DNA of 64,000 nt from Leptolyngbya subtilissima AS-A7 (GTDB lineage: Bacteria; Cyanobacteriota; Cyanobacteriia; Phormidesmidales; Phormidesmidaceae): assembly GCF_039962255.1 (NCBI RefSeq), contig NZ_JAMPKY010000005.1, positions 310,001-374,000 on the forward strand, written 5' to 3'. Position 1 is the first letter of the stretch; each line of letters opens with the position of its first letter. Both the position numbers and the translations under genes were made by a program. Below are positions 1 to 64,000 of the stretch, one piece after another. A model generated the notes under the pieces. It made no database searches, was not told the origin of the DNA, and was given only the letters and a program-made list of their open reading frames with translations.

Positions 1-1983
1 GCCCGTTACCAGGGTAACGAGGCCAGCTAGGTTGACGAGGCCGTCCACAATGCGGATATCGACTTCGAGCACCTGCTTGGCCAGCTTGCGGCTGCCCTGG
101 ACAAAGACAACCTCATAGATGTCGTCGATGTACCACTTGTTGAGGGAGAGGTTGTAGAGGAAGGGGATTTTGGCAGCGATCGCCCTCGGATCAATCGCCT
201 TCGTGCGATACATCAGCACAGAGATGATGATGCCGACCGTGGCGATCGCCACGGAACTCCCCGCCATCAGCGCAAACTCGTTCCAGTCAAAGGCCTCTGC
301 CGTCTCTACAGCTTCGATCACTTCCCCGGGGGGATGAATGAATGCCTCAAAGTAGTTGGCAAAGGGAGTACCAACCAGACCCACCAATACTGAGGGCACG
401 GCTAGCGCCACCAGCGGAAAGACCATCGACAGCGGCGACTCGTGGGGTTCGTGGGCGTGGTGCCCATGGTCGTCGTGGTCGTCATGAGCGGTATCCAGAG
501 TCAGCTCCTGGGGGTTCATCGCCCCTGGCCCGAGGGACATGCCCATCTTCTGGAACTGTGCCCGCTTTAGGTCGCGGCGAATGCCTTCGTCGTTGCCCCG
601 AAAGCCGCCCTCAAAGGTAGAGAAGTACATGCGGAACATGTAGAAGGCGGTGATACCCGCCGTCAGCCAACCTACCGCCCAGAGGGCAGGGTTGACCGCG
701 AAGGTGGCACCGAGGATTTCATCCTTTGACCAGAAGCCGGCGAAGGGGGGAATGCCAGAGATGGCCAGCGTGCCAATGAGGAAGGTAATGGCCGTGACGG
801 GCATGTACTTGCGCAGGCCGCCCATCAGGCGCATATCCTGAGCCAGCACCGGGTCGTGGCCCACCACTGCTTCCATACCGTGGATGACGGAGCCGGATCC
901 CAAAAACAGCATCGCCTTGAAGTAGGCGTGGGTCATCAGGTGAAATAGACCGGCGCTGTAGGCGCCAACGCCCATGGCCATGACCATGTAGCCCAACTGC
1001 GACATGGTCGAAAAGGCCAGCCCTTTCTTAATGTCGTTTTGGGTAATGGCGATCGTGGCTCCCATAAAGGCGGTAAACGCCCCGGTGTAGGCAATCACCG
1101 TCATCACCGTGGGGATGTGCTCGAACACGGGGTACATGCGGGCCACCAGGAATACCCCAGCCGCCACCATAGTCGCTGCGTGAATCAGCGCTGAGATCGG
1201 GGTGGGGCCTTCCATGGCGTCAGGCAGCCACACGTGGAGGGGGAACTGGGCCGACTTGGCCACCGGACCCAGAAATACCAGAATGGCAAAGATGGCAGCG
1301 ACGCTTGCGGGCAGACTGCCCACATTCACCATGTCGGTGAGTCGTTCGCCCATAATTTCAAAGTCGAAGCTGCCGGTGGCCCAAAACAGGCCCAAGATGC
1401 CCAGCAGCAGGCCAAAGTCGCCGACGCGGTTGGTAACGAAGGCCTTTTGACAGGCATCGGCAGCGGGCTTGCGATCGTACCAAAAGCCAATCAGCAGGTA
1501 CGAGCACATACCCACCAGCTCCCAGAACACGTATACCTGGAGCAGGTTTGGGCTAATTACCAGACCCAGCATAGAGGAGCTAAACAGGCTCAGGTAGGCG
1601 TAGAACCTCACGTAGCCTGGGTCGTGGGCCATGTAGCCATCGGTGTAGATCATCACCAGGAAGGCGACGGTGGTGACCACCACCAGCATCAGCGCCACCA
1701 GGTGATCGATGGTGTAGCCCATCTCGATGCGGAAATCGCCCGCCGAGGCCCACTCAAACATGGCCTGGTAGGGAGCGTGGCCCTGCCACTGGCTCCAAAA
1801 AATTGCAAAGGAAAGCACCATCGCCGCCCCAATTAGGGAGACGATGAAGATTGCCACCGGCTGCCGCAGCTTGCTAGTGGCCTCGCCGTAGGAGATTAGC
1901 CCGGTGCCAACTATGGCAGCCCCGATGAGCGGCAGCACCGGGATCAGCCAGGCGTATTGATAAAGTGTGTCTACAGAATCCAT
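1..1983 (-). CDS. ndhF: NAD(P)H-quinone oxidoreductase subunit 5 (NdhF), 3' end off the window
   Basis: This is the large proton-pumping antiporter-like membrane subunit of the NDH-1 complex, which works in respiration and cyclic electron flow in the thylakoid membrane. The reverse strand reads 661 codons from an ATG at 1983 without a stop to the window edge. The N-terminus (MDSVDTLYQYAWLIPVLP) and the many hydrophobic helices fit NdhF. Characteristic antiporter segments include LLQVYVFWELVGMCSYLLIG, the Lys-bearing VAKSAQFPLHVWLPDAMEG and HLMTHAYFKAMLFL. A His/Asp-rich cytosolic loop (DDHDDHGHHAHEPHE) sits before the last helices, as in cyanobacterial NdhF1. A GGAG lies about 12 nt upstream of the start. 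Cyanobacteria usually carry several ndhF paralogues; this looks like the NdhF1 (respiratory) type, but the paralogue assignment is inference. Only the extreme C-terminus is missing. Confidence 0.96.
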   Translation of the reverse strand, partial: MDSVDTLYQYAWLIPVLPLIGAAIVGTGLISYGEATSKLRQPVAIFIVSLIGAAMVLSFAIFWSQWQGHAPYQAMFEWASAGDFRIEMGYTIDHLVALMLVVVTTVAFLVMIYTDGYMAHDPGYVRFYAYLSLFSSSMLGLVISPNLLQVYVFWELVGMCSYLLIGFWYDRKPAADACQKAFVTNRVGDFGLLLGILGLFWATGSFDFEIMGERLTDMVNVGSLPASVAAIFAILVFLGPVAKSAQFPLHVWLPDAMEGPTPISALIHAATMVAAGVFLVARMYPVFEHIPTVMTVIAYTGAFTAFMGATIAITQNDIKKGLAFSTMSQLGYMVMAMGVGAYSAGLFHLMTHAYFKAMLFLGSGSVIHGMEAVVGHDPVLAQDMRLMGGLRKYMPVTAITFLIGTLAISGIPPFAGFWSKDEILGATFAVNPALWAVGWLTAGITAFYMFRMYFSTFEGGFRGNDEGIRRDLKRAQFQKMGMSLGPGAMNPQELTLDTAHDDHDDHGHHAHEPHESPLSMVFPLVALAVPSVLVGLVGTPFANYFEAFIHPPGEVIEAVETAEAFDWNEFALMAGSSVAIATVGIIISVLMYRTKAIDPRAIAAKIPFLYNLSLNKWYIDDIYEVVFVQGSRKLAKQVLEVDIRIVDGLVNLAGLVTLVTG

Positions 1984-2370
1984 CTTGACTGCCTACTCCA
2001 AGAGCTTGCGTGAGTTGGCAAAAAACCGCTTACATTCTGACATACCCTTTCCCAAGGAAAAGTCGGTTTCGCAGCAAAGTTGAGTGAGTTGGGACGCGAT
2101 CGCCGCCAGCTTGACCAACCTTAGAGCCTACCGAAGCCGTAGCCAAAGGCTGCCAAACCCTTGCCCCAGAACCATTCTGGAGACCCATTGGCTTTAGGGC
2201 GGGTTTCTTAAGAAAGATATCTAATTCTGCGAGTGATTGCTGGCTGAGAGCAAAATCTCAGCCTTAAGCCATAATCAGGGCAACCGCTGTTCTCTATAAA
2301 TAGTTCAATGGCTAGCCAACCAACGATTTACTTGAGTCAGCCTCTAAAGAAATAGATTTTTTGGAATGCT
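1984..2370. other. Divergent intergenic region between ndhF and a small membrane protein gene
   Basis: No gene is supported in these 387 bases. They must hold the promoters of two divergent genes. A TATAAA at 2295-2300, 70 bases before the rightward ATG, is a possible -10 box, but no clear -35 box accompanies it. A perfect hairpin lies at 2242-2263 and is listed separately. Confidence 0.5.
2242..2263. promoter_or_regulatory. Perfect 8-bp hairpin in the ndhF upstream region
   Basis: GGCTGAGA at 2242-2249 is exactly complementary to TCTCAGCC at 2256-2263, with a six-base loop. There is no T-run after it on either strand, so it does not look like a terminator. It could be an operator or a leader structure in the ndhF transcript. 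The function is inference; only the symmetry is seen. Confidence 0.35.
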
Positions 2371-2688
2371 ATGAAGCTCTGGCTGGTCTGCTTTTTGATC
2401 TTGTTTTTTGGAGCCGAAGCGGTCCAGTGGTTTGGCCAGCTGCCCTGGGTGAGTAGTGTTGACCTATCGCTGCCGTTGACGGTTCTGGGAGGCATTGGAC
2501 TGGCGATCGCATCCAACTATCGCAGCTGGCCCACCTTCGCCCCCCTGCCGACAAAGTCAGCGGAGCCCCCTTTGCCCAACCCTACCCCGCCCCCTACCTC
2601 CACTGTCACAGCCCCCGTCAATCCCAAGCTGAGCCGCAAGCCGGATACGATTTCCTTTGAAATCAAGAGACCCCCGACGAAAGGGTGA
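2371..2688 (+). CDS. Small conserved membrane protein of unknown function
   Basis: A 105-residue protein. The N-terminal 25 residues (MKLWLVCFLILFFGAEAVQW) form one hydrophobic helix, and a second hydrophobic stretch follows at about 32-48 (LPLTVLGGIGLAIASNY). The second half is soluble and Pro/Thr-rich, with many prolines between residues 65 and 85, then a basic tail. This gives a short membrane-anchored protein with a disordered tail. I do not recognise a characterised function, though similar short proteins occur in cyanobacteria. It has its own upstream region shared with ndhF and ends 76 bases before the convergent coiled-coil gene. Codon use is like its neighbours, and the hydrophobic start supports a real gene. 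Confidence 0.7.
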   Translation: MKLWLVCFLILFFGAEAVQWFGQLPWVSSVDLSLPLTVLGGIGLAIASNYRSWPTFAPLPTKSAEPPLPNPTPPPTSTVTAPVNPKLSRKPDTISFEIKRPPTKG

Positions 2689-2764
2689 TGGCGACAGGAA
2701 GGGAATGTTGAGGGCTGAATTCAAAACTCAACACTTAAAACTTTCTCCCCTACTCCATCACTCC

Positions 2765-3340
2765 CTACCTCCCCATATTCCGCTTCAGCTCCTCCAGCTC
2801 CTGCTCCGTCTCCCACCGCTGGAACGATTCCTCTACTGGATCCATTGTGTTACGGCCAAAGTCTTCAAAGGGGGGCTTGGCCCAGCCTGTATCCCAACTG
2901 GTGGTGCGCTGAGCGGATCGTTGAGCTTGAGTTTCGGCGATTTTGGCTTTGAGTTCGCGGCGGCGATCGTGAATTTCTTTTTGCAGGTTGCGGGTTTGCT
3001 CAATCTGTTCTTTGACGCCTTTCATCTGGCCCCAGTATTGGTTGCCCTGGCGCAGCAGGGCCGCCTCACGCTCTTGGGCAGCTTTGACCAAGTCAAGGCG
3101 GTTCGCGGCCTGGGCGTTTTGAATGCGGCTATGCCAACGTTGAATGTCTTGGGCTGTCGAGAGAATGCTGTCTTCGAGCTGCTTTTCGCGGCGCTTGAGG
3201 TCGCCCAGCAGGTGAATGGCATCTTGCTCTTGGCCCCGCAATTGGTCTTCTAAGCCCCATAGCTCTAGGTGGGGGTTAGCTTTGAGAAACTCATCGAGTC
3301 GGGTTTCAAGAAATTTGCTCAGGTCTTCAAAAATGCCCAT
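2765..3340 (-). CDS. Coiled-coil protein resembling the TIGR04376 family
   Basis: A 191-residue, charged, almost entirely helical protein. It starts MGIFEDLSKFLETRLDEFLK, runs into a long coiled coil (about residues 30-135) rich in Gln, Glu, Arg and Leu, and ends in a short Trp/Pro-containing tail (SWDTGWAKPPFEDFG). The conserved opening and the block AAQEREAALLRQGNQYWGQM match my memory of the cyanobacterial family TIGR04376, whose function is unknown. It is soluble with no signal peptide. It is transcribed alone and convergent with the small membrane protein gene. A role as a structural or adaptor coiled coil is only inference. Confidence 0.8.
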   Translation of the reverse strand: MGIFEDLSKFLETRLDEFLKANPHLELWGLEDQLRGQEQDAIHLLGDLKRREKQLEDSILSTAQDIQRWHSRIQNAQAANRLDLVKAAQEREAALLRQGNQYWGQMKGVKEQIEQTRNLQKEIHDRRRELKAKIAETQAQRSAQRTTSWDTGWAKPPFEDFGRNTMDPVEESFQRWETEQELEELKRNMGR

Positions 3341-3755
3341 GGTGTGACTCCTGCCGCAACGCCTTGCCTTTCAGAATAGCGGGTTAGCGGTGCGGGCGCT
3401 CCTCTAGGTAGGCATAGCAACCCGGCGAACATCCAAGCAGGGCCGTAGTCAATCTGGTTAGCCAGGGTCACATTTCAAAAGACCTGTGAGTGCTCAGAAG
3501 CTTGAATCGGAAAAACAATTATTAGGTATTCTGGTAAAACGTTATCAAAGTAAAGATGAGGACAAAAAGTTAAGCATGATTAGTTGTTAACAGCTTATAG
3601 CTGAGCTTTAACTGCCTTCGAATTCATCAAGCCATGTGAGCCTAATAATTATGATGCTAGTAAGGTAAGATGCTCTGTAAACTTGAGGAAAGGTGACTAT
3701 TTTTATTTCTCTTTTTTGTATTTGATGAAAGTATTTTGCAGGGGCAAGATTTAAT
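3341..3755. other. AT-rich intergenic region upstream of the antiporter operon
   Basis: No gene is supported here. From about 3480 onward the sequence becomes visibly AT-richer than the preceding genes, with many A/T runs (for example around 3700-3720), and this continues into the antiporter gene. The region probably contains the operon promoter. I see no convincing riboswitch or -35/-10 pair. Confidence 0.5.
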
Positions 3756-5369
3756 ATGGAATTGACTATAGCTCAGCAACCACCGATAGATATCAACTCT
3801 GCTGCGGAAGCTCCAGCTGTAGCGACCATTCCCGAGCTTGTCATTATCCTAATTATTCTGCTTCTGATCGCAACGGTTGTTGCCCTCATCAGCCAGCGAT
3901 TACGCATTTCTTACGTGACGGGTTTGGTGCTGGCAGGTTTACCCATTACAGAGGTCTTTTCTCGTCGTATTGGGCTAGACCCGTCATTAGTTCTAAATCT
4001 CTTTCTGCCAATTTTAATTTTTGAAGCATCAATCAATACAGATATCAGTCGCCTCCGCAGCACGTTTAAACCGATTGCGCTGCTGGCTGGCCCAGGATCT
4101 ATTCTTTCTTCGGCAATTATTGCGACTTTAGTAAGGTTTGGATTGGGGCTAGATTGGATTCCGGCCTTGCTGATTGGGGTCATTTTAGCAAACACAGATA
4201 CTATCTCAATGATTGCGGTCTTCAAAGAGGTTCGCGCACCTTCTCGACTGAGTACTATCGTGGAGGGAGAAACGCTGTTTAACGACGCAGCCGCTTTAAT
4301 CTCATTTAATTTACTCTTGGTCATCTACGCGACGGGTTCTCTTTCCCCCGTGCAAGGCATCCGAGAGGTGCTTGTCGTTACCTTGGGTGGAGCACTAGTC
4401 GGAGGCATCTTAGGCTATTTGAGCCTGCCAATATTTACCCGTTTAAATGACCCCTTAAGCAGCCTACTATTAACCGTTGCACTAGCCTTGGGTACGTTCC
4501 AGATTGGTCAATCTTTGGGAGTGTCAGGCGCAGTAGCCGTAGTTATTACAGGGCTTGTTTTTGGCAATCTTGGCCTGCCGCGCAGTTCGTCAGCCTCGGA
4601 TCGCATCACGTTGCTGAGCTTTTGGGAATACGCTGGCTTTAGTGTTAACACATTTATTTTTCTGCTCATCGGTATTGAAATTAACCCGTTGATGCTATGG
4701 GAAATTTTACCCTCTATCTTGTTCGTTATTTTGGCCTATCAGCTAGGGCGAATTGTTTCGGTTTACTTATTGTTGGCGGGCCTGCGCTGGTTCGATCGCC
4801 CTATTCCTATGCGCTGGCAACATGTATTAGTTTTAGGAAATATTAAAGGCTCACTCTCAATGGCGCTAGCCGTTGCAGTTCCCTTAACCCTCACTGGGCG
4901 AGACACAATCATTGAGGTTGTATTTGGTGCTGTTCTATTTTCTCTAGTGATTCAGGGGTTAGCTTTGCCTTGGCTGGTCAAGAAGCTCAAGATTAGCCAT
5001 GTTTCTGAGCTGATGCAGGAGACGGGGCAGTTACAAATTCAGTTGATTGCTGCTAAAGCAGCGCAATCGGAACTAGGAAGTTTATTAAAGTCAGGTGTGT
5101 TAACTAAAGCTGTTTATGAAGAGCTTTGGGCTTCATATCAAACACGTGTTGCAGAGGCTGAGAGGCAGCTGCGTACGCTGTCTGGTCAACGGCGATCGGG
5201 TGAATTAGGCGGCGATCGCAGTGGGTTAGATGCTATTCGACGACGACTGTTTTTGGCAGAAAAAGGAGCGGTTAGCGATGCGCTCCGCAAACGAATCGTT
5301 CCGGACGATTTAGTGCAGCCATATATCAAGAATCTGGATGAAAAACTTCTGGCTTTAGAAGACGACTAG
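3756..5369 (+). CDS. CPA1-family cation:proton antiporter (NhaP/NHE type)
   Basis: A 537-residue membrane protein that should exchange Na+ or K+ for H+ across the plasma or thylakoid membrane. About 12 hydrophobic helices fill residues 25-415. The family signature EGETLFNDAAALISF contains the Asn176-Asp177 pair that binds the ion in CPA1 proteins. The preceding helix reads ANTDTISMIAVFKE where most relatives have a TDPVAV-type motif, a mild departure. The C-terminal 120 residues are soluble and helical, with many Gln, Ala and Arg. The gene is AT-richer than its neighbours. The next gene, 86 bases downstream on the same strand, encodes an RCK nucleotide-binding protein, which suggests that transport is gated by a nucleotide or NAD(H). 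Ion preference cannot be read from sequence. Confidence 0.92.
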   Translation: MELTIAQQPPIDINSAAEAPAVATIPELVIILIILLLIATVVALISQRLRISYVTGLVLAGLPITEVFSRRIGLDPSLVLNLFLPILIFEASINTDISRLRSTFKPIALLAGPGSILSSAIIATLVRFGLGLDWIPALLIGVILANTDTISMIAVFKEVRAPSRLSTIVEGETLFNDAAALISFNLLLVIYATGSLSPVQGIREVLVVTLGGALVGGILGYLSLPIFTRLNDPLSSLLLTVALALGTFQIGQSLGVSGAVAVVITGLVFGNLGLPRSSSASDRITLLSFWEYAGFSVNTFIFLLIGIEINPLMLWEILPSILFVILAYQLGRIVSVYLLLAGLRWFDRPIPMRWQHVLVLGNIKGSLSMALAVAVPLTLTGRDTIIEVVFGAVLFSLVIQGLALPWLVKKLKISHVSELMQETGQLQIQLIAAKAAQSELGSLLKSGVLTKAVYEELWASYQTRVAEAERQLRTLSGQRRSGELGGDRSGLDAIRRRLFLAEKGAVSDALRKRIVPDDLVQPYIKNLDEKLLALEDD

Positions 5370-5455
5370 CAACGAGAACCTGCAAGATCATTAACTAAAG
5401 TTGAACCGTTAGATATAGAAAACCCTAATAGCGTTATAGACGCAGGAACAGCAGC

Positions 5456-6169
5456 ATGTATGTAATCATTGGTGGAGCTGGGCTGATTGGCTCAACTTTG
5501 GCTCAACGTTTGGTCAAGCTGGGCCATACCGTTGCCATAATCGACATTAATCCAATTGCCTGCACCTATGCTAGAGAGCAACTAGGGGTTATGGCTTTTG
5601 AAGGTAGTGCAGTTAGCACAGAAGTTCTAACTGAAGCTGGAATTCACCAAGCCAATATTGTCTGCGCGGCCCTACGCCACGATGCGCTCAATCTGGCTAT
5701 TGTTTCCCTAGCTAGGCATTACCGAGTTCCGCATATTATCTCTCGCCTGCGACACCGTGATTTTGAACATCCTCTGCGCCATGCCGGTGCCAATCGGATT
5801 ATTAGCACTGTGGATTTAGCTGTATCGACGATGGTTAACGCAGCTGAATATCCACAAATTGAATCGATGATGCACTTTGAACAAGGGCAAATAGAAGTAT
5901 TGAAGTTGACTATTTCTGAGAACTGTAGCGTAGTCAATCACAGCATTGCCGAAATTGCCCAGGATGAACGATTCCCTAAGAGTTCGCTGATCATTGGTTA
6001 TCAGCCTCATACTCATATGGATCTAGTCGTGCCAAATGGTACTACGGTGCTAGAGCCAAATTCTAAGATTTTGGTTGTTACAAAACCAGATAACCTACAT
6101 GCGCTAATCGACTTTATTCAACCATTTTTAGAGCCACTTGATGTTTCAACCGAGCTAGATAAGCAGTAA
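5456..6169 (+). CDS. RCK/TrkA-type NAD-binding regulatory subunit
   Basis: A 237-residue soluble protein. The N-terminal Rossmann fold opens at once with MYVIIGGAGLIGSTLAQRL (a GxGxxG NAD-binding loop at about 6-12), and an acidic residue ends the second strand (AIIDINP). This is the RCK-N/TrkA-N domain. Residues 140-230 form a smaller beta-rich domain like RCK-C/TrkA-C (LKLTISENCSVVNHSIAEI). Such proteins gate K+ channels or antiporters by binding NAD(H), ATP/ADP or c-di-AMP. The start fits the motif exactly. The gene directly follows the CPA1 antiporter in the same AT-richer unit, so it is probably the cytosolic gating subunit of that antiporter rather than part of a Trk/Ktr channel; no channel gene is nearby. 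Confidence 0.88.
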   Translation: MYVIIGGAGLIGSTLAQRLVKLGHTVAIIDINPIACTYAREQLGVMAFEGSAVSTEVLTEAGIHQANIVCAALRHDALNLAIVSLARHYRVPHIISRLRHRDFEHPLRHAGANRIISTVDLAVSTMVNAAEYPQIESMMHFEQGQIEVLKLTISENCSVVNHSIAEIAQDERFPKSSLIIGYQPHTHMDLVVPNGTTVLEPNSKILVVTKPDNLHALIDFIQPFLEPLDVSTELDKQ

Positions 6170-6238
6170 GCTCAAAATCGATAAAGTCTATTAAATCAGC
6201 GCTAACCTGAGAGATGCGTAGCTGTCCTTCACGTCAAA

Positions 6239-6287
6239 TCCTTCTTTAAAGAGTCGTTGCAGTTTTGGACTGCAAGAGAAGGGTTTT
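6239..6287 (+). terminator. Two-tier stem-loop after the antiporter-RCK operon
   Basis: An inner perfect stem, TTGCAGT (6257-6263) with ACTGCAA (6269-6275), encloses a TTTGG loop. An outer stem pairs CCTTCT (6240-6245) with AGAAGG (6277-6282), and the structure runs into GTTTT. It lies about 70 bases after the RCK stop codon. It is a plausible intrinsic terminator with a short T-run. Confidence 0.55.
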
Positions 6288-6565
6288 AGCAATGGGACGC
6301 GATCGCAGCCATTCACCTTTGCTTTATAGATTTTTGGGAGTTCGGCTCACAAACTTAGTAATTGGGCCAACGTTCGCAGCCTTGGGCGGGCAAACTTGCT
6401 GTAGGTGAGACATACAGACGTGCAACCCCCATCGTCGTCTCAGGTTTAAGGTTTTCTCTGCTATCACGCGATCGCACAGCCATATCATCGCCCTAGAGCT
6501 GCGATTGCGAGCGGCTAGAGTATGCCTATGGGCTAAACATCTACCCATCAGCGAGCATCTTGGCT
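6288..6565. other. Non-coding stretch between RCK gene and small ORF
   Basis: Together with 6170-6238 this makes about 400 bases without a supported gene. It contains HIP1-type sites. A leftward 74-codon frame here has irregular composition, and I do not accept it. A promoter for the gene at 6566 is likely but not recognisable. Confidence 0.4.
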
Positions 6566-6868
6566 ATGAACAAAATTCATCTCTCTCGCCGGCTTCCCAT
6601 CAAAACCATCAATGCCGACATCGACTCCTTCTACGGCCTCGGCAGCATAAGCGGCCCCATGCCTAACCGCACCGTCGCCGTTCCTGAGAGCATTGACGCG
6701 AATAGTGCAGCTATGGGCGCTAAGCAACAGCGCGAAACCGAAATCGCTGCTCTAGTCAAAGCTGCCGCCGATGTTGCCCGTCAGACCAAGGTTGAGTTGT
6801 GTAATGCCGTCATGGCTATGCAAGAGTCGTTGCGGGAGCAAACTGGCCACAACCCCCGCCAGCACTAG
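6566..6868 (+). CDS. Small hypothetical protein
   Basis: A 100-residue soluble protein, MNKIHLSRRLPIKTINADID onward. The start is placed at the ATG at 6566; a TTG two codons upstream is less likely. The first half carries Pro/Gly-rich sequence (YGLGSISGPMPN). The second half (about 50-92) is a predicted helix with Ala, Gln and Glu. It has no transmembrane segment and no recognised motif. It ends 55 bases from the convergent gene at 6924. Codon use resembles the neighbours, which gives modest support. The function is unknown. Confidence 0.5.
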   Translation: MNKIHLSRRLPIKTINADIDSFYGLGSISGPMPNRTVAVPESIDANSAAMGAKQQRETEIAALVKAAADVARQTKVELCNAVMAMQESLREQTGHNPRQH

Positions 6869-6923
6869 GCCATAGGTACCCGGAAAAGTGGGATGCGCTA
6901 GCCTACTTAGGCCCAAGCAGTTG

Positions 6924-7946
6924 CTAGAAGCGCTGACCAATGAAGATCGATCGCACTTCACCGTTGCGGCGAATCACCACTTCTTCGTTGGAGACCGACA
7001 CCAGGCTCCAGCCGCTGCTGCCAATGCGCTCACCAATGTAGACCCGCTGGGAGACGCCACTAATTTCAAACAGGGCAGCCGAGCGATCGCCCAGTTCTAA
7101 AATGCCAACCAGGGCATGAATTGGGTTTGCCGCCACCGGAGCCTGGGAGGGCGCAGCGGGAGACACCGGAGACACTGGAGACGGCGCTCGCACCCCTGGC
7201 TGAGGTACCAGAACTGGCGCGCCCGGTGCGGGTCGTTGCTGAGCCGTTTGGTAGGGAATGTAAACCCGCTCGATCACGTTGACTGGGCCAGAGCCCAGGC
7301 TGCCTGCGGTGCCACCGGCTCCTAATGGCGGCAGCATGGGTGGTGTGGGAACTGCGACCCCGCCAGGAGCCTGACCGACAACGGTAGTGGTGCCCACTTC
7401 GCCCCGCTCAACCTTGCCCGAAATCACTTCTAGCGATCGCTGCAAGTAGGCCAAAAATTCTTCGTCAGACTGCTGTGCCGCCGTTTCGACAGACGATCGG
7501 CCTAGGGAAAAGCGATTGCCCTGCTGGCTAAACCACAGCAGCCCCCCTATGCCCAGCAGCGATAGGGCTGTGATACTCAACAACATGCGGTCAAACAGCT
7601 TGCCAAAACGAGTTTTGGTCGGGGCTGCCGGGGAGGCAGCGTTCGCATTGTCGGCGCGGAAGACGTCAAGATCGGTGCTTAAGGGAGCCAGGGGCGCGTC
7701 TGCCGCTGGAGGATCTACGGGCTCGGCAGTAGTTTCGACAAATGGGGCGATCGCCGTCGAGGCTGGCTCTGGTGCCGCCTCTACCGATGCCAAGGCATCT
7801 TCATCGCCGTCTAAAATTTTGTCAACGTCGTCAAACAGCTCGGTGATGAGGCTGTCAGCGTAGGTGGTCACCAGGGTGTCTGGATCGACTGGGGTCGGTT
7901 CCTCGGGCGGCAATGTGGCGGTGCTGCGAGATTCTTCCTGGCTCAT
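6924..7946 (-). CDS. Single-pass membrane protein with GspC/PilP-like C-terminal domain
   Basis: A 340-residue protein. Residues 1-115 are acidic and Pro/Ala-rich, so probably disordered cytosol. One membrane helix spans about 120-139 (MLLSITALSLLGIGGLLWF). A long low-complexity Pro/Gly/Val linker follows (about 190-270). A compact C-terminal domain covers about 275-340: HALVGILELGDRSAALFEIS, then VYIGERIGSSGWSLVSVS and an EVVIRRNGEVRSIFIG ending. The pattern of a short strand, a Gly-rich turn, a 'VSVSNEEVVIRRNG' hairpin and a terminal strand is the one seen in the periplasmic HR domain of type II secretion GspC and in PilP. It could therefore link an inner-membrane machine to an outer-membrane secretin. 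No pilus or secretion gene is adjacent, so this is inference from fold pattern. It is transcribed alone. Confidence 0.75.
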   Translation of the reverse strand: MSQEESRSTATLPPEEPTPVDPDTLVTTYADSLITELFDDVDKILDGDEDALASVEAAPEPASTAIAPFVETTAEPVDPPAADAPLAPLSTDLDVFRADNANAASPAAPTKTRFGKLFDRMLLSITALSLLGIGGLLWFSQQGNRFSLGRSSVETAAQQSDEEFLAYLQRSLEVISGKVERGEVGTTTVVGQAPGGVAVPTPPMLPPLGAGGTAGSLGSGPVNVIERVYIPYQTAQQRPAPGAPVLVPQPGVRAPSPVSPVSPAAPSQAPVAANPIHALVGILELGDRSAALFEISGVSQRVYIGERIGSSGWSLVSVSNEEVVIRRNGEVRSIFIGQRF

Positions 7947-8125
7947 AGGTCGATTTATCCTGGCGGTGGCAAAGGGAGAAACGGGCTGCCTGATGGTGAT
8001 GTGGGAAGCTCAAACAGGCGTAGCTTAACGGCTTAAAGACGCTTTAGCTGACACTCCCCCGACGGTCTGATGAAGTTTACCCTAACTTGCCAAATCTTTC
8101 ATCCACTTGAGAAGAAAGTTGGCGG

Positions 8126-8160
8126 GTGAGGAGTAAGGGGTAGGGGGTGAGGAGTGATGG
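8126..8160. repeat. G-rich degenerate short repeat
   Basis: GTGAGGAGT occurs at 8126-8134 and again at 8147-8155, separated by G-rich filler. It belongs to the set of degenerate C/G-rich heptamer-like repeats scattered between genes in this window. Confidence 0.4.
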
Positions 8161-8184
8161 GCTACTTCCGATTCCTCACGTTGC

Positions 8185-8793
8185 CTAGAACGGTTTTGCT
8201 GTGTGATTTTCTAGGTCAAATTCGTAGCGATCGCTAGAATTTATTGCCCCGTATAGGTTAAACGACACGGTGGGCTCGTCGCCTAGGGGTTCGATGCTGT
8301 GAATGGCGTTGGCGGTGAGGGCCACAATATCGCCGGGGTTAAGAACGATTTCATCGACTAGCTCTAGCTGGTCGGGGGAGTTGGATTGAGGGGCGCGTCG
8401 CCAGAAGCGGTTGCGCTCTTGGCCGCCCAGTAGCGCGACAATTCCCCAGGCTCCGTGGTTGTGAATGGTGGAGGCGTGCCCCGGCAACCAGGCCACCATC
8501 TGCACCGTAATCGGGAATTGGTGCTCGCGGTAGAGAAAGTTGACGCTCCAACTAGTTCTGGGGTCGGGAGTGTTGTACTCCATCTGCAGCCAGTAAGAGC
8601 TGACCAAGAGCTTGCGCACCAGGGGCGTGATCGCCTCTAGCCGACTGATGTCGTCGTGGAAGATGTCGAGAATGTCTTCTAGCTCGGTGAGAAACCGGTA
8701 GAGGCGATAGTAACGCCCTGGCTCTATCGTTTCGGGGTTGCCGAAGGATTTATAGGTGCCGTCATCGGCAACTAGCCAGTTGTGGTTGGCCAT
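8185..8793 (-). CDS. Cupin-fold protein, cysteine dioxygenase-like
   Basis: A 202-residue soluble protein with the two cupin motifs of non-haem Fe dioxygenases. Motif 1 is the metal-binding segment IHNHGAWGIVALLGGQERN (two His plus a Glu further on). Motif 2 is NPGDIVALTANAIHSIEP with the third His. The length and the position of the motifs in the C-terminal half match the cysteine dioxygenase/PCO-like family, but I cannot see substrate-determining residues with confidence, so the thiol dioxygenase role is tentative. It lies 2 bases downstream of the secreted NTF2-like protein gene, so the two are almost certainly co-transcribed and perhaps translationally coupled. Confidence 0.82.
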   Translation of the reverse strand: MANHNWLVADDGTYKSFGNPETIEPGRYYRLYRFLTELEDILDIFHDDISRLEAITPLVRKLLVSSYWLQMEYNTPDPRTSWSVNFLYREHQFPITVQMVAWLPGHASTIHNHGAWGIVALLGGQERNRFWRRAPQSNSPDQLELVDEIVLNPGDIVALTANAIHSIEPLGDEPTVSFNLYGAINSSDRYEFDLENHTAKPF

Positions 8794-8795
8794 AG

Positions 8796-9608
8796 CTACT
8801 CAACACGCAGGCGGCGAGTTTCAACAACCATGCCGTCTTCGCGAATGACCACCGTCGATGCCCAGCGACTGTCGGGCTCGGCGGCGGCGGTGCCAACTTT
8901 GTAAAGCCCGCCAGAACTAAGAATGTCAAACACTACCGGGCGCGGCGCAAAAAAGTCTTCGGCGGTCACGCCTTCTTCGACGGCAACGCCCATCAGCGAT
9001 CGCCCTTCCAGCGGCTCCACCACAATCGTGTCAAAGCTGTAGGACTGGCCTGGGGTAAGGGTAGTGGGTAGCTGCACTTGCAGGGTGGGCGGGTTGTCGC
9101 CCGACGCCAGGCGGCTGGTCTCGCTCAGGATTTCTTGGTAGGCAATCTTCCCATTCTCTAGGCGCTGGCGCGAAGTGGTATCGGCGGAGAGAGTGAGGGT
9201 GCGATCGGGGCGCGTTTGGGTGCCGGTGGCAGTGGTGCGGGTTTCGACGGTGTAGCTACCGGGCCCATTGGCCTGCCAGCTCAGCAGCTCAACGTCGTAG
9301 GTGAGGTCGGGATACTGCTGCCAAAGGGTTTCGAGGGTTTGGCGCAGCTGGGCATAGTCAAATCCGGTGTCGCTGTCAAAGCCCTCGCTGTAAAAGGCCA
9401 TCACGGCATCGAGGTTGCGACTGCTTGCCGCCGTCTCTAAACCGGTTAACAGCTGCTGCACCTCAGCGGGGGCCGCCTGGGCTAAGACTGGCGTGTTCGC
9501 CTGGGTACCTGGAGCAAATGCCCCAGCGCCCCATAGCACCGCCGCCATCGACACGATTCCTAGACTCCACCGCCGCACTGCCGAGTTAGCCACGCTGAAC
9601 CGCCTCAT
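8796..9608 (-). CDS. Exported protein with NTF2/SnoaL-like domain
   Basis: A 270-residue protein with a twin basic N-terminus (MRRFSVANSAVRRWSLG), a hydrophobic core and an Ala-rich cleavage region near residue 40, so probably exported. Residues 48-165 (VQQLLTGLETAASSRNLDAV, then YSEGFDSDTGFDYAQLRQTL) resemble a nuclear transport factor 2/SnoaL-like fold. The C-terminal part (175-270) is beta-rich with no recognised motif. It is the first gene of an operon with the cupin gene. NTF2-like proteins are usually ligand-binding or small catalytic scaffolds; no catalytic residues can be assigned here. Confidence 0.75.
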   Translation of the reverse strand: MRRFSVANSAVRRWSLGIVSMAAVLWGAGAFAPGTQANTPVLAQAAPAEVQQLLTGLETAASSRNLDAVMAFYSEGFDSDTGFDYAQLRQTLETLWQQYPDLTYDVELLSWQANGPGSYTVETRTTATGTQTRPDRTLTLSADTTSRQRLENGKIAYQEILSETSRLASGDNPPTLQVQLPTTLTPGQSYSFDTIVVEPLEGRSLMGVAVEEGVTAEDFFAPRPVVFDILSSGGLYKVGTAAAEPDSRWASTVVIREDGMVVETRRLRVE

Positions 9609-9802
9609 TAACCAAAAATACTCCGTCTACCTTATATCAGTTTCTTTACGACCGGCTACGTAGCCCAGCTGTCCCCTCTAGTACCAGCCTGTTTCATCTA
9701 AAACTGGATCCGTTTCTGGCCAAAGAAAAGAAAACTTAGGGCATAGATTCTGGACAGGAGTTGGTATAGTCTAGAGGCGTTTTTAGCGTCGAGGGTGTTC
9801 CC

Positions 9803-10897
9803 TTGTCTACATCTACCCAAGCGGCATCTCCCCGGCTGCTGGTGGCCGCCAGCGGCACGGGTGGGCACCTGTTCCCGGCAATCGCCACCGCCGAAGCCCT
9901 GCGCCAAGAGGGCTACACCATCGAGTGGCTAGGGGTGCCCGATCGCCTCGAAACCACCTTAGTGCCCAAAAACTTTCCGCTCCATACGGTGCGTATGGCA
10001 GGGTTTCAGGGCCGACCTGGTCTAGGCACGGTGAAGACGATAGGGCGGTTTGGCCAGGCAACGGTGCAGGTGCAGCGACTGCTCAAACAGGGAAATTTTG
10101 ACGGAGTGTTTACCACTGGGGGCTACATTGCCGCCCCAGCGATTATTGCGGCGCGATCGCTCGGTCTGCCTGCGGTTCTGCACGAATCTAACGCGCTACC
10201 GGGCAAAGTCACTCGCTGGCTAAGCCCCTGGTGCACCACTGTGGCTCTGGGGTTTGAGGCCGCCCGTACTTATTTGCCTAAAGCTAAAACCGTAGTGGTG
10301 GGCACTCCTGTGCGGGACGAGTTTCTAACCCCAGAGCCACTCGTTCTCACCGATCCTGCTATTCCTGATGGGGTGCCGCTGATTGTGGTGGTGGGCGGTA
10401 GCCAAGGGGCGGTCGCCGTCAACCAGCTGGTGCGAGCCGCCGCCCCAGCCTGGATAGAAGCGGGTGCGTGGATTGTGCACCAAACCGGCAGCAATGACCC
10501 CGAAGCCGACAGCTACAGCCATCCTCACTACATTCATCGCCCCTTCTTTAGCGCCATGGCCGCCCTCATGCATCGGGCAACTCTGGCCATCGGGCGCTCT
10601 GGGGCGGGCACGCTTACGGAGCTGGCGATCTCTCGCACCCCCTCGATTCTGATTCCGTACCCGTTTGCGGCAGAAGACCACCAGACGGTCAATGCTAAAG
10701 CCTTTGTCGATGCCCACGCCGCTCTGATGTTGAACCAAGGCCAGATTGTCGCTCCAGAATTTCAGGCCCTGGTGCTTGATCTGCTGGCAGAGCCGCAACG
10801 GCTAGAGTCGATGGCAGCAGCAGCAGGGAGATTAGCCGCTGCTGATAGCGCCACAAAATTAGCCGATTTGATTCAGCAGATTGTGCTGAACCGCTAG
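9803..10897 (+). CDS. murG: UDP-GlcNAc--undecaprenyl-PP-MurNAc-pentapeptide GlcNAc transferase
   Basis: MurG adds N-acetylglucosamine to lipid I to make lipid II, the last cytoplasmic step of peptidoglycan precursor synthesis at the inner membrane. The 364-residue protein has the N-terminal Gly-rich loop ASGTGGHLFPA that binds the lipid acceptor, a second Gly-rich segment (TTGGYIAAPA), and a C-terminal UDP-GlcNAc site with GGSQGA, IGRSGAGTLTELA and PYPFAAEDHQTVNA. The length is normal for the family. The start codon is TTG at 9803; no in-frame ATG lies near the first conserved motif. It is transcribed alone from a 190-base upstream region. Confidence 0.95.
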   Translation: MSTSTQAASPRLLVAASGTGGHLFPAIATAEALRQEGYTIEWLGVPDRLETTLVPKNFPLHTVRMAGFQGRPGLGTVKTIGRFGQATVQVQRLLKQGNFDGVFTTGGYIAAPAIIAARSLGLPAVLHESNALPGKVTRWLSPWCTTVALGFEAARTYLPKAKTVVVGTPVRDEFLTPEPLVLTDPAIPDGVPLIVVVGGSQGAVAVNQLVRAAAPAWIEAGAWIVHQTGSNDPEADSYSHPHYIHRPFFSAMAALMHRATLAIGRSGAGTLTELAISRTPSILIPYPFAAEDHQTVNAKAFVDAHAALMLNQGQIVAPEFQALVLDLLAEPQRLESMAAAAGRLAAADSATKLADLIQQIVLNR

Positions 10898-10950
10898 ATC
10901 ATTCATGCAGCGGCAACGCTTTGTCTTGCCTATTTCTAGACGTGTGAATG

Positions 10951-10976
10951 TTTGTGAGGGCGATCGCTCTCACAAA
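10951..10976. terminator. HIP1-centred palindrome between convergent genes
   Basis: A 26-base inverted repeat with the HIP1 octamer at its centre; one position is a G:T pair. It lies between the murG stop and the stop codon of the convergent DUF4112 gene, and abuts the latter. It could serve as a bidirectional transcription stop, though T-runs are short. Confidence 0.5.
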
Positions 10977-11399
10977 CTATGTGTAGATCTCACCATCTTG
11001 GACGCTGTTTAAGTTGAGGCTGTCTGCCTCTTCTAGCGCGGTTGATTGGCCTTGCAGGTGAGCTTCTAACAGCTTTAGGTTCCGCACGTTTGACTTGTAG
11101 AAGGCGTCAAACAAATCCCCCACCAGCGGCACGGTCCCGACTACGGCTTCTAGGCCGATATTCAAGACCATCTGCGCCAAAATGCTTCTAGGCAAGCGAA
11201 ATCGGGCCGCCAAAACAATGATATAGGCCGACACTGCAGTAGCAATCAAATCACCTAGCCCAGGTACCAACCCAAGCACCGGATCCCAGCCTACTTTTAT
11301 TCCCAAAACGGGGATTTTGAAGGCCGTGTCCATCAGTCGGCTGATGCGACGGATGCGGTTTAAGTTTCTGAGTTGGGCGGCGGTGTCAACGATATTCAT
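10977..11399 (-). CDS. DUF4112-family membrane protein
   Basis: A 140-residue protein of the DUF4112 family. The signature is the hydrophobic, Gly/Pro-rich block WDPVLGLVPGLGDLIATAVS near residues 38-57, then LPRSILAQMVLNIGLEAVVG and VPLVGDLFDAFYKSN, which give two short membrane-inserting hairpins. A polar tail follows (about 115-140). The biochemical role of the family is unknown. It converges with murG and is otherwise monocistronic. Confidence 0.88.
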   Translation of the reverse strand: MNIVDTAAQLRNLNRIRRISRLMDTAFKIPVLGIKVGWDPVLGLVPGLGDLIATAVSAYIIVLAARFRLPRSILAQMVLNIGLEAVVGTVPLVGDLFDAFYKSNVRNLKLLEAHLQGQSTALEEADSLNLNSVQDGEIYT

Positions 11400-11610
11400 A
11401 GGCTAATACTGCCAGCTACCACTGGTGGTTGTCTTACGTCGAAGGAAGGAAAAAGCACAGCGAATGCTCGGATCGCATTTAGCTCTGGGATCGCACCGCA
11501 GATGGATTTGCTTTCTGGGACGAACCTTCAGGCAAAAGATTGTTGCTCTTTTTGGCTAGGCCAAGTCGAACCCTATGCCTTAGCTAACCAAGATCAAACT
11601 TTGCATCGAG

Positions 11611-11856
11611 CTACTTGGCTAGCTGGGTGGCCTCTGAATGAGCAGCGGTCCGAGCCGTTAGCGGCTGGAGGCTAAAGCCAACGACCTGATGCCCACGGCA
11701 ATAGAAACCTAGCTTGGGGCGTAGCTCAAAGGCAGGGGTAGTGTCCTTCTGCGCTTCGGCTTCGGTGTAGAGCCAGTAGCCCTGAGGCCCGGCAACAAGC
11801 TGCACCGGAGTCTCTTTTGTGCGCGAAATCAGCACGTGAGTAGGAGTAAACGTCAT
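11611..11856 (-). CDS. Small conserved hypothetical protein
   Basis: An 81-residue soluble protein beginning MTFTPTHVLISRTKETPVQL. The start at 11856 is chosen because AGGAG lies 7 bases upstream. A longer frame reaching 11982 lacks such a site and reads compositionally odd residues. The body contains QGYWLYTEAEAQ and LGFYCRGHQVVGFSLQPL, a short beta-rich pattern. I recognise no motif or function. Confidence 0.65.
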   Translation of the reverse strand: MTFTPTHVLISRTKETPVQLVAGPQGYWLYTEAEAQKDTTPAFELRPKLGFYCRGHQVVGFSLQPLTARTAAHSEATQLAK

Positions 11857-12111
11857 TGCAGTCTCCTTGGGTGCAATCGACCCTGAGTGAGTAGTAACTC
11901 TATGTAACGCCCTCTCAGAAAAAGCTGCGAGTCGGAGAGCCGAATCTCGTCGGGGAGGATCTCCCCATCCGCCGCAAGGCAAAGCTTCTTAAGGTGCCCA
12001 ACGGTGCTTGGTGAACACCACGAATCCTGAAAGGCGTACTAAATTGTTAAACAGGGGTTACAAAACTTCATCTGCCCCTGGTCGTACCCCGTTTTCAGGT
12101 AGCTTTCATTT

Positions 12112-12705
12112 ATGAAAGAATTCCACGCCAGCCAAACCCTGCGCCTGCGGGTGCCCAACGAGGCGATCCCCATTGAGCACTACCTGCGGCAGCCCCAGCG
12201 CTTAGTAAAGGCGATTACCGACCCGCGCCGCATTGAGGTGCTGGGCGATGGCCTGTATCGGCTGAGCCTGCGACCCCTACAGTTCTTTGGCATCAGCATT
12301 GAGCCTACCGCCGACCTGCGGGTTTGGAGCCTGGCCGACGGCACCTTGCGGCTAGAATCGGTGGCCTGCCGAGTCAAAGGCCCTGAATATCTCAGCTTTG
12401 TGAATGACTCCTTTGGCATGGCCTTGCAGGGCACCCTCACGCCCCAGCGTCAGGCTACCTACACCGAACTCCAAGGCCAAGCCGAACTGCAAATTCATCT
12501 AGAACTGCCGCCCCCGATTCGCTTTCTGCCAGCCTCGGTGCTCGATCGCACTGGTAAGACCTTTTTGAGCGGTATTCTCGGCACCATCAAGCATCGTATC
12601 GAGCGGCAGCTGGTGGAAGACTACCGCGCCTGGGTAGCCACAACCCACCGCCAGCCCCAGGGCAACGCTCAGGGAGCTATGCAGGGTCGCACGGTGCAGG
12701 GCTAG
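12112..12705 (+). CDS. DUF1997-family protein
   Basis: A 197-residue soluble protein with an alternating beta-strand pattern typical of the DUF1997 family found in cyanobacteria and plastids: MKEFHASQTLRLRVPNEAI, then LRQPQRLVKAITDPRRIEVL, GLYRLSLRPLQFFGISIEPT and a terminal helix. The family function is not established; the fold resembles lipid/START-like binding proteins, which is inference. Its last 29 bases overlap the 3' end of the convergent SAM hydrolase gene. A second DUF1997 member lies at 31247 in this window. Confidence 0.8.
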   Translation: MKEFHASQTLRLRVPNEAIPIEHYLRQPQRLVKAITDPRRIEVLGDGLYRLSLRPLQFFGISIEPTADLRVWSLADGTLRLESVACRVKGPEYLSFVNDSFGMALQGTLTPQRQATYTELQGQAELQIHLELPPPIRFLPASVLDRTGKTFLSGILGTIKHRIERQLVEDYRAWVATTHRQPQGNAQGAMQGRTVQG

Positions 12706-13495
12706 GGTGCAGGGTCAACTCAACGCGATCGCCCACTGTCAGCCCAAACTGCTGTTGGGCGCTGCCCTGGTTCACCGCCAGTTCCACAAAACCATGGCTG
12801 CCCACCAGCGCTAGCCCTTGCCCAGGAAGAACGTCCCCATAGGTCTGGCTGCCTGGAAGCGTCTGCTCCCCTATCGTTACGCTCCAGTCGCTAACGGTGA
12901 CTGTGCTGGCTAGGAGAGTTGTAGCGGCATTGCCGAAGTGATCGATGTACTGAACTGCGCCTGTCCATCCCTTGGCTGTGGCTATCGGAGCCTGCAAAGG
13001 GAGGTTGATAAGGAATTGAGGATCGATCCTGGCGCCCAGGTTATCTAGCGGCACGCCGTTGGCTAAATGAGCCGCTGCTGGGGCAAAGATGTCGCGCCCA
13101 TGGAAGGTGGTGCTGGGGTGGGGCGATCGCCAGTAGTCCACATTCGTCAGCTCTACTGCATTCAAAATGCCTTGATTCCTTGAGCGATCGCTCTGCCAAA
13201 CGCCGCTGAGCACCCCATTGTCTGGTCCTACAAAAATGCCCTGAGAAGTCTGCACCGCCACCGCCTGCCGCTGAGTGCCTACCCCTGGATCGACCACTAC
13301 TAAGTAAATCGTGCCCGGTGGCATGTAGGGATAAGCGCTGAGCAGGGTGAACCGCGCCGTATAGAGATCCTGCGGCGGCAGAGCGTGGGAGAGATCGATG
13401 AGCTGGGCTGTGGGAGCTATTGTGGCGATGACGCCTTTCATCACGCCCACGTAGCTGTCTTGAAGGCCGAAATCGGTGAGTAAGGCGATGGGCAT
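12677..13495 (-). CDS. SAM hydrolase (adenosyl-forming) family protein, DUF62 type
   Basis: A 272-residue enzyme of the SAM hydroxide adenosyltransferase family, which splits S-adenosylmethionine into adenosine and methionine. The N-terminus MPIALLTDFGLQDSYVGVMKG holds the conserved LTDFG...SYVG motif that binds the adenosyl group. VVVDPGVGTQR, GIFVGPDNGVLS and FHGRDIFAPAAAHLANG are the other family signatures. The C-terminal beta-barrel (about 180-270) includes the YIDHFGNAAT motif. The length is normal. The 3' end overlaps DUF1997 by 29 bases on the opposite strand. The physiological role in cyanobacteria is unclear. Confidence 0.92.
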   Translation of the reverse strand: MPIALLTDFGLQDSYVGVMKGVIATIAPTAQLIDLSHALPPQDLYTARFTLLSAYPYMPPGTIYLVVVDPGVGTQRQAVAVQTSQGIFVGPDNGVLSGVWQSDRSRNQGILNAVELTNVDYWRSPHPSTTFHGRDIFAPAAAHLANGVPLDNLGARIDPQFLINLPLQAPIATAKGWTGAVQYIDHFGNAATTLLASTVTVSDWSVTIGEQTLPGSQTYGDVLPGQGLALVGSHGFVELAVNQGSAQQQFGLTVGDRVELTLHPSPAPCDPA

Positions 13496-13542
13496 AGGAT
13501 CACAGTGGCAGGATAGCTACCGGCTATCTTGAAAGGCAACAG

Positions 13543-14043
13543 TTACGCTTTCGCTTCGTAGGCGCCCGATTTGCCTCCGGTTTTCTTCAGCAGGCGAATA
13601 TTGCGGATCTCAATAGATTTTTCCAGCCCCTTAGCCATGTCGTAGAGGGTGAGGGCGGCAACGCTGGCGGCAGTGAGGGCCTCCATCTCGACCCCGGTTT
13701 CGGCCTTAATTTTGACCGTGGCCTGGATTTGGTAACCAGGCAGCGCTGCATCGGGGGTGATCTGCACCTCCACCTTTTGAATCGGCAAAGGGTGGCAGAG
13801 GGGAATCAGGTGAGCGGTCTGCTTGGCCGCCATAATGCCAGCGATGCGAGCAGTGGCCAGTACGTCGCCCTTGGGGGCGTTACCCGCCTCTATGGTGGAC
13901 AGGGTCTCGGGCTGCATGACAACGGTAGCGACGGCGACGGCCTCGCGCACCGTCTGAGCTTTAGCGGCCACATCCACCATGTGGGCTTGGCCCTGGGCAT
14001 CGAGATGGGTGAGTGCCGCCGAAGCCAAAGGATTTTTTGTCAT
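13543..14043 (-). CDS. moaC: Cyclic pyranopterin monophosphate synthase
   Basis: MoaC makes cyclic pyranopterin monophosphate in molybdenum cofactor synthesis, acting after the radical-SAM enzyme MoaA. The 166-residue protein has the catalytic signatures [36 protein letters not shown] and the terminal KKTGGKSG. The start at 14043 ([15 protein letters not shown]) gives the usual family length. A longer in-frame extension to 14208 is simply the antisense of the tRNA-Arg gene and is rejected. No other moa gene is in the window. It follows the SAM hydrolase gene's 5' side with a 47-base gap but in the same direction, so read-through is possible. Confidence 0.95.
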
Positions 14044-14091
14044 GGGTTTAAACTGCGCAAAAGAATATGCTAATATCGAAAGCCTGCACGA

Positions 14092-14165
14092 GGGCGTGTA
14101 GCTCAGTGGACTAGAGCACGTGGCTACGGACCACGGTGTCGGGGGTTCGAATCCCTCCTCGCCCG
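14092..14165 (+). tRNA. tRNA-Arg (anticodon ACG)
   Basis: A 74-nt cloverleaf. Acceptor GGGCGTG pairs with CTCGCCC and is followed by discriminator G. The anticodon stem CGTGG/CCACG encloses the loop CTACGGA, so the anticodon is ACG (read as ICG). The T-arm has TTCGAAT. No CCA is encoded. One acceptor position is T opposite T (6-67), a non-Watson-Crick pair; otherwise all stems pair. Confidence 0.95.
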
Positions 14166-14244
14166 TTTTAACTGAACAGCTAGAGCTTGACCAATTTGAT
14201 TGTGACAAGCTCTAGCTGTTTGAGCTTCAAGGTTTAAGGTGTCC

Positions 14245-14279
14245 GGTTCAAGGCAGGTCGTCACCTGAAACCTTGAACC
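14245..14279. repeat. Inverted GGTTCAAGG/CCTTGAACC intergenic repeat
   Basis: GGTTCAAGG at 14245-14253 is exactly complementary to CCTTGAACC at 14271-14279. Related copies lie at 58674-58739 and 63272-63324. It may act as a transcript-end hairpin for the convergent MFS gene or the tRNA, but it is chiefly a dispersed repeat. Confidence 0.55.
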
Positions 14280-14311
14280 CTCTTTACCTGTCCCCTTTGC
14301 TACTCTCCAAA

Positions 14312-15628
14312 CTATCCGGCGTTGCTGGAACTGGGATTGGGTAGGTCGATCGCATAGACATCTCGGCCATGCCCTAGGGCAAACCTGAGGGAGTGGGCCA
14401 GGTCTTTGCTGTTGGCGGTGGCAAAAACCACCAGGCCCACCATCGTCATCACCCCAGATAGGCCAAAAATTCCTCTATAGCCAAGCTGGTCGGCGATGGT
14501 GCCAAAGATGGGGCCAGCCAGGGCAATACCCACGTCAAAGCCGACCATGGCTAGGCCAAAGGTGCGACCACGATCGCTCGGGCTAGAGCGATCGCCCATC
14601 AGTGCCGCAATCATTGGAATCAGGGTGCCGCCCGCAAACCCCTGAACAAACCCTGCTAGCAAGAACATTGGCGCGCTGCGAGCCAGCCAAAACATGGCCA
14701 TGCCCAAACTGTAGATCAGCAGGCTGGCAGTGATAAATCGCCCCCGTCCGTAGCGATCGGAGGCCCGACCAGCAATGAGACGCGACATAAAGCTTGCCAG
14801 GGCTGAAGCGGTGTAGATTAGGCCCACATTCAAATCCAGGCCTGCTTCCCGCACGTAGAGGGGCACAAAGGTACTCAGGGTGCCAAAGGCCAGCCCTACC
14901 AGCAGCAAAATGATTGCCGGGGTGCGCACTCGCCCGCTCCACAGCTGACCCCAAAACTCCTGCGAGCCAGCATTTTCTACAGTGCTGGGCGGTTGGTAGG
15001 GCTCATGTAGCCGCGCCACCAGCACTAAACCGACCATACCCAGCAGCCCCATCACCAAAAACGCGGTAGTAAACCCCGTCGCCTCGTAGAGAAAGCCGCC
15101 AAGGGCAGGCCCCAGGGCCAGACCAGTAGGGTTGACTAGGGTCATGTAACCAATCAGCTCACCTCGGTTCGCAGGGGGAGCTAGATCTAGCACCAGGGCG
15201 CTGTAGGCCACCACAAAAGCGGCAATGCTCAACCCGTGGAAGGCGCGAATGCCCATCATGGCCAGAATCGAGCTGTCCAATGTGATGTTGTACCCTGCCA
15301 GCGACAGCGGCACGATCGCACGGGGCAGAAACTGCACTAGCAGGTAGCCAAAGGGGGCGATCGCGATCGCTCCCAATCCCACTATCATCACCACCTTGCG
15401 GCCTCGCTCGTCGGCCAGGCGCGACAGGTAGGGCCGAGCCGCTAGCAACCCCACGGCAAAAGATGCCATCACGATGCCAATCTGCTGGCCGCTGCCCCCC
15501 AGAGTTTCAATAAATAGCGGTAGCGTTGGCAGTAAACCTGCTAACCCCGCCCAAAAACACAGCCCCGCCGCAAACAGCACTATCAGGTTGTTGCGCACTG
15601 CTGGGCTAAATGTTGAGAAAATAGTCAA
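14312..15628 (-). CDS. MFS-family transporter
   Basis: A major facilitator of about 438 residues with 12 predicted helices. The first helix carries FAAGLCFWAGLAGLLPTLPL. The loop between helices 2 and 3 reads RLADERGRKVVMIVG, the MFS signature, and the corresponding loop of the second half reads GRASDRYGRGRFITAS. I place the start at TTG 15628, which has GGAG nine bases upstream. A frame extending to 15766 would run into the divergent DUF1643 gene and has no hydrophobic or conserved sequence; GTG at 15598 is another option. The substrate is unknown; the overall pattern resembles drug/metabolite exporters. Confidence 0.87.
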   Translation of the reverse strand: MTIFSTFSPAVRNNLIVLFAAGLCFWAGLAGLLPTLPLFIETLGGSGQQIGIVMASFAVGLLAARPYLSRLADERGRKVVMIVGLGAIAIAPFGYLLVQFLPRAIVPLSLAGYNITLDSSILAMMGIRAFHGLSIAAFVVAYSALVLDLAPPANRGELIGYMTLVNPTGLALGPALGGFLYEATGFTTAFLVMGLLGMVGLVLVARLHEPYQPPSTVENAGSQEFWGQLWSGRVRTPAIILLLVGLAFGTLSTFVPLYVREAGLDLNVGLIYTASALASFMSRLIAGRASDRYGRGRFITASLLIYSLGMAMFWLARSAPMFLLAGFVQGFAGGTLIPMIAALMGDRSSPSDRGRTFGLAMVGFDVGIALAGPIFGTIADQLGYRGIFGLSGVMTMVGLVVFATANSKDLAHSLRFALGHGRDVYAIDLPNPSSSNAG

Positions 15629-15719
15629 ACCGTCGGTCTCCGAGTAGAGTGCTGGGTGCTCAGCAGCGAGATTCGCCGCCTGGTCAGAACCACCGCGCCC
15701 TACTCTCCAATGTAAACAA

Positions 15720-16256
15720 ATGTTGCAGCTATCGGCTATGGAACGTTCGGCCACCTTTGACCCCACGGGTCGCTACCGATACAGCCTCGGGCGGCGGTGG
15801 AGCGCGGGCCCCACCCTAGCCATCATCATGCTCAACCCCAGCCAGGCCGACAGTAGCGTAGACGACCCCACTATTCGTCGCTGCATTGGCTTAGCCCAAG
15901 GCTGGGGCTTTGGGGCGATCGCTGTAGTCAACCTATTCGCCTACCGCAGCCCTCACCCCAAGACCCTACGCCAAGCCAAGGATCCCATCGGCCCTGAGAA
16001 CGATGCCGCTCTGAGCACAGCCGAGCATCAGGCCGACCAGATTTTGCTGGCCTGGGGAAACTGGGGGAACTGGTTAGGGCGCGATCGCACCGTCCTCACC
16101 CTGCTAACCCCCTTTCACCCTCAGTGCCGCTGCCTAGGCCACAACCGCACCGGCCAACCCCGCCATCCCCTCTATGTACCCCGTTTTACAGCCCTACAAG
16201 CCTGGGCCTCTCCACAGCCAGACGAACTTAAAACTGTCTCGCCCCTCAATTTCTAG
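15720..16256 (+). CDS. DUF1643-family protein
   Basis: A 178-residue soluble protein. RYSLGRRWSAGPTLAIIMLN, the block PSQADSSVDDPTIRRCIGLA and FGAIAVVNLFAYRSPHPKTL are the hallmarks of DUF1643. The C-terminal part contains ILLAWGNWGN. The family is widespread in bacteria and sometimes phage-linked, but its function is unknown. ATG at 15720 is used; a second ATG six codons later is also possible. It is divergent from the MFS gene, with about 90 bases between the starts. Confidence 0.85.
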   Translation: MLQLSAMERSATFDPTGRYRYSLGRRWSAGPTLAIIMLNPSQADSSVDDPTIRRCIGLAQGWGFGAIAVVNLFAYRSPHPKTLRQAKDPIGPENDAALSTAEHQADQILLAWGNWGNWLGRDRTVLTLLTPFHPQCRCLGHNRTGQPRHPLYVPRFTALQAWASPQPDELKTVSPLNF

Positions 16257-16290
16257 CTCAGATGGATCCCTATCCGAATCACTTCACCTG

Positions 16291-16330
16291 CCCACTCATC
16301 CACCCATCCACCCACCTACTCTCCTACCTC
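16291..16330. repeat. C-rich heptamer-like tandem repeat
   Basis: Repeats of the CCCATCCA/CCCACCT type fill 16291-16330 between two convergent genes. A 23-base piece (16299-16321) is the exact reverse complement of 43194-43216, so the two sites are inverted copies of one dispersed repeat. The last bases overlap the 3' end of the rhomboid gene. Confidence 0.6.
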
Positions 16331-17052
16331 TGCCGCCCCGGCTCCTGATACACCCCGTAAGCCGCCACAATCCCCAGCAGAAAGCCAAACAAATGCCCCC
16401 ACCAGGCCACCATCGGCTGAGTTGGGAACATGCCAAAAATAAAATAGCTGTAGTTAATCAGCACAAACATCGAAATCAGCAGCGGCACTACCCGACGCTC
16501 CAGCCAGCCAATGCAGAGCAAATAGCCAAACAGGGTGTACACCACGCCACTCAACCCATGCACGCTGCTGGGGCCGAGCAGCCAGGCCACCACGCCACCT
16601 CCTAGCCAGCCCACCAGCAGGGTAATCCAGTAGTCGCGACGGCTTTTGGCCAAAATCAACCAGCTAAAAATGAGGAATCCGATGGTGTTGCCAATCAGGT
16701 GGGCAAACCCCGAGTGAGAGATGGCCGACAAAAAAATGCCTGGTATGCCCTCAATGCTGCGGGGGTGCAGAGGCAGATTCCATCGACCACCAAACACCAC
16801 CTGATCAATCATCTCCTGCGCCCAAGGAATGGCCACAAGATACACCGGCAACAGCGCGTTGCCCTTTAGCCGTTGCATCCAAGGCTGGGGTGCTGGGGCT
16901 GGTTTGTCGGTGGAGTGTCGGGTAGCTGGAGGCGCAGCGGTGTTGAGTTCTGCCTCTAGCTTTTTGAGTTTGGCCTGTAGATCTGCGTCGTCCAAAGAGT
17001 TTGCCTGGCTGGATTTGGGACTATAGCCAGGGTAGCTTTTTCGTTTCCCCAT
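16324..17052 (-). CDS. Rhomboid-family intramembrane serine protease
   Basis: About 242 residues. The N-terminal 75 are soluble and charged, followed by six or so helices. The catalytic features are visible: HLIGNTIGFLIF (the His/Asn oxyanion helix), HGLSGVVYTLFGYL (GxSG nucleophile Ser) and MVAWWGHLFGFLLG (the general-base His). It should cleave transmembrane segments in the inner membrane. The start is set at the ATG at 17052 (MGKRKSYPGYSPK); a longer frame begins ten codons earlier. The gene is convergent with DUF1643 and lies just downstream of a tRNA gene on the same strand. Confidence 0.9.
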   Translation of the reverse strand: MGKRKSYPGYSPKSSQANSLDDADLQAKLKKLEAELNTAAPPATRHSTDKPAPAPQPWMQRLKGNALLPVYLVAIPWAQEMIDQVVFGGRWNLPLHPRSIEGIPGIFLSAISHSGFAHLIGNTIGFLIFSWLILAKSRRDYWITLLVGWLGGGVVAWLLGPSSVHGLSGVVYTLFGYLLCIGWLERRVVPLLISMFVLINYSYFIFGMFPTQPMVAWWGHLFGFLLGIVAAYGVYQEPGRQR

Positions 17053-17166
17053 TGCCCAGTGCCAGGGACCAAAGGCCAACAAGGGTCACAGCTTGGGCAC
17101 AGCAACGGGGGGTTAAGCTGCTGATAGGGGTTATGCCCCAAAGGCTAAACCCTTATGGGCAAACAA

Positions 17167-17239
<73 letters not shown>

Positions 17240-17503
17240 TAACGTAATCACTTTACATTTTATGGGGTATAGGTCGCTCTCAGGGCAGACTAGGGCGAAT
17301 AGAATATTGAAAAAACAGCGGCAAATGCTGCCAGGGCGGTGAGTGCCGCTAAAATAAGTCACTCACTTTATAAAACTCACTGTTTTCGAGGGGTTGCCAA
17401 ACTTTATCCCATCACGATGACGCAGTAATAAGGGTGCGGTTTACCGTTGCAGCCGCCGCCTACTGCAGGTATTCACCTCAGTTAGGAGTCAGCAGGCCAT
17501 AAC

Positions 17504-18172
17504 ATGTTTATCCTCAAGCGGCAGGATGTTGACATCAAAACGATGCACCATCCTCAAAAAGATCAGCAAATTCCAATTTTGTCGTACCAGGGGCAAACCT
17601 TTCGGCTGCTGAGTGTGTTTACCGCCGCCCAGGAAGACGACGCTAGGGCACTGTGGCGCGACCTGACCGACAACCGGGGTAAGGCCTGTGTGCTGCTCGA
17701 AGAACCCGATCGCTTCAGCATCTGGGGCAAAATTCGCCTCGACCAGTTTGATGACGCTGGCCCTGATACAGGCACCCCGCCAGCGGAGGCCACCTACATC
17801 AAAGCCTGCCTGCTGATGCTCCAAGTGCTGTACATGGATGTGGAAGATCTGTTGGGGGCCAAGCAGGCGCGCCAATTTGAGGGTGACATTAGCAAGGTGT
17901 TTGCCGCCTGGAAGTTTCCCCAAGCGGTGACTCCCGATGCAGTCAAGAACTTGCTAACTGTAGACCCGTTGGCGATGCCGCAGTTGCCGCCCTGGCAAGA
18001 TCACCATCTGCAACGTCTGTTAGAAGAAACCCACCGGATGGGCAAGGATTACTTTGGCAACGCCAATTTTGCCGATCGCGCCCTAGAGGCAGTCGAAGAC
18101 CTAACCGCTAATGAACAGGCTCTGTTTCGGCGGTGGTTACAGCAGTCGCCAGGGGGCAAGAGCTGGATTTAG
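17504..18172 (+). CDS. Conserved soluble protein of unknown function
   Basis: A 222-residue soluble protein beginning MFILKRQDVDIKTMHHPQKD. It has an N-terminal beta-rich part (FRLLSVFTAAQEDDARALWR, VLLEEPDRFSIWGKI), then a mainly helical C-terminal half (ACLLMLQVLYMDVEDLLG, WQDHHLQRLLEETHRMGKDY). No catalytic motif or signal peptide is visible. I believe close relatives are confined to cyanobacteria, but I cannot name a characterised member. It is transcribed alone with about 260 bases upstream to the tRNA gene. Confidence 0.8.
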   Translation: MFILKRQDVDIKTMHHPQKDQQIPILSYQGQTFRLLSVFTAAQEDDARALWRDLTDNRGKACVLLEEPDRFSIWGKIRLDQFDDAGPDTGTPPAEATYIKACLLMLQVLYMDVEDLLGAKQARQFEGDISKVFAAWKFPQAVTPDAVKNLLTVDPLAMPQLPPWQDHHLQRLLEETHRMGKDYFGNANFADRALEAVEDLTANEQALFRRWLQQSPGGKSWI

Positions 18173-18423
18173 GGTGGGCAAGGCTTTCTGGCTTGGTCGC
18201 GGGTGACCTCGCAGGAGTTTAAGAATTATTGCTCTGCAAGACTAATTAGGACGATTCTGCCAGGCTGACGGCGCAAGGCAGTGGGGAGTCGGTACAATTC
18301 AGGCGTTGCGCCAGGTCCAGTTTAGGGTCAGGCGATCGCTGCGATAGTGAAGACCTTCCCTTAGGGACAGCCGCAGTTTTCTCGTTGGCATGGATGCCGT
18401 TGAGTTCCGTTAGGAGTGAACCT

Positions 18424-19404
18424 TTGAGCAAGTCATCAACCCCGTCATCTGCTAGTTCCTCGTCTACCCCGCTGTTGGTGGGGGCCTGCATCGCTTGGGG
18501 CGTGGCTACCCTGCTGTTCTTTCTGCTATTTACCGCTCCGGGGGAAGATGGTGCCCAACCTGGTTGGTTTGTGCTGGGCATTAACTTGCTAGAAACCGGC
18601 GCGTTTTTTCTCGCCTCGCTGCTGTGCTTCCGCAACTGGCGCAGTACTCAAATTGTCAGTGGGCGCAACGTCTGGTTTTGGATTGGCCTAGGGCTGTTGT
18701 CCTACGTCTTTGGCAACATTTTCTTTTTCCTCTGGGGCAACGTTTGGGGTCTAGATCCGGCGGTGTCGCTGGGCGACTTTTTCTATATCTTTAGCTATAT
18801 CTTTCTGGCCGCCGGCATGTTTAAGGCGGTGCTGCCCCGACGCTTAAATCTGGAGTTCTCTCAATGGTTGATTGTGGTCGGCATTGGGCTGGGCGGCATT
18901 CTGCTGACGATTTTTGTCAACCTGGCAGCGGCAGAGGCGGCAGTAGTGCCCCCAGCCCCAGCCCCAGCATTCTATTTGGCTCAGGAAGTACCTCCGGCCG
19001 CGCCTGAGGTGGTGCCCCCAGCGGTGCCAGAGCCTGTCACCGAAGCTTCATCGGCCCCCGGCTGGGTACTTCAGCTTGATGCGATCCTTGAACCCCTAGA
19101 GGCTGGGGTGGGCCTGTTGTATCAAATTGGCGACATTGTGCTGCTGATTATTGCCGGCACCCTGCTGGTGGCTTTTTGGGGTGGGCGCTACTCCCAGTCG
19201 TGGAAGCTGATTGCGATCGCCGCCTTCTGTCTTTACATCGCCGATACGTTTTATGCCTACGCCGTCAACACGGACACCTACGTAGAAGGCAGTCTGTGGG
19301 AAGTCTTCTGGACGTTTTCGGCGGTGTTTTTTGGCTTGGGAGCAGTAGTTGAGAACGCTGTTTCTGTGAATTCCCGGCGGAGCCCGCGACGGCGGCGGGG
19401 GTAA
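18424..19404 (+). CDS. Multi-pass membrane protein, cyanobacterial, unknown function
   Basis: About 326 residues with roughly eight hydrophobic helices (LLVGACIAWGVATLLFFLLF, WFWIGLGLLSYVFGNIFFFL, GDFFYIFSYIFLAAGMF and others). A Pro/Ala/Val-rich loop near residues 175-215 divides two membrane halves. A basic tail (NSRRSPRRRRG) ends the protein. I place the start at TTG 18424 because AGGAG precedes it by 8 bases; the longer frame from 18385 has no such site. The function is not known. The next gene starts 43 bases downstream on the same strand, so they may be co-transcribed. Confidence 0.75.
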   Translation: MSKSSTPSSASSSSTPLLVGACIAWGVATLLFFLLFTAPGEDGAQPGWFVLGINLLETGAFFLASLLCFRNWRSTQIVSGRNVWFWIGLGLLSYVFGNIFFFLWGNVWGLDPAVSLGDFFYIFSYIFLAAGMFKAVLPRRLNLEFSQWLIVVGIGLGGILLTIFVNLAAAEAAVVPPAPAPAFYLAQEVPPAAPEVVPPAVPEPVTEASSAPGWVLQLDAILEPLEAGVGLLYQIGDIVLLIIAGTLLVAFWGGRYSQSWKLIAIAAFCLYIADTFYAYAVNTDTYVEGSLWEVFWTFSAVFFGLGAVVENAVSVNSRRSPRRRRG

Positions 19405-19447
19405 GGCGCTCTAGAATGTTAGATGGCATTGTTACGGAACCCATGGC

Positions 19448-20626
19448 ATGGCACCCAAAAAGCTGACCGAGGCTGACAAGACTTCTATCTTGAGCCTGTA
19501 TCGCCAGCCCCAAGAGACCACATCAACCCTAGCGGAACGCTACGGGGTAAGTAACAGCACCATTAGCAGATTGCTCAAAGCCAGTCTGCCTGAAGACGAG
19601 TACAGCATCTTAATTCAGCAAAAGCGAGGCACCACCGATAAGACAATCGTTGTAGACACCGCTGTGGCCGCAGTAGAGCCCACTGTTCCTGCTGTAGTTG
19701 AAGCAGAGCCTGCTGTAGTTGAGCCAGAGCCTGCTGTAGTTGAAGCAGAGCCTGTTGCCGTAGACGCGAAGCCTTCCCCTAAGCCCAAAACCAAGCCTCG
19801 CAGCAAGAGAGCCGCTGAAGTGCTGCCCGAGGCGGCGCCGACTGAGCCCACAGCCCTGCCCATAGCTGAGCCGATCGCAGAAGAGGTAATCGCTAGCGAG
19901 GTTAAACCCCTACGCAAGCGCCGATCGCGAGCGGTGGAAGAGCCCGTGGCAGAGTTCGTAGATGCACCTGCCGAAACGATGGCAGCTTTGCCCACAGTAG
20001 ACCCTGAGCCCGCCCAACTCTCGCTACCAGATCCGGTTCCAGAAAAACCGGCCCGGCCCGTGCTGAAGTCGGCTCAGACTGTCCTCGCTGAGGCCCAAGC
20101 CGCCGCCCCTGAAATCGAACCGGCTGAAGTCCTTGACGTCGCCGAGGCCCTTGAGGATGACTGGGATGACGACACCGTTGGCCTAGACGACGACTACGAT
20201 GACGACGATGACGACGATGACGACAACGTCTATCCTTGGGACAGTGGTAATGGCGCTGCCGCTAACCTCGAAACCCTAGAAATTTTTCCTCTCACGGCGG
20301 CGGCTCTGCCGCCCCTGTGCTACGTCGTTGTAGAGCGCACCTCGTCGGAGCTGGTCGTGTTGCCCCTACGCACCTTCGCGGAGCTGGGCCAAATTCCCGA
20401 AGAAGAAGGAGATGCCCGCACGCTGCCGGTGTTTGAGAACCACAATGTGGCCCGTCGCTTTTCGCGCCGAAACCAGCGGGTGGTCAAAGTGCCCGATGGC
20501 AGTCTGCTGCAAACCACCAGTTCCTATCTGCAGGCGAAAGGCATCACCCGATTGTTTATTGATGGGCAGGTGTTTTCCCTAGGTCAAGACTCCGTAGAGC
20601 CTGTGCTCCCTGTTGGAGACGATTGA
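19448..20626 (+). CDS. HTH protein with heptapeptide repeat and poly-Asp tract
   Basis: A 392-residue protein with four parts. Residues 5-47 form a transposase-like helix-turn-helix (LTEADKTSILSLYRQPQ, then TLAERYGVSNSTISRLLKA), so it probably binds DNA. Residues 82-102 are three 7-residue units of the AVVEAEP type, within a long Pro/Glu/Lys-rich disordered linker that contains basic clusters (KTKPRSKR, LRKRRSR). Residues 236-260 are strongly acidic, including an unbroken run of nine Asp. Residues 275-392 form a compact domain (PPLCYVVVERTSSELVVLPL and the block QVFSLGQDS near the end). The function is unknown; a nucleoid- or transcription-associated role is inference. No transposase catalytic domain is present. 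Confidence 0.82.
   Translation: MAPKKLTEADKTSILSLYRQPQETTSTLAERYGVSNSTISRLLKASLPEDEYSILIQQKRGTTDKTIVVDTAVAAVEPTVPAVVEAEPAVVEPEPAVVEAEPVAVDAKPSPKPKTKPRSKRAAEVLPEAAPTEPTALPIAEPIAEEVIASEVKPLRKRRSRAVEEPVAEFVDAPAETMAALPTVDPEPAQLSLPDPVPEKPARPVLKSAQTVLAEAQAAAPEIEPAEVLDVAEALEDDWDDDTVGLDDDYDDDDDDDDDNVYPWDSGNGAAANLETLEIFPLTAAALPPLCYVVVERTSSELVVLPLRTFAELGQIPEEEGDARTLPVFENHNVARRFSRRNQRVVKVPDGSLLQTTSSYLQAKGITRLFIDGQVFSLGQDSVEPVLPVGDD
19691..19753 (+). repeat. Three 21-bp in-frame tandem repeats
   Basis: Three consecutive 21-base units inside the HTH protein gene encode AVVEAEP, AVVEPEP and AVVEAEP. They differ by only a few bases, so copy number may vary among strains. Confidence 0.7.
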
Positions 20627-20734
20627 CCGATCCACAGGCTAGGCAACAGGCCGCTTAAAGGTTAGCGCTAACCCGGCGCATTTCCTGCAATCTCCCCATA
20701 CACTGGGTCTACTGGCGTTTAACCCTGGGGAAAC

Positions 20735-21295
20735 ATGGATGTACTGCTGCACATTGCCATTGGCATTGGCCTCAGCACCGCCGCCGGGTTTAGAGTTTTG
20801 GTGCCGTTTTTGGTGGCGGGGATGGCTTCCCAACAGGGCTATCTAACCCTGTCCCCTAACATGGCCTGGATGGGAACAACCCCGGCTATTTTGGCCTTTG
20901 CCGCCGCTACAGCCCTAGAGGTGCTGATTTATTTTGTGCCAGTCGTCGATAATTTAATGGATGCAGTGGAGCTGCCAGCAGCGGCGATCGCAGGCACCAT
21001 ACTCACGGCTGCCGTCACAGGTGGCGACATGAACCCCTTTTTGCAGTGGAGCTTGGCCCTGATTGCCGGTGGCGGCGTGGCCAGCAGCACCCAGGCGTTT
21101 ACGGGCTTAGCTCGGCTAGCTTCCACAGCGGCGGGTGGCCCGGTAGGCAACATCGCGGTTTCGACGACCGAGCTGGCCAGCTCGACTATCCTTTCGGTAC
21201 TGGCGATCGCAGTACCGATTCTGGTACTGCTGGTAGTAGGTATGCTGCTGTACCTAGTGTTTCGACGGCGAGGCCGCAAGCAACGGGTTTCCTAA
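20735..21295 (+). CDS. DUF4126-family membrane protein
   Basis: A 186-residue protein with about five helices. It opens MDVLLHIAIGIGLSTAAGFR followed by LVPFLVAGMASQQGYL, the diagnostic N-terminus of DUF4126. VPVVDNLMDAVELPAAAIAG and the Gly/Ala-rich helices that follow complete the pattern. The family is uncharacterised. The C-terminus is basic (RRRGRKQRVS), consistent with a cytosolic end. The gene is followed 63 bases later by the YqjD-like gene in the same direction. Confidence 0.88.
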   Translation: MDVLLHIAIGIGLSTAAGFRVLVPFLVAGMASQQGYLTLSPNMAWMGTTPAILAFAAATALEVLIYFVPVVDNLMDAVELPAAAIAGTILTAAVTGGDMNPFLQWSLALIAGGGVASSTQAFTGLARLASTAAGGPVGNIAVSTTELASSTILSVLAIAVPILVLLVVGMLLYLVFRRRGRKQRVS

Positions 21296-21358
21296 ACCCT
21301 TTGCCCACTAGCTCAGCCACCCTGCCCAACCTTATCCCTATGGGAATCGTCTTGAGCT

Positions 21359-21874
21359 ATGGCTAAAAAAAACACCATCACTCACGCTAAAAAAGCCTTT
21401 AAGCATCAATTCGACGCCATGGTGCCGTTGATTTTATCGGAATGGCCTCAATTAACTGAAGATAATCTGCTGGCCACCAAAGGTGACCTAGAGCTGGCCG
21501 TGGATTATATCAGCAGCGAAATGGATAATACCAAAACCCGCATTCGCCGCCATCTGAACGAGCTAGCTGACCTGGTCGAAGTGGATCCACCGGTTTTGAG
21601 CAATGTCTCTCGCAAGTCTTCCGTCAATGGAATATCGTCTGCCCTAAAATCTACTGTCCTAGACGCTACTGAGCCCTTGGGGGTAAGTAAAACCAGCATT
21701 GACAATCTGCTCGATGACCTCGAATCGCGCACCGAAAACCTAATCCAAGAGCTGAAGGCCGAAATGCTCCCCGAGCTTGAGAAACGCGCTCGCAGCAACC
21801 TGGGGCAAAGCCTGCTAATCGCCCTAGGCCTTGGCTTTGTGTTGGGTCTGATTTTAGGGGGTAAGCGTGGCTAG
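21359..21874 (+). CDS. YqjD/DUF883-like membrane-anchored protein
   Basis: A 171-residue protein. The first 145 residues are soluble, mainly helical and charged (ITHAKKAFKHQFDAMVPLIL, then a long amphipathic helix near 105-145). A C-terminal helix (LLIALGLGFVLGLILGGKRG) anchors it in the membrane. This layout is that of ElaB/YqjD/DUF883 proteins, which in E. coli bind ribosomes in stationary phase; sequence similarity here is weak and the assignment rests on layout and the partner gene. Its last 8 bases overlap the start of a YqjE-like gene, so the two are translationally coupled. Confidence 0.75.
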   Translation: MAKKNTITHAKKAFKHQFDAMVPLILSEWPQLTEDNLLATKGDLELAVDYISSEMDNTKTRIRRHLNELADLVEVDPPVLSNVSRKSSVNGISSALKSTVLDATEPLGVSKTSIDNLLDDLESRTENLIQELKAEMLPELEKRARSNLGQSLLIALGLGFVLGLILGGKRG

Positions 21875-22256
21875 CTCTGACTCCACCTTTGACCAAATTG
21901 AAGGCTACTTTCGACGGCTGTGGCGTCTGATGATGGTGCTAGTCGATACTCACCTCAATGTGGCGGTGCAAGAAGCTAACTACGAAAGCCGACGGCTGAT
22001 CAGCGGGTTTATTCTGCTGGGCATCGGCATCGGTCTGGTTACCACAGCGGTTGTGCTCGGCATCGTCGCCAGCGTGGCGTTTGCTCAGTCTCTAGGGCTG
22101 AGCTGGCTTCAGGCGATCGGGGCCGTAGCTGGGGTCAATCTGCTGCTGGGACTGATATTTCTTACCCTGGGGCGGCTGCGGCTGAGCGGGCCGCTGATGA
22201 TTCAGACCCAGGCTCGCCTCTCGCGATCGATCGCATTGCTAAAGGCCAAAGAGTAA
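21867..22256 (+). CDS. Phage-holin-III/YqjE-like membrane protein
   Basis: A 129-residue protein with a GTG start at 21867 inside the end of the preceding gene. An amphipathic N-terminus (QIEGYFRRLWRLMMVLVDTH) leads to two helices (LISGFILLGIGIGLVTTAVV and AIGAVAGVNLLLGLIFLTLG) separated by a short loop, then a basic tail. This is the YqjE/Phage_holin_3_6 layout. In E. coli yqjE follows yqjD in an operon, which matches the arrangement here. Despite the name, family members are cellular and not lysis proteins. The role is unknown. Confidence 0.75.
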   Translation: MASSDSTFDQIEGYFRRLWRLMMVLVDTHLNVAVQEANYESRRLISGFILLGIGIGLVTTAVVLGIVASVAFAQSLGLSWLQAIGAVAGVNLLLGLIFLTLGRLRLSGPLMIQTQARLSRSIALLKAKE

Positions 22257-22324
22257 TTAGAGCAGTAAGTGGCCTGCAATAAAGAACTTTGCGACCAATG
22301 CCAGACAATACTCAGGCAAGACGC

Positions 22325-22828
22325 TTAGCTCTGCTTTACCATCTTTTGCAGCAGTCCCAACACCTGCTCCATACTTCCCTGAAGGGATCTAATCTCTAGC
22401 TCGATGCGATCGAGCCTCTCCAAGACCTGGTTAGGGTCAGAATTCGGAATCCAAGTTTCGCTGCTGCCAGAAATCTCGTTGGCCTCATTCAGTCTTGCTG
22501 CCAGAGAATCCCAGCTATTCGCCTTAATATCGAAATGAGCCTTAGCGGCTTTGAGAGTCTTAAATTCTTGCTTTAAATCCGCAACTTCATAAGTGGTTGG
22601 AGCCTCGCTCTGATTCCTTTGACTCAAATCCTCTTCGACCATCTCTACTACCTCACCAATAAGCCGATCATGGTTCTGGGCTATCTGAGCTGCTGCACCC
22701 AGTATCCGAGAGGTAGCTTTGATCTGCGTATCCGTTTCCTGCCGTAACGTTTCGGCAATGTTGCGGAGGCGATCGCCCAGGGTCGCAGGTTGTGAAGCCG
22801 GAATTATTGAAGCTGAATCGTTGCTCAT
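22325..22828 (-). CDS. Coiled-coil protein B of a two-gene pair
   Basis: A 167-residue soluble protein, helical almost throughout. Coiled-coil segments cover about residues 17-70 (LGDRLRNIAETLRQETDTQI onward) and 135-165 (NQVLERLDRIELEIRSLQGS onward). A less regular stretch at 75-130 contains Trp and Ser (ANSWDSLAARLNEAN). There is no signal peptide or catalytic motif. It starts 14 bases after the stop of the coiled-coil gene upstream, so the two form one operon. I do not recognise the family. Confidence 0.72.
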   Translation of the reverse strand: MSNDSASIIPASQPATLGDRLRNIAETLRQETDTQIKATSRILGAAAQIAQNHDRLIGEVVEMVEEDLSQRNQSEAPTTYEVADLKQEFKTLKAAKAHFDIKANSWDSLAARLNEANEISGSSETWIPNSDPNQVLERLDRIELEIRSLQGSMEQVLGLLQKMVKQS

Positions 22829-22842
22829 GGATTACCTGTTCT

Positions 22843-23514
22843 TTACTCCGCCAGGATTTCCCTAACAGCAGTCCATATCCGCTGAAACTTTTGCAGCATT
22901 CCTACTGGATTATTGGCCACCTCACCATCAACTGAATCTACTAACCTCTGAATTCGATCCATCCGGGATGCTACATCTTCCAAGCTCTGAATAGCTTGCT
23001 CCTTTTTGGTCAGCGACTCGCGCAGGACGATCGCCATTTGGCCAATCTCTTCCTTCAACCGCTCGTTTTCCCGCTTGCGTCGGGTCTCCCATCCTTTAAT
23101 TCCTGCCTTAGAACGCCGCTCAAATTTCAGCTCTTGCTCAACCTGCTTGTACAGCGCCAGGTAGTTCTGAGACTCTTGGTGAGCTTCGTTGTACTTGACC
23201 TCAAGCTCGCTACTTTTGCCTTTCTCCTCGGTATAAAGCGTCAGATACGAACTCGCCTGCTCTTGGGTTTCCCGAAAGAGAACAATCGTCGATTGCAGCT
23301 TTTCCCCTTGCTCTCGATAAAGCGTTTGGCTTTCCTCTAGCTGTCGCTCTTTCTCGACAACTTGATCCTTAGCCTCATCCCGTTGCGATCGCACGTTAAT
23401 GAGAATCTGCCGAAGCTCGTTGTACGGTATCGGCTCAGCCCGCTTCGCCTGCGGGTGCTGAATCGCGTTGTCGTCGTTTGAATTACGTCTGTCGGCCCGT
23501 CGCATTCCCGGCAT
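22843..23514 (-). CDS. Coiled-coil protein A of a two-gene pair
   Basis: A 223-residue protein. The first 30 residues are basic and polar. Residues 32-145 form a long coiled coil in which a short unit recurs (QESQTLYREQGEKL, QASSYLTLYTEEKG, ESQNYLALYKQVEQ). A basic patch (ERRSKAGIKGWETRRKRENE, 132-151) separates it from a second helix with QRLVDSVDGEV near 190. The basic patch could bind nucleic acid or membrane lipids. It is the first gene of an operon with coiled-coil B. Similar Tyr-containing repeats suggest a filament- or scaffold-forming protein, which is inference. Confidence 0.74.
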   Translation of the reverse strand: MPGMRRADRRNSNDDNAIQHPQAKRAEPIPYNELRQILINVRSQRDEAKDQVVEKERQLEESQTLYREQGEKLQSTIVLFRETQEQASSYLTLYTEEKGKSSELEVKYNEAHQESQNYLALYKQVEQELKFERRSKAGIKGWETRRKRENERLKEEIGQMAIVLRESLTKKEQAIQSLEDVASRMDRIQRLVDSVDGEVANNPVGMLQKFQRIWTAVREILAE

Positions 23515-23598
23515 TTATAGACACCCTTCCCACGGCTGTATTAACCTCTTCCTGTTGAGAATGCCCCTGTCCGGAAGCTGAAGACCAAAACAGCAGCC

Positions 23599-24426
23599 CT
23601 AATCTTGCTGGGTTGAAAATTGGCGTGCTCCGATCGCCGCCAGCACCCCTGCCACCGCTAGCAAAATGGGGATTGAGTACCAGGGAAATTCGCCCAGGGG
23701 CTTGTAGGCGGCTGCCCGTAGGCCAATGGTGGTGTAGGTCAGCGGCAGCAGGTAAACGATCGCCTTCAATGCTACAGGCAGCGTGCCGGGGTCAAAGAAC
23801 GTGCCGCCTAAAAACGACATCGGCACAATCAAAAAGTTGTTGAACAGGCCAACGCTTTCGAGGGATTTTACGTTGAGCCCGACAATGACTCCCAAACCGG
23901 CGAACACGGCACAGTTAAGCACCACCAGCAGCAAAAACAGGGGATTCACAAAGCTCCAAAACCGCCCGGTGAAGAGAATTGCCACCAGGATCACCGAGCC
24001 TGCCGTCATCATCCCGCGCACGATGCCTGCCAGCATTTTGCCCAGGTGCAGCGCTAGGGGGTGCACCGGGTAGAGCAGCATTTCCTCAAAGGTCTTGGTG
24101 AACAGGCGATCGCCGCAGATCGAAAACGTGGTGCCACCAAAGCTAATCACCATCGACGACAGCGCCACCATACCCGGCAAAATAAACTCTAGATAGTTCT
24201 CGCCTGCTGAGGGAGTAGTCACCTGGTCGATGGCGCTGCCCAGGCCCAAGCCAAAGGCCAGGATGTAGATCAGCGGTGACACCAGCCCCGATGCTGCCAC
24301 CTGTGGGATGCGCACCCGCAAATCGAGCCAGTCGCCCCAGAACACGGTGAGCATATCAACCCAGAGGGTCCGTAGAGGCAGAGCCTCGACCTGACGCAGG
24401 CGAGGACGGGAAAGAATATTGGTCAC
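23599..24426 (-). CDS. ABC-2 type transporter permease
   Basis: A 275-residue membrane protein with six helices. The block PGMVALSSMVISFGGTTFSI, the amphipathic segment FTKTFEEMLLYPVHPLALHL and the late PMSFLGGTFFDPGTLP are typical of ABC-2 permeases of the NodJ/DrrB class, in which they drive export of lipids, polysaccharides or drugs. No ATPase gene is adjacent, so its partner must be elsewhere. The substrate is unknown. The start ATG at 24426 fits the first conserved residues. Confidence 0.88.
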   Translation of the reverse strand: MTNILSRPRLRQVEALPLRTLWVDMLTVFWGDWLDLRVRIPQVAASGLVSPLIYILAFGLGLGSAIDQVTTPSAGENYLEFILPGMVALSSMVISFGGTTFSICGDRLFTKTFEEMLLYPVHPLALHLGKMLAGIVRGMMTAGSVILVAILFTGRFWSFVNPLFLLLVVLNCAVFAGLGVIVGLNVKSLESVGLFNNFLIVPMSFLGGTFFDPGTLPVALKAIVYLLPLTYTTIGLRAAAYKPLGEFPWYSIPILLAVAGVLAAIGARQFSTQQD

Positions 24427-24545
24427 GACATCATTTGCAACGCTTCTTAATAGTCTAAGGCGTAGGGGTATTCTCGCCAGATCGACCGGCTATTGGTCGC
24501 CAGGAGCTTTATGGTAAGAGGCGGCGATGTCGAATTAGACCCTCC

Positions 24546-24758
24546 CTAGGGGTTAAAAAGTTCATCCTCATTGCCAACCCACCACTCTCCCAAGCCCATC
24601 AGCTCCTTGTGCAGAGCCTGGAGCTCTTCCATGTAGAGTTCAGGGGGAGTGGTGTCTTTGCGCTCTTCTAGCTTTTTCAAACGCAGCAGCACCAACAGCC
24701 AGGGTTTAGAGATGCCATCTCTGGCTTCTATGAATTGGGCAAGCTCGCGACTGTCCAT
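24546..24758 (-). CDS. Small conserved hypothetical protein
   Basis: A 70-residue soluble protein, MDSRELAQFIEARDGISKPW at the start and a Trp/acidic end (LGEWWVGNEDELFNP). The middle is helical and charged (LLVLLRLKKLEERKD). The start at 24758 gives a compact acidic protein; the frame continues to 24845 but that part looks non-coding. I recognise no domain, though short proteins with this ending seem familiar from cyanobacteria. Confidence 0.65.
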   Translation of the reverse strand: MDSRELAQFIEARDGISKPWLLVLLRLKKLEERKDTTPPELYMEELQALHKELMGLGEWWVGNEDELFNP

Positions 24759-25044
24759 TGTTAACCTGCGGCTGAGGGTATGAATTACTGTAACAGCGGT
24801 GCCAACGGTCTGCCTGACCCGCTCTACAGCCAGGGTTGTATACATCTATTGCGTTAGAGACATGAAAAGTTAGATTAGGTTGTGGGCTGATCCCCAGATT
24901 TTTAGCATGGAGATGTGCGGCGCGTTGGCGAAGCCTGATCTGGGCAAGATCGCCGGTCTCCAGCTACTTAGAAATTTCAGCAGTCCTTACGAGTGGAGCG
25001 TTTCGGTCGCACAGCCTTTGCGAGTACTTCTTTGAGGTGGCGAC

Positions 25045-27537
25045 ATGGTAGCTACGTCTGTAGTTCAACATTCTTTGGTGCAGCGTGATCAACAGTTGGT
25101 GCTCTGGCTCGACCAGGTGCGGCTAGAGGATGTGCACCTTGTGGGCGGCAAAAATGCCTCCCTGGGAGAAATGATTCAGCAGCTTACGCCCAAGGGCGTA
25201 AGAGTGCCAACAGGGTTTGCCACCACCTCCTACGCCTACCGCTACTTCATTGAGAAAACCGGGCTCGATGCCCAACTGCGGCAGGTGCTGGGTGGCTTTG
25301 ACGTCAATGATGTGAGCGAGCTGCGGCGACGGGGCAGAAAGGCGCGATCGCTCATTCTCAACGCCACCTTCCCCGACGACCTGAAGGCTGCCATTCTCAC
25401 GGCTTACCACCAGATGTGTGAGGAGGCAGGGCAGAGCCTTTGCTTTGGCGATGAGTCCTGCCTGCAAGACCACGCCTACACTGAGGTTGATGTGGCTGTG
25501 CGCTCTAGCGCCACCGCCGAAGATTTGCCCGACGCCAGCTTTGCGGGCCAGCAAGAGACCTACCTGAACGTCTACGGCGACCAGGCGGTGCTAATTGCCT
25601 GCAAGAAATGCTACGCCTCGCTGTTTACCGATCGCGCCATTTCCTATCGCACCACCAAACACTTTGACCACTTTGATGTGGCGCTATCGGTGTGCATTCA
25701 GCGCATGGTGCGCTCCGATCTCGCCACCTCGGGGGTGATGTTCTCCATCGATACTGAGACCGGCTTCCAAAACGCGGTGCTGCTGACCGCCGCCTACGGT
25801 TTGGGCGAAAATGTGGTGCAGGGTACCGTCAACCCTGACGAATATGTGGTGTTTAAGCCCACCCTCAAATCTGGCCACAAACCTATTCTCAGCAAGCGCC
25901 TGGGCACCAAAGCCCTGCGCATGGTCTACAACACCACCGGCACCGAGCTGACCAAAAACGAGCCGGTGCCCCTAGCCGACCAAGAGCGTTTTGCCATCGA
26001 AGAAGACGACATTCTTCAGCTTGCCCAATGGGCCTGCACCATCGAAGAGCACTACAGCCAGCTGCGCGGTGTCCACAGTCCCATGGATATTGAGTGGGCC
26101 AAGGATGGCCACACGGGGGAGCTATTTATCGTGCAGGCCCGGCCTGAGACGGTGCAATCGCAGAAATCTCAGAATGAGCTGCGATCATACATTCTCGACG
26201 TGCCCGAGGGTGTGGAACCGGTGGCCCGAGGGCGCGCCGTGGGCGATCTGATTGGCCAAGGCGAGGCCTGCGTGATTTTAGAGGTGTCCCAAATTGCCGA
26301 GTTCCGTCCTGGGGAAGTGCTGGTCACGGCCCGTACTGACCCCGACTGGGAGCCAATTATGAAGCAGGCCAGTGCGATCGTCACTGACCAGGGCGGGCGT
26401 ACCTGCCACGCCGCCATCATTGCGCGGGAGCTGGGTATTCCGGCGATCGTCGGCTGCGACAATGCCACCCAAATGCTCAAGATGGGTGATTTCGTCACTG
26501 TCTCCTGCGCCGAGGGCGAGGAAGGGGTGATCTACCGAGGCGAGCTGCCCTTTAGGGTCGAAACCACCAAGCTCGATAGCCTACCCGAAACCCGCACTAA
26601 GATCATGATGAACGTGGGCAACCCCGAGAAGGCCTTTACCCTAGCCGCCCTGCCCAACGACGGTGTTGGCCTAGCCCGGCTAGAATTTATCATCGCCAAC
26701 CACATTAAAGTGCACCCGCTGGCCCTGCTCAACTTTGACAGCCTCGCCAACGGGTCTGAAAAGCGTGAGATTCAGCAGTTGACGGCTCATTATGACCACA
26801 AACCCGACTATTTCGTCGATAAGCTGGCCCAGGGCGTAGGCACCCTGGCTGCCGCCTTTTATCCCAAATCTGTTGTTGTCCGTCTATCCGACTTTAAGAG
26901 CAACGAGTATGCCCACCTGCTGGGTGGCAGCACCTTCGAACCTGATGAAGAAAACCCGATGCTGGGCTGGCGCGGTGCCTCCCGTTACTACGACGAGCGC
27001 TACCGCGACGGCTTTGCCCTCGAGTGCCAGGCCCTCAAGCGGGTGCGTGACGACATGGGCCTCACCAACGTGATTTTGATGGTGCCCTTCTGCCGCACCC
27101 CTGAAGAGGGTCGTCGGGTGCTTGAGGAAATGGCCCAGCACGGCCTGGTGCGTGGCGAAAATGATCTGAAGGTCTACGTGATGTGCGAACTGCCCAATAA
27201 CGTAATCTTGGCCGACGAGTTCAGCCAGGTGTTCGATGGCTTTTCCATTGGCTCGAACGACCTCACGCAGCTTACCCTGGGGATCGATCGCGACTCGGCC
27301 CTGGTGGCCCATCTGTTCGACGAGCGCAGCACCGGGGTCAAGCGCATGGTGAAGATGGCGATTCAAACCGCTAAGGAGCACGGCCGCAAAATTGGCATTT
27401 GTGGTCAGGGCCCCAGCGACTACCCCGAGTTTGCCCGCTTCCTAGTAGAGCAGGGCATCGACTCCATCAGCCTCAACCCAGACACGGTGATCAAAACCCG
27501 CCTAGAGATCGCCGACATGGAGCAGCAAATAGGTTGA
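25045..27537 (+). CDS. ppsA: Phosphoenolpyruvate synthase
   Basis: An 830-residue enzyme that converts pyruvate, ATP and water to PEP, AMP and phosphate in gluconeogenesis. Domains in order: the N-terminal ATP-grasp-like nucleotide-binding domain (VGGKNASLGEMIQQL, AVRSSATAEDLPDASFAGQQ), the swivelling phosphohistidine domain with the catalytic His455 in GGRTCHAAIIARELG, and the C-terminal TIM-barrel PEP/pyruvate domain (GSNDLTQLTLGIDRDS, GICGQGPSDYPEFARF). The length is normal. ATG at 25045 is preceded by GAGGTGG. It stands alone with about 290 bases upstream that hold no other gene. Confidence 0.96.
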   Translation: MVATSVVQHSLVQRDQQLVLWLDQVRLEDVHLVGGKNASLGEMIQQLTPKGVRVPTGFATTSYAYRYFIEKTGLDAQLRQVLGGFDVNDVSELRRRGRKARSLILNATFPDDLKAAILTAYHQMCEEAGQSLCFGDESCLQDHAYTEVDVAVRSSATAEDLPDASFAGQQETYLNVYGDQAVLIACKKCYASLFTDRAISYRTTKHFDHFDVALSVCIQRMVRSDLATSGVMFSIDTETGFQNAVLLTAAYGLGENVVQGTVNPDEYVVFKPTLKSGHKPILSKRLGTKALRMVYNTTGTELTKNEPVPLADQERFAIEEDDILQLAQWACTIEEHYSQLRGVHSPMDIEWAKDGHTGELFIVQARPETVQSQKSQNELRSYILDVPEGVEPVARGRAVGDLIGQGEACVILEVSQIAEFRPGEVLVTARTDPDWEPIMKQASAIVTDQGGRTCHAAIIARELGIPAIVGCDNATQMLKMGDFVTVSCAEGEEGVIYRGELPFRVETTKLDSLPETRTKIMMNVGNPEKAFTLAALPNDGVGLARLEFIIANHIKVHPLALLNFDSLANGSEKREIQQLTAHYDHKPDYFVDKLAQGVGTLAAAFYPKSVVVRLSDFKSNEYAHLLGGSTFEPDEENPMLGWRGASRYYDERYRDGFALECQALKRVRDDMGLTNVILMVPFCRTPEEGRRVLEEMAQHGLVRGENDLKVYVMCELPNNVILADEFSQVFDGFSIGSNDLTQLTLGIDRDSALVAHLFDERSTGVKRMVKMAIQTAKEHGRKIGICGQGPSDYPEFARFLVEQGIDSISLNPDTVIKTRLEIADMEQQIG

Positions 27538-28093
27538 GAATGGCTACAACTCCCAGGGATATTTCAAAACCTGGAAAGTTTGAGCCTAAAGGATTGCTTC
27601 ACGGGTGTTCGTAGTTTTGTGGGATAGCCCTCTTGGTCGTTCGGTCAGGACAGGCAGGAGCCTATTCCACAAAACCTAACGGCATTTGGCTAATCCGCTG
27701 ATGAAAATTTAGGCAAGACTCTGATCAGTCTCGAAGTCTTTGAGTCCTGTGGGGTCATCGCTCGGGTCGAACGGTTTAGAGAAGAGCGTACTTTTGTGTG
27801 ATTGGCGGCGAATAATTCTAAGCAGCTTAAGCAGTTAAGGACTGTAGCTGCTATGTACGATCTTGGCTTTCGTGAAAAGACTCAGTCAGAGTCATTTGGA
27901 AAAATCTTAATCAATCATTTGTACGATTAATCCTGAGATAGAGCCTTCTAGAAAAAGTAACCCTTATGCTGTAAAGCAAAGAGTTTGAGCGATCGCTTGC
28001 TCTGCCAAATTGCAGGTCAAAACCGATTATTTTGTCATTGCTTCATCACTGCGATCGTAGTCATTCTCTCCTCTAGATTATGAGTAGGAACAA
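27538..28093. other. 556-base intergenic region after ppsA
   Basis: This is the longest gene-free stretch in the window. It contains a long imperfect inverted repeat at 27614-27675, and then sequence that becomes AT-richer toward the isoaspartyl peptidase gene. A 25-codon frame at 27853-27930 has no support. HIP1 sits at 27990-27997. A ppsA terminator and a promoter for the next operon are expected; neither is clear. Confidence 0.45.
27614..27675. repeat. Long inverted repeat with 36-base loop
   Basis: The arm at 27614-27626 (GTTTTGTGGGATA) pairs with 27663-27675 (TATTCCACAAAAC) with one G:T position. It lies about 75 bases after the ppsA stop. It could fold as a 3'-UTR structure or mark a small non-autonomous element. 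No target duplication is obvious. Confidence 0.5.
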
Positions 28094-28981
28094 ATGAATC
28101 AGGTTAAGCCAGTTATCGTTGTTCACGGTGGAGCTAAAACCATTTCAAAAGACAAACTGGAAGCAAATCACGCTGGGTGTCGAGCAGCAGTAGAGGCGGG
28201 GTGGAAGATACTTCGTAGCGGTGGTAGTGCAGCTGCAGCCGTTGAAGCTGCTATTCAGGTATTAGAGTCTGACCAAACATTCAATGCCGGCTTCGGTTCA
28301 ACCATGAACAGTGAAGGCGAAGTCGAAGACGATGCCGCCATGATGGATGGAGCAACGTTAGATTGGGGAGCCGTTGCAGCCGTGCAGGGAGTTCGTCATC
28401 CCATCTCCGTTGCCCGCAAGATTATGGAAGACAAGCCTCGATTCCTAGTGGCTGAAAGTGGTGAACGATTTGCCCTCGAGCACGGGCTAGAGGTGTGTGA
28501 TAAAGATGACCTGGTCAGCGAAGAACAGTATCAGGAATGGAAAGAAGAAGCTAACGTCTTAGATCGTCCAAATACTGTGGGCTGTGTGGCACTTGACAGC
28601 AGTGGCAATCTTGCTGCAGGTACTTCCACAGGTGGTACGACTGGCCAATCCCAAGGACGTGTGGGCGATTCTGCTTTAGTTGGCGCTGGTTTATATGCGG
28701 ATAATCAACTGGGAGCTTGCTCAACTACTGGGGATGGCGAATCAATTATTCCGGTGGTACTTGCGAAGACGGCAATCGATGCCTTAGCTGAAGAAACTCA
28801 TCCAGACCAAGCAGCCCAACACGCGATCAACACCCTCAAAGCTCGTGTAAAAGGTGAGGCAGGCTGTATCTTGCTTGATAGCCAGGGACGCATCGGGTGG
28901 GCATACAACTCAGACAATATGGCGGTTGCCTACATGACTGAAGCTTTGCAGCAGCCAGCCGTTTTTACCCAAAAGGAATAA
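28094..28981 (+). CDS. Isoaspartyl peptidase / plant-type L-asparaginase
   Basis: A 295-residue N-terminal nucleophile hydrolase that cleaves beta-aspartyl peptides and asparagine. Signatures are VVHGGAKTI at the start, GSAAAAVEAAIQVLE, FNAGFGSTMNSEGEVEDDAA, and the autocleavage site RPNTVGCVALDSSGNLAAG, in which Thr161 becomes the new N-terminal nucleophile of the beta subunit. STGGTTGQSQGRVGDSALVG follows. In cyanobacteria such enzymes hydrolyse the beta-Asp-Arg dipeptide released from cyanophycin and repair products. The gene is AT-richer than ppsA and is followed 24 bases later by an ATP-grasp ligase, which makes a dedicated peptide pathway possible. Confidence 0.93.
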   Translation: MNQVKPVIVVHGGAKTISKDKLEANHAGCRAAVEAGWKILRSGGSAAAAVEAAIQVLESDQTFNAGFGSTMNSEGEVEDDAAMMDGATLDWGAVAAVQGVRHPISVARKIMEDKPRFLVAESGERFALEHGLEVCDKDDLVSEEQYQEWKEEANVLDRPNTVGCVALDSSGNLAAGTSTGGTTGQSQGRVGDSALVGAGLYADNQLGACSTTGDGESIIPVVLAKTAIDALAEETHPDQAAQHAINTLKARVKGEAGCILLDSQGRIGWAYNSDNMAVAYMTEALQQPAVFTQKE

Positions 28982-29005
28982 TTATTTGCGATCGCTTAAA
29001 CTGCT

Positions 29006-30277
29006 ATGGTTTCTCAAACTGAATTTAAATTCTTTCAGGGCAATTCTTTTTCTGATCTTTTCGCTCAGGATATCGAAAACGAATCATGTGCCTTGATCTT
29101 GAATTATCCTGCAACTGCAAAGTGGGCTGCTTATCCCAACGTTCAGAAGTATTTTCTGCAGGATGGTAGCAGTGAAGCTACTAAAACCTCGTTTGACAAA
29201 ATTTGCCAGAAAGAACCCTGGAAAAATTTAGCTGTACTGGGAGATACGCTTCCTGGGGTAGTCATTAGCCCACCGCAGAACCTCTTAATGCAATATTGGC
29301 AGGAGCATCTTGGATTTCGCAATTTCCAACTAGAGATGATGGATTGCTCAACGTATCTAGATGACTTTAACCAAAGCAACCACCTCAGCCAAGCAATTAC
29401 GCTTTTTCCGTTTGATCGATTGCTGCCCGAAAAACATGCCGTCCATCCCGATACGCATTATCGCTTGTTAAGCAAAGCCACCCTCGCCGAGTTAGGGGTG
29501 CTCTGCCCAATTTATCAAACCTATGATTTAAGTCAGGTTGATTTAAATCAAATTCAGCTTCCTTCAGAGTATCCCTACCTAATTAAGACATCACATGGTC
29601 TTTCGGGCGAGGGTACCTATATTATCCGCAGCAAAAGCGATCTCAACTACTGCTTAGAAGAACTCAAGAAGTATAAGAGGATCAATTTATTAGAAACCAT
29701 CATTGTTTCGGAGTTTGTTAAACATGAAGTTGGTAACTACTGTGTGCAATTCTATATTAATAAAGCTGGAGAGGTGACTCTAATTGGTGTGACACAGCAG
29801 TTAGTAAGTCCCGAAGGAAACTATTTAGGTGGGTTGGTTGATTACACAGATGACTTGAGTAAATTCTTTCAAATGATTTTGGCGGTGGGACAATATGCCC
29901 ATCGATTAGGATATTTTGGTGTTATTGGTTTTGATGTTTTGGAAGACAGGAATGGCAAACTTTATGCGATCGACGCTAATTTTCGCATCAACGGCTCTAC
30001 GCCGCTTTGTATCCAGCGTCAGTTGTTGCTGAAGCACGGTAAGGCGATCGCAAAATATTCGAGCGATTATCGGATGGAAGGAACGCTTGATTCAATTTTG
30101 CTCACACTGAAGTCAGAGCTAGAGCGCAAGGATTTTCTCATCTTATCGGCGTTAGAGAAGGTGAAGTACGGCAAAATCTACACCGAAATCTACGGCATTG
30201 TGACAGGAAAAAGCTTACAAGATATGCAACAGATCGAACAGAGCTTGCACAGCAAAGGCTTGCATTTGACGAGCTAA
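29006..30277 (+). CDS. ATP-grasp ligase-like protein, pre-ATP-grasp type
   Basis: A 423-residue soluble protein. Residues 1-150 look like the pre-ATP-grasp domain of PGM1-like peptide ligases (CALILNYPATAKWAAYPNVQ, NLAVLGDTLPGVVISPP, ITLFPFDRLLPEKHAVHP). Residues 155-345 form the ATP-grasp fold: the Lys-containing strand YPYLIKTSHGLSGEGTY, VSEFVKHEVGNYCVQFY, and the Mg/ATP-binding end GVIGFDVLEDRNGKLYAIDA with DANFRINGST. It should form an acyl-phosphate and couple a carboxylate to an amine. The substrate is unknown. It is co-transcribed with the isoaspartyl peptidase gene and shares its AT-richer composition. It is not a cyanophycin synthetase, which is far longer with a Mur-ligase domain. 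Confidence 0.85.
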   Translation: MVSQTEFKFFQGNSFSDLFAQDIENESCALILNYPATAKWAAYPNVQKYFLQDGSSEATKTSFDKICQKEPWKNLAVLGDTLPGVVISPPQNLLMQYWQEHLGFRNFQLEMMDCSTYLDDFNQSNHLSQAITLFPFDRLLPEKHAVHPDTHYRLLSKATLAELGVLCPIYQTYDLSQVDLNQIQLPSEYPYLIKTSHGLSGEGTYIIRSKSDLNYCLEELKKYKRINLLETIIVSEFVKHEVGNYCVQFYINKAGEVTLIGVTQQLVSPEGNYLGGLVDYTDDLSKFFQMILAVGQYAHRLGYFGVIGFDVLEDRNGKLYAIDANFRINGSTPLCIQRQLLLKHGKAIAKYSSDYRMEGTLDSILLTLKSELERKDFLILSALEKVKYGKIYTEIYGIVTGKSLQDMQQIEQSLHSKGLHLTS

Positions 30278-30370
30278 TACACAGAGAGTACAGGGCGTGG
30301 TTAGGGTTGAGTGAGGTTCCAAAAACGCCCGTGTAGCTGACCGTTTGAGATTAATTTGATCACACCAGGC

Positions 30371-31033
30371 CTATGCTACCCCGGCAAACATGGCTTCGTA
30401 GGGCTGAGGATTGGCATTGTCTTGGGCAACAATTTCCACAATCTTGTTGCGCGACTGAGGCTGGTACAGTGCTTCTACACAGACCTCAGCTACCTTTGAC
30501 CGGGGCACGCTGCCCTCAGACAGCGTGTCTGCCGAGGCCATAACTATGGGGCGGGTGTCGGCATCATCATCCTTAAGGCCACCGGGGCGAACGATGGTGT
30601 AGGTGAGACCGCTGGCTTGCAGGTAGGCCTCAGCCTGATGCTTCCAGTAAAGAATGAGAAAGAACAAATTGAGGGGGTGAAAGAAGCGGGAGGCGCAGAG
30701 CGACGACACCATGACAAAATGTTCGATGCTGGTTTCTTTGGCTACATCAATCAGGTTTTTGTTGCCTTCGTAGTCAACCTGGTAGGGCCCAGTGGGGTCA
30801 AAGCCGGGGCGAGCGCCGGTGGCCGATAGCAGCACAGTGCAGCCTGCGATCGCTTTGCGAATGCTCTCCTTATCGGTGACGCTGCCCTCCATCAAGGTGA
30901 CCTCAATGGGTAGCTTGTCTCGGGCAGCGGCGGCATCGCGCACAAAGGCCACCACGGGCACGCCGCGACTCACGAGCTGGTTCACAATTTTTGAACCTGT
31001 GGCTCCAGTCGCCCCGGCAACAAATGCTTTCAC
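30371..31033 (-). CDS. NAD(P)-binding atypical SDR protein
   Basis: A 220-residue Rossmann-fold protein. The N-terminus MKAFVAGATGATGSKIVNQL has the GxxGxxG motif of atypical SDRs (NmrA/Ycf39/Tic62-like), followed by VVAFVRD and the strand VLLSATGARP. The usual Tyr-x3-Lys pair is not evident; the region YWKHQAEAYLQASGLTYTIV is typical of the atypical subfamily, with 'YTIVRPGGL' as its signature. It probably binds NADP(H) and may be a sensor or assembly factor rather than a classical dehydrogenase. It converges with the ATP-grasp gene. Confidence 0.88.
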   Translation of the reverse strand: MKAFVAGATGATGSKIVNQLVSRGVPVVAFVRDAAAARDKLPIEVTLMEGSVTDKESIRKAIAGCTVLLSATGARPGFDPTGPYQVDYEGNKNLIDVAKETSIEHFVMVSSLCASRFFHPLNLFFLILYWKHQAEAYLQASGLTYTIVRPGGLKDDDADTRPIVMASADTLSEGSVPRSKVAEVCVEALYQPQSRNKIVEIVAQDNANPQPYEAMFAGVA

Positions 31034-31246
31034 AGCTACTCCCCCGATAGTTGTAGAACTGGCCCAATTTTACGAAAGGTGATGTGAAAAGAAACCAACC
31101 CTAGGGCTGGTTACATGAAACCGTGATAGGCATGACAGTTCTGAGGGACACACTTGAGATACTAAAGCCTTACGATGGGTTAAGCCTGGGACGCAACCTT
31201 TGGCTCAATTACATTGTCTGATGTCGTTTAAGCAAGTGGTTGCACA

Positions 31247-31996
31247 GTGACTCTTGAATTTATGCCATCTGCCCAAAACTCCAACGCCTCGCCCTTGCCG
31301 GGGGATGAGGAGGTTGGCGTTGAGGAAGCGGTGGTCAACGACCAAATTTCCCCGACCACCGCTGACCATGCGGTCGGCCAAGCCCCCCATGCTCAGGTAC
31401 CCCTAGACGGGGCTCTGCTGTTAGAGGGGTACTACGCTGGCAAAATGGACATGGCCGCCGATAGCGACACCGTTGGTCGCTACCTCAACAGCCATCGGGG
31501 GTGGTTTACCCGCTGCGCTCACCCAATGCAGGTAGAGGCGCTCTCAGACCACGGCTATGGACTGGTGGTAGGGCGCTTCTCGGTGCTGGGCTATGAAGTA
31601 GAGCCTAAAGTAGGTCTCTATTTGTCGCCCCTCGACCATCAGGTCTACCGCATTGATACGATTCCGGTGCCGGGGTACGTGCCTCCCGGCTACGACGTCG
31701 ATTTTCATGCGGTGATGCGCTTGCAGGATGGCCCTAATGCCACCCCTCCCGCCACCAATCTCACTCAGGTTGATTGGGATCTGAGCCTAGCGGTCAAGAT
31801 TCACATGCCACGCCTGCTCAACTCGGTGCCGCGATCGCTGCTCAAGTCTTCGGGCGATCGCCTCCTTAACCAGGTGGTGCGCCAGGTCTCTAAGCGCCTC
31901 ACCCGCAAGGTGCAAGACGACTTTCACCACAGCCACAACCTGCCCCTGCCCGAGAGCTACCGGGGCCACCACTTCTGGTCGAACTGGGGCCGGTGA
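31247..31996 (+). CDS. DUF1997-family protein, longer paralogue
   Basis: A 249-residue soluble protein. The first 55 residues are acidic, low-complexity and probably disordered. The DUF1997-like body begins near LLEGYYAGKMDMAADSDTVG and continues with GWFTRCAHPMQVEALSDHGY, VGRFSVLGYEVEPKVGLYLS and a C-terminal helix (SGDRLLNQVVRQVSKRLTRK). Function is unknown; the order of elements matches the shorter member at 12112. A GTG at 31247 is used, with ATG at 31262 as the alternative. It converges with the DUF4079 gene. Confidence 0.78.
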   Translation: MTLEFMPSAQNSNASPLPGDEEVGVEEAVVNDQISPTTADHAVGQAPHAQVPLDGALLLEGYYAGKMDMAADSDTVGRYLNSHRGWFTRCAHPMQVEALSDHGYGLVVGRFSVLGYEVEPKVGLYLSPLDHQVYRIDTIPVPGYVPPGYDVDFHAVMRLQDGPNATPPATNLTQVDWDLSLAVKIHMPRLLNSVPRSLLKSSGDRLLNQVVRQVSKRLTRKVQDDFHHSHNLPLPESYRGHHFWSNWGR

Positions 31997-32063
31997 TCGG
32001 GCGGCGGTGTCTACGATGGCTTGCTTAGGCTAAACCTGGAGATGGTTGGAACCGGCAACACAA

Positions 32064-32104
32064 AGCGATCGCGGCCTAGGAGCTTCCTTTGAGCCGCGAT
32101 CGCT
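32064..32104. terminator. Hairpin made of two HIP1 sites between convergent genes
   Basis: AGCGATCGCGGC at 32064-32075 is the exact reverse complement of 32093-32104, giving a 12-bp stem with a 17-base loop. Each arm contains a complete HIP1 octamer. It lies between the stops of DUF1997 and the convergent DUF4079 gene. It is a plausible bidirectional terminator, although T-runs are absent. Confidence 0.55.
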
Positions 32105-32146
32105 AAAGACTTGATTGCTTAGAACTTGCCTCGGTCGCCCTACTGA

Positions 32147-32626
32147 CTAGGATCCGGCTGAAGCTTGCAGGTCAGTTAGCAGCCGTTGCACAATTTTCAT
32201 GCCGGTAAAGGCTTGCCAGCTAAACAGCCCAACTAGCACCATATTGAGGGTGATGTGGGTGAGACGAGCCGTCTCACTGCCCTTCTGCATAAACGGCACT
32301 AGGGCGGCAGAGATAGCGATCAGGCTTGCCATCCCCAGACCTGCCAGCAGGTGAGGCCCCACAAACAGCTTGCCGGCCTCTAAGTAGGTAGCCCCCATGC
32401 CACCCACTGTGCCAAGCACCATCCAGGCCAGCAATACAGAGCCGACCTTGTGGTGCTTAAGGGCAAACTTGCCTTTGATCAACTCTTTGCGGGCTTCGGC
32501 ATCAGCCAGGCGGGTGCGGCGCGACTGAACCCCCAGGTAAAGGGCGTAGAGGGTCATCGCCAGCAGCAGCCACATGGTTATGGGGTGAACAAAGTTGAGC
32601 CAGGGTTTAATCGTGTCTAAGGTCAT
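32147..32626 (-). CDS. DUF4079-family membrane protein
   Basis: A 159-residue protein with four helices. WLNFVHPITMWLLLAMTLYA, the basic loop LGVQSRRTRLADAEARKELI, KFALKHHKVGSVLLAWMVLG and the late LTHITLNMVLVGLFSWQAFT match DUF4079. Conserved His residues lie in three helices (HP, HHK, THIT), an arrangement like that of cytochrome b561 proteins, so haem binding is possible but unproven. The family is confined mostly to phototrophs. It is transcribed alone. Confidence 0.88.
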   Translation of the reverse strand: MTLDTIKPWLNFVHPITMWLLLAMTLYALYLGVQSRRTRLADAEARKELIKGKFALKHHKVGSVLLAWMVLGTVGGMGATYLEAGKLFVGPHLLAGLGMASLIAISAALVPFMQKGSETARLTHITLNMVLVGLFSWQAFTGMKIVQRLLTDLQASAGS

Positions 32627-32858
32627 GGGGCTCCGTTGTTGCGTTTTCCGGCGTTACATTTATTTAACAAAATTATAGGAGCACAGATTCTGGCTTGGCA
32701 AAGCATTGGCTCAGAATGAGTCCAGAATAAATTAAGTTACTGGCAGGAACCCAGGTTCAGGGATAGCGCTGTGCAGGCCCAGGTCTGGGTGTTGCCCCAT
32801 CCGTCACCCGGGAGCATGGCCTCATTCGTTGTAGAGAAACCAGTTTTAGGGAGATGTC

Positions 32859-34619
32859 ATGCGGCGATTGCAGCGGTTTGTGACAGCATTACTGGCCAGT
32901 TTCTTGGGGGCGGTGCTGTTTAGCCAGGGGCTTGGCCTGGGGGTATCTCCAGGATTTGCGGCAGAGCCTGCTGGAGTGGTGGCGGAACCAATGGCAACGG
33001 CACAGGCCAGTGCTGAGGATGCGCTGCTGGTGGACCCGGTCGCGCGGCCCGAAAATACGCTGCCTACTCCCTTCCCAGAGCAGCCTGACGGCACCCTGAA
33101 GCTGCCGCCCAAAGAACCCGAAATTCCTGAAATTCCTGGGACTGGCTCTGAGACGGTTCCGACAGCCGCAGATATTGATGCCGATTCGACCGTAGGGCGG
33201 GCGCTGCTGCTATCTGGCCTTTCGCCAGAGGTGGCCAAGCGCAGCGAGATCTTGATCGAGGCCGATCGCCTCTACCAAGCGGGCAATCACGACGATGCTG
33301 AACTCCTCTATCGGGCCGCCAAAGACCCAGAATGGTTGGCAGAAACGGGGCCAGAGCTGGCGATCGCTCCCCTCACCGACCCCGCTGAGCTACCGCCCGC
33401 CGGGCAGGTCTACTGGCGTGAGGCCCAGGCCGGAGCCGCGTCCGAGTTCCCCAATCGGGTGCTGGTTCCCCTAGAGCTACTGGTGGAAAACTACCCCGAG
33501 TTTTTGCCGGGGCAGGCCCTCTACGCCCGCTACCTGGTGCAGCATGATCGGGCTGACGAGGCGGCTCGGGTATTGGATGGGGCGATCGCCCGCTATCCCT
33601 ACAACCCCGACTTGCTTAAGGCCCAGGCCGAGGTGCAGATGGCCCGCGAACAGTGGATTGAAGCTGCCATTACCGCCAACCAGTTCGCCGTTCTCAACCC
33701 CGAGCACCCCGAAGCTGAAGCCATGAGCACCCTGGCCCGGCAGAACCTCGATCGCTTCCGTGGCGAGACGAACCAGACCCTGACCCACAATTTGATATCA
33801 AACATTGTCACTGGGGCGGCCGGTTACATTCTCACCGGAGGGCTGCTAGGGCCGTTTAGCGCGCTCAATTCCGGCATTTTGCTCATGCAGGGCGAAAGCG
33901 GTCTGGGCAATCAGGTGGCCGAGCAGGTGAAGCGACAGCTGCCCATTGTCGATGACCCTGAGATTCGTGCCTACGTGAATAACATGGGCCAGCGGCTAGC
34001 CGCCCTGGCCGGCCGCGACGAGTTTGATTATACGTTTGAGGTCATCATGGATGACAGCCTCAACGCCTTTGCCCTGCCTGGCGGCAAAATTTTCTTGAAT
34101 GCTGGAGCGATCACCAAAAGCCACTCCGAAGCCGAACTGGCCGGTTTGGTTGGCCATGAACTGGCCCATGCGGTGCTCTCCCACAGTTTTCAGATGGTGA
34201 CCCAGGGCAACCTTACCGCCAGCTTGGCCTCTTTTATTCCCATTCCTGAGGTGGCCAACATCGCTGCTGGGCTGGTGGTGTCGAGCTACTCCCGCGACAT
34301 GGAGCGCCAGTCAGACATTTTGGGCACCAAGCTGCTGGCCACCAGCCGCTACGCCGCTGATGGGCTGCACAATCTGATGATTACCCTCGAAAACGAGTTC
34401 GGCAACCAGGGCGTGACCTGGTTTGCCTCGCACCCCAATCCGGGCGATCGCGTTAGCTACCTCAAGCAGCTGGTCGACCAGGGCGGCTTCAACCGCTACG
34501 CCTACGAAGGGGTCGAAACTCACCTAAAGATGCGCTACAAAATGAACCAGCTAATCACCCAGTACAAGCTGGAGCAAGGCATTCCAGAAGATGAACCGAT
34601 TCAGGATAGGCGGCGCTAA
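32859..34619 (+). CDS. Exported M48-family metalloprotease with TPR-like N-terminal region
   Basis: A 586-residue protein with a signal peptide (MRRLQRFVTALLASFLGAVL, cleavage near GFAAEP). After a Pro/Glu-rich stretch (45-100) comes a helical, TPR-like region (about 120-305: ADRLYQAGNHDDAELLYRAA, YPYNPDLLKAQAEVQMAREQ). The M48 protease domain has the zinc motif HELAH at 433-437 and the third ligand Glu482 in MERQSDILG. It is the BepA/LoiP-like layout, which in other bacteria acts in outer-membrane protein quality control in the periplasm, though TPRs in BepA are C-terminal. The gene stands alone. Confidence 0.9.
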   Translation: MRRLQRFVTALLASFLGAVLFSQGLGLGVSPGFAAEPAGVVAEPMATAQASAEDALLVDPVARPENTLPTPFPEQPDGTLKLPPKEPEIPEIPGTGSETVPTAADIDADSTVGRALLLSGLSPEVAKRSEILIEADRLYQAGNHDDAELLYRAAKDPEWLAETGPELAIAPLTDPAELPPAGQVYWREAQAGAASEFPNRVLVPLELLVENYPEFLPGQALYARYLVQHDRADEAARVLDGAIARYPYNPDLLKAQAEVQMAREQWIEAAITANQFAVLNPEHPEAEAMSTLARQNLDRFRGETNQTLTHNLISNIVTGAAGYILTGGLLGPFSALNSGILLMQGESGLGNQVAEQVKRQLPIVDDPEIRAYVNNMGQRLAALAGRDEFDYTFEVIMDDSLNAFALPGGKIFLNAGAITKSHSEAELAGLVGHELAHAVLSHSFQMVTQGNLTASLASFIPIPEVANIAAGLVVSSYSRDMERQSDILGTKLLATSRYAADGLHNLMITLENEFGNQGVTWFASHPNPGDRVSYLKQLVDQGGFNRYAYEGVETHLKMRYKMNQLITQYKLEQGIPEDEPIQDRRR

Positions 34620-34735
34620 GCCAAGCTTTCCCAAGGATTAGCGCACCTGTTGTAGGTTTGGGCATTGTGGCGACGGTCAAGATAACTGAGCTATTCAACT
34701 AAGCGCAGAACCGTATCAAACGCCCCTTAGGACGT

Positions 34736-35533
34736 TCACCCCACGACCTCTGCCAGCAGCAGCACCACCCCCACCCCAAAGCACCCCACCATTGACCAAA
34801 AGGCAATTTTGGCGCTTTGATCGACGCTCTTGGTAATGGCCTCGTGGGATTTCAGCGTGATGATGTAGGGTTGGTCGTCCTGGGCAGGCTTTTCAATGGC
34901 GATAGTGCCGGTGCGATCGCTCGCCATGCCCACCACCAGCAAAGGCCGATCGAGCGGCATAACGGTCTCCCGATAGCGGTAGCCCAGGGTGCGGCGAGGG
35001 CCGCTGATACTGTCTTCCCCTAGAGCCAGCGAGAATGGTCCAAAGGAGAGCATGCCTCCAGCAGGGTTGCCCGGTCGAAATTCGTCCAGCACCTCCACCG
35101 CCTCGATCTTGGCATCTTCAGGATCCACGCGCACCTGCCCCGACGGATCTACCAGGTCGAAGGGAATACGCTGACTGTGCTCGCTGATGGTTTCTGAGCT
35201 CCGCTGGGTGCGAGTCGTAACTTTGCCGTCACTGTCTTTTTCGCGTACGGTTTCTTCGTACTCGCGCACCACGGTGCTGGTGTAGCAAACGCAGGGAACC
35301 TCTTTAAATTCTGAAGTGAGAGGTGTGGCCGTTTTGACGGTGCCCCACAGCCACACATAGTCGCGCCAGTCGCCGCCGCCAATTTCCTTAGAAACGGCAG
35401 TAGCGGTAGCCTCTAGGTCTGCCGCCTGACAGGCATGAGCCAGTTTGAGCTGACGACAGCGGCCCTGCTGGCGGTTTTGCACCCACCCGAGCACGGCCCC
35501 AGCGATAATGAAAATAATGCCTGCGATCGCCAT
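34736..35533 (-). CDS. GIDE-domain membrane protein (full-length)
   Basis: A 265-residue protein with a helix at each end (IAGIIFIIAGAVLGWV and KIAFWSMVGCFGVGVVLLLA). The soluble part between them contains the GIDE-type beta domain (VWLWGTVKTATPLTSEFKEV, CVCYTSTVVREYEETVREKD, FDLVDPSGQVRVDPEDAKIE). This domain is named from the eukaryotic MUL1/MAPL ubiquitin ligase but bacterial members lack the RING domain, as here, so no ligase activity is implied. Two shorter relatives lie at 44021 and 44645. Function in bacteria is unknown. Confidence 0.82.
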   Translation of the reverse strand: MAIAGIIFIIAGAVLGWVQNRQQGRCRQLKLAHACQAADLEATATAVSKEIGGGDWRDYVWLWGTVKTATPLTSEFKEVPCVCYTSTVVREYEETVREKDSDGKVTTRTQRSSETISEHSQRIPFDLVDPSGQVRVDPEDAKIEAVEVLDEFRPGNPAGGMLSFGPFSLALGEDSISGPRRTLGYRYRETVMPLDRPLLVVGMASDRTGTIAIEKPAQDDQPYIITLKSHEAITKSVDQSAKIAFWSMVGCFGVGVVLLLAEVVG

Positions 35534-35847
35534 ACTGCTCTCCCGTCAATGACTGTCAGCTCTGGCTATCAGCTTGCCCAGACGCAGCGCTAGAAACCCT
35601 GCCCCTTAACGAATTTGCACGAAAGGCTTTCCCACTGGCGTTATTTACCGAAAGGTTTTGTTGCAAAACTTAAAGCGTTGCCGACTGTCCTGAAAGCCCT
35701 GATACACTGACATTTAGCGATTCGTTGGACAGTCTCTGCTCTCAGGATGTGATTAGTCCAGAGCATCTAGAGTTTCAACGACTGCTTCCCCTAGCATCGC
35801 TGCCGGGAGATAGACCGGCCCACGTTCACCGCGCCATTGAAGGACTC
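35534..35847. other. Divergent intergenic region upstream of acsF
   Basis: These 314 bases separate the GIDE gene from acsF. A frame continues upstream of the accepted acsF start to a TTG at 35725, but that extension is not conserved-looking. The acsF promoter must lie here; I see only weak -10 candidates around 35700. Confidence 0.45.
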
Positions 35848-36924
35848 ATGGTAGATTCCCTTAAAAAGCCTGAATTTCAAGAGATTCGCCCAGGGGTAAA
35901 GTCTCCCGCCAAAGACACCATTCTCACCCCTCGGTTTTACACCACCGACTTTGACGAGATGGCCGCCATGGACATCTCGGTCAACGAAGACGAGCTACTC
36001 GCCATCCTCGAAGAATTTCGGGCTGACTACAACCGCCACCACTTCGTGCGCAGTGATGTCTTTGACAAGTCCTGGGACTCGATCAGTGGCGAGACCCGGC
36101 AAATGTTTGTGGAATTTCTAGAGCGCTCCTGCACCGCTGAGTTCTCGGGCTTTTTGCTCTACAAAGAACTGGGCCGCCGCCTCAAGGGCAAGAATCCTGT
36201 GCTGGCCGAGTGCTTTGAGCTGATGTCGCGCGATGAAGCGCGCCACGCGGGCTTTCTCAACAAGGCCATGTCTGACTTCAACCTACAGTTAGACCTGGGC
36301 TTTTTGACCAAGAGCAAAGACTACACCTTCTTTAAGCCCAAGTTCATCTTCTACGCCACTTACCTGTCTGAGAAGATTGGCTACTGGCGCTACATCACCA
36401 TCTTCCGCCACCTCGAGTCTCACCCCGAGAACGAGATTTACCCCATCTTCCGCTTCTTTGAGAACTGGTGCCAGGACGAAAACCGCCACGGCGACTTCTT
36501 CTCGGCCCTGATGAAGGCTCAGCCCGAAATCCTCAACGACTGGAAGGCCAAGCTGTGGTGCCGCTTCTTCCTGCTGTCGGTGTTTGCCACCATGTACCTC
36601 AACGACCTCCAGCGCAGCGGCTTCTACGCCTCCCTAGGGCTCAATGCTCGTGATTACGACATTGAGGTGATTGAGAAGACCAACGAAACCGCTGGGCGCG
36701 TCTTCCCAGTGACGCTAAACGTCAACCACCCCAGCTTCTTTAAGCGGTTGGATGTGGCAGCGGCAGCGAACGACAAACTGGCTAAAGTTTCGGCCTCTAA
36801 CCAGCCCAAGCCTGTGCAGCTGCTGCAAAAGCTACCCCACATTGCCACCATTGGTTGGCAGCTGGTGCAGCTTTACTTCCTCAAGCCCATCGATACCATT
36901 GCCGTCCGCGGTCAGGTGCGCTAG
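35848..36924 (+). CDS. acsF: Mg-protoporphyrin IX monomethyl ester oxidative cyclase
   Basis: The O2-dependent diiron enzyme (also ChlAI/ChlE/CycI) that closes the isocyclic ring of chlorophyll. The start at 35848 ([20 protein letters not shown]) gives 358 residues, the usual length, with AAGGA six bases upstream. Diiron ligands are evident in [20 protein letters not shown], the block [15 protein letters not shown] and [17 protein letters not shown]. The pathway acts at the thylakoid/plasma membrane. Most cyanobacteria have one constitutive copy and sometimes a low-oxygen copy; which this is cannot be told from sequence alone. hemJ, acting earlier in the same pathway, lies 6 kb away. Confidence 0.96.
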
Positions 36925-36966
36925 AGGACATTCGCCATTTACCGGAACGCTATCCTCGTTTCCCCC

Positions 36967-37001
36967 AGCGGTTTTGCTCTTTGAGTGAGGCCGCTTTTTT
37001 T
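36967..37001 (+). terminator. Probable acsF intrinsic terminator
   Basis: AGCGG (36967-36971) pairs with CCGCT (36991-36995) and is followed by a run of seven T. It lies about 45 bases after the acsF stop. The stem is short, but the T-run is convincing. Confidence 0.6.
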
Positions 37002-37081
37002 GCCTGTCCACCGGGTAGCAGTTCAGCAGGACGAAGGCGGTAAGATGCATAGGGTTTATTGTGTGAGCTAGGAGCCGCCAA

Positions 37082-37960
37082 GTGGTGTCAACAACAATTC
37101 GACTGTTGCAACTGGGGGGCTGTCTAGCCGTGCTTGGGGCTGGGCAGAGCGCCATGGCCCTTGAGGAGCGAGCCAATGTCGCTGAAGAGGTTGCGCCCAC
37201 AACGCCTAGCGTTGAAACTCTCCACAACTCGCCAGCCTCTGGCTTAGCCATTTGCCCTGAAACCGTCGAGTTTGTAAAATCTTGTACGGTTTCCTTTGAG
37301 GCAACGCTGTCAACGGTTAGTGCTATCCCAGAGACGTTAGCCCTTGAGCCCGAGGCAGCGGCCCCTCCCCTTGACCTCGACCCGGCTGTGATCGAAGGCA
37401 GCCCGACGCTCCAGCGCTGGCTAGAGGATGTGCCCGATGTAGCCAACGAGATTCGTCATCGGCCCAGCTTTCGCACTAGGCTGCGGGTCGGCTACGCCCA
37501 GTTTCCCTCTACAGGGCAGGTTGGTGGCTTTGGGGTAGCGGTAGAAGACGTCTTTGTGCCGGGCACAGGCCTCTCCGCCAGTATTGACTACAGCCGTAGC
37601 TGGAATGGCCAGCGCGAATCTTACGGGGGTGAGGCGCGTTATTATCTGCTGCCTCTAGGTGGCTATTTTAATATTGCGCCCACGGTGGGTTATCGATCTC
37701 TCAGCACTCCGGCCTACCAAACAGATGGGCTAGATGTGGGCCTGCGCCTGATGCTAGTGCCGTCGCGGGGCGGTGGAGCTGACTTGGCTCTAAGCCAGCG
37801 ATGGGTGGCACCGGGCAGCGAGGAGGAAGTAGGGATTACGAGCCTGGCGATCGGTTATGCCGTAACCCGGCAGCTGCGGCTGGGCACTGATTTTCAGCGG
37901 CAAAACTCCCGTTTTGGCCAAGACAGCCGCGTAGGAGTTTCTTTAGAACTGCTGCTGTAG
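37082..37960 (+). CDS. Exported beta-barrel-like outer-membrane protein
   Basis: A 292-residue protein with a GTG start at 37082 and a signal-like N-terminus (TIRLLQLGGCLAVLGAGQSA, cleavage near AMALEE). Residues 30-115 are Pro/Ala/Glu-rich. The C-terminal 170 residues show alternating amphipathic strands (FRTRLRVGYAQFPSTGQVGG, LSASIDYSRSWNGQRESYGG, YFNIAPTVGYRSLSTPA, GYAVTRQLRLGTDFQRQNS) and end in VGVSLELLL, as in outer-membrane barrels with about 8 strands. No specific porin family is recognised. It converges with dnaK, and a strong palindrome separates them. Confidence 0.78.
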   Translation: MVSTTIRLLQLGGCLAVLGAGQSAMALEERANVAEEVAPTTPSVETLHNSPASGLAICPETVEFVKSCTVSFEATLSTVSAIPETLALEPEAAAPPLDLDPAVIEGSPTLQRWLEDVPDVANEIRHRPSFRTRLRVGYAQFPSTGQVGGFGVAVEDVFVPGTGLSASIDYSRSWNGQRESYGGEARYYLLPLGGYFNIAPTVGYRSLSTPAYQTDGLDVGLRLMLVPSRGGGADLALSQRWVAPGSEEEVGITSLAIGYAVTRQLRLGTDFQRQNSRFGQDSRVGVSLELLL

Positions 37961-38029
37961 TCGTTGTTGTCGCAGAGCGTTACTTCTGGTTGTTTACAAA
38001 GCCCTCAAGGTGCGCTGGTTTAAAGCAAA

Positions 38030-38061
38030 AAAAGGTGGAGAGCGATCGCTCTCCACCTTTT
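38030..38061. terminator. Perfect 32-base HIP1-centred bidirectional terminator
   Basis: A perfect palindrome of 32 bases with GCGATCGC at its centre. It starts AAAAGGTGGAGA and ends TCTCCACCTTTT. On the dnaK strand it is followed by further T residues (seven T in all), and on the other strand by TTTT. It lies between the stops of the convergent outer-membrane protein and dnaK genes, so it should end both transcripts. Confidence 0.85.
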
Positions 38062-38103
38062 AGCTAGCCGAAGCAAGGCTGTGGGCTAGGGCAGGGTGCC
38101 CGG

Positions 38104-40011
38104 TTAGTTCGAGCCCGGTTCAGAGAACTCGGCATCGATCACATCATCGCCACCGGAGCCATCGCCAGGGGTAGCGTCGGGGCCAGGGGCTGCGCCAGCC
38201 GCATCGTCACCGGCCTGTTGATACAGGTTGGTGCTGATGCCATAGAGGGTCTGTTGCAGTTCGCCCGTGAGGGTTTTGATGGTGTCAAAGTCCTCGGCTT
38301 CAATGGCGGTTCTGAGGGCCTTGATTTGCTCCTCTGCTTTTTCCTTATCAGCGGCGGGCACTTTGTCGCCCATATCAGCCAGCTGCTTCTCAGCCTGGTA
38401 GGAGAGTGAGTCAGCCTGGTTCTTGAGGTCGATGCGCTCGCGACGCTCTTTGTCAGCGGCAGAGTTGGCTTCGGCATCCTTCACCATGCGCTCGATCTCA
38501 GACTCATCCAGCCTTGAGGCACCGGAGATGGTGATGGTCTGCTCTTTGCCGGTGCCCTTGTCTTTGGCGGTGACATTGAGAATGCCGTTGGCATCGATGT
38601 CAAAGATCACCTCGATCTGGGGCACGCCACGGGGCGCAGGGGGAATGCCAGAGAGCTGGAAGGTACCAAGGCTCTTGTTGTCAGTGGCCATTTCGCGCTC
38701 GCCCTGGAGCACTTTGATCTCCACGTTGGTTTGCCCGTCTTGGGCGGTGGAGAACACCTCCGACTTCTTGGTGGGAATGGTGGTGTTGCGGGGGATGAGT
38801 TTGGTCATCACGCCGCCCAGGGTTTCCACACCGAGAGACAGGGGGGTAACATCGAGCAGCAGGATGTCTTTGACTTCCCCAGCCAGCACGCCACCTTGAA
38901 TAGCAGCACCTACGGCCACGACCTCGTCAGGGTTGACGGTTTCGTTGGGCTCTTTGTCGAGGGTGCGCTTGACTACGTCCTTGATGGCAGGAATGCGGGT
39001 GGAACCGCCCACCAGCACCACTTCGTCAATGGCGGTCTTGGCAATCTTGGCATCCTTAAGAGCCTGCTCGACGGGGATGCGGCAGCGATCGATCAGATCG
39101 GCGCACAGCTCCTCAAACTTGGCTCGAGTGAGGGTCATTTCCAGGTGCTTGGGGCCATCCTGGGTCGCGGTGATGAAGGGCAGGTTGATTTCAGCCTGGG
39201 TAACGCTTGACAGCTCAATTTTGGCTTTTTCAGCAGCTTCAGTCAGGCGCTGCAGGGCCTGCTTGTCTTTGCGCAGCTCGATGCCTTCCATCTTTTGGAA
39301 CTCACCGGCTAGGTAGTCAACGATCTTCTTATCGAAGTCGTCGCCGCCCAGGTGGGTGTCGCCCGAGGTAGCCAGCACTTCAAATACACCGTCGCCCACT
39401 TCGAGAATGGAGACGTCGAAGGTACCACCGCCAAGGTCGAAGACCAGGATGGTTTCGTTGCTCTTGCGATCGAGACCGTAGGCCAGCGAAGCGGCAGTCG
39501 GCTCGTTGATGATGCGCAGTACCTCTAGACCGGCAATTTTACCGGCGTCTTTAGTAGCTTGGCGCTGGGAGTCGTTGAAGTAGGCCGGCACGGTGATCAC
39601 GGCCTGGGTGACTTTTTCACCCAGATACTTGCCGGCATCGTCGGCCAGTTTGCGCAGAATTTGAGCCGAAATTTCTTCGGGTGAAAATTGCTGGCCTGCT
39701 TGAGGGCAGTCAATTTTGACGTTGTTGCCTACGTTCATCACCTTGTAGGCAACTTCGGTGGACTCGGTGGTGACTTCGTCAAAGCGACGACCGATGAAGC
39801 GCTTGACCGAGTAAAAGGTGTTCTCGGTATTCATGACCGCTTGGCGCTTGGCGATTTGGCCAACGAGGCGATCGCCATTCTTAGCGTAAGCGACGACCGA
39901 GGGGGTAGTGCGAAAGCCTTCGGCGTTAGCGATAACAGTGGGCTTTCCCCCTTCCATAACAGCAACCACAGAGTTAGTGGTGCCTAGGTCGATTCCAACT
40001 ACTTTACCCAT
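38104..40011 (-). CDS. dnaK: Chaperone DnaK (Hsp70)
   Basis: A 635-residue Hsp70. The nucleotide-binding domain starts [20 protein letters not shown] and has [17 protein letters not shown] and [14 protein letters not shown]. The substrate-binding domain includes [20 protein letters not shown], and the lid ends in a Gly/Asp-rich tail (GDDVIDAEF). It folds and holds unfolded proteins with DnaJ and GrpE. Cyanobacteria carry several dnaK paralogues; the canonical motifs and the DVIDAEF end suggest the main stress-responsive type (DnaK2-like), which is inference. No dnaJ or grpE is adjacent. No CIRCE element is seen upstream. Confidence 0.97.
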
Positions 40012-40314
40012 ATTGTCTTTGCTCCGGCTTGACAGCTATATCATCTATAGTGCTTGCTCAAGCCATTTCTCTGAAGGAGGGGATACCGAACCGTGGAAGG
40101 CGGGGTGTGGGGTGTAGGAGTGGATGAGGGGGCTGGGGAAGATGAGTAGGGTGTCCCTTACAAGATTTCGTGAATGTGAAGCAGCCAGTTTCTAGAAGAC
40201 ACAACAGCATCCTTAGTGACGGGTTCCCGGATATGGGCTTTGAGTCCTACGTCTACGGCGCAGCCTAATTTGGCTCTAACCTTGCTGACAGTGATCAACC
40301 CAGTTGATCGCAAT
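40012..40314. other. Intergenic region upstream of dnaK
   Basis: These 303 bases hold no supported gene. G-rich degenerate repeat sequence lies at about 40090-40150. On the dnaK strand TTGAGC followed by TATAGC about 15 bases later is a weak promoter candidate. The rest shows nothing I can name. Confidence 0.45.
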
Positions 40315-40770
40315 TTATTTCAAATAGCGATCGCCCTCGGGAGTGAGGTGCAGATTGACCACAGCCCGCTCATACACCACAATCAACCCCTGTGCTGCCA
40401 GTCTCTCTAGCAATCGCTGGCGATCGCCCACCGACACCCGCCGATGAATCTGTCCGGGGCGAATTCTGCCGCCCAAGCACGATCGCAGAATCAGCAGCTC
40501 GTCGGGGGTGACGGGCCACACCGACAGATCGAGCTTGAGCAGAGTTTTGCTGGTGAGGGTGAGGCCAAATTGGGCGATGTCGTGGTCGTAGGTCAGCCAG
40601 CCCCTGGCCTGAAGTTGTTGACAGGCTTTGACCCGCTGGCGCATAGAACTTTTTCTCTCGACGGGCAGCACGGTGAGGGAATCGCAGGTGCCGCCAGCGG
40701 CCTTGAGCTGGCTCAGAATAGCTAACTCAAGAGGATTTGGAGCCAGAGGGGTGGTCTGGGTTGCGCTCAT
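40315..40770 (-). CDS. Small winged-helix-like protein of unknown function
   Basis: A 151-residue soluble protein. Two similar halves each look like a short winged-helix: NPLELAILSQLKAAGGTCDS followed by LQARGWLTYDHDIAQFGLTL, and TPDELLILRSCLGGRIRPGQ followed by LERLAAQGLIVVYERAVVNL. Each half has a helix pair and a beta-hairpin ending in 'LT', as seen in MarR/ArsR-like folds. DNA binding is therefore plausible but inferred. It stands alone between dnaK and the TPR gene. Confidence 0.7.
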   Translation of the reverse strand: MSATQTTPLAPNPLELAILSQLKAAGGTCDSLTVLPVERKSSMRQRVKACQQLQARGWLTYDHDIAQFGLTLTSKTLLKLDLSVWPVTPDELLILRSCLGGRIRPGQIHRRVSVGDRQRLLERLAAQGLIVVYERAVVNLHLTPEGDRYLK

Positions 40771-40922
40771 GAGGACTGAAAATGATGGTGTCGTCCTGAA
40801 ACGATTAGCGTGGGGTGAAGTGTAATGGAAGGGGGCGGGGCGATCGCGCTTGGGGCTAGTCTCTGGCCATCGCGCTAGTTCATAGCAACTAGTTTTATCA
40901 TGCCGCTTGCATCTTAACCACC

Positions 40923-43175
40923 GTGACCGCTGCCGTGTCTTTGAATTCTCAAACCTACCTGGGGCACAACCAGGAAGCCTATCAGGAGCTGCGACTGGCC
41001 CTGCAACTCAACCTGCGGCGGCAATTGCTGATTGCGGTGTGCGATGACCTGACTCTGCAAGAGCAATTAGCCCAGCGCCTGGAGGCTAACTTTAGCCCCC
41101 TGCCCGAGACAGTGCCCTTAGCAGCGGAGGTACGGGCGCGTCAATTCACGCTGGTGACGCTGCGGCTGAGCGGCGATCGCCCCGATTTGGTGCGCGAGGT
41201 GTTGCTGTGGCTGAAACAGGAGCGTCGGCTCCAGAGCAACTCGCCGACCACACCCGTGTTTCAAATTGTGGGTATCGACCAGCTCACCCGCCAGTCGCCT
41301 ACGGTGCAAAACCGGTTTTTGGCTTCGCTGATTCGGGTCGATGCGCTGCTGACCCAGCTCGACTGTCGACTGGTGGTGTGGGTGCCACGCCCCTGGCTGG
41401 GCAAAATTCGCCAGTCGGTGCCGGGGTTTTGGCGATCGCGCAGCGGTCTGTTTGAGTTTATGGGTGAACCCGGTGCGTCCCCCTCGACTTCGGCTGAACC
41501 AGTGGTGGCGCCAGCGCCAACGAGCCCCTCAGCTAATCCCCCCGATCTCTGGCGGGTGCTGCGGGACGATCTTTCGACCTTTGAGCAGCCTGCGCCTGCG
41601 TCAACGGATCGTACTCCTAAGGATGCGGCGGTGGCACAGCGAGAGGTGCCGCCGACCGTAGAGCTGCCAACTCTGCTCAGCCCAAATTCTCAGGCTGTAC
41701 CCGACAAGGCTCATGATCTGCCGCAGAATCCTCAGAACTACACCGTTGTAGAGCAAGGAACGTTTTCGAGTATTGTCATGCCGCCGATGGGCTCAACAGC
41801 GGCGGAGACCCTGGCAGCCTTACAGCGGGCTGAACCTATGCTGCCAACTGTTGAGCCGGTTCCTGTCCCTGTATCCAGCCCAACATCGCTGCACCCTACA
41901 GGAGATCTACAGCTCCCCCCCGATCTAGCCCAAGATGTGGAGCTGGCGAATCTATGGCGCTACATTCAGGGATTGGTTGAGCAGCAGGCGGGGCCGCTAA
42001 CTTTAGCGCGGACGTACCTAGCTCTGGGCCAGATGGGGCGCGATCGCCTCTCGGTCGAAGCCCCTGCCGCCAGCGTGCTGGACTTTGCGACGGCAGTGTA
42101 CGACCGGGCGATCGCCGGTTTGCCCGAGGGCAGTACTGACTGGTGCGATGCCCTCAACGACCTAGCCAGCCTCTACTGGCTCCAGGGTCAACAAGAGAGC
42201 ACCCCTGACCCCGCCCCTTGGCTGCGCCGCAGCGTCAGCACCTACGAAAAAGCCCTCCAGGGCGGCGCCAAAGCGATCCCCGCCGACACCTTGGGGCGCA
42301 TCTACGGCAACCTGGGCACTGTCTATGGGCTACTGGCGAACCTGGACGATCCAGCCCCCTGTCTAGAAAAGGCGGTGGCGGCGTATCAGCAGGCTTTAGT
42401 ACACAGCCCGGCGGCGCGATCGCCCATCGACTACGCCAATCTGCAAAACAGCTTGGGGGCGATTCACTGGCGGCTGTCCCAATATGAGCAGCCTCAGCAC
42501 CATCTGGCCCAGGCCATTGCCGCCTACGGTGAAGCTCTGGCCCACCGCACTGCCCAAGATGCGCTGCTGGAATATGCCATGGTGCAAAACAACCTGGGCA
42601 TTGCCTACTGGAGTTTGGCCCAGCACCAACAGCCGGTATTTTTGCTCGAACGGGCGATCGCTGCCTACCAGGCCGCCCTCAAACACCGCACCGTGGCCGT
42701 TTCCCCGGCTGGCTGTGCGGCCACCGCCAATAACTTGGGCACTGCCTACTGGGATCTGGCGCAGCAGGCGGCTGTGGCAGGCGAACGGCGCATTGCTACC
42801 CTGCAACAAGCCGTTGCCGCCTACGAAACCGCTCTGGCCGCCGCCCAAATTGCCCTGCAAGAAACGCCACCCCCTGCCCTTGGTTTTGACCTATGGGCCA
42901 CCTGTCACAGCGCCGGCGTGGTTCACGATCAGCTGGCTCAAGCGCTGCCAGAAACTCAGTCTGAAGCCCGTCAGCACCATCTAGAAACGGCCCTCAGCCA
43001 ATACCTGCTGACCTACCAAGGCTGGTACGACAATCCCCAGCAAATGGAAGTACTGATCACAGCCCTGGTCTACAACGCCCACCTCAACTTTGAAATCCTC
43101 GGCATCCCCGGTCAGCAGGCGGTGCTCTCTAAGCTGCCGGGGGAGCTGTTGGCTCAGGTGTTGCGGCGGCTGTAG
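40923..43175 (+). CDS. TPR protein with degenerate NTPase-like N-terminal domain
   Basis: A 750-residue protein with a GTG start. Residues 20-180 resemble a P-loop NTPase core: LRRQLLIAVCDDLTLQEQLA in the place of strand 1 and Walker A but without the GxxxxGK[ST] motif, VFQIVGIDQLTRQ in the place of Walker B, and LVVWVPRPWLGKIRQSVPGF then RSGLFEF. A long Pro/Ser/Ala linker covers 180-335. Residues 340-700 are tetratricopeptide repeats, each beginning like YGNLGTVYGLLANLDDPAPC, LQNSLGAIHWRLSQYEQPQH or VQNNLGIAYWSLAQHQQPVF. It should be a protein-interaction platform. Similar cyanobacterial proteins exist; none that I know has a defined role. Confidence 0.85.
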   Translation: MTAAVSLNSQTYLGHNQEAYQELRLALQLNLRRQLLIAVCDDLTLQEQLAQRLEANFSPLPETVPLAAEVRARQFTLVTLRLSGDRPDLVREVLLWLKQERRLQSNSPTTPVFQIVGIDQLTRQSPTVQNRFLASLIRVDALLTQLDCRLVVWVPRPWLGKIRQSVPGFWRSRSGLFEFMGEPGASPSTSAEPVVAPAPTSPSANPPDLWRVLRDDLSTFEQPAPASTDRTPKDAAVAQREVPPTVELPTLLSPNSQAVPDKAHDLPQNPQNYTVVEQGTFSSIVMPPMGSTAAETLAALQRAEPMLPTVEPVPVPVSSPTSLHPTGDLQLPPDLAQDVELANLWRYIQGLVEQQAGPLTLARTYLALGQMGRDRLSVEAPAASVLDFATAVYDRAIAGLPEGSTDWCDALNDLASLYWLQGQQESTPDPAPWLRRSVSTYEKALQGGAKAIPADTLGRIYGNLGTVYGLLANLDDPAPCLEKAVAAYQQALVHSPAARSPIDYANLQNSLGAIHWRLSQYEQPQHHLAQAIAAYGEALAHRTAQDALLEYAMVQNNLGIAYWSLAQHQQPVFLLERAIAAYQAALKHRTVAVSPAGCAATANNLGTAYWDLAQQAAVAGERRIATLQQAVAAYETALAAAQIALQETPPPALGFDLWATCHSAGVVHDQLAQALPETQSEARQHHLETALSQYLLTYQGWYDNPQQMEVLITALVYNAHLNFEILGIPGQQAVLSKLPGELLAQVLRRL

Positions 43176-43193
43176 GAGTGGGGATGGGTAGTT

Positions 43194-43220
43194 GAGTAGG
43201 TGGGTGGATGGGTGGATGGG
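43194..43220. repeat. G-rich heptamer-like repeat, inverted copy
   Basis: GGTGGAT-type units at 43194-43220. The first 23 bases are the exact reverse complement of 16299-16321. It is a dispersed intergenic repeat just after the TPR gene. Confidence 0.6.
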
Positions 43221-43375
43221 TACAAACTCTAAGACCCAAAGCCAAGCACCCAAATCGTTAAGAACCGTCGCACTCGCCTTCTCAAGGGCAAACCCTTGCA
43301 GGACAATGAAAGGCGTACTTAACGGTTTGCAACATCCCGCTAGAGCAGGGCTCCTGCCGGGCTAAAGGAATAACT

Positions 43376-43966
43376 ATGGCCTACTACTGGTTCAAAGCGT
43401 TTCACATTGTCGGCGTGGTGGTGTGGTTCGCCGGGTTGTTTTACTTGGTGCGCCTGTTTATTTACCACGTCGAAGCCGAGGCCGAGCCAGAACCGGCCCG
43501 CAGCATTCTCAAGAACCAGTACACCATTATGGAAAAGCGCCTCTACGGCATCATTACCACCCCCGGCATGGTGGTTGCGGTTGCTATGGCTGTGGGGTTA
43601 CTGGTGCTGATGCCTGAATACCTCAAGGATGGCTGGATGCACGCCAAGCTGGGGCTGGTGGCGGTGCTGCTGGCCTATCACCACTACTGCGCTCGGCTGA
43701 TGCGTCAGCTGCACCGAGGCGAATGCAAGTGGTCGGGGCAACAGCTGCGGGCGCTCAACGAAGCCCCTACTCTGCTGCTGGTGGCGATCGTCATGCTAGT
43801 GATCTTTAAGAACAACTTCCCCACGGGGGCAACCACCTGGTTGATGGTGGGGCTGGTGGTGTTCATGGCTGCCACCATTCAGCTCTACGCCCGCAAGCGA
43901 CGGCTAGATAAGGAAAAAGCTGCCCTCGATGCGATTCCTGAACCCCAAGCTTTGCAGAACTCCTGA
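43376..43966 (+). CDS. hemJ: Protoporphyrinogen IX oxidase, HemJ type
   Basis: A 196-residue membrane protein with four to five helices that oxidises protoporphyrinogen IX to protoporphyrin IX, the step before the haem/chlorophyll branch. The family N-terminus is AYYWFKAFHIVGVVVWFAGL with the conserved His10, and LFYLVRLFIYH, YTIMEKRLYGIITTPGMVV and LLAYHHYCARLMRQLHRGEC follow. AAGGA precedes the ATG. HemJ is the common form in cyanobacteria that lack HemG/HemY. It stands near other single genes, not in a tetrapyrrole operon. Confidence 0.95.
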   Translation: MAYYWFKAFHIVGVVVWFAGLFYLVRLFIYHVEAEAEPEPARSILKNQYTIMEKRLYGIITTPGMVVAVAMAVGLLVLMPEYLKDGWMHAKLGLVAVLLAYHHYCARLMRQLHRGECKWSGQQLRALNEAPTLLLVAIVMLVIFKNNFPTGATTWLMVGLVVFMAATIQLYARKRRLDKEKAALDAIPEPQALQNS

Positions 43967-44020
43967 GTTGGTGTCCCACCCGAGCAGGCGAACTTTGGCT
44001 GACAGACCACAGGAGGAGCA

Positions 44021-44626
44021 ATGAGCTTACCGGGGACGCTGATCTACGGTGGATTCTGCTTTTCGATCATCGGTATAGTGTGGCTATCATCGTCCCAGGA
44101 CATCGCTGACCACGCTCAGGAGGTAGCGCAATTGCGAGTAGCCACTGCCAATACCCTCAATGAGCAGGGCACTCGCGTGTTGCTAGAGGGCCGCGTGGGC
44201 GATCGCATGGCCTTTAGCGATCGCCCGCCCCTGGTTGCCTATAACGAATATCATTGGGGCGGTTAGAAGGGCACCTACTCCCCTACCCTTTGGGTACAAA
44301 TTCCAGGGAAAAAAGTTGAGGTGACGGCGGGATATCAAATGCGATCTACGCCTTCTCGGGCAGATGGAGGTATCAATCGCAGCTATGGAGGCTTTGAAGT
44401 TAACGATCCCGTTTTGGTATTGGGCACCTTGAGCGCCGCTGGCGATCGCCCCGTAGTAAGCGAGGCGGAGATCGCATTTGAGACTAAAGAGGCTTATGTA
44501 GTGTCGGTAGAACGTGAGAGCCAGCAGCACCGCTGGTATAGCCTGTTTTGGCTCGTCTTGGGTGGCTTGATGACCCTGGGGGCAGGGGTGACGGCCCACG
44601 GGTCTAGGCGGCGCAGTCCTTTCTGA
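44021..44626 (+). pseudogene. GIDE-domain gene copy interrupted by an in-frame stop
   Basis: Translation starts MSLPGTLIYGGFCFSIIGIV after a GGAGGAGC ribosome site and stops at TAG 44264-44266 after NEYHWGG. The same reading frame then continues without another stop to 44626 with SPTLWVQIPGKKVEVTAGYQ and YGGFEVNDPVLVLGTLSAAG. The whole frame aligns with the intact neighbour at 44645, except that eight codons are missing around the stop. So this is one ancestral gene with an internal 24-base deletion and a nonsense codon. It could express a short N-terminal peptide or be read through, but is most simply a decaying tandem duplicate. Confidence 0.82.
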
Positions 44627-44644
44627 CTTTCCGTGGGAGGAGCG

Positions 44645-45301
44645 ATGGGCAAATGGGATCGCTGGTTGGTGCCGGGGGTGTTGGCCGCCGTAGGCGTTCC
44701 CTTTCTGATTACTGGGGGAGTGCTTTGGGCCGTGGTGCCCAGATCGGTTGCCAACCATGCCAAGGAGGTGGCGCGGCTGCCCGTAGCCACGGCGGCGACC
44801 CTCAACGAGCGCGGTGCCCCGGTGCTGCTAGAAGGCCGTGTGGACGATCGCAACCCCATCAGCGATCGCCCGCCCCTGGTGGCCTACAACGAATACCATC
44901 GGGTGCGCCGCGACGACGAGTGGAAATGGGAGTACGAGCGCAGCTACAACCCCACGCTCTGGGTACAGATTCCAGGGAAAGAGGTGGAGATCGAGGCCGG
45001 CTATAGTCTGCAATCGACGACTTCTCAGGTGCAAGAGGGGCGCAATCGCAGTTATGAAGGCTTTGAGGTCAACGATCCAGTTTTGGTGTTGGGCACTTTG
45101 AGCGTCGCGGGCGATCGCCCCGTAGTCGTCGAAGCCAAGATCGGATATGAGACCAAAGCGGCCTACCTGGCATCCCTAGAGCAAGACCAGGCGACTGCTC
45201 GCTGGTTGGGTCTGCTGTTTTTAGTTTTGGGCAGTCTGCTGACCGTGGGGGCCGGGCTGGCTGTTTACTTGATCTGGCGTCGAATTGGCCGCGATCGCTA
45301 G
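44645..45301 (+). CDS. GIDE-like membrane protein (intact tandem copy)
   Basis: A 218-residue protein with terminal helices (WLVPGVLAAVGVPFLITGGV and LGLLFLVLGSLLTVGAGLAV). Between them is the beta-rich GIDE-like part: NERGAPVLLEGRVDDRNPIS, RPPLVAYNEYHRVRR, TLWVQIPGKEVEIEAGYSLQ, YEGFEVNDPVLVLGTLSVAG. ATG 44645 is preceded by GGGAGGAGC, the same leader as the broken copy upstream; GTG at 44633 is less likely. It is shorter and clearly diverged from the GIDE gene at 34736. No RING domain is present. It is the first intact gene of a co-oriented run with the LRR-kinase and the TIR gene. Confidence 0.78.
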   Translation: MGKWDRWLVPGVLAAVGVPFLITGGVLWAVVPRSVANHAKEVARLPVATAATLNERGAPVLLEGRVDDRNPISDRPPLVAYNEYHRVRRDDEWKWEYERSYNPTLWVQIPGKEVEIEAGYSLQSTTSQVQEGRNRSYEGFEVNDPVLVLGTLSVAGDRPVVVEAKIGYETKAAYLASLEQDQATARWLGLLFLVLGSLLTVGAGLAVYLIWRRIGRDR

Positions 45302-45435
45302 GGCACTGCCTCCAGCTTGGAGCTACTCAGTTCGTCTAATCGCCAACCTCGGCAATAAACTACACCAAATTTTCATACGTGAAACTTTGGAGAAATGCCA
45401 CATTAGGCGTGGACACTCGATCCGAGGCTACACTG

Positions 45436-46764
45436 ATGCACAATCTGGAAATGCGGCGACCCCTGAGTGTCGGCCCCGAACCGTTGCATTTGCGCCCCGG
45501 CACTCGTCGGCTCAACCTGGCGGCAGGGCTCACGACCTTTCCAGAAGAGATTCTTGAGCTGTCAGACAGCCTCGAAGTGCTCGACCTATCGAACAACGCC
45601 CTGACTACCCTGCCCGACAGCTTTGCCCAGCTGCGCAATCTGCGAGTGGCATTCTTTAGCAACAACGCCTTTGAGGTGTTGCCCGAGGTGCTGGCCCACT
45701 GTCCCAAGCTGTCGATGATTGGGTTTAAGGCCAACCAAATCACCACCGTGCCCGCTGGGGCGCTATCCCAAGCCACCCGCTGGCTGATCTTGACCGACAA
45801 CCGCATCGAGTCGCTGCCTGAGTCCATTGGCCAGCTCAACAGGCTGCAAAAGCTGATGCTGGCCGGGAACCAGCTGCGGGCTTTGCCAAAGAGTCTAGCC
45901 AACTGCCAAAATTTAGAGCTAGTGCGCCTCGCCGCCAACCAGCTCGAGGCCTTGCCCCCTCAGCTGCTCACTTTGCCCCGCCTAAGCTGGCTGGCCTACG
46001 CCGGCAACCCTCTCTGTCAGGGCTGGGGCAGTGAACCCCTGCCACTACCCCAAATCCCTTGGGATGACCTAACGGTGGGCGATGTCCTCGGGGAGGGAGC
46101 CTCCGGCGTAATTTCGCGCGGCACCTGGCGGCAGGGTCAGGACGAAATGCCCGTTGCCCTCAAGCTGTTTAAAGGCGCGATCACCAGCGACGGTCTGCCC
46201 GAAGACGAAATGCGGGCCTGCTTGGCGGCGGGGGCACATCCCAACTTGGTTGCTCCCCTAGGGCAAATTGTCGCCCATCCCGAGCAGAACCATGGGCTGG
46301 TGCTGCCGCTGGTTGACCCCAGCTACCAGGTGATGGGCGGACCTCCTAGCCTAGAGAGCTGTACCCGCGATACCTATCCTCCAGAGGCTACTTTTTCCTT
46401 GGAGGCAGCTATAGGCATTGCGGTTGGGGTAGCCGCTGCCGCCGCTCACCTGCATCGGCGCGGCATTCTCCACGGCGACCTGTATCCTCACAACACCCTG
46501 GTTACCGAGGCAGGAGACGCCCGCTTGAGCGACTTTGGGGCGGCCAGCTTTTACGATCGGGCAGGGCAGGCCGCTCTGGCCCTTGAGCGTTTAGAGGTAC
46601 GAGCCTTTGGCTGTCTGCTGGAGGATTTGCTCGATCGCTGCCCCGCCTCTTCTGAGACAGCGCTGCGACTGCGCCAGCTACAGTTTGCCTGCATGCAGCC
46701 TGAGGTGCTGGCTCGCCCAGCCTTTGAGGACGTGCTAGATGAGCTGGTGGCCTTGGCTGCCTGA
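45436..46764 (+). CDS. Leucine-rich-repeat protein kinase
   Basis: About 442 residues in two parts. Residues 20-192 are leucine-rich repeats (LEVLDLSNNALTTLPDSFAQ, LSMIGFKANQITTVPAGALS, LQKLMLAGNQLRALPKSLAN). Residues 210-440 are a protein kinase: Gly-rich loop GEGASGV (219-225), the ATP-binding Lys243 in VALKLF, catalytic loop HGDLYPHN (346-353) and DFG (366-368). In the catalytic loop Arg of HRD is Gly and the usual Lys is Tyr, as in some atypical bacterial kinases, so activity is likely but not certain. An earlier GTG at 45379 is the alternative start. The target is unknown. It is followed 243 bases later by a TIR gene. Confidence 0.88.
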   Translation: MHNLEMRRPLSVGPEPLHLRPGTRRLNLAAGLTTFPEEILELSDSLEVLDLSNNALTTLPDSFAQLRNLRVAFFSNNAFEVLPEVLAHCPKLSMIGFKANQITTVPAGALSQATRWLILTDNRIESLPESIGQLNRLQKLMLAGNQLRALPKSLANCQNLELVRLAANQLEALPPQLLTLPRLSWLAYAGNPLCQGWGSEPLPLPQIPWDDLTVGDVLGEGASGVISRGTWRQGQDEMPVALKLFKGAITSDGLPEDEMRACLAAGAHPNLVAPLGQIVAHPEQNHGLVLPLVDPSYQVMGGPPSLESCTRDTYPPEATFSLEAAIGIAVGVAAAAAHLHRRGILHGDLYPHNTLVTEAGDARLSDFGAASFYDRAGQAALALERLEVRAFGCLLEDLLDRCPASSETALRLRQLQFACMQPEVLARPAFEDVLDELVALAA

Positions 46765-47007
46765 GGCCGTTCTTGAGCAGAGGCGCAGCCCTTCAATGAG
46801 CACAGTCCCAAGCCCTGGCCTAACCTTGAACTTGATTAGGAGACGGTGCAGATTCAGTAGGCAGGTGTATCCGAGGATAGCAAGCCAATTTAAAAAATTG
46901 GGTATTCTCAAGGCGCGGGCAGTTGGAGCAGCAACCCCAGGCAACGCATGGCTCATTGGCCAGTCTGGGCACAGGGTTTGAGTGCATTGCAAGCATAGGT
47001 ATAGCTT

Positions 47008-47751
47008 TTGAACAACGCCAATGTTGCTGGCCATCGCCAGTCTGCCACTGACCCAACGGCTCAGGTATTTTTAGCCTACGCGGCCGAAGACGGTTGCCGC
47101 GCCCCTGGGGAAGCGATCGCCGGGCCAGGGGGAGCCGAGGTGGTAGAGGAATTGCGCCAGCTGCTGACCCAGGCTCAGATTACTTACCGGCAATGCCCCT
47201 GTCCCTGGCCTGCTGACGCTGACCCTGAGGCGATCATCTCGCGGGCGGCCGAGGCCTGCGACAACTATGTGCTGGTGCTGTCGCCCTACACCCTGGCCGA
47301 TGTTTTTTGTCTACAGGGGCTGCTGTTTGCCCTCAGCCTGAACAAACGCATTGTGCCGGTGCTGATTGAAACTGTCTCTGCCCATCACCTGCCTGAGCCC
47401 TTGCAAACCCTTGAGACTGTCGATTTGCGAGACAGGTCGGCACCCTTGGCACAGACTGACGGGGGCCGTCAGCTTTTGCAGACTCTGCACCACGCTGCTG
47501 ATTACCATCATGCCCACACCCGACTTTTGTTGAGAGCTTTGGAATGGGAACGACAGCAGCGCCACCCAGATCTACTGCTTCAGGGTGACGAGCTAGATCA
47601 ATACCAGCGCTGGCTGGTGCAGGCTAACGGGCGATCGCACCATCGACCCATTCAGCTGCAAGCCCTATATGTTGCTGAAAGCGCCCGCCACCAGACCAGC
47701 CAGGGTAGTGCCGTAGCTCTAGGCATGGGCTGGATCCGGCGCTGGCTTTAG
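47008..47751 (+). CDS. TIR-domain protein lacking the usual catalytic glutamate
   Basis: A 247-residue soluble protein with a TTG start. The TIR fold spans about 18-160: VFLAYAAEDG (strand A), ISRAAEACDNYVLVLSPYTL (strand C/D) and NKRIVPVLIE (strand D). In active TIR NADases a Cys-x-x-Glu motif follows the serine of 'SP'; here it reads CLQG (Cys101, Gly104), so the catalytic Glu is absent. Residues 165-230 (HTRLLLRALEWERQQRHPDL, LLQGDELDQYQRWL, ALYVAES) match the linker that joins TIR to WD40/STAND parts in large cyanobacterial proteins, but nothing follows it here. It ends 5 bases from the convergent permease gene. A non-enzymatic adaptor role is inference. Confidence 0.82.
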   Translation: MNNANVAGHRQSATDPTAQVFLAYAAEDGCRAPGEAIAGPGGAEVVEELRQLLTQAQITYRQCPCPWPADADPEAIISRAAEACDNYVLVLSPYTLADVFCLQGLLFALSLNKRIVPVLIETVSAHHLPEPLQTLETVDLRDRSAPLAQTDGGRQLLQTLHHAADYHHAHTRLLLRALEWERQQRHPDLLLQGDELDQYQRWLVQANGRSHHRPIQLQALYVAESARHQTSQGSAVALGMGWIRRWL

Positions 47752-47756
47752 CTGAC

Positions 47757-48539
47757 CTAGCTCGATGCGCTGGTGTAAAAGCGCAGGGCAAACCGCCAAA
47801 ACCGATTTGCCACCACCATGAGCACCGTCGCCAGCAGCGCCGAAGCCAACAGCCAGCCGCGCCCGCCCTGGTTGAGCATGGTCTGGGCCGGTACGGTGGT
47901 CAAAAACGCCACCGGCACCACAAAGGTAAAAAACGCTCGGTAGGCCACCGGGTAGGCTGCGATCGGGAATCGCCCCGCCTCTAGCAGTCCCCGCAGTACC
48001 TCGGTGACGTTGTAGATTTTGACAAACCAAATGCTGGTGGCCCCCAGCATAAACCACAGACTGTAGAGGGTCAGCGCCCCAAACAGCAGGGGCAAGATGG
48101 CCAGGGCATAGTCGGCCCAGCCCAGGCCTAGGCGCGTGCCGCCGTAGCCAATCATCACTAGGCCAAATAGCACGTCGGGCAGGCCCCAGGGCGAGACCAC
48201 CCGGGTTGAGAGCCAAAACTGCGAGCTGATCGGCTTAAGCAGCACAAAGTCGAGGGTGCCCTGCTGCACCTGGCTAACGATTTTGTTGAGGTTGGGAATG
48301 AGCACCGTGGCGGCAAAGCCTTGCAGCACGGTAAACAGCCCCAGCACCAGCAAGGCGGCTTCCCAGCTCCATCCGGCAAACTCGTAGCCGGTGCGATAAA
48401 ACAAAAACAGGCCAAATAAGCTGCCCACCAGCCCGCCCAGGCTGATTAGAGCGGTGACCAAAAAGTTGAGGCGATACTCTAGCTCGGCGGCGATCGCCGT
48501 GCCCCAAAACAGCCGCAGCACCTTCCAATAGCGCTCCAT
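47757..48539 (-). CDS. ABC-2 type permease, second of a pair
   Basis: About 260 residues with six helices, starting at MERYWKVLRLFWGTAIAAEL. The segment LVTALISLGGLVGSLFGLFL, the loop IVSQVQQGTLDFVLLKPISS and the late FVVPVAFLTTVPAQTML belong to the ABC-2 group that is encoded in tandem pairs (DUF990-type). The start overlaps the preceding gene's stop by one base (TAATG), which shows translational coupling. A longer frame to 48602 lies wholly inside the upstream gene and is not used. No ATPase is nearby, so the export partner is unknown. Confidence 0.88.
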   Translation of the reverse strand: MERYWKVLRLFWGTAIAAELEYRLNFLVTALISLGGLVGSLFGLFLFYRTGYEFAGWSWEAALLVLGLFTVLQGFAATVLIPNLNKIVSQVQQGTLDFVLLKPISSQFWLSTRVVSPWGLPDVLFGLVMIGYGGTRLGLGWADYALAILPLLFGALTLYSLWFMLGATSIWFVKIYNVTEVLRGLLEAGRFPIAAYPVAYRAFFTFVVPVAFLTTVPAQTMLNQGGRGWLLASALLATVLMVVANRFWRFALRFYTSASS

Positions 48540-49327
48540 TAGGCCCCCATGCCAGAATATTGCTTCAGCCCCTGCCGCCACAGCCAGCGGTTGAGCCCCC
48601 AAAACAGCGCCGACCAGAGCACCATCGCCGCAAACCCTTGGGCCACATGCTCCGGGCGGTTAATTAAAATACTGGCCGGAAAATAAATTAGGTACGGAAA
48701 GGGCGTCCACAGCACCACTTCGCGCACCGCGTCGGGAAAGAGGGAGAGAGGGGCAATCATGCCTGACAGGAAGGTGTAGAGCAAAAACCAAAACTGCTCT
48801 AGGGCGCTGGCCCGCTCCGTCCAAAATGCTGCCAGGGCAAAGGTGTACTGCATGAGAAACCGCAGGCAAAAGGCCAGGGCGATCGCCAGCAACCCCAGCA
48901 GCAGATTGCCCAAACTAGGCAGCCAGGCTGCGTAGGGGTAGAGCAGCAAAAAGAACCCCACCAGCAAAAAGGCAAAGGGCAGCCGGGCAAAGCGTTCCGA
49001 CACGTGACCAAAAAAGTGCCGCCAGGCCGGGTCGATGGGCTGCAACAGGTAGGGCGACAGCCGCCCTTCCACCACCTCCCGCTCAAATTCCCAGATTACC
49101 CAGACCACGGTGAACTGCCGGACCAAGAACACTGCCAAGAAATATTGCACCAGCTCGGTTGGGCTGAGGTCGAATTGGTTGCCTTGGGCCGCTTCGACCC
49201 ATAGGCCCATGAGAATCAGCGGAAAGGTGCCAGACAGCACCCAAAACACTAGCTCAGCCCGGTATTCCACCATATAGGCGTAGTACACCGACAGCATGAC
49301 GCGGGAAATTTTTAGTGCTTGTTTCAC
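48539..49327 (-). CDS. ABC-2 type permease, first of a pair
   Basis: A 262-residue protein with six helices. MKQALKISRVMLSVYYAYMV, the conserved cytosolic segment FEREVVEGRLSPYLLQPIDP, and the late FLSGMIAPLSLFPDAVREVV followed by PFPYLIYFPASI mark the ABC-2/DUF990 type. It is co-transcribed with and coupled to the second permease. In other bacteria such pairs are normally next to a NatA-like ATPase; its absence here suggests the ATPase is encoded elsewhere or shared. The substrate is unknown. Confidence 0.88.
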   Translation of the reverse strand: MKQALKISRVMLSVYYAYMVEYRAELVFWVLSGTFPLILMGLWVEAAQGNQFDLSPTELVQYFLAVFLVRQFTVVWVIWEFEREVVEGRLSPYLLQPIDPAWRHFFGHVSERFARLPFAFLLVGFFLLLYPYAAWLPSLGNLLLGLLAIALAFCLRFLMQYTFALAAFWTERASALEQFWFLLYTFLSGMIAPLSLFPDAVREVVLWTPFPYLIYFPASILINRPEHVAQGFAAMVLWSALFWGLNRWLWRQGLKQYSGMGA

Positions 49328-49525
49328 CTGGGGCTCCTCGTTAGCCTTCTCATACTAGGATGCTACCGCTGGTTGGAGGGCTGAGGTGCGACGGTCTGTC
49401 GATGGGCAGATATTTTCCAAAGTTTGATGTTTTCTGCGGGTAGCTTTAACTTTTTGCCCAGAAGAAAAGATATGCTTGGAATTGTATTCGGTAACTTTAG
49501 ATACAGAATTTTTGGAGTGTTCGCT

Positions 49526-49654
49526 ATGTTATCTACTCAAGAGCAGGCTCGGCAGCTATTGGCCCGTACCCGTCAGCAGCAGCAGCATCGCCGAGCCAAC
49601 ATGCTAGGACGTTCTACTCACGAAGTTTTGCCTTCCGAGAACCCTCAGGCCTAG
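49526..49654 (+). CDS. Very small hypothetical protein
   Basis: A 42-residue protein, MLSTQEQARQLLARTRQQQQ and then HRRANMLGRSTHEVLPSE. GGAG lies 10 bases upstream. It is basic, Gln/Arg-rich and probably helical. A longer frame from 49424 exists but its first part looks non-coding. It is supported only by the ribosome site and coding-like composition. Confidence 0.45.
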   Translation: MLSTQEQARQLLARTRQQQQHRRANMLGRSTHEVLPSENPQA

Positions 49655-49982
49655 GCTGAAATCGCCAGCTTCGATAGCTGGGTTATTGAGTAGGTTGACT
49701 ACTTGGTCCGGTATCACTCAGTAGAGACTTGGGCTAACTTAATCGCTCATTAACCCCAGCGATCGCCCCCACAACCATGATGAAAGTGAACCAACCCTGC
49801 ATTTCTGCAATGCGGTTCGCACCTGACTCACATCTAGGCTCAGCGATCGCTGGGTCTTTTTTATGCTTAAAACTGCTTGAAATCACAGATCTGGGTTTCA
49901 CCTCCAGGCGGCATCAGCCGCACGACGTTTCCTTATCTCCCTTAAGATCAAGTCTTCTAGACCTAATTCGCGCCCGCTGTTA
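49655..49982. other. Intergenic region with a possible small RNA
   Basis: These 328 bases have no supported gene. A HIP1-based hairpin with a T-run at 49836-49862 looks like a transcript end. The stretch before it has no credible frame and could encode a small RNA or be a long 3'-UTR of the 42-residue ORF. Confidence 0.4.
49836..49862 (+). terminator. HIP1-centred hairpin with T-run
   Basis: AGGCTCAGCGA (49836-49846) pairs with TCGCTGGGTCT (49847-49857), two G:T pairs included, with GATC at the tip, then further T residues to 49862. It is oriented as a rightward intrinsic terminator. Confidence 0.6.
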
Positions 49983-50735
49983 GTGAAAGTGCTTTGTTTT
50001 ATGTTCTGGTTGAGTGTTGCCTTAGTGAATGCTCCAACAGCCTCTGCCCTAGCCCTGGGCTCCGGGGCAGACCCGTCGTTTTTTGCGTCGCTTCAGCAGC
50101 AGCTGGTGCAGGCACTGGCCTGGATTGACAGTCTGGGAGCGATCGCACCCCTAGCCTTCATCCTGCTATACATCGTGATTACCGTTGCCTTTGTGCCCGC
50201 CTCGATTGTGACCCTGGGGGCTGGCGTGGTGTTTGGGGTGCTCAAAGGCTCGGCCTTGGTGTTCGTGGGGGCTATGTTGGGGGCCACGGCAGCGTTTTTG
50301 GTAGGCCGCTACGTAGCGCGGGGCTGGGTAGCCAGCAAAATCGCCAATAACCCTCGCTTTCGGGCCGTCGACGATGCGATCGCTAGGGATGGCCGCAAAG
50401 TCATCTTGCTGCTGCGGCTATCGCCGGTGTTTCCCTTCAACCTGCTCAACTATTCCCTAGGGGTAAGTCAAATTTCTCTCAAAGACTACGTAATGGGCAC
50501 AGTGGGCATTTTGCCCGGCACGGTGATGTATGTCTATCTGGGATCGCTGGTGGGCAACCTGGCCACCTTAGGCGCCGACAGCAGCCAACCCCCCGCAGCC
50601 GCTACAGTGCAATGGATCCTTCGCATTGTGGGCCTAGTGGCCACGGTAGCGGTGACGCTCTACATCACTCGCATCGCTCGCCGTGCCCTCAACGAAGCCA
50701 TTCCCGAAGACTCCCCCTCTCCAGAAAACCCTTAG
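49983..50735 (+). CDS. TVP38/TMEM64-family (VTT-domain) membrane protein
   Basis: A 250-residue membrane protein with a GTG start. The VTT/DedA-like core is visible: FILLYIVITVAFVPASIVTL (re-entrant segment), GAMLGATAAFLVGRYVARG and RLSPVFPFNLLNYSLGVSQI followed by KDYVMGTVGILPGTVMYVY. The first 30 residues may be a signal peptide (MKVLCFMFWLSVALVNAPTA). Family members act as lipid scramblases or in membrane homeostasis. It is followed by the MscS gene on the same strand after 150 bases, including a C-rich repeat. Confidence 0.9.
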   Translation: MKVLCFMFWLSVALVNAPTASALALGSGADPSFFASLQQQLVQALAWIDSLGAIAPLAFILLYIVITVAFVPASIVTLGAGVVFGVLKGSALVFVGAMLGATAAFLVGRYVARGWVASKIANNPRFRAVDDAIARDGRKVILLLRLSPVFPFNLLNYSLGVSQISLKDYVMGTVGILPGTVMYVYLGSLVGNLATLGADSSQPPAAATVQWILRIVGLVATVAVTLYITRIARRALNEAIPEDSPSPENP

Positions 50736-50793
50736 TTGATCCATTATGCGCCACTCTTCGCCCTACCCCCAACCCTAAGCCATCCCCTTATCT

Positions 50794-50848
50794 CCCCACC
50801 CCTTACCCTCCCACTCCCCACCCCTTACCCTCCCACTCCCCACCCCCC
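50794..50848. repeat. C-rich 22-bp tandem repeat
   Basis: Two exact copies of a 22-base unit (50794-50815 and 50816-50837, starting CCCCACCCCTTACC) and a partial third. It lies between the VTT and MscS genes. It is not a CRISPR, since there are no spacers. C-rich runs could form i-motif/G4 structures, but this is speculative. Confidence 0.7.
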
Positions 50849-50888
50849 TGTCCGCTATGCTGGTCTACGGTGTTTCGGGTCTAGACGC

Positions 50889-52517
50889 ATGCCCACGGCA
50901 ATCAACCCGATGAGTTGGCTAGGCCGTCTGGTCTGGGGAATTGTGTTAGCCCTGGCGCTGCATGGGGCCATGGTAGGGCCAGGATTGGCCCAGACCGTCG
51001 ACACCGAGCCGGTATTTCTGGACGGCCTTTTCTTATTTGAGGTACCCGCCGCCGGAGACCTCACCGCTGTGGAGCGGGCGCTGGCCATTGAGATCAACCT
51101 GGAGTCGCTGATCGAAGATGCCAATCCGGTGCTGGTGCGCACCGAAACCCGCAGCACTGGAGAAATAGGGGGGAGTAACACAGTCATTTTCGCGGGCGAT
51201 CGCTACATCATGACGGTCACCAGCGCCGATGTCGGTGTGGGCGGAGCCAGCACACCCCAGGTGCAGGCTGATCGTTGGGCAGATGCCCTGGCTGTTGCCC
51301 TCACTCAGGCGCGTGCCGAGCGTCAGTCAGGCTTTTTGACCCAAGCGCTGGTCAAAGCTCTGGCCGCCCTGGCCGCCGCTCTGGTGCTGCATCTGCTGAC
51401 CGGATGGCTGTGGCACCGCTGGCTCAAGCCGCTGCTTGAACGCCTATCTTTTTGGCCCACCGACTCAGAGCACCACAGCACGGGGCTGAAGCTGTTGTTT
51501 CGGCTGACGCTGGTGCTAGTGCGCGGGGCGGTGTGGTTTACGGCGGTGGGTTACATTGCAAAGCTGTTTCCCCTCACACGCCGAGTGAGCTATCGAGTAT
51601 CGAGCAGTTTGCAGGAGGGCCTGTTTGACCGCAGCGTGCTGCTGGGCAGCCGCTCTTACTCACTGTTTGATTTGCTGATGGTCATGGCCACCCTGCTGGC
51701 ATTGGTGGTGATCGCCAGCACCCTGACTAATCTGATGCGATCGCGCGTTCTGCAGGTCACCGGCATTAGCCTGGCCGCCCAAGAAGCGATCTCGGTGCTC
51801 TCGAAATACACCCTAATTTTGCTGGGCACCGTGGTGGTGCTTCAGCTTTGGGGCATCGATCTCAGCTCCATTGCCCTGATCGCTAGTGGTCTTGGTATTG
51901 GAGTGGGCCTGGGCCTGCAAGGGCTAGTTAAAGACTTTGTCAGTGGTCTCGTGCTCGTGTTTGAGCGCCCGATGCAGGTGGGTGACTTTGTTGATTTTGG
52001 TCAGGTCAAAGGCACTGTTGCCCGCATTGGCTCGCGCAGCACCGAAATTCGCACCCTTGACCATGTCTCGATCATCGTGCCCAACTCCCGTTTTTTAGAT
52101 TCAGAGGTGATCAACTGGAGCCACGGCAACCCCGTATCGCGCATTCGCCTGCCGGTGGGGGTGTCTTACAGCGCTGACCCTCAGCAAGTCAAAATTGCCC
52201 TGCTCGAAGCCAGCCAAAAAAATCAGGAAATTTTGACGGCTCCTGCCCCCCAGGTATTTTTCCTAGGCTTTGGTGACAGCGCCCTCAACTTTGAGCTACT
52301 GGTATGGATTGCTCAGCCTAGCCGCCAGCTGGTGATCAAAAGCGATCTGTACTTTGTGATTGAGGCCAGCCTACGCCACCACGACATTGAGGTGCCGTTT
52401 CCCCAGCGCGATCTGCACATTCGTTCGGGGTACCTGCCCATGTCCCGCCCATCGGAAGCACAGGAATATTTGGACCAGGCGGGCAACGAGTCAGCCCGTG
52501 GGTCAGAAGAGGCCTAG
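50889..52517 (+). CDS. MscS-family mechanosensitive ion channel
   Basis: About 542 residues. An N-terminal signal sequence (LGRLVWGIVLALALHGAMVG, cleavage near AQTVDTEP) is followed by a soluble periplasmic part (35-145) and several helices. The MscS core is GISLAAQEAISVLSKYTLIL, then the pore helix SSIALIASGLGIGVGLGLQG with VKDFVSGLVLVFERPMQVGD and FVDFGQVKGTVARIGSRSTE. The C-terminal domain is beta then alpha/beta. It opens when the membrane is stretched, protecting against hypo-osmotic shock. The start at 50889 is preferred; the open frame back to 50736 is Pro-rich repeat translation and is rejected. Confidence 0.92.
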   Translation: MPTAINPMSWLGRLVWGIVLALALHGAMVGPGLAQTVDTEPVFLDGLFLFEVPAAGDLTAVERALAIEINLESLIEDANPVLVRTETRSTGEIGGSNTVIFAGDRYIMTVTSADVGVGGASTPQVQADRWADALAVALTQARAERQSGFLTQALVKALAALAAALVLHLLTGWLWHRWLKPLLERLSFWPTDSEHHSTGLKLLFRLTLVLVRGAVWFTAVGYIAKLFPLTRRVSYRVSSSLQEGLFDRSVLLGSRSYSLFDLLMVMATLLALVVIASTLTNLMRSRVLQVTGISLAAQEAISVLSKYTLILLGTVVVLQLWGIDLSSIALIASGLGIGVGLGLQGLVKDFVSGLVLVFERPMQVGDFVDFGQVKGTVARIGSRSTEIRTLDHVSIIVPNSRFLDSEVINWSHGNPVSRIRLPVGVSYSADPQQVKIALLEASQKNQEILTAPAPQVFFLGFGDSALNFELLVWIAQPSRQLVIKSDLYFVIEASLRHHDIEVPFPQRDLHIRSGYLPMSRPSEAQEYLDQAGNESARGSEEA

Positions 52518-52647
52518 CAACACCGTTGATTTCTGTAAGGCCAGACTGAGGCGGATCGTTCTCCTGGTGGTTATGACAATAGAGACCTAATGCTGAATGC
52601 TGGTTGGCGATCCTTAGTGGAGTAGGAAAAATAACGGTTTTTCTGGT

Positions 52648-52664
52648 AGAGGCGACCTCTTTTT
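52648..52664 (+). terminator. Small hairpin with T-run after the MscS gene
   Basis: AGAGG (52648-52652) and CCTCT (52656-52660) enclose CGA and run into TTTT. It is a weak intrinsic terminator candidate about 130 bases after the MscS stop. Confidence 0.4.
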
Positions 52665-52783
52665 AAGCTGAGACAATTGAATTTAGACCTAGCCTGATCA
52701 GGGCGAACCACAGCGCTTTGGAGGGCAGCAAAAAATAAGGAGCGCTTTAGGGAAAGTTAGCTAAAATTACAGCCGTATTTGCA

Positions 52784-52840
52784 GAGAAACCGGGGTTCTA
52801 TACCCACACGTTCCCGAATTGGTCGCCTAACGGGTTTCTC
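52784..52840. repeat. Inverted GAGAAACC/GGTTTCTC repeat
   Basis: GAGAAACC at 52784-52791 is complementary to GGTTTCTC at 52833-52840. It lies upstream of the secreted protein gene. The AGAAACC/GGTTTCT core is, as far as I recall, a common dispersed palindrome in filamentous cyanobacteria. Confidence 0.5.
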
Positions 52841-52868
52841 GAGTGAGGAGTATAGGGAGCTAATTTCC

Positions 52869-54092
52869 ATGAAACCAGTCTGGCCCAACGTCCCCCTTAG
52901 CCGCTGGTCAAAGCGGCTGTTTAAGTCGCTTGCGCTGTTTATTACCTCGGTCTTTCTGGTCACTGGCCTATCGGTGCCAGGGTACGGTGCGGCTCAGCCC
53001 ACAGCGCTAACGCCCAACACTGATGCCGAAGCTGGATTGGAAGTGTTGATGGCCCAGGAACCGAACACCTCGGGCAACGCCACCCTCTACTTTGAAACCT
53101 CTACCTTTACCATTAGCGTCTTTCCCAGGAATTCTCAAACCCTGCGGATGAATGTCTACAACAGAGAAACTCGGCAGTCTGAACAACTCAATGCTCCTGT
53201 TACCCGCCGCGACGGAATTATCAGTAGCGACTGGATAAGCTATGACAGCTTTGGCTCGCGCGGAGGCCGCAACGTTGTCTACCGGGCTAGTGGCAACCTA
53301 AGAAACAACCAGGCCCGCCTCGAAATCGTTGAGGTCTCCACCAGTGCCATATTGCTGAGCCAAAACAGCACCAGCGTTCGAGACTTCTTCCTTCCCGGAG
53401 CTAACCCTAACCCTGGCCCTAACCCTAACCCTGGACAGGGCGACCTGCTCAACCGCACGCTTGTGGGCTTTGATACCCAAAATCACTCGGTTCGGGTGTT
53501 TAACGACAACGGCGTAACCAAGCTGAATGTCTACAACAGAGTCTCTGGTCAGCCGCTGGTCAATGGTCTGACTGCCACCGCAGAAGCCACTGAGATTGCC
53601 CCCTACCGATGCTGGGTCAACTACTTTGGCGGTCAAAGTTATGGCGGTGCTGCGGCCCGCTACTTCGTTCGAGTCAGCGGTGATGGACAGGCACGGCTGG
53701 AGGTGATTGCCGCCAACGGCGGGGTGCTACTGTCAGAACCTAGAGTCAACTCTGCGCCTCTGATCACTAATATTCCCCAGGCCGATCGCCCCGCTTGTTT
53801 TGGCAGCGGCGCCACCGTGCCCGATGGGGCTGGCCTAGAGCCTTTTGTGGCTGCCGTCTTTGGTGGTGACAATGAACTCCAGCGGGTGCGCCAGGTGCTA
53901 CCTAGTGGCAGCAGCCAGGGTGTAGGTGGTTTGACCTGCGTCATCAACCCTCGCTTTGAGGATGCGCCCCAGGGTCGATTTATCAGTGCGGCGGAGTGCA
54001 GCGATCGCAACGACGCCAGTGCGGTGGTCAATTTCTTGCGGGGTCGCGGGCTCAACTCTCGCTTGGTCTACCGCAACTTTAGGTATCGCTAG
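52869..54092 (+). CDS. Secreted protein with two related beta-rich domains
   Basis: A 407-residue exported protein. The signal peptide follows a basic start (RWSKRLFKSLALFITSVFLV, cleavage near GYGAAQ). GGAG lies 8 bases before ATG 52869. Two similar domains follow: about 65-170 (TLYFETSTFTISVFPRNSQ, LRMNVYNRETRQSEQLNAPV, NVVYRASGNLRNNQARLEIV) and about 190-295 (FDTQNHSVRVFNDNGVTKLN, VYNRVSGQPLVNGLTATAEA, RYFVRVSGDGQARLEVIAAN). They are joined by a low-complexity Asn-Pro-Gly linker. The C-terminal 80 residues (FVAAVFGGDNELQRVRQVLP and NDASAVVNFLRGRGLNSRLV) resemble a SPOR-like fold. I recognise no named family. Confidence 0.8.
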   Translation: MKPVWPNVPLSRWSKRLFKSLALFITSVFLVTGLSVPGYGAAQPTALTPNTDAEAGLEVLMAQEPNTSGNATLYFETSTFTISVFPRNSQTLRMNVYNRETRQSEQLNAPVTRRDGIISSDWISYDSFGSRGGRNVVYRASGNLRNNQARLEIVEVSTSAILLSQNSTSVRDFFLPGANPNPGPNPNPGQGDLLNRTLVGFDTQNHSVRVFNDNGVTKLNVYNRVSGQPLVNGLTATAEATEIAPYRCWVNYFGGQSYGGAAARYFVRVSGDGQARLEVIAANGGVLLSEPRVNSAPLITNIPQADRPACFGSGATVPDGAGLEPFVAAVFGGDNELQRVRQVLPSGSSQGVGGLTCVINPRFEDAPQGRFISAAECSDRNDASAVVNFLRGRGLNSRLVYRNFRYR

Positions 54093-54131
54093 AGCTGAGT
54101 AGCCGGAGTTCTCGGCCAGAAGTCAAAAAAC

Positions 54132-54175
54132 AGGCAAGAAAGGGGGAGACAGAGCTGTCTCCCCCTTTCTTGCCT
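54132..54175. terminator. 21-bp inverted repeat between secreted protein gene and thyX
   Basis: A 21-bp perfect stem with only two unpaired central bases, arms at 54132-54152 and 54155-54175. On the thyX strand a TGTTTTTT run follows within three bases, so it is mainly the thyX-operon terminator; it may also stop the convergent secreted-protein transcript. Confidence 0.85.
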
Positions 54176-54183
54176 CATGGACT

Positions 54184-56238
54184 TTACGGAGCCAAGCGGG
54201 CTTTTTTGAGGCGGTTCTCTTCGTACCAGGCGGCGATCGCAGGCACCCAAGCGGCAAAGTGGGGCCAAATTTCTTCGCACATCTTCTGAGCTTCGAGCTG
54301 AGCATCGGCCTTCCAGCGCAGGTCGAGCAGGTGCATCACCGATCGCACGTTGGCCGACATCACCCAGTGCTGACGAATATCAAAAGGAATCAGCCCTCGG
54401 GCGTGCTCTTCGGCAAATCCCTGATCGATGCGGGTTTTGTAGCGGCGGCTGGCTTCTAGGCACCAGTCAATATCCTGCTGGCGAGCTTCGGCGGTGTATT
54501 CGTACTTCTTGCCCTGGCGATCGGTGTAGTAGCCCAGGGGCCGCAGGTAAAAGACTTCTTCCACCTCGCGCTTGCCGTCTACTACATCAAGAATGCGCTG
54601 CCCGGTATATCGGAAGGAGTTGTGAACAACCACACCGTTGGCGACAAAGTTATGCCACGGACCTTCCACCTCGAGGTCATAGGTGGTTTGTAGGCCTAGA
54701 TATTCAACTGCAACCACTCCAACAGGGTGAGCTTTGAGCTTTCGGCCTGCTGGTATTGGCTTAGCCGCCCAAAATTTCGGCTCCAAAATGGGCTGGAAGT
54801 TCGTCGCAAACTCACCCTCTAAATGGTTTTGGTGTAGGTGCTCGTGGCAAGGCTGGCAGACAGAGATAAGATTATTAAACTCGTAAGCCAGTGACTCATC
54901 GGCAAACACAGGGACTAAATGATGAGCGTGGAGGTTGCCGCCCTGGTTACCGCAGCGCTGACAAATATAGTTGAACTTGGCGTGTACTTGGGGTGCAATC
55001 TGGCGTGTCCAGGCACCAATTAACTCTCGCTCTGTTGATGTGCCGCCCTTCCAAAAGTTAGAGTCCGGCCCCCGTTTTGTAAAGGTCTTGGCATTGATTC
55101 GGCGCTGTTCTAGGTTTGCTTTTGACAGAGCCAACTTATAGCCCTTGACGCCCTTATTCCAAGGATTATCGGTGCCAGGTGAGCGTTTATTAAGTTCTAA
55201 CCCGTGGGCATATACCCACTTTTTGACAGACTCGATAGAGCATTCTGCGAGGGCAGCTATGTCATCTACGTAGAGCCCTTGAGCAAGCTGAGTTTGGAGC
55301 CAAGCTTTGTCACGGTAAAGGCCGTTGCCTGCGACAGTCTTAAGCCCGCGCCGTCGTCCTGAGGGCAACTTGAGCTGAAATTGTTTGGCCCAATGGCGAA
55401 TAACCTCAGCAGAACACCCACACTGCTCAGCAATTTGTTGTGCCGTTAAACCCTGATTGACTTGGGCTTTTAGCCAAGATTCCTGGCTGTAGAGGGCATC
55501 GGGGCGCACAACGCCGTTGGTCATCAGTTCACAAGTTTTAGTAATCGCCAGCACTTGATGGTTGGCATCGGCAACTAATCCCAACGCATCTCCCATGCGC
55601 TGCCACCCTTGGGATGTATAGAGGCGATGGTTGGTCGTGCAGTCGAGGGTTTTACCATCGGCTAGGGTGAGGCGATAGACCGGCTGCAAGCCGCTACACA
55701 TGACATCTTGAATGTGACCAACTTCAAAAAAGCCTGTTTCTTCGTTCAAAACCCGCAGCCGCATTTTCTTGAGGCGGGTTTTGAAGTCGCGGCGATAGGT
55801 ACCGGGGGGTTCGCCGTTGCGCCCACGAATCTTGCGCTCTCGGCTAGCCTTCTCTCCGTTAGTCCACAAATCGTATAGCTCAGCGATTTTGGTTTTTCTC
55901 AAACCACCAGAGGCGTGAACGAACGTCACCTCAGTATCGCCTGCCAGGCACTGCACATCGAAGGAAACGCCGACCCGATGAGTACGGATCTGCTGCATGG
56001 TGCTGTGGGGAAACCAGCCGACGTTAAACACAATTTGCGGGTGCTCTAGCGGGCCGTAGTGACCCCGTCCGCCCTTAAGGAGACTGGTGACTAAGATTTC
56101 GCCGCAGCGCTCTTCACTGGGCCATTGGGCGCGATCGTGCGCCACAAAGCCCTCGGCGTAGTCTTGGTGCATGGCGGCGTACATGGTCTGTTGAGGGTTT
56201 GGGGTCTGAGAAATGACCTCAACGGTGAAGCGATCCAT
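54184..56238 (-). CDS. thyX: Flavin-dependent thymidylate synthase interrupted by an intein
   Basis: ThyX makes dTMP from dUMP with FAD, NADPH and methylene-tetrahydrofolate. The 684-residue precursor is a normal 240-residue ThyX split by a 444-residue intein. The N-extein (1-96) starts MDRFTVEVISQTPNPQQTMY and ends inside the ThyX signature (RTHRVGVSFDVQ). The C-extein starts SFRYTGQRILDVV at residue 541, so after splicing the signature RTHRVGVSFDVQSFRY is restored. The C-extein contains IPFDIRQHWVMSANVRSVMH. The intein must excise for the enzyme to work, because it cuts the substrate-binding motif. The gene is 18 bases downstream of the ARM-like gene, so they are probably co-transcribed. 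Confidence 0.95.
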   Translation of the reverse strand: MDRFTVEVISQTPNPQQTMYAAMHQDYAEGFVAHDRAQWPSEERCGEILVTSLLKGGRGHYGPLEHPQIVFNVGWFPHSTMQQIRTHRVGVSFDVQCLAGDTEVTFVHASGGLRKTKIAELYDLWTNGEKASRERKIRGRNGEPPGTYRRDFKTRLKKMRLRVLNEETGFFEVGHIQDVMCSGLQPVYRLTLADGKTLDCTTNHRLYTSQGWQRMGDALGLVADANHQVLAITKTCELMTNGVVRPDALYSQESWLKAQVNQGLTAQQIAEQCGCSAEVIRHWAKQFQLKLPSGRRRGLKTVAGNGLYRDKAWLQTQLAQGLYVDDIAALAECSIESVKKWVYAHGLELNKRSPGTDNPWNKGVKGYKLALSKANLEQRRINAKTFTKRGPDSNFWKGGTSTERELIGAWTRQIAPQVHAKFNYICQRCGNQGGNLHAHHLVPVFADESLAYEFNNLISVCQPCHEHLHQNHLEGEFATNFQPILEPKFWAAKPIPAGRKLKAHPVGVVAVEYLGLQTTYDLEVEGPWHNFVANGVVVHNSFRYTGQRILDVVDGKREVEEVFYLRPLGYYTDRQGKKYEYTAEARQQDIDWCLEASRRYKTRIDQGFAEEHARGLIPFDIRQHWVMSANVRSVMHLLDLRWKADAQLEAQKMCEEIWPHFAAWVPAIAAWYEENRLKKARLAP
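54619..55950 (-). other. ThyX maxi-intein with tandem HTH-like modules and HNH endonuclease
   Basis: Intein residues 97-540 of the precursor. Splicing blocks: block A starts at Cys97 (CLAGDTEVTFVHASGGL); block B has the TxxH motif at TTNH (201-204); block F is YDLEVEGPWHNFVANGVVV and block G ends His-Asn540 before Ser+1. Between blocks B and F are two similar HTH-like modules: WLKAQVNQGLTAQQIAEQCG (about 250-290) and WLQTQLAQGLYVDDIAALAE (about 309-350). Then comes an NPWNKG NUMOD-like motif (358-363) and an HNH nuclease with two Cys pairs (426/429 and 461/464) and LHAHHLVPVF. It should be a homing element, active or recently active. Confidence 0.93.
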
Positions 56239-56256
56239 AGCGCAGATTTCTAAGGT

Positions 56257-57309
56257 TTAAACATCTAAGTATTCAACATATTCGACCGCGCGCCGTCCCT
56301 TGGGAGCAGGTTCAGACGCACGAGTCGGTGTGGTGGTAGATGCTTCTGGCGTTTTTTCCAAGGCGCTGCTTGAATGCTCCTCTAGGCCGATTTGCTCTGG
56401 TGATGCTTCCAAATGCTCCAATTCTGAAAACTTGAGGGATTCTGAAATGCCTGGTGCTGCAACAAATTGAGGCTCTAATTCTGACTGTTGCAGCACGGCA
56501 GCGTCGGGTGCAGAGTCTACAACGAAGGCTGTGGCGGAACTTGGCGGTAGTGGCTTGGCCGATCGCAGTAAGCTTTGCCCCTCTTCCAAGGCCGATCGCA
56601 CGATCGCATCGCTCTCTTGGCCCAGCCTAATTTGAAAGCAGTCGAGTAGGTGCGATCGCACCGACATTCCCGCCAGATACTCTTCATTGCCCTGGGCCAA
56701 GCGCACCAACCGCCGCACGGCCACCAGCCGCTTTAGCGGGTCAGGGTGGCTCAGCAGACCCAAATTGTGATCCACCTGAGCTACGGGGGCAGCATCCCAC
56801 AGATCATCGCTGCGCTGGGTCGAACGAGACGATCGCAGCAGTGCCCCCACCGCAAACAGCGCCAGCGCTCCCTGCCCGGTGAGCAGCAGCGCCATCAGCA
56901 GCGAGTGGGTATTGTGCCACAGGGCGGTAAAGGTATAGGTGCTAACTCCCGTGACCAAACCCAACATCAACGCCTGCTGCTGTGGGGTAGCCGGCAACGG
57001 CAGCCCCTGCTGAAGACGCTGCGTTAACCCCTTGCGCTGGCGCGGCGAGAGCTGCAAAATCTGCTGATAGGCCACCAGCCCAATCCCCGCCGAGATCACC
57101 AGGGCACCGTTGACCAAGCCCAGGGCTAGGCTACCCAAGCCCAAGCCCCACATCTGAGGATGCTTAAGCAGCAGCGATCGCCCCTCAGCGCTGTTTTTCG
57201 GCCACGGCAGCGACAGCCGCCACCCCTGACGCAGAAGCGCTGACTTAGGGCGCGGCGACGGCGGCGGTGAAACATCCAGAGTGGGTCGAGAAATGACGGG
57301 AGAAACCAC
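56257..57309 (-). CDS. Membrane protein with ARM-like C-terminal region
   Basis: A 350-residue protein. Residues 1-50 are Pro/basic. Two to four helices lie between 52 and 165 (MWGLGLGSLALGLVNGALVI, ALMLGLVTGVSTYTFTALWH and SLLMALLLTGQGALALFAVG). Residues 185-255 are helical and resemble an armadillo/HEAT-type repeat (LGLLSHPDPLKRLVAVRRLV). The tail (270-350) is disordered and acidic, then basic. It is cyanobacterial, function unknown. Its stop is 18 bases before thyX, in the same operon. Confidence 0.75.
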   Translation of the reverse strand: MVSPVISRPTLDVSPPPSPRPKSALLRQGWRLSLPWPKNSAEGRSLLLKHPQMWGLGLGSLALGLVNGALVISAGIGLVAYQQILQLSPRQRKGLTQRLQQGLPLPATPQQQALMLGLVTGVSTYTFTALWHNTHSLLMALLLTGQGALALFAVGALLRSSRSTQRSDDLWDAAPVAQVDHNLGLLSHPDPLKRLVAVRRLVRLAQGNEEYLAGMSVRSHLLDCFQIRLGQESDAIVRSALEEGQSLLRSAKPLPPSSATAFVVDSAPDAAVLQQSELEPQFVAAPGISESLKFSELEHLEASPEQIGLEEHSSSALEKTPEASTTTPTRASEPAPKGRRAVEYVEYLDV

Positions 57310-57470
57310 GGGAAGCTTTTGTAGGCGTTATGAACCAAGGCTTAGCATAGCCTGCCCCCCTATCTTAGGCTCCTTTTTGCAGGAAAACTAAAGGCTCTAG
57401 CCCTCGAAATTGTCTAATAATTGCCGACAGCTAACCCTCTCCCTCCTCATCTCCCTTCACTCCCCCACAT

Positions 57471-58556
57471 CTAAGCCACACAGATACCGTACTGAGGCAG
57501 CAAATCATGGATGACATAAAAGTGGTGGGCTCGTAGGGCGTCGTGGAAGAGCTTCCAGTTGCTGGTTAAAAACTGGGGCGAGTAGGGCAGGCGCGAGTCT
57601 ATGCGATGGCCCAAAGCCGGTCTTTGACCATCGCCCTCGCCGACAATACCCAAAGCCTTATGTTTCCAAGACCCGTAGCCATTGGCGATATAGCTCACCT
57701 GGGCAGGGCCAAAGCTAAAGGAACCCTGGGCGATGTGGTCTATCCACTGGCGGTGGCGGCAGTCGCCCTCTCCTAGAGTGGTTTCAAACAGCATCGCGAT
57801 TTTGTCCTTGTCGGCCGCTGGCAGCCCTGGAACATCGGCATCGGCATCCTCCAATCTGTAGCGCTGCATGGCTTTGCAGAGTTCATCAGCTGCTGCTAAA
57901 TAGTCTTTGGGGTTGTCGCGGCTGATTTTTTCGCCCCGACCGTTCGTGTAGCCCCAGCGCAAGTAGGGTTTGTCAGGGTTGCTCAGCACCGTGCCGTGGC
58001 CCAGGGGGAGCGCTCCGCCAATGAAAAAGCCCTTGAGTCGATTCATCAGGCTTTGGTCGGGCCTGTCGTTGCTGTCAACCAGGTCACGGGCGCTGTTGAT
58101 TTCGTGGCTGACCCCCGCAAAGCCTTGGTGAGCCCAGGTATCGGCAAACACGTGCAGGGTAATGCCCAGGCGGTGCAAACCATAGCTGCGGTAGCGCTGC
58201 TCAATACACTCACGCACCATGGTTTGGGCGACGGGGCTATTGGGGCGACAGATCAATTTTTCAATAAAGGTGCCGGGCGGATCCTGACCAGCGGGCAGGC
58301 CACCGTTACCCGGCAAAAAATGAAAAGGGATCCAAACCTTGCAGTTAGCCAGCTCTTTGAAGTTGCGGTAGTCGAGCATTTTGTGGGCCGAGCTGATGCG
58401 ATCGAACATCGCGCCGTTGTCGAAGCGAATCAGCCCCGCCTGGGTGGAGTCGTCGACATACTGAGCGCTGTGGGCCACAATGTCGGCCTCTCGGTGCTCA
58501 AAACCGGCCAACCGGGCGCACACATAGGTCACCCCGTGGTGAAAATCAATTTGCAT
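57471..58556 (-). CDS. DUF6765-like protein, phospholipase C/P1-nuclease-like fold
   Basis: A 361-residue soluble protein that opens MQIDFHHGVTYVCARLAGFE. It continues ADIVAHSAQYVDDSTQAGLI and later HRLGITLHVFADTWAHQGFA, with several His/Asp residues positioned as metal ligands of a zinc-dependent phospholipase C/P1-nuclease-like fold. I recall this opening as the DUF6765 family. Whether it is a hydrolase is not established. No signal peptide is present. It stands alone, between intergenic repeats on both sides. Confidence 0.8.
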   Translation of the reverse strand: MQIDFHHGVTYVCARLAGFEHREADIVAHSAQYVDDSTQAGLIRFDNGAMFDRISSAHKMLDYRNFKELANCKVWIPFHFLPGNGGLPAGQDPPGTFIEKLICRPNSPVAQTMVRECIEQRYRSYGLHRLGITLHVFADTWAHQGFAGVSHEINSARDLVDSNDRPDQSLMNRLKGFFIGGALPLGHGTVLSNPDKPYLRWGYTNGRGEKISRDNPKDYLAAADELCKAMQRYRLEDADADVPGLPAADKDKIAMLFETTLGEGDCRHRQWIDHIAQGSFSFGPAQVSYIANGYGSWKHKALGIVGEGDGQRPALGHRIDSRLPYSPQFLTSNWKLFHDALRAHHFYVIHDLLPQYGICVA

Positions 58557-58673
58557 AACACTGCACGGCTAGCGGCGATCGAAGGGCAATACATCCCAAA
58601 ACCCAGGGTATGGGTTAGTGTGCCCTGCTAGCGTTAAGCATTGTGATGTGGGGTTTAAGGGTTTCAGGTTTAG

Positions 58674-58739
58674 GGTTCAGGGAGTAAGAGTTGCGATCGA
58701 GGTTGCGCCCTGAACCTTATACCTTGCACCCTGAACCTT
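58674..58739. repeat. Inverted GGTTCAGGG/CCCTGAACC intergenic repeat
   Basis: GGTTCAGGG at 58674-58682 pairs with CCCTGAACC at 58708-58716, and a second CCCTGAACC-type arm follows at 58729-58737. It belongs to the same family as 14245-14279 and 63272-63324. Confidence 0.55.
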
Positions 58740-58752
58740 TTATCCTCTCCTT

Positions 58753-59337
58753 TTAGTTGTCTTGAGGAGTCGCGCTGGTGGCTTGCGATCGCGCAAACGA
58801 CTGGTGAATTGCATTCAACACCGGGTCGATATCGTCGGTGGTGTCGCCGTAGTAGCTGGTAATGGTGGCGGTGGCGGTGGGGTAGCCCACATAGGTGATA
58901 AATGCGTTGGGCAACGCATCAGGAATGCCGCTAATCCAGAGGCGTACGGCGGTGACTCCGTCAATGGTGACGGCATCGTAGCGGGTGACGGTGTAGCCAT
59001 TGGCACGCAGAGACTCTAGCGACTCGCCCACAACCTCGCGGGGAGGTGCCTCCTGCCAGGTGACCTCAGTGCGCATGGCGGGCAGGCTGCCGCTGGCCCC
59101 GATGCTGTCAGCGACGAGTTGGGGGGCATCAGCCTGCTCACTCACCTGCCACCCGGCCGGAAATGCAATGGAGAATAAATCTGCGTAGCTGGAGGTTTCT
59201 AAAACCGGGGGAGCTTCAGCGGCGGGGGCGGCCTCAGCCGCTACCAGTTGGTCTGGAGCCTGCGCCAGGGCAGGAGATAGGCCAACGGTCAGGGCCGCTG
59301 CTCCTAGTATTAAGGCCCAGATTTTAAGTTGTCCCAT
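58753..59337 (-). CDS. Exported protein of unknown function
   Basis: A 194-residue protein with a signal peptide (MGQLKIWALILGAAALTVGL, cleavage near ALAQAP) and an Ala/Glu/Pro-rich stretch to about residue 48. The rest (SYADLFSIAFPAGWQVSEQA, VVGESLESLRANGYTVTRYD, VRLWISGIPDALPNAFITYV, NAIHQSFARSQ) has the strand-helix pattern of PsbP/LpqN-like lipoprotein folds, but there is no lipobox. The start at 59337 is used because the longer frame to 59367 adds residues before the basic/hydrophobic signal. It lies after repeats and stands alone. Confidence 0.75.
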   Translation of the reverse strand: MGQLKIWALILGAAALTVGLSPALAQAPDQLVAAEAAPAAEAPPVLETSSYADLFSIAFPAGWQVSEQADAPQLVADSIGASGSLPAMRTEVTWQEAPPREVVGESLESLRANGYTVTRYDAVTIDGVTAVRLWISGIPDALPNAFITYVGYPTATATITSYYGDTTDDIDPVLNAIHQSFARSQATSATPQDN

Positions 59338-59532
59338 CACGACTCTTCTTTGTACTGACTCAACCACTGCTGTTTAGTATGGCCCATCGATAGGATAGGG
59401 CGATCGCCTTGCGGGCAGGTCACCATCGCTTGTGGGCGGCTCTTCAAACATCGCTCTGCTGGTGGGTGTATGCAGGAACCTGCTCTCCCGCCAACGCTAC
59501 ACTAACCTTTTAGACCCCACCTCTCCTTGCCC

Positions 59533-60411
59533 ATGCCCCCGGCTCCCGACTCTGACCCCAAACCTGGCCATCTCTACGTGGTGGGCACGCCTTTGGGCAA
59601 CCTCGAAGATATGACTTTCCGAGCGGTGCGAATGTTGCAGTCGGTTGATTTAATTGCCGCCGAAGACACTCGCCACACAGGCAAGCTGCTCCAGCATTTT
59701 CAAATCACTACGCCGCAGATTAGCTACCACGAGCACAACCGCCACAGCCGCATCAATGAGGTGCTGCACCACCTGCAAGCCCGGCAGCACGCTGTCGCCC
59801 TAGTGTCAGATGCAGGAATGCCAGGCATTTCTGACCCTGGTTATGAACTGATCGCGGCCTGCGTGGAGGCCAACATTCCCGTGGTGCCAATTCCGGGTCC
59901 GACGGCGGCGATTACGGCGCTCTGTGTGGCGGGGTTGCCCAGCGATCGCTTCGTCTTCGAGGGCTTTTTGCCCCTCAAGGGTAAGGAGAGAACCGCGCGG
60001 TTAGATGCCATTGGCCAAGAAGATCGCACCATCGTGCTCTATGAAGCGCCCCACAAGCTGCTCAAAACCCTGGAGGATTTGGTGGCGACCTTAGGGGGCG
60101 ATCGCTCCGTCACCCTAGGCCGCGAGCTGACCAAACGCTTTGAAGAATTTTGGCGCGGCACCCTAGGCAGCGCCCTAGCCCACTATCAGAGCGAAGCCCC
60201 CAAGGGCGAATTTACCGTTGTTATCCAGGGGGCGACCCGTGCAGTTCCGGTGCTGTCTGAGCAAGCCATCAAAGCCGAGCTAGAACGTCTGCTAAATACA
60301 GGCATGTCTCGCGCCGATGCCAGCCGTCAATTGGCTAAAGCGACAGGGCAATCGAAGAAAAACATCTATCAACTTTCCCTTGGTATTGATACCGGAAATC
60401 TCGCCAACTAG
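59533..60411 (+). CDS. rsmI: 16S rRNA (cytidine-1402-2'-O)-methyltransferase
   Basis: RsmI methylates the ribose of C1402 in the ribosomal decoding centre using SAM. The 292-residue protein has the TP-methylase signatures YVVGTPLGNLEDMTFRAVRM, IAAEDTRHTGKLL, SYHEHN, LVSDAGMPGISDPGYELI and PGPTAAITALCVAGLP, and a C-terminal helical HTH-like part (MSRADASRQLAKATGQSKKN). ATG at 59533 is taken; TTG two codons earlier is possible. The neighbours are unrelated. Confidence 0.95.
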   Translation: MPPAPDSDPKPGHLYVVGTPLGNLEDMTFRAVRMLQSVDLIAAEDTRHTGKLLQHFQITTPQISYHEHNRHSRINEVLHHLQARQHAVALVSDAGMPGISDPGYELIAACVEANIPVVPIPGPTAAITALCVAGLPSDRFVFEGFLPLKGKERTARLDAIGQEDRTIVLYEAPHKLLKTLEDLVATLGGDRSVTLGRELTKRFEEFWRGTLGSALAHYQSEAPKGEFTVVIQGATRAVPVLSEQAIKAELERLLNTGMSRADASRQLAKATGQSKKNIYQLSLGIDTGNLAN

Positions 60412-60443
60412 CGGTCTAGCCTCATTGCCCTCTGCCGATAGCA

Positions 60444-61565
60444 TCAGTCCAGATAGGTCTGCAACAGGCGAATTACCGCTGCTACTGAGGCCAGCGATGC
60501 CGTTTCCGTGGCGGTATGGTACTCAGTGGTGGGAATTTGCAGCGTGGTACCGGTCACCGATCCTTCTGTAGCGGCGGTGAGGCGACCCATCTCGGTGCGG
60601 CCCAGGGAGTAAGGCTTGGAGCGGCTCAGGTTTTGGGCGGCAATGTAGTCGTCTTTATAGCTGTAGGGAATGTCAAGCTGGGTGCAGCGATCGGCTAGCT
60701 CTTGGGTGATGTCGGCGGCAAAATCGGCGCTGGCGTCTTTACGGCGCAGGGTAACGAGCTGCTGGTCAGCGGCCTCGCGGCTGTGGTAGGGACTGGTATC
60801 GAGGGCCACCAACCGCTGGGTCGCAATGCGCTGCCGCTGAAACCACGATAGGGCATAGCGCCAGCTGCGGCCCGACTCTTCCTGGGCGGTGAATAGGGCG
60901 GTGCCCTCAAACCCGCAGCGAAACAAAAAGATAATGATGGCGGCGCTGATGACATTGTCGAGCTGAGCCGAAATGTAGCCATCCTTGAATTGCAGACGAT
61001 CTAAGAATGAAATTGGGGTACCGGGCTGAAGGTAGTCGAGCCCATCGACCTCAAAGATTAGGTTCTTGCGCTCGGGGCAAATGTAGGAGTTGGTAATGAT
61101 CCCCTGGCCGATGTAGGTGCCGGTGTAGGGTAGGTGAGCCTGCACCCGCTGCCCCTGAAAGCGATTCTCAATGGTGTGCAGCATTTGTTCAGACACCGAG
61201 TCGCCGGTCAACTCGCTCTGGTTGCCCGCAATAAAGGCGGCGTACTGAAACTCGTTGGGGCCGGTGCAGAGCAGGCCATGGCGATCGATGTGGGCTGACA
61301 GCATCAGGTCGTGGGGGCGGTGGCCCTGGGCCACCAGCACGCCGTGATAGTAGCTGACCTCAGCCCCGACCTCGTCTAGCTCGCGCCGCAGCACTCGAAA
61401 GAACGAGTCTTCGCTGCCGACCACCGAGGGTTCGCGAATTAGAAATTGCAGAATTTCAAGAAAATCGGCTAGGCCTTCTAAGGGCGCTGGGGCAGAGGCT
61501 AACGAAGCCTGGGCAGAAGCCGCGGGGCCAACGAGTTGATCCACAACCAGGTTCAGTGGGCTCAT
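60444..61565 (-). CDS. M42-like metallopeptidase family protein
   Basis: A 373-residue soluble protein with the ligand pattern of M42/M20 co-catalytic zinc peptidases: LMLSAHIDRHGLL (His/Asp), YISAQLDNVISAAII (bridging Asp), LFTAQEESG (catalytic Glu-Glu), VALDTSPYHS and the final His in IPTTEYHTATETASLAS. It probably removes N-terminal residues from peptides in the cytosol. An internal beta-rich insertion of about 100 residues (120-215) corresponds to the M42 dimerisation/PDZ-like domain. It converges with rsmI. Confidence 0.88.
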   Translation of the reverse strand: MSPLNLVVDQLVGPAASAQASLASAPAPLEGLADFLEILQFLIREPSVVGSEDSFFRVLRRELDEVGAEVSYYHGVLVAQGHRPHDLMLSAHIDRHGLLCTGPNEFQYAAFIAGNQSELTGDSVSEQMLHTIENRFQGQRVQAHLPYTGTYIGQGIITNSYICPERKNLIFEVDGLDYLQPGTPISFLDRLQFKDGYISAQLDNVISAAIIIFLFRCGFEGTALFTAQEESGRSWRYALSWFQRQRIATQRLVALDTSPYHSREAADQQLVTLRRKDASADFAADITQELADRCTQLDIPYSYKDDYIAAQNLSRSKPYSLGRTEMGRLTAATEGSVTGTTLQIPTTEYHTATETASLASVAAVIRLLQTYLD

Positions 61566-61790
61566 GGGAAAGGGCCTGCCAGAGGTTTGCCTGCGGTGCT
61601 GAAAACGTGACTGGGAGGATGAATTTGAAGCGATCGCGTTGGCGATCGCCGCTATATCTATGTATCCCAGAACACCTTCCGCCTCCCAGAACAGTACCCC
61701 GAAGCCCTGTGACGTTTAGTGAAGCCCAATACAAATTCCGCAGTTTTTTCGCGATCGCATAATCCTGCAAACCCCAGTGGAGAACCGGAG

Positions 61791-61796
61791 TATAAT
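61791..61796 (+). promoter_or_regulatory. Consensus -10 box upstream of the Rrf2-cysK operon
   Basis: TATAAT at 61791-61796, 31 bases before the GTG start of the Rrf2 gene. No good -35 box is seen at 17 bases, so it may need an activator or be a type 2 promoter. It is the clearest promoter element in the window. Confidence 0.6.
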
Positions 61797-61826
61797 GGAA
61801 CCTATCGCTCTTTACCCCGCTTCCCT

Positions 61827-62261
61827 GTGGATTTGTCTTCTAAAAGTGAATACGCTCTGCTAGCGCTGCTAGAGCTGAGCCCCCACTATGCCAGCGGCGA
61901 GCCGCTGCAAATTCGGCAGATTGCTAGCCAGCAGAATATTCCCGATCGCTATCTAGAGCAACTGCTGGCCACCCTCCGCCGGGCAGGGCTAGTCAAGAGC
62001 CAGCGTGGGGCGCGCGGGGGCTACCTGCTGGCCCGTGATCCGTGGAAGATTACCCTCTATGATGTGGTGAGCTGCATAGAAGGGTTTGAGCCCCAGGCCG
62101 ACCCCACCCAGGTGTCTAACACGCCAGAAGCGCAGGTTATTCAAGGCGTGTGGGGAGAGGTGCGCCAAGCCGCCGAGGGAGTGCTGCAAAAGTACACCTT
62201 GCAAGACATGGTCGAAAAGCGCAACGCCCAACAGCAAGTCGACATTATGTATTACATCTAG
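61827..62261 (+). CDS. Rrf2-family transcriptional regulator, CymR-like
   Basis: About 144 residues, starting at GTG 61827 (VDLSSKSEYALLALLELS) and fitting the Rrf2 winged-helix start. The recognition region reads LQIRQIASQQNIPDRYLEQL followed by LLATLRRAGLVKSQRGARGG, the Rrf2 wHTH and wing. Only one Cys is visible (VVSCIEGFE), so it lacks the three-Cys Fe-S ligand set of IscR/NsrR. The next gene, cysK, starts 9 bases later. In Bacillus the cluster-less Rrf2 protein CymR is controlled by CysK and O-acetylserine; the gene pairing suggests a similar role here. A longer frame to 61719 is not used, because it precedes the -10 box. Confidence 0.9.
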   Translation: MDLSSKSEYALLALLELSPHYASGEPLQIRQIASQQNIPDRYLEQLLATLRRAGLVKSQRGARGGYLLARDPWKITLYDVVSCIEGFEPQADPTQVSNTPEAQVIQGVWGEVRQAAEGVLQKYTLQDMVEKRNAQQQVDIMYYI

Positions 62262-62270
62262 GCCAGGCCC

Positions 62271-63233
62271 ATGCGAATTGCCGAAAACGTGACTCAACTC
62301 ATTGGCCGCACCCCGTTGGTGCAGCTCAACCGCATTCCTCAAGAGGAAGGCTGTTTGGCCCGGCTCGTGATCAAGCTGGAGGGCATGAACCCCTCCGCCT
62401 CGGTCAAAGACCGCATTGGCATCAACATGATTGAAGCCGCTGAAGCCGAAGGGCTGATTACCCCCGGCAAAACCACCCTGGTCGAGCCCACTTCGGGCAA
62501 CACCGGCATTGCCTTAGCTATGGCGGCGGCGGCCAAGGGCTACCGCCTGATTCTCACCATGCCTGAAACCATGAGTTCCGAGCGGCGGGCCATGCTGCGG
62601 GCCTACGGGGCCGAACTAGAGCTCACCCCCGGCGTAGCCGGAATGTCGGGCTGCATTCAGCGGGCGCAGGATATTCTCGACAGCCTGCCTGATGCCTACA
62701 TGCTGCAACAGTTTCGCAACCCGGCTAACCCCGACATTCACCGCCGCACCACCGCAGAAGAAATCTGGGCTGACACCGATGGCCAGGTCGACATCCTAGT
62801 GGCTGGGGTGGGTACGGGCGGCACGATTACCGGCGTGGCCGATGTGCTGAAGCAGCGCAAGCCGGGATTCAAGGCGATCGCCGTCGAACCCATCAACAGC
62901 CCAGTACTCTCAGGCGGGCGACCCGGCTCCCACAAAATCCAGGGCATTGGGGCGGGTTTCGTCCCTGAAGTACTGAACGTCAGCCTGATTGACGAAGTGG
63001 TGCAGGTGGCCGATGAGGATGCGATCGCCTACGGTCGCCGCCTCGCCCGTGAAGAGGGCCTGCTCTCGGGCATTTCCACTGGAGCCGCCGTCAAGGCCGC
63101 CGTGGAGGTAGGCATGCGCCCCGAAAACGACGGCAAGCTGATTGTGATCATCCAACCCAGCTTTGGCGAGCGCTACCTGAGCACGCCGCTGTTTCAAGAC
63201 CCCGAGCTGATGGCCCCTCTGGTGATGAGCTAG
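62271..63233 (+). CDS. cysK: Cysteine synthase (O-acetylserine sulfhydrylase)
   Basis: A 320-residue PLP enzyme that joins O-acetylserine and sulfide to make cysteine. PLP Lys46 lies in [31 protein letters not shown] is the substrate loop; [15 protein letters not shown] binds the PLP phosphate; and [20 protein letters not shown] is typical of the family. It is co-transcribed with the Rrf2 gene, 9 bases apart. The [16 protein letters not shown] region is complete and length is normal. Confidence 0.96.
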
Positions 63234-63271
63234 TAGTCTGCCAAGCCAAAGGTGATGGGTTAGCGAGGTAC

Positions 63272-63324
63272 AGGGTTCAAGGTTCACGACTAGACTTGAA
63301 CCATACACCATAGACCCTGAACCC
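63272..63324. repeat. GGTTCAAG/CTTGAACC-type intergenic repeat
   Basis: GGTTCAAG at 63274-63281 pairs with CTTGAACC at 63295-63302, and a CCCTGAACCCT arm follows at 63314-63324. It is the third member of the family seen at 14245 and 58674, here downstream of cysK. Confidence 0.55.
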
Positions 63325-63408
63325 TAGCTATTTGAGCCTGTCACAGTTAGCTTACTTAAGTACAGTTTCTCTAAGATTCTGTCAATTAGTCCTGCAACCT
63401 GTAGCCTA

Positions 63409-64000
63409 GTGACTGCCAAGGAATTTGACATCGACCAGGCGATCCCGCTGCTGCGTGAGGCCGTGGCCCCGTTTCCCAAAGCCGCCATGTTTCAACTGGC
63501 GGAAGAGGGGTTCAACACGCTCTACGAGCAGCTCGTCGCCTGCATCATCTCCATTCGCACCTACGACGAGATGAGCGTGCCGGTGGCGCAGCGGTTGTTT
63601 GCTCGGGCGCGATCGCCGGAGCAAATGGTAGGGCTAGAGGTAGAAGAGATTCTGACCCTCATTGACGGGTCTACCTTTGCCGAGAACAAGGCCCCACAAA
63701 TCCACCAAATTTCTCAGCAAATTTTGGATGAATTCGGCGGCGATCTACCTGCTGACCCGGAAGTGCTGATGCAGTTTAACGGGGTGGGGCCGAAGTGTGC
63801 CCACTTAGCGCTGGGGGTGGCGCTGGGTCACCCCTGCATCAGCGTCGATGTGCATGTGCATCGGGTTACTAACCGCTGGGGCTACGTGCAAACCAAATCG
63901 CCCGAAAAGACAATGACGGCTCTGGAAGCCAAACTGCCACAACCCTACTGGGTTGAAATCAATCGGCTGCTGGTGCCCTTTGGCAAACATATCTGCACGG
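63409..64000 (+). CDS. nth: Endonuclease III-like DNA glycosylase (5' part)
   Basis: A partial gene of 197 codons, open to the window edge. It removes oxidised pyrimidines and cuts abasic sites in base-excision repair. The HhH motif is MQFNGVGPKCAHLALG with the catalytic Lys, and the catalytic Asp is in ISVDVHVHRVTNRWG. The sequence runs up to VPFGKHICT, where the first Cys of the 4Fe-4S loop would fall. The start is GTG 63409. It follows cysK after about 175 bases including repeats. It might be a divergent HhH-GPD glycosylase rather than Nth proper. Confidence 0.85.
   Translation, partial: MTAKEFDIDQAIPLLREAVAPFPKAAMFQLAEEGFNTLYEQLVACIISIRTYDEMSVPVAQRLFARARSPEQMVGLEVEEILTLIDGSTFAENKAPQIHQISQQILDEFGGDLPADPEVLMQFNGVGPKCAHLALGVALGHPCISVDVHVHRVTNRWGYVQTKSPEKTMTALEAKLPQPYWVEINRLLVPFGKHICT

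Follow-up and report, generated by a model that had tools for sequence, protein, structure and literature searches.

A probable dnaK terminator hairpin in Leptolyngbya subtilissima with the HIP1 octamer as an optional apex

Results

The dnaK locus carries a perfect palindrome centred on HIP1

The locus lies in a 64,000-nucleotide stretch of the Leptolyngbya subtilissima AS-A7 genome (hereafter the window, meaning the whole stretch that was analysed), where dnaK on the minus strand converges with a gene on the plus strand. The window contains 84 copies of HIP1 (GCGATCGC), an octamer that is abundant in cyanobacteria and has been linked to GATC/CGATCG methyltransferases (PMC4390886; this and the other cited articles were available in part, and statements on them refer to those parts). 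Pfam matches were obtained for HSP70, MurG-type glycosyltransferase domains, DUF4112, DUF1997 and DUF4079, in agreement with the gene names given by an earlier sequence-only reading of this DNA, except that its 'outer-membrane protein' next to dnaK had no Pfam match. Among the matches listed, the nearest named dnaK is that of Nodosilinea sp. LEGE 07088, which is 97% identical. The features of the locus are the following:

37082-37960, plus strand: convergent neighbour of dnaK, the 'outer-membrane protein' above
38030-38061, minus strand: probable dnaK terminator hairpin, a perfect palindrome (sequence, terminator scan, fold, covariation)
38063-38076, minus strand: TTGCTTCGGCTAGC, a GC-UYCG-GC mini-hairpin in the dnaK 3' UTR, directly upstream of the terminator (pattern search)
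38104-40011, minus strand: dnaK (HSP70 by Pfam), the gene that the terminator would serve

The hairpin comprises two 16-base arms that together form a perfect palindrome over 32 bases, as the sequence-only reading had described, with HIP1 at its apex (38042-38049). In our sample of the genome (1.664 Mb including the window, 29% of 5.66 Mb), it is the only one of 1,983 HIP1 sites with an exact arm longer than 11. In the predicted minus-strand RNA, a 14-bp stem carries a GAUC loop, and the hairpin continues into a U7 tail that derives from the A7 run at 38027-38033. The energy of this minus-strand hairpin is -27.4 kcal/mol, compared with a shuffle mean of -12.6, and the fold stands far apart from shuffled sequences on both strands (z of -6.0 on the plus and -6.6 on the minus strand, none of 200 shuffles being equally good). 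The site combines several features of an intrinsic terminator, namely a stable G+C-rich hairpin, an adjoining U-tract on the minus strand, a position 3' of the gene and compensatory changes, which are described below. On the plus strand, the tail is limited to U4 (38058-38061), so that any ending of the neighbour's transcript at this site would be secondary. A many-copy repeat was considered and rejected, the 131 bases around the site matching their own genome only there (and as their own reverse complement).

The hairpin is kept across the family while its apex changes

A search of 40 genomes of the family yielded 30 dnaK loci, including that of the window, and three named relatives brought the total to 33. 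These three were taken from 24 further cyanobacterial loci, of which two, L115 and L117, seem to duplicate L095 and L104, and the rest, mostly from distant picocyanobacteria, were left out of the scan. The scan itself was permissive (230 bases, with loops of up to 23). A hairpin followed by a U-tract was found 3' of dnaK in all 33 loci scanned, the window's own included. The commonest stem is GCGGATGG...CCATCCGC, while GGTGGAGA...TCTCCACC occurs in five loci of the window's genus, again counting its own. We then aligned 26 of the 33 loci (alignment A1, without L094, L095, L098, L108, L109, L111 and L112). Nine of the 17 predicted pairs have changed on both sides with pairing kept, and all nine lie within the terminator stem.

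The apex is HIP1 in 16 of the 33 loci, 15 of them called by script and one (L092) assigned by eye, the script having picked an upstream hairpin there. The remaining apices read ATAAAT, CAACTG, TTTGA or GTTAAC, or hold long insertions. On the dnaK tree, the HIP1 state of the apex changed at least five times, all five changes being forced by starred branches. Since some relatives have HIP1 at this apex and others do not, it is probably not the motif as such that ends dnaK.

The surroundings of the hairpin are also variable. A match to the neighbour at 37082-37960 was present within about 1.5 kb beyond dnaK in six of the 30 family loci, all of the same genus, and was not found within that distance in the other 24. 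Furthermore, the longest downstream frame, which serves as a rough guide to gene direction, is co-directional with dnaK in 12 of the 30 loci, including four with a HIP1 apex (L097, L099, L101 and L102). Both observations indicate that the signal travels with dnaK, independent of this neighbour.

Two loci, L094 and L107, have extra HIP1-centred hairpins nearer the dnaK stop than the conserved terminator, and that of L094 has its own T6.

Other HIP1 hairpins in the window differ from one another

The sequence-only reading had placed HIP1 at the core of long inverted repeats at three convergent junctions, that of dnaK among them, and in a fourth hairpin with a T-run. By our own gene calls, the window contains 11 convergent spacers of 20-600 bases, three of which hold HIP1 inverted repeats. 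The sites other than dnaK are the following, each compared with relatives of the same genus at the six of 11 loci that were aligned by script:

10951-10976, unstranded: HIP1-centred inverted repeat in the murG/DUF4112 spacer (sequence, relatives, scan, fold)
32064-32104, unstranded: hairpin with HIP1 copies as its two arms, in the DUF1997/DUF4079 spacer (sequence, relatives, scan, fold)
49836-49862, plus strand: putative HIP1-centred terminator hairpin in the plus/plus spacer 49655-49982 (sequence, scan, relatives, fold)

The repeat at 10951-10976 is centred on HIP1 as had been claimed, but imperfect, with one G/T position adjoining the octamer. Its outer bases, TTT...AAA, run the opposite way to those of a U-tract, and the terminator scan called it on neither strand. 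Among the relatives, L194 and L195 retain it in altered form, L196, L198 and L199 lack it, and L200 has an inserted stretch.

At 32064-32104, HIP1 is not the core. Its two copies (32065-32072 and 32096-32103) are instead the arms of the hairpin, which has no tail on the plus strand and UUUGUGUUG on the minus strand, where the scan called it as a terminator. The paired arms are kept in all six relatives. Both HIP1 copies are intact in five of them, and a change in L206 is compensated. L206-L208 share the minus tail UUUGUGU, which differs in L211 and L212; L212 has a U-rich plus tail instead.

The fourth hairpin, at 49836-49862, has a 9-bp HIP1-centred stem followed by the expected T-run, a T6 at 49857-49862, so that a hairpin and a U-tract stand in sense position. 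According to our gene calls, its spacer is not convergent, lying between two plus-strand genes. The plus-strand fold has a z of -2.4, with 5 of 200 shuffles as good. Four of six relatives keep HIP1, the T-run and a re-paired stem (for example GGCTC/GGGTC, GACCC/GGGTC or GGCCC/GGGCC), and L227 keeps the stem and T6 with GGCCAACGCC as its apex in place of HIP1; L226 does not align at this site. According to these alignments, the hairpins at 49836, 32064 and 10951 are under some constraint, which speaks in favour of the sequence-only reading.

A candidate unannotated micro-ORF, MQGWFTFIMVVGAIAGVNERLS, was noticed at 49734-49802 on the minus strand, with codons that contain the HIP1 copy at 49759. 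It is nearly identical in L218, L219 and L221, has diverged in L223 and L227, and was not recovered from L220 or L222 when the same pattern was searched for.

Another convergent end of the window, at 54093-54183, carries a longer perfect palindrome that was called as a terminator on both strands and lacks HIP1. With -51.2 kcal/mol over the spacer and a z of -7.6, it exceeds every other convergent hairpin called in the window in stability, so HIP1 is not needed for long palindromes at convergent ends.

HIP1 hairpins rise at convergent ends together with other hairpins

Counts were made on the sample of the genome described above and on two genomes from a second genus (g2) of the same family, G001 and G033, at 400 kb each. 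Genes were called by a codon-based script that ignored calls with a score below 12 or a length below 150 bases, and their starts are approximate. HIP1 has a density of about 1.2 per kb in the window's genome, and its number in convergent spacers was in line with that expected from coding density (40 observed versus 37.7 expected in the window's genome, 15 versus 16.9 in G001 and 14 versus 21.1 in G033). The enrichment that would follow from the sequence-only reading was therefore absent from the 29% sample and both relatives. Exact extension of the palindrome, considered as a trait of convergent ends, was likewise rejected, with arms of at least 7 at only 1 of 43 convergent and 41 of 1687 coding HIP1 sites; the corresponding numbers are 10 of 160 for tandem and 4 of 81 for divergent sites.

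The scan for a hairpin with a U-tail discriminates between the kinds of spacer, calling 107 of 580 convergent, 108 of 1002 tandem sense, 40 of 1002 tandem antisense and 28 of 636 divergent strands. Restricted to spacers of 20-600 bases, it omits 48 of the 338 convergent spacers and keeps the best hairpin per strand. In this form, it found HIP1 in 9 of the 107 convergent terminators and in none of the 76 from the window's genome outside the window. A fuller count included long spacers and any HIP1 hairpin, which adds the spacer C2:288447-289226 of the window's genome and the dnaK terminator of G001. As hairpins are counted per strand, a two-sided hairpin counts twice.

Pooled over the three genomes, this fuller count gave 12 HIP1 versus 102 other hairpins on 596 convergent strands, 2 versus 133 on 1065 tandem sense strands and 6 versus 89 on 1787 control positions. 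Per strand, tailed HIP1 hairpins are more frequent at convergent ends than among the controls (p = 0.0002), also without the window (9 of 574, p = 0.003), as would be expected if HIP1 were systematically the core of bidirectional terminators at such ends. However, the frequency of other hairpins increases as well (odds ratio 3.9), and the HIP1 share among convergent hairpins is no different from that of the controls (p = 0.33, or 9 versus 100 and p = 0.79 without the window). The same holds for all sense strands taken together, with 14 HIP1 versus 235 other hairpins (p = 0.80).

The two genera differ in these counts. In the window's genome, convergent strands show 1 HIP1 hairpin versus 78 others outside the window and 3 versus 2 inside it, the three representing two hairpins. 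The window is thus an unusual draw, that is, an unusual cluster of HIP1 hairpins within this genome. In G001 and G033, on the other hand, convergent strands carry 8 versus 22, from six distinct HIP1 hairpins of which one is that of dnaK. The p value of this difference is 0.005 against the pooled controls but 0.09 against the controls of the same two genomes (2 versus 24). The counts are suggestive of an over-representation of HIP1 among terminators in G001 and G033 and, at p = 0.09, lean towards a general role at convergent ends in this second genus. In the 40 genomes of the family taken together, HIP1 sites flanked by A- and T-runs showed no bias in polarity (585 in terminator polarity versus 681 reversed, p = 0.26, with overlapping matches included for runs longer than 4).

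Two further hairpins of the window's genome are formed by paired HIP1 copies. One, in the tandem spacer C2:368718-369033, was called as a terminator on both strands, and the other, in the long convergent spacer C2:288447-289226, has the plus tail UUUUAUU. The proposal that HIP1 hairpins are terminators is supported for some sites, where a hairpin in sense position resembles a terminator (dnaK, 49836, these two and the six of G001 and G033), and not supported as a general trait.

Long HIP1-centred stems are in weak excess

We also compared HIP1 with matched GCnnnnGC seeds. In tandem and convergent spacers, stems of at least 10 pairs were found at 16 of 340 HIP1 sites versus 30 of 1607 seeds (p = 0.005), an approximately twofold excess that becomes borderline without the window, from which the idea had come (13 of 330, p = 0.038), and without the dnaK site of G001 as well (12 of 329, p = 0.06). 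Thirteen of these 16 long stems are in tandem spacers, with no gathering near the upstream stop. Long HIP1-centred stems occur at only 1 of 136 sites in divergent spacers, and their frequency in coding sequence (48 of 2717, 1.8%) is like that of the matched coding seeds (332 of 21305, 1.6%), which indicates that hairpins in general do not attract HIP1. Close HIP1 pairs formed extended stems in 5 of 5 cases in convergent spacers versus 37 of 123 in coding sequence (p = 0.003), as well as in 3 of 7 cases in tandem spacers and 5 of 7 in divergent ones. From the long-stem excess, the G001 and G033 counts and the five convergent pairs, HIP1 may be somewhat favoured in hairpins, more so in some genera. 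We regard the long stems and pair counts as a lead and not as a result.

The longest HIP1-centred stem of the sample has 19 pairs and is found at position 24015 of C4, in a tandem spacer without a U-tract.

Discussion

The hairpin at 38030-38061 is very likely the Rho-independent terminator of dnaK, by its looks an old and otherwise ordinary one, with HIP1 as an optional apex and without a general role at convergent ends in this genome. We observed the structure of the hairpin, its conservation and covariation, the turnover of its apex and the absence of enrichment in the sample; from these sequence data, we infer termination at the hairpin, its efficiency and the route by which HIP1 arises there. 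In the dnaK transcript, up to 14 bp would pair to give a hairpin capped by a GAUC loop, and the transcription complex would be released at the U-tract next to it. Such a hairpin would be a family-wide feature of dnaK, HIP1 representing one of several apex sequences. The octamer probably arises at this apex by base substitution, since a GC-closed hairpin with a four-base loop is few changes away from an octamer that accumulates genome-wide. Robinson et al. in 1997 reportedly held, to go by their title, that HIP1 arises by substitution. It is also thought to form in place by mutation (PMC3025956). Across the family, dnaK offers one clean natural experiment, the terminator being retained whether or not HIP1 is present.

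Compared with canonical intrinsic terminators, only the sequence of the HIP1 apex or arm is peculiar here, and it is optional at dnaK and at 49836. In terms of the L and I forms treated for a cyanobacterium (PMC7406221), the hairpins at dnaK and 49836 are L-shaped and that at 10951 is I-shaped, while 32064 was called on the minus strand only. Rho is missing from S. elongatus and Synechocystis 6803, and stem-loops have been described at transcript ends (PMC3219970).

A different explanation is that hairpin apices favour the birth or retention of HIP1. Whatever makes the octamer abundant would have a stronger effect, or meet less opposition, at the loop of a hairpin already present, so that HIP1 hairpins would accumulate beside gene ends although termination would not need HIP1. 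The turnover of the dnaK apex, the twofold excess of long stems, the convergent HIP1 pairs and the hairpin counts of G001 and G033 all point this way. The numbers are small, however, the excess is borderline once the window is removed, and the divergent and coding sites show nothing of the kind, which leaves this explanation tentative and, in our judgement, rather unlikely. The same applies to its extension, by which terminator hairpins would be preferred birthplaces of HIP1. Spread of the octamer by base substitution would then be more active, or better tolerated, at hairpin loops beside gene ends, HIP1 would settle repeatedly at the apex of old terminators, and neighbouring copies would be kept when able to pair. 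In some genera, such as that of G001 and G033, HIP1 hairpins would account for a considerable part of the convergent terminators. If true, the birthplace reading would give HIP1 a mechanistic handle in the form of cruciform- or RNA-structure-linked mutation or repair, and the long-stem excess and second-genus counts provide a testable lead on its origin.

The general form of the sequence-only proposal, in which terminators acting in both directions where genes converge would systematically be built around HIP1, appears improbable. In its favour are the three window junctions, the higher per-strand frequency of tailed HIP1 hairpins at convergent ends and the 8 versus 22 hairpins of G001 and G033. 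Against it stand the parallel rise of other hairpins, the HIP1 density at expectation, the scarcity of HIP1 hairpins in the window's genome outside the window and on tandem sense strands, the lack of polarity bias and the HIP1-free palindrome at 54093-54183. In this genome, the data do not support a general role at convergent ends. What HIP1 does is an open question, to which a function in termination would have offered a new answer. That such a role is not usually assigned to HIP1 agrees with the literature as far as it was accessible to us, subscription journals being mostly outside its scope: no terminator role was seen described in the available parts.

Least probable is that the inverted repeats act as DNA (as a methyltransferase, repair or nucleoid protein site or a polymerase pause), with the terminator look as a by-product: the lack of a U-tract at 10951, the one-sided tail at 32064, the RNA polymerase ChIP peaks enriched at HIP1 in S. 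elongatus (though at only 41 of 7,402 sites; PMC3219970) and a report of Sll1130 binding HIP1 (cited in PMC6331805) would fit it, but the dnaK stem and U-tract are kept where HIP1 is lost, which fits an RNA and not a HIP1-binding site, and neither Sll1130 nor another factor was bound at a HIP1 site upstream of scpB according to the available part of PMC6331805. In the part of PMC3219970 available, the polymerase peaks at HIP1 and the transcript-end stem-loops are not linked to each other.

The nearest precedent for HIP1 hairpins, by analogy, is that of the DNA-uptake sequences, which are part of many terminators predicted for Neisseria and Pasteurellaceae; abundant motifs have been argued to ease the birth of hairpins (Kingsford 2007, PMC1852404). 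In both cases, an abundant repeat supplies ready-made inverted repeats, some of which would act as terminators, and the paired-HIP1 hairpins (32064, C2:368718-369033 and C2:288447-289226) resemble paired uptake sequences in their layout. The extent differs, uptake sequences accounting for about 55% of high-confidence terminators in Neisseria and 17-29% in Pasteurellaceae (PMC1852404), whereas HIP1 hairpins on sense strands are few and proportionate to controls, as given above. Unlike uptake sequences, HIP1 is itself palindromic and can form an apex alone. Other observations connect HIP1 with gene flanks and hairpin loops: a motif search of the regions up- and downstream of genes in PCC 7002 had it among its top hits and left it unexplained (PMC7406221), and the CGATCG core has been located in the loop of a hairpin formed by a CRISPR repeat (PMC6604393).

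Finally, the mini-hairpin at 38063-38076 is a conserved element of the dnaK 3' UTR. Its pattern, TTGCTYCGGCTAGC, gave 33 matches in 29 of the 40 family genomes, 27 of them adjoining dnaK, while the reversed pattern, used as a control, was found in six of the 40. Among 145 further genomes from the phylum, a sample rich in the small genomes of one family, it occurs in 5. An Rfam search of the window and five dnaK loci returned only two tRNAs and no match to the element. Judging from its pattern and position, the element could be regulatory or part of a small RNA derived from the dnaK 3' UTR.
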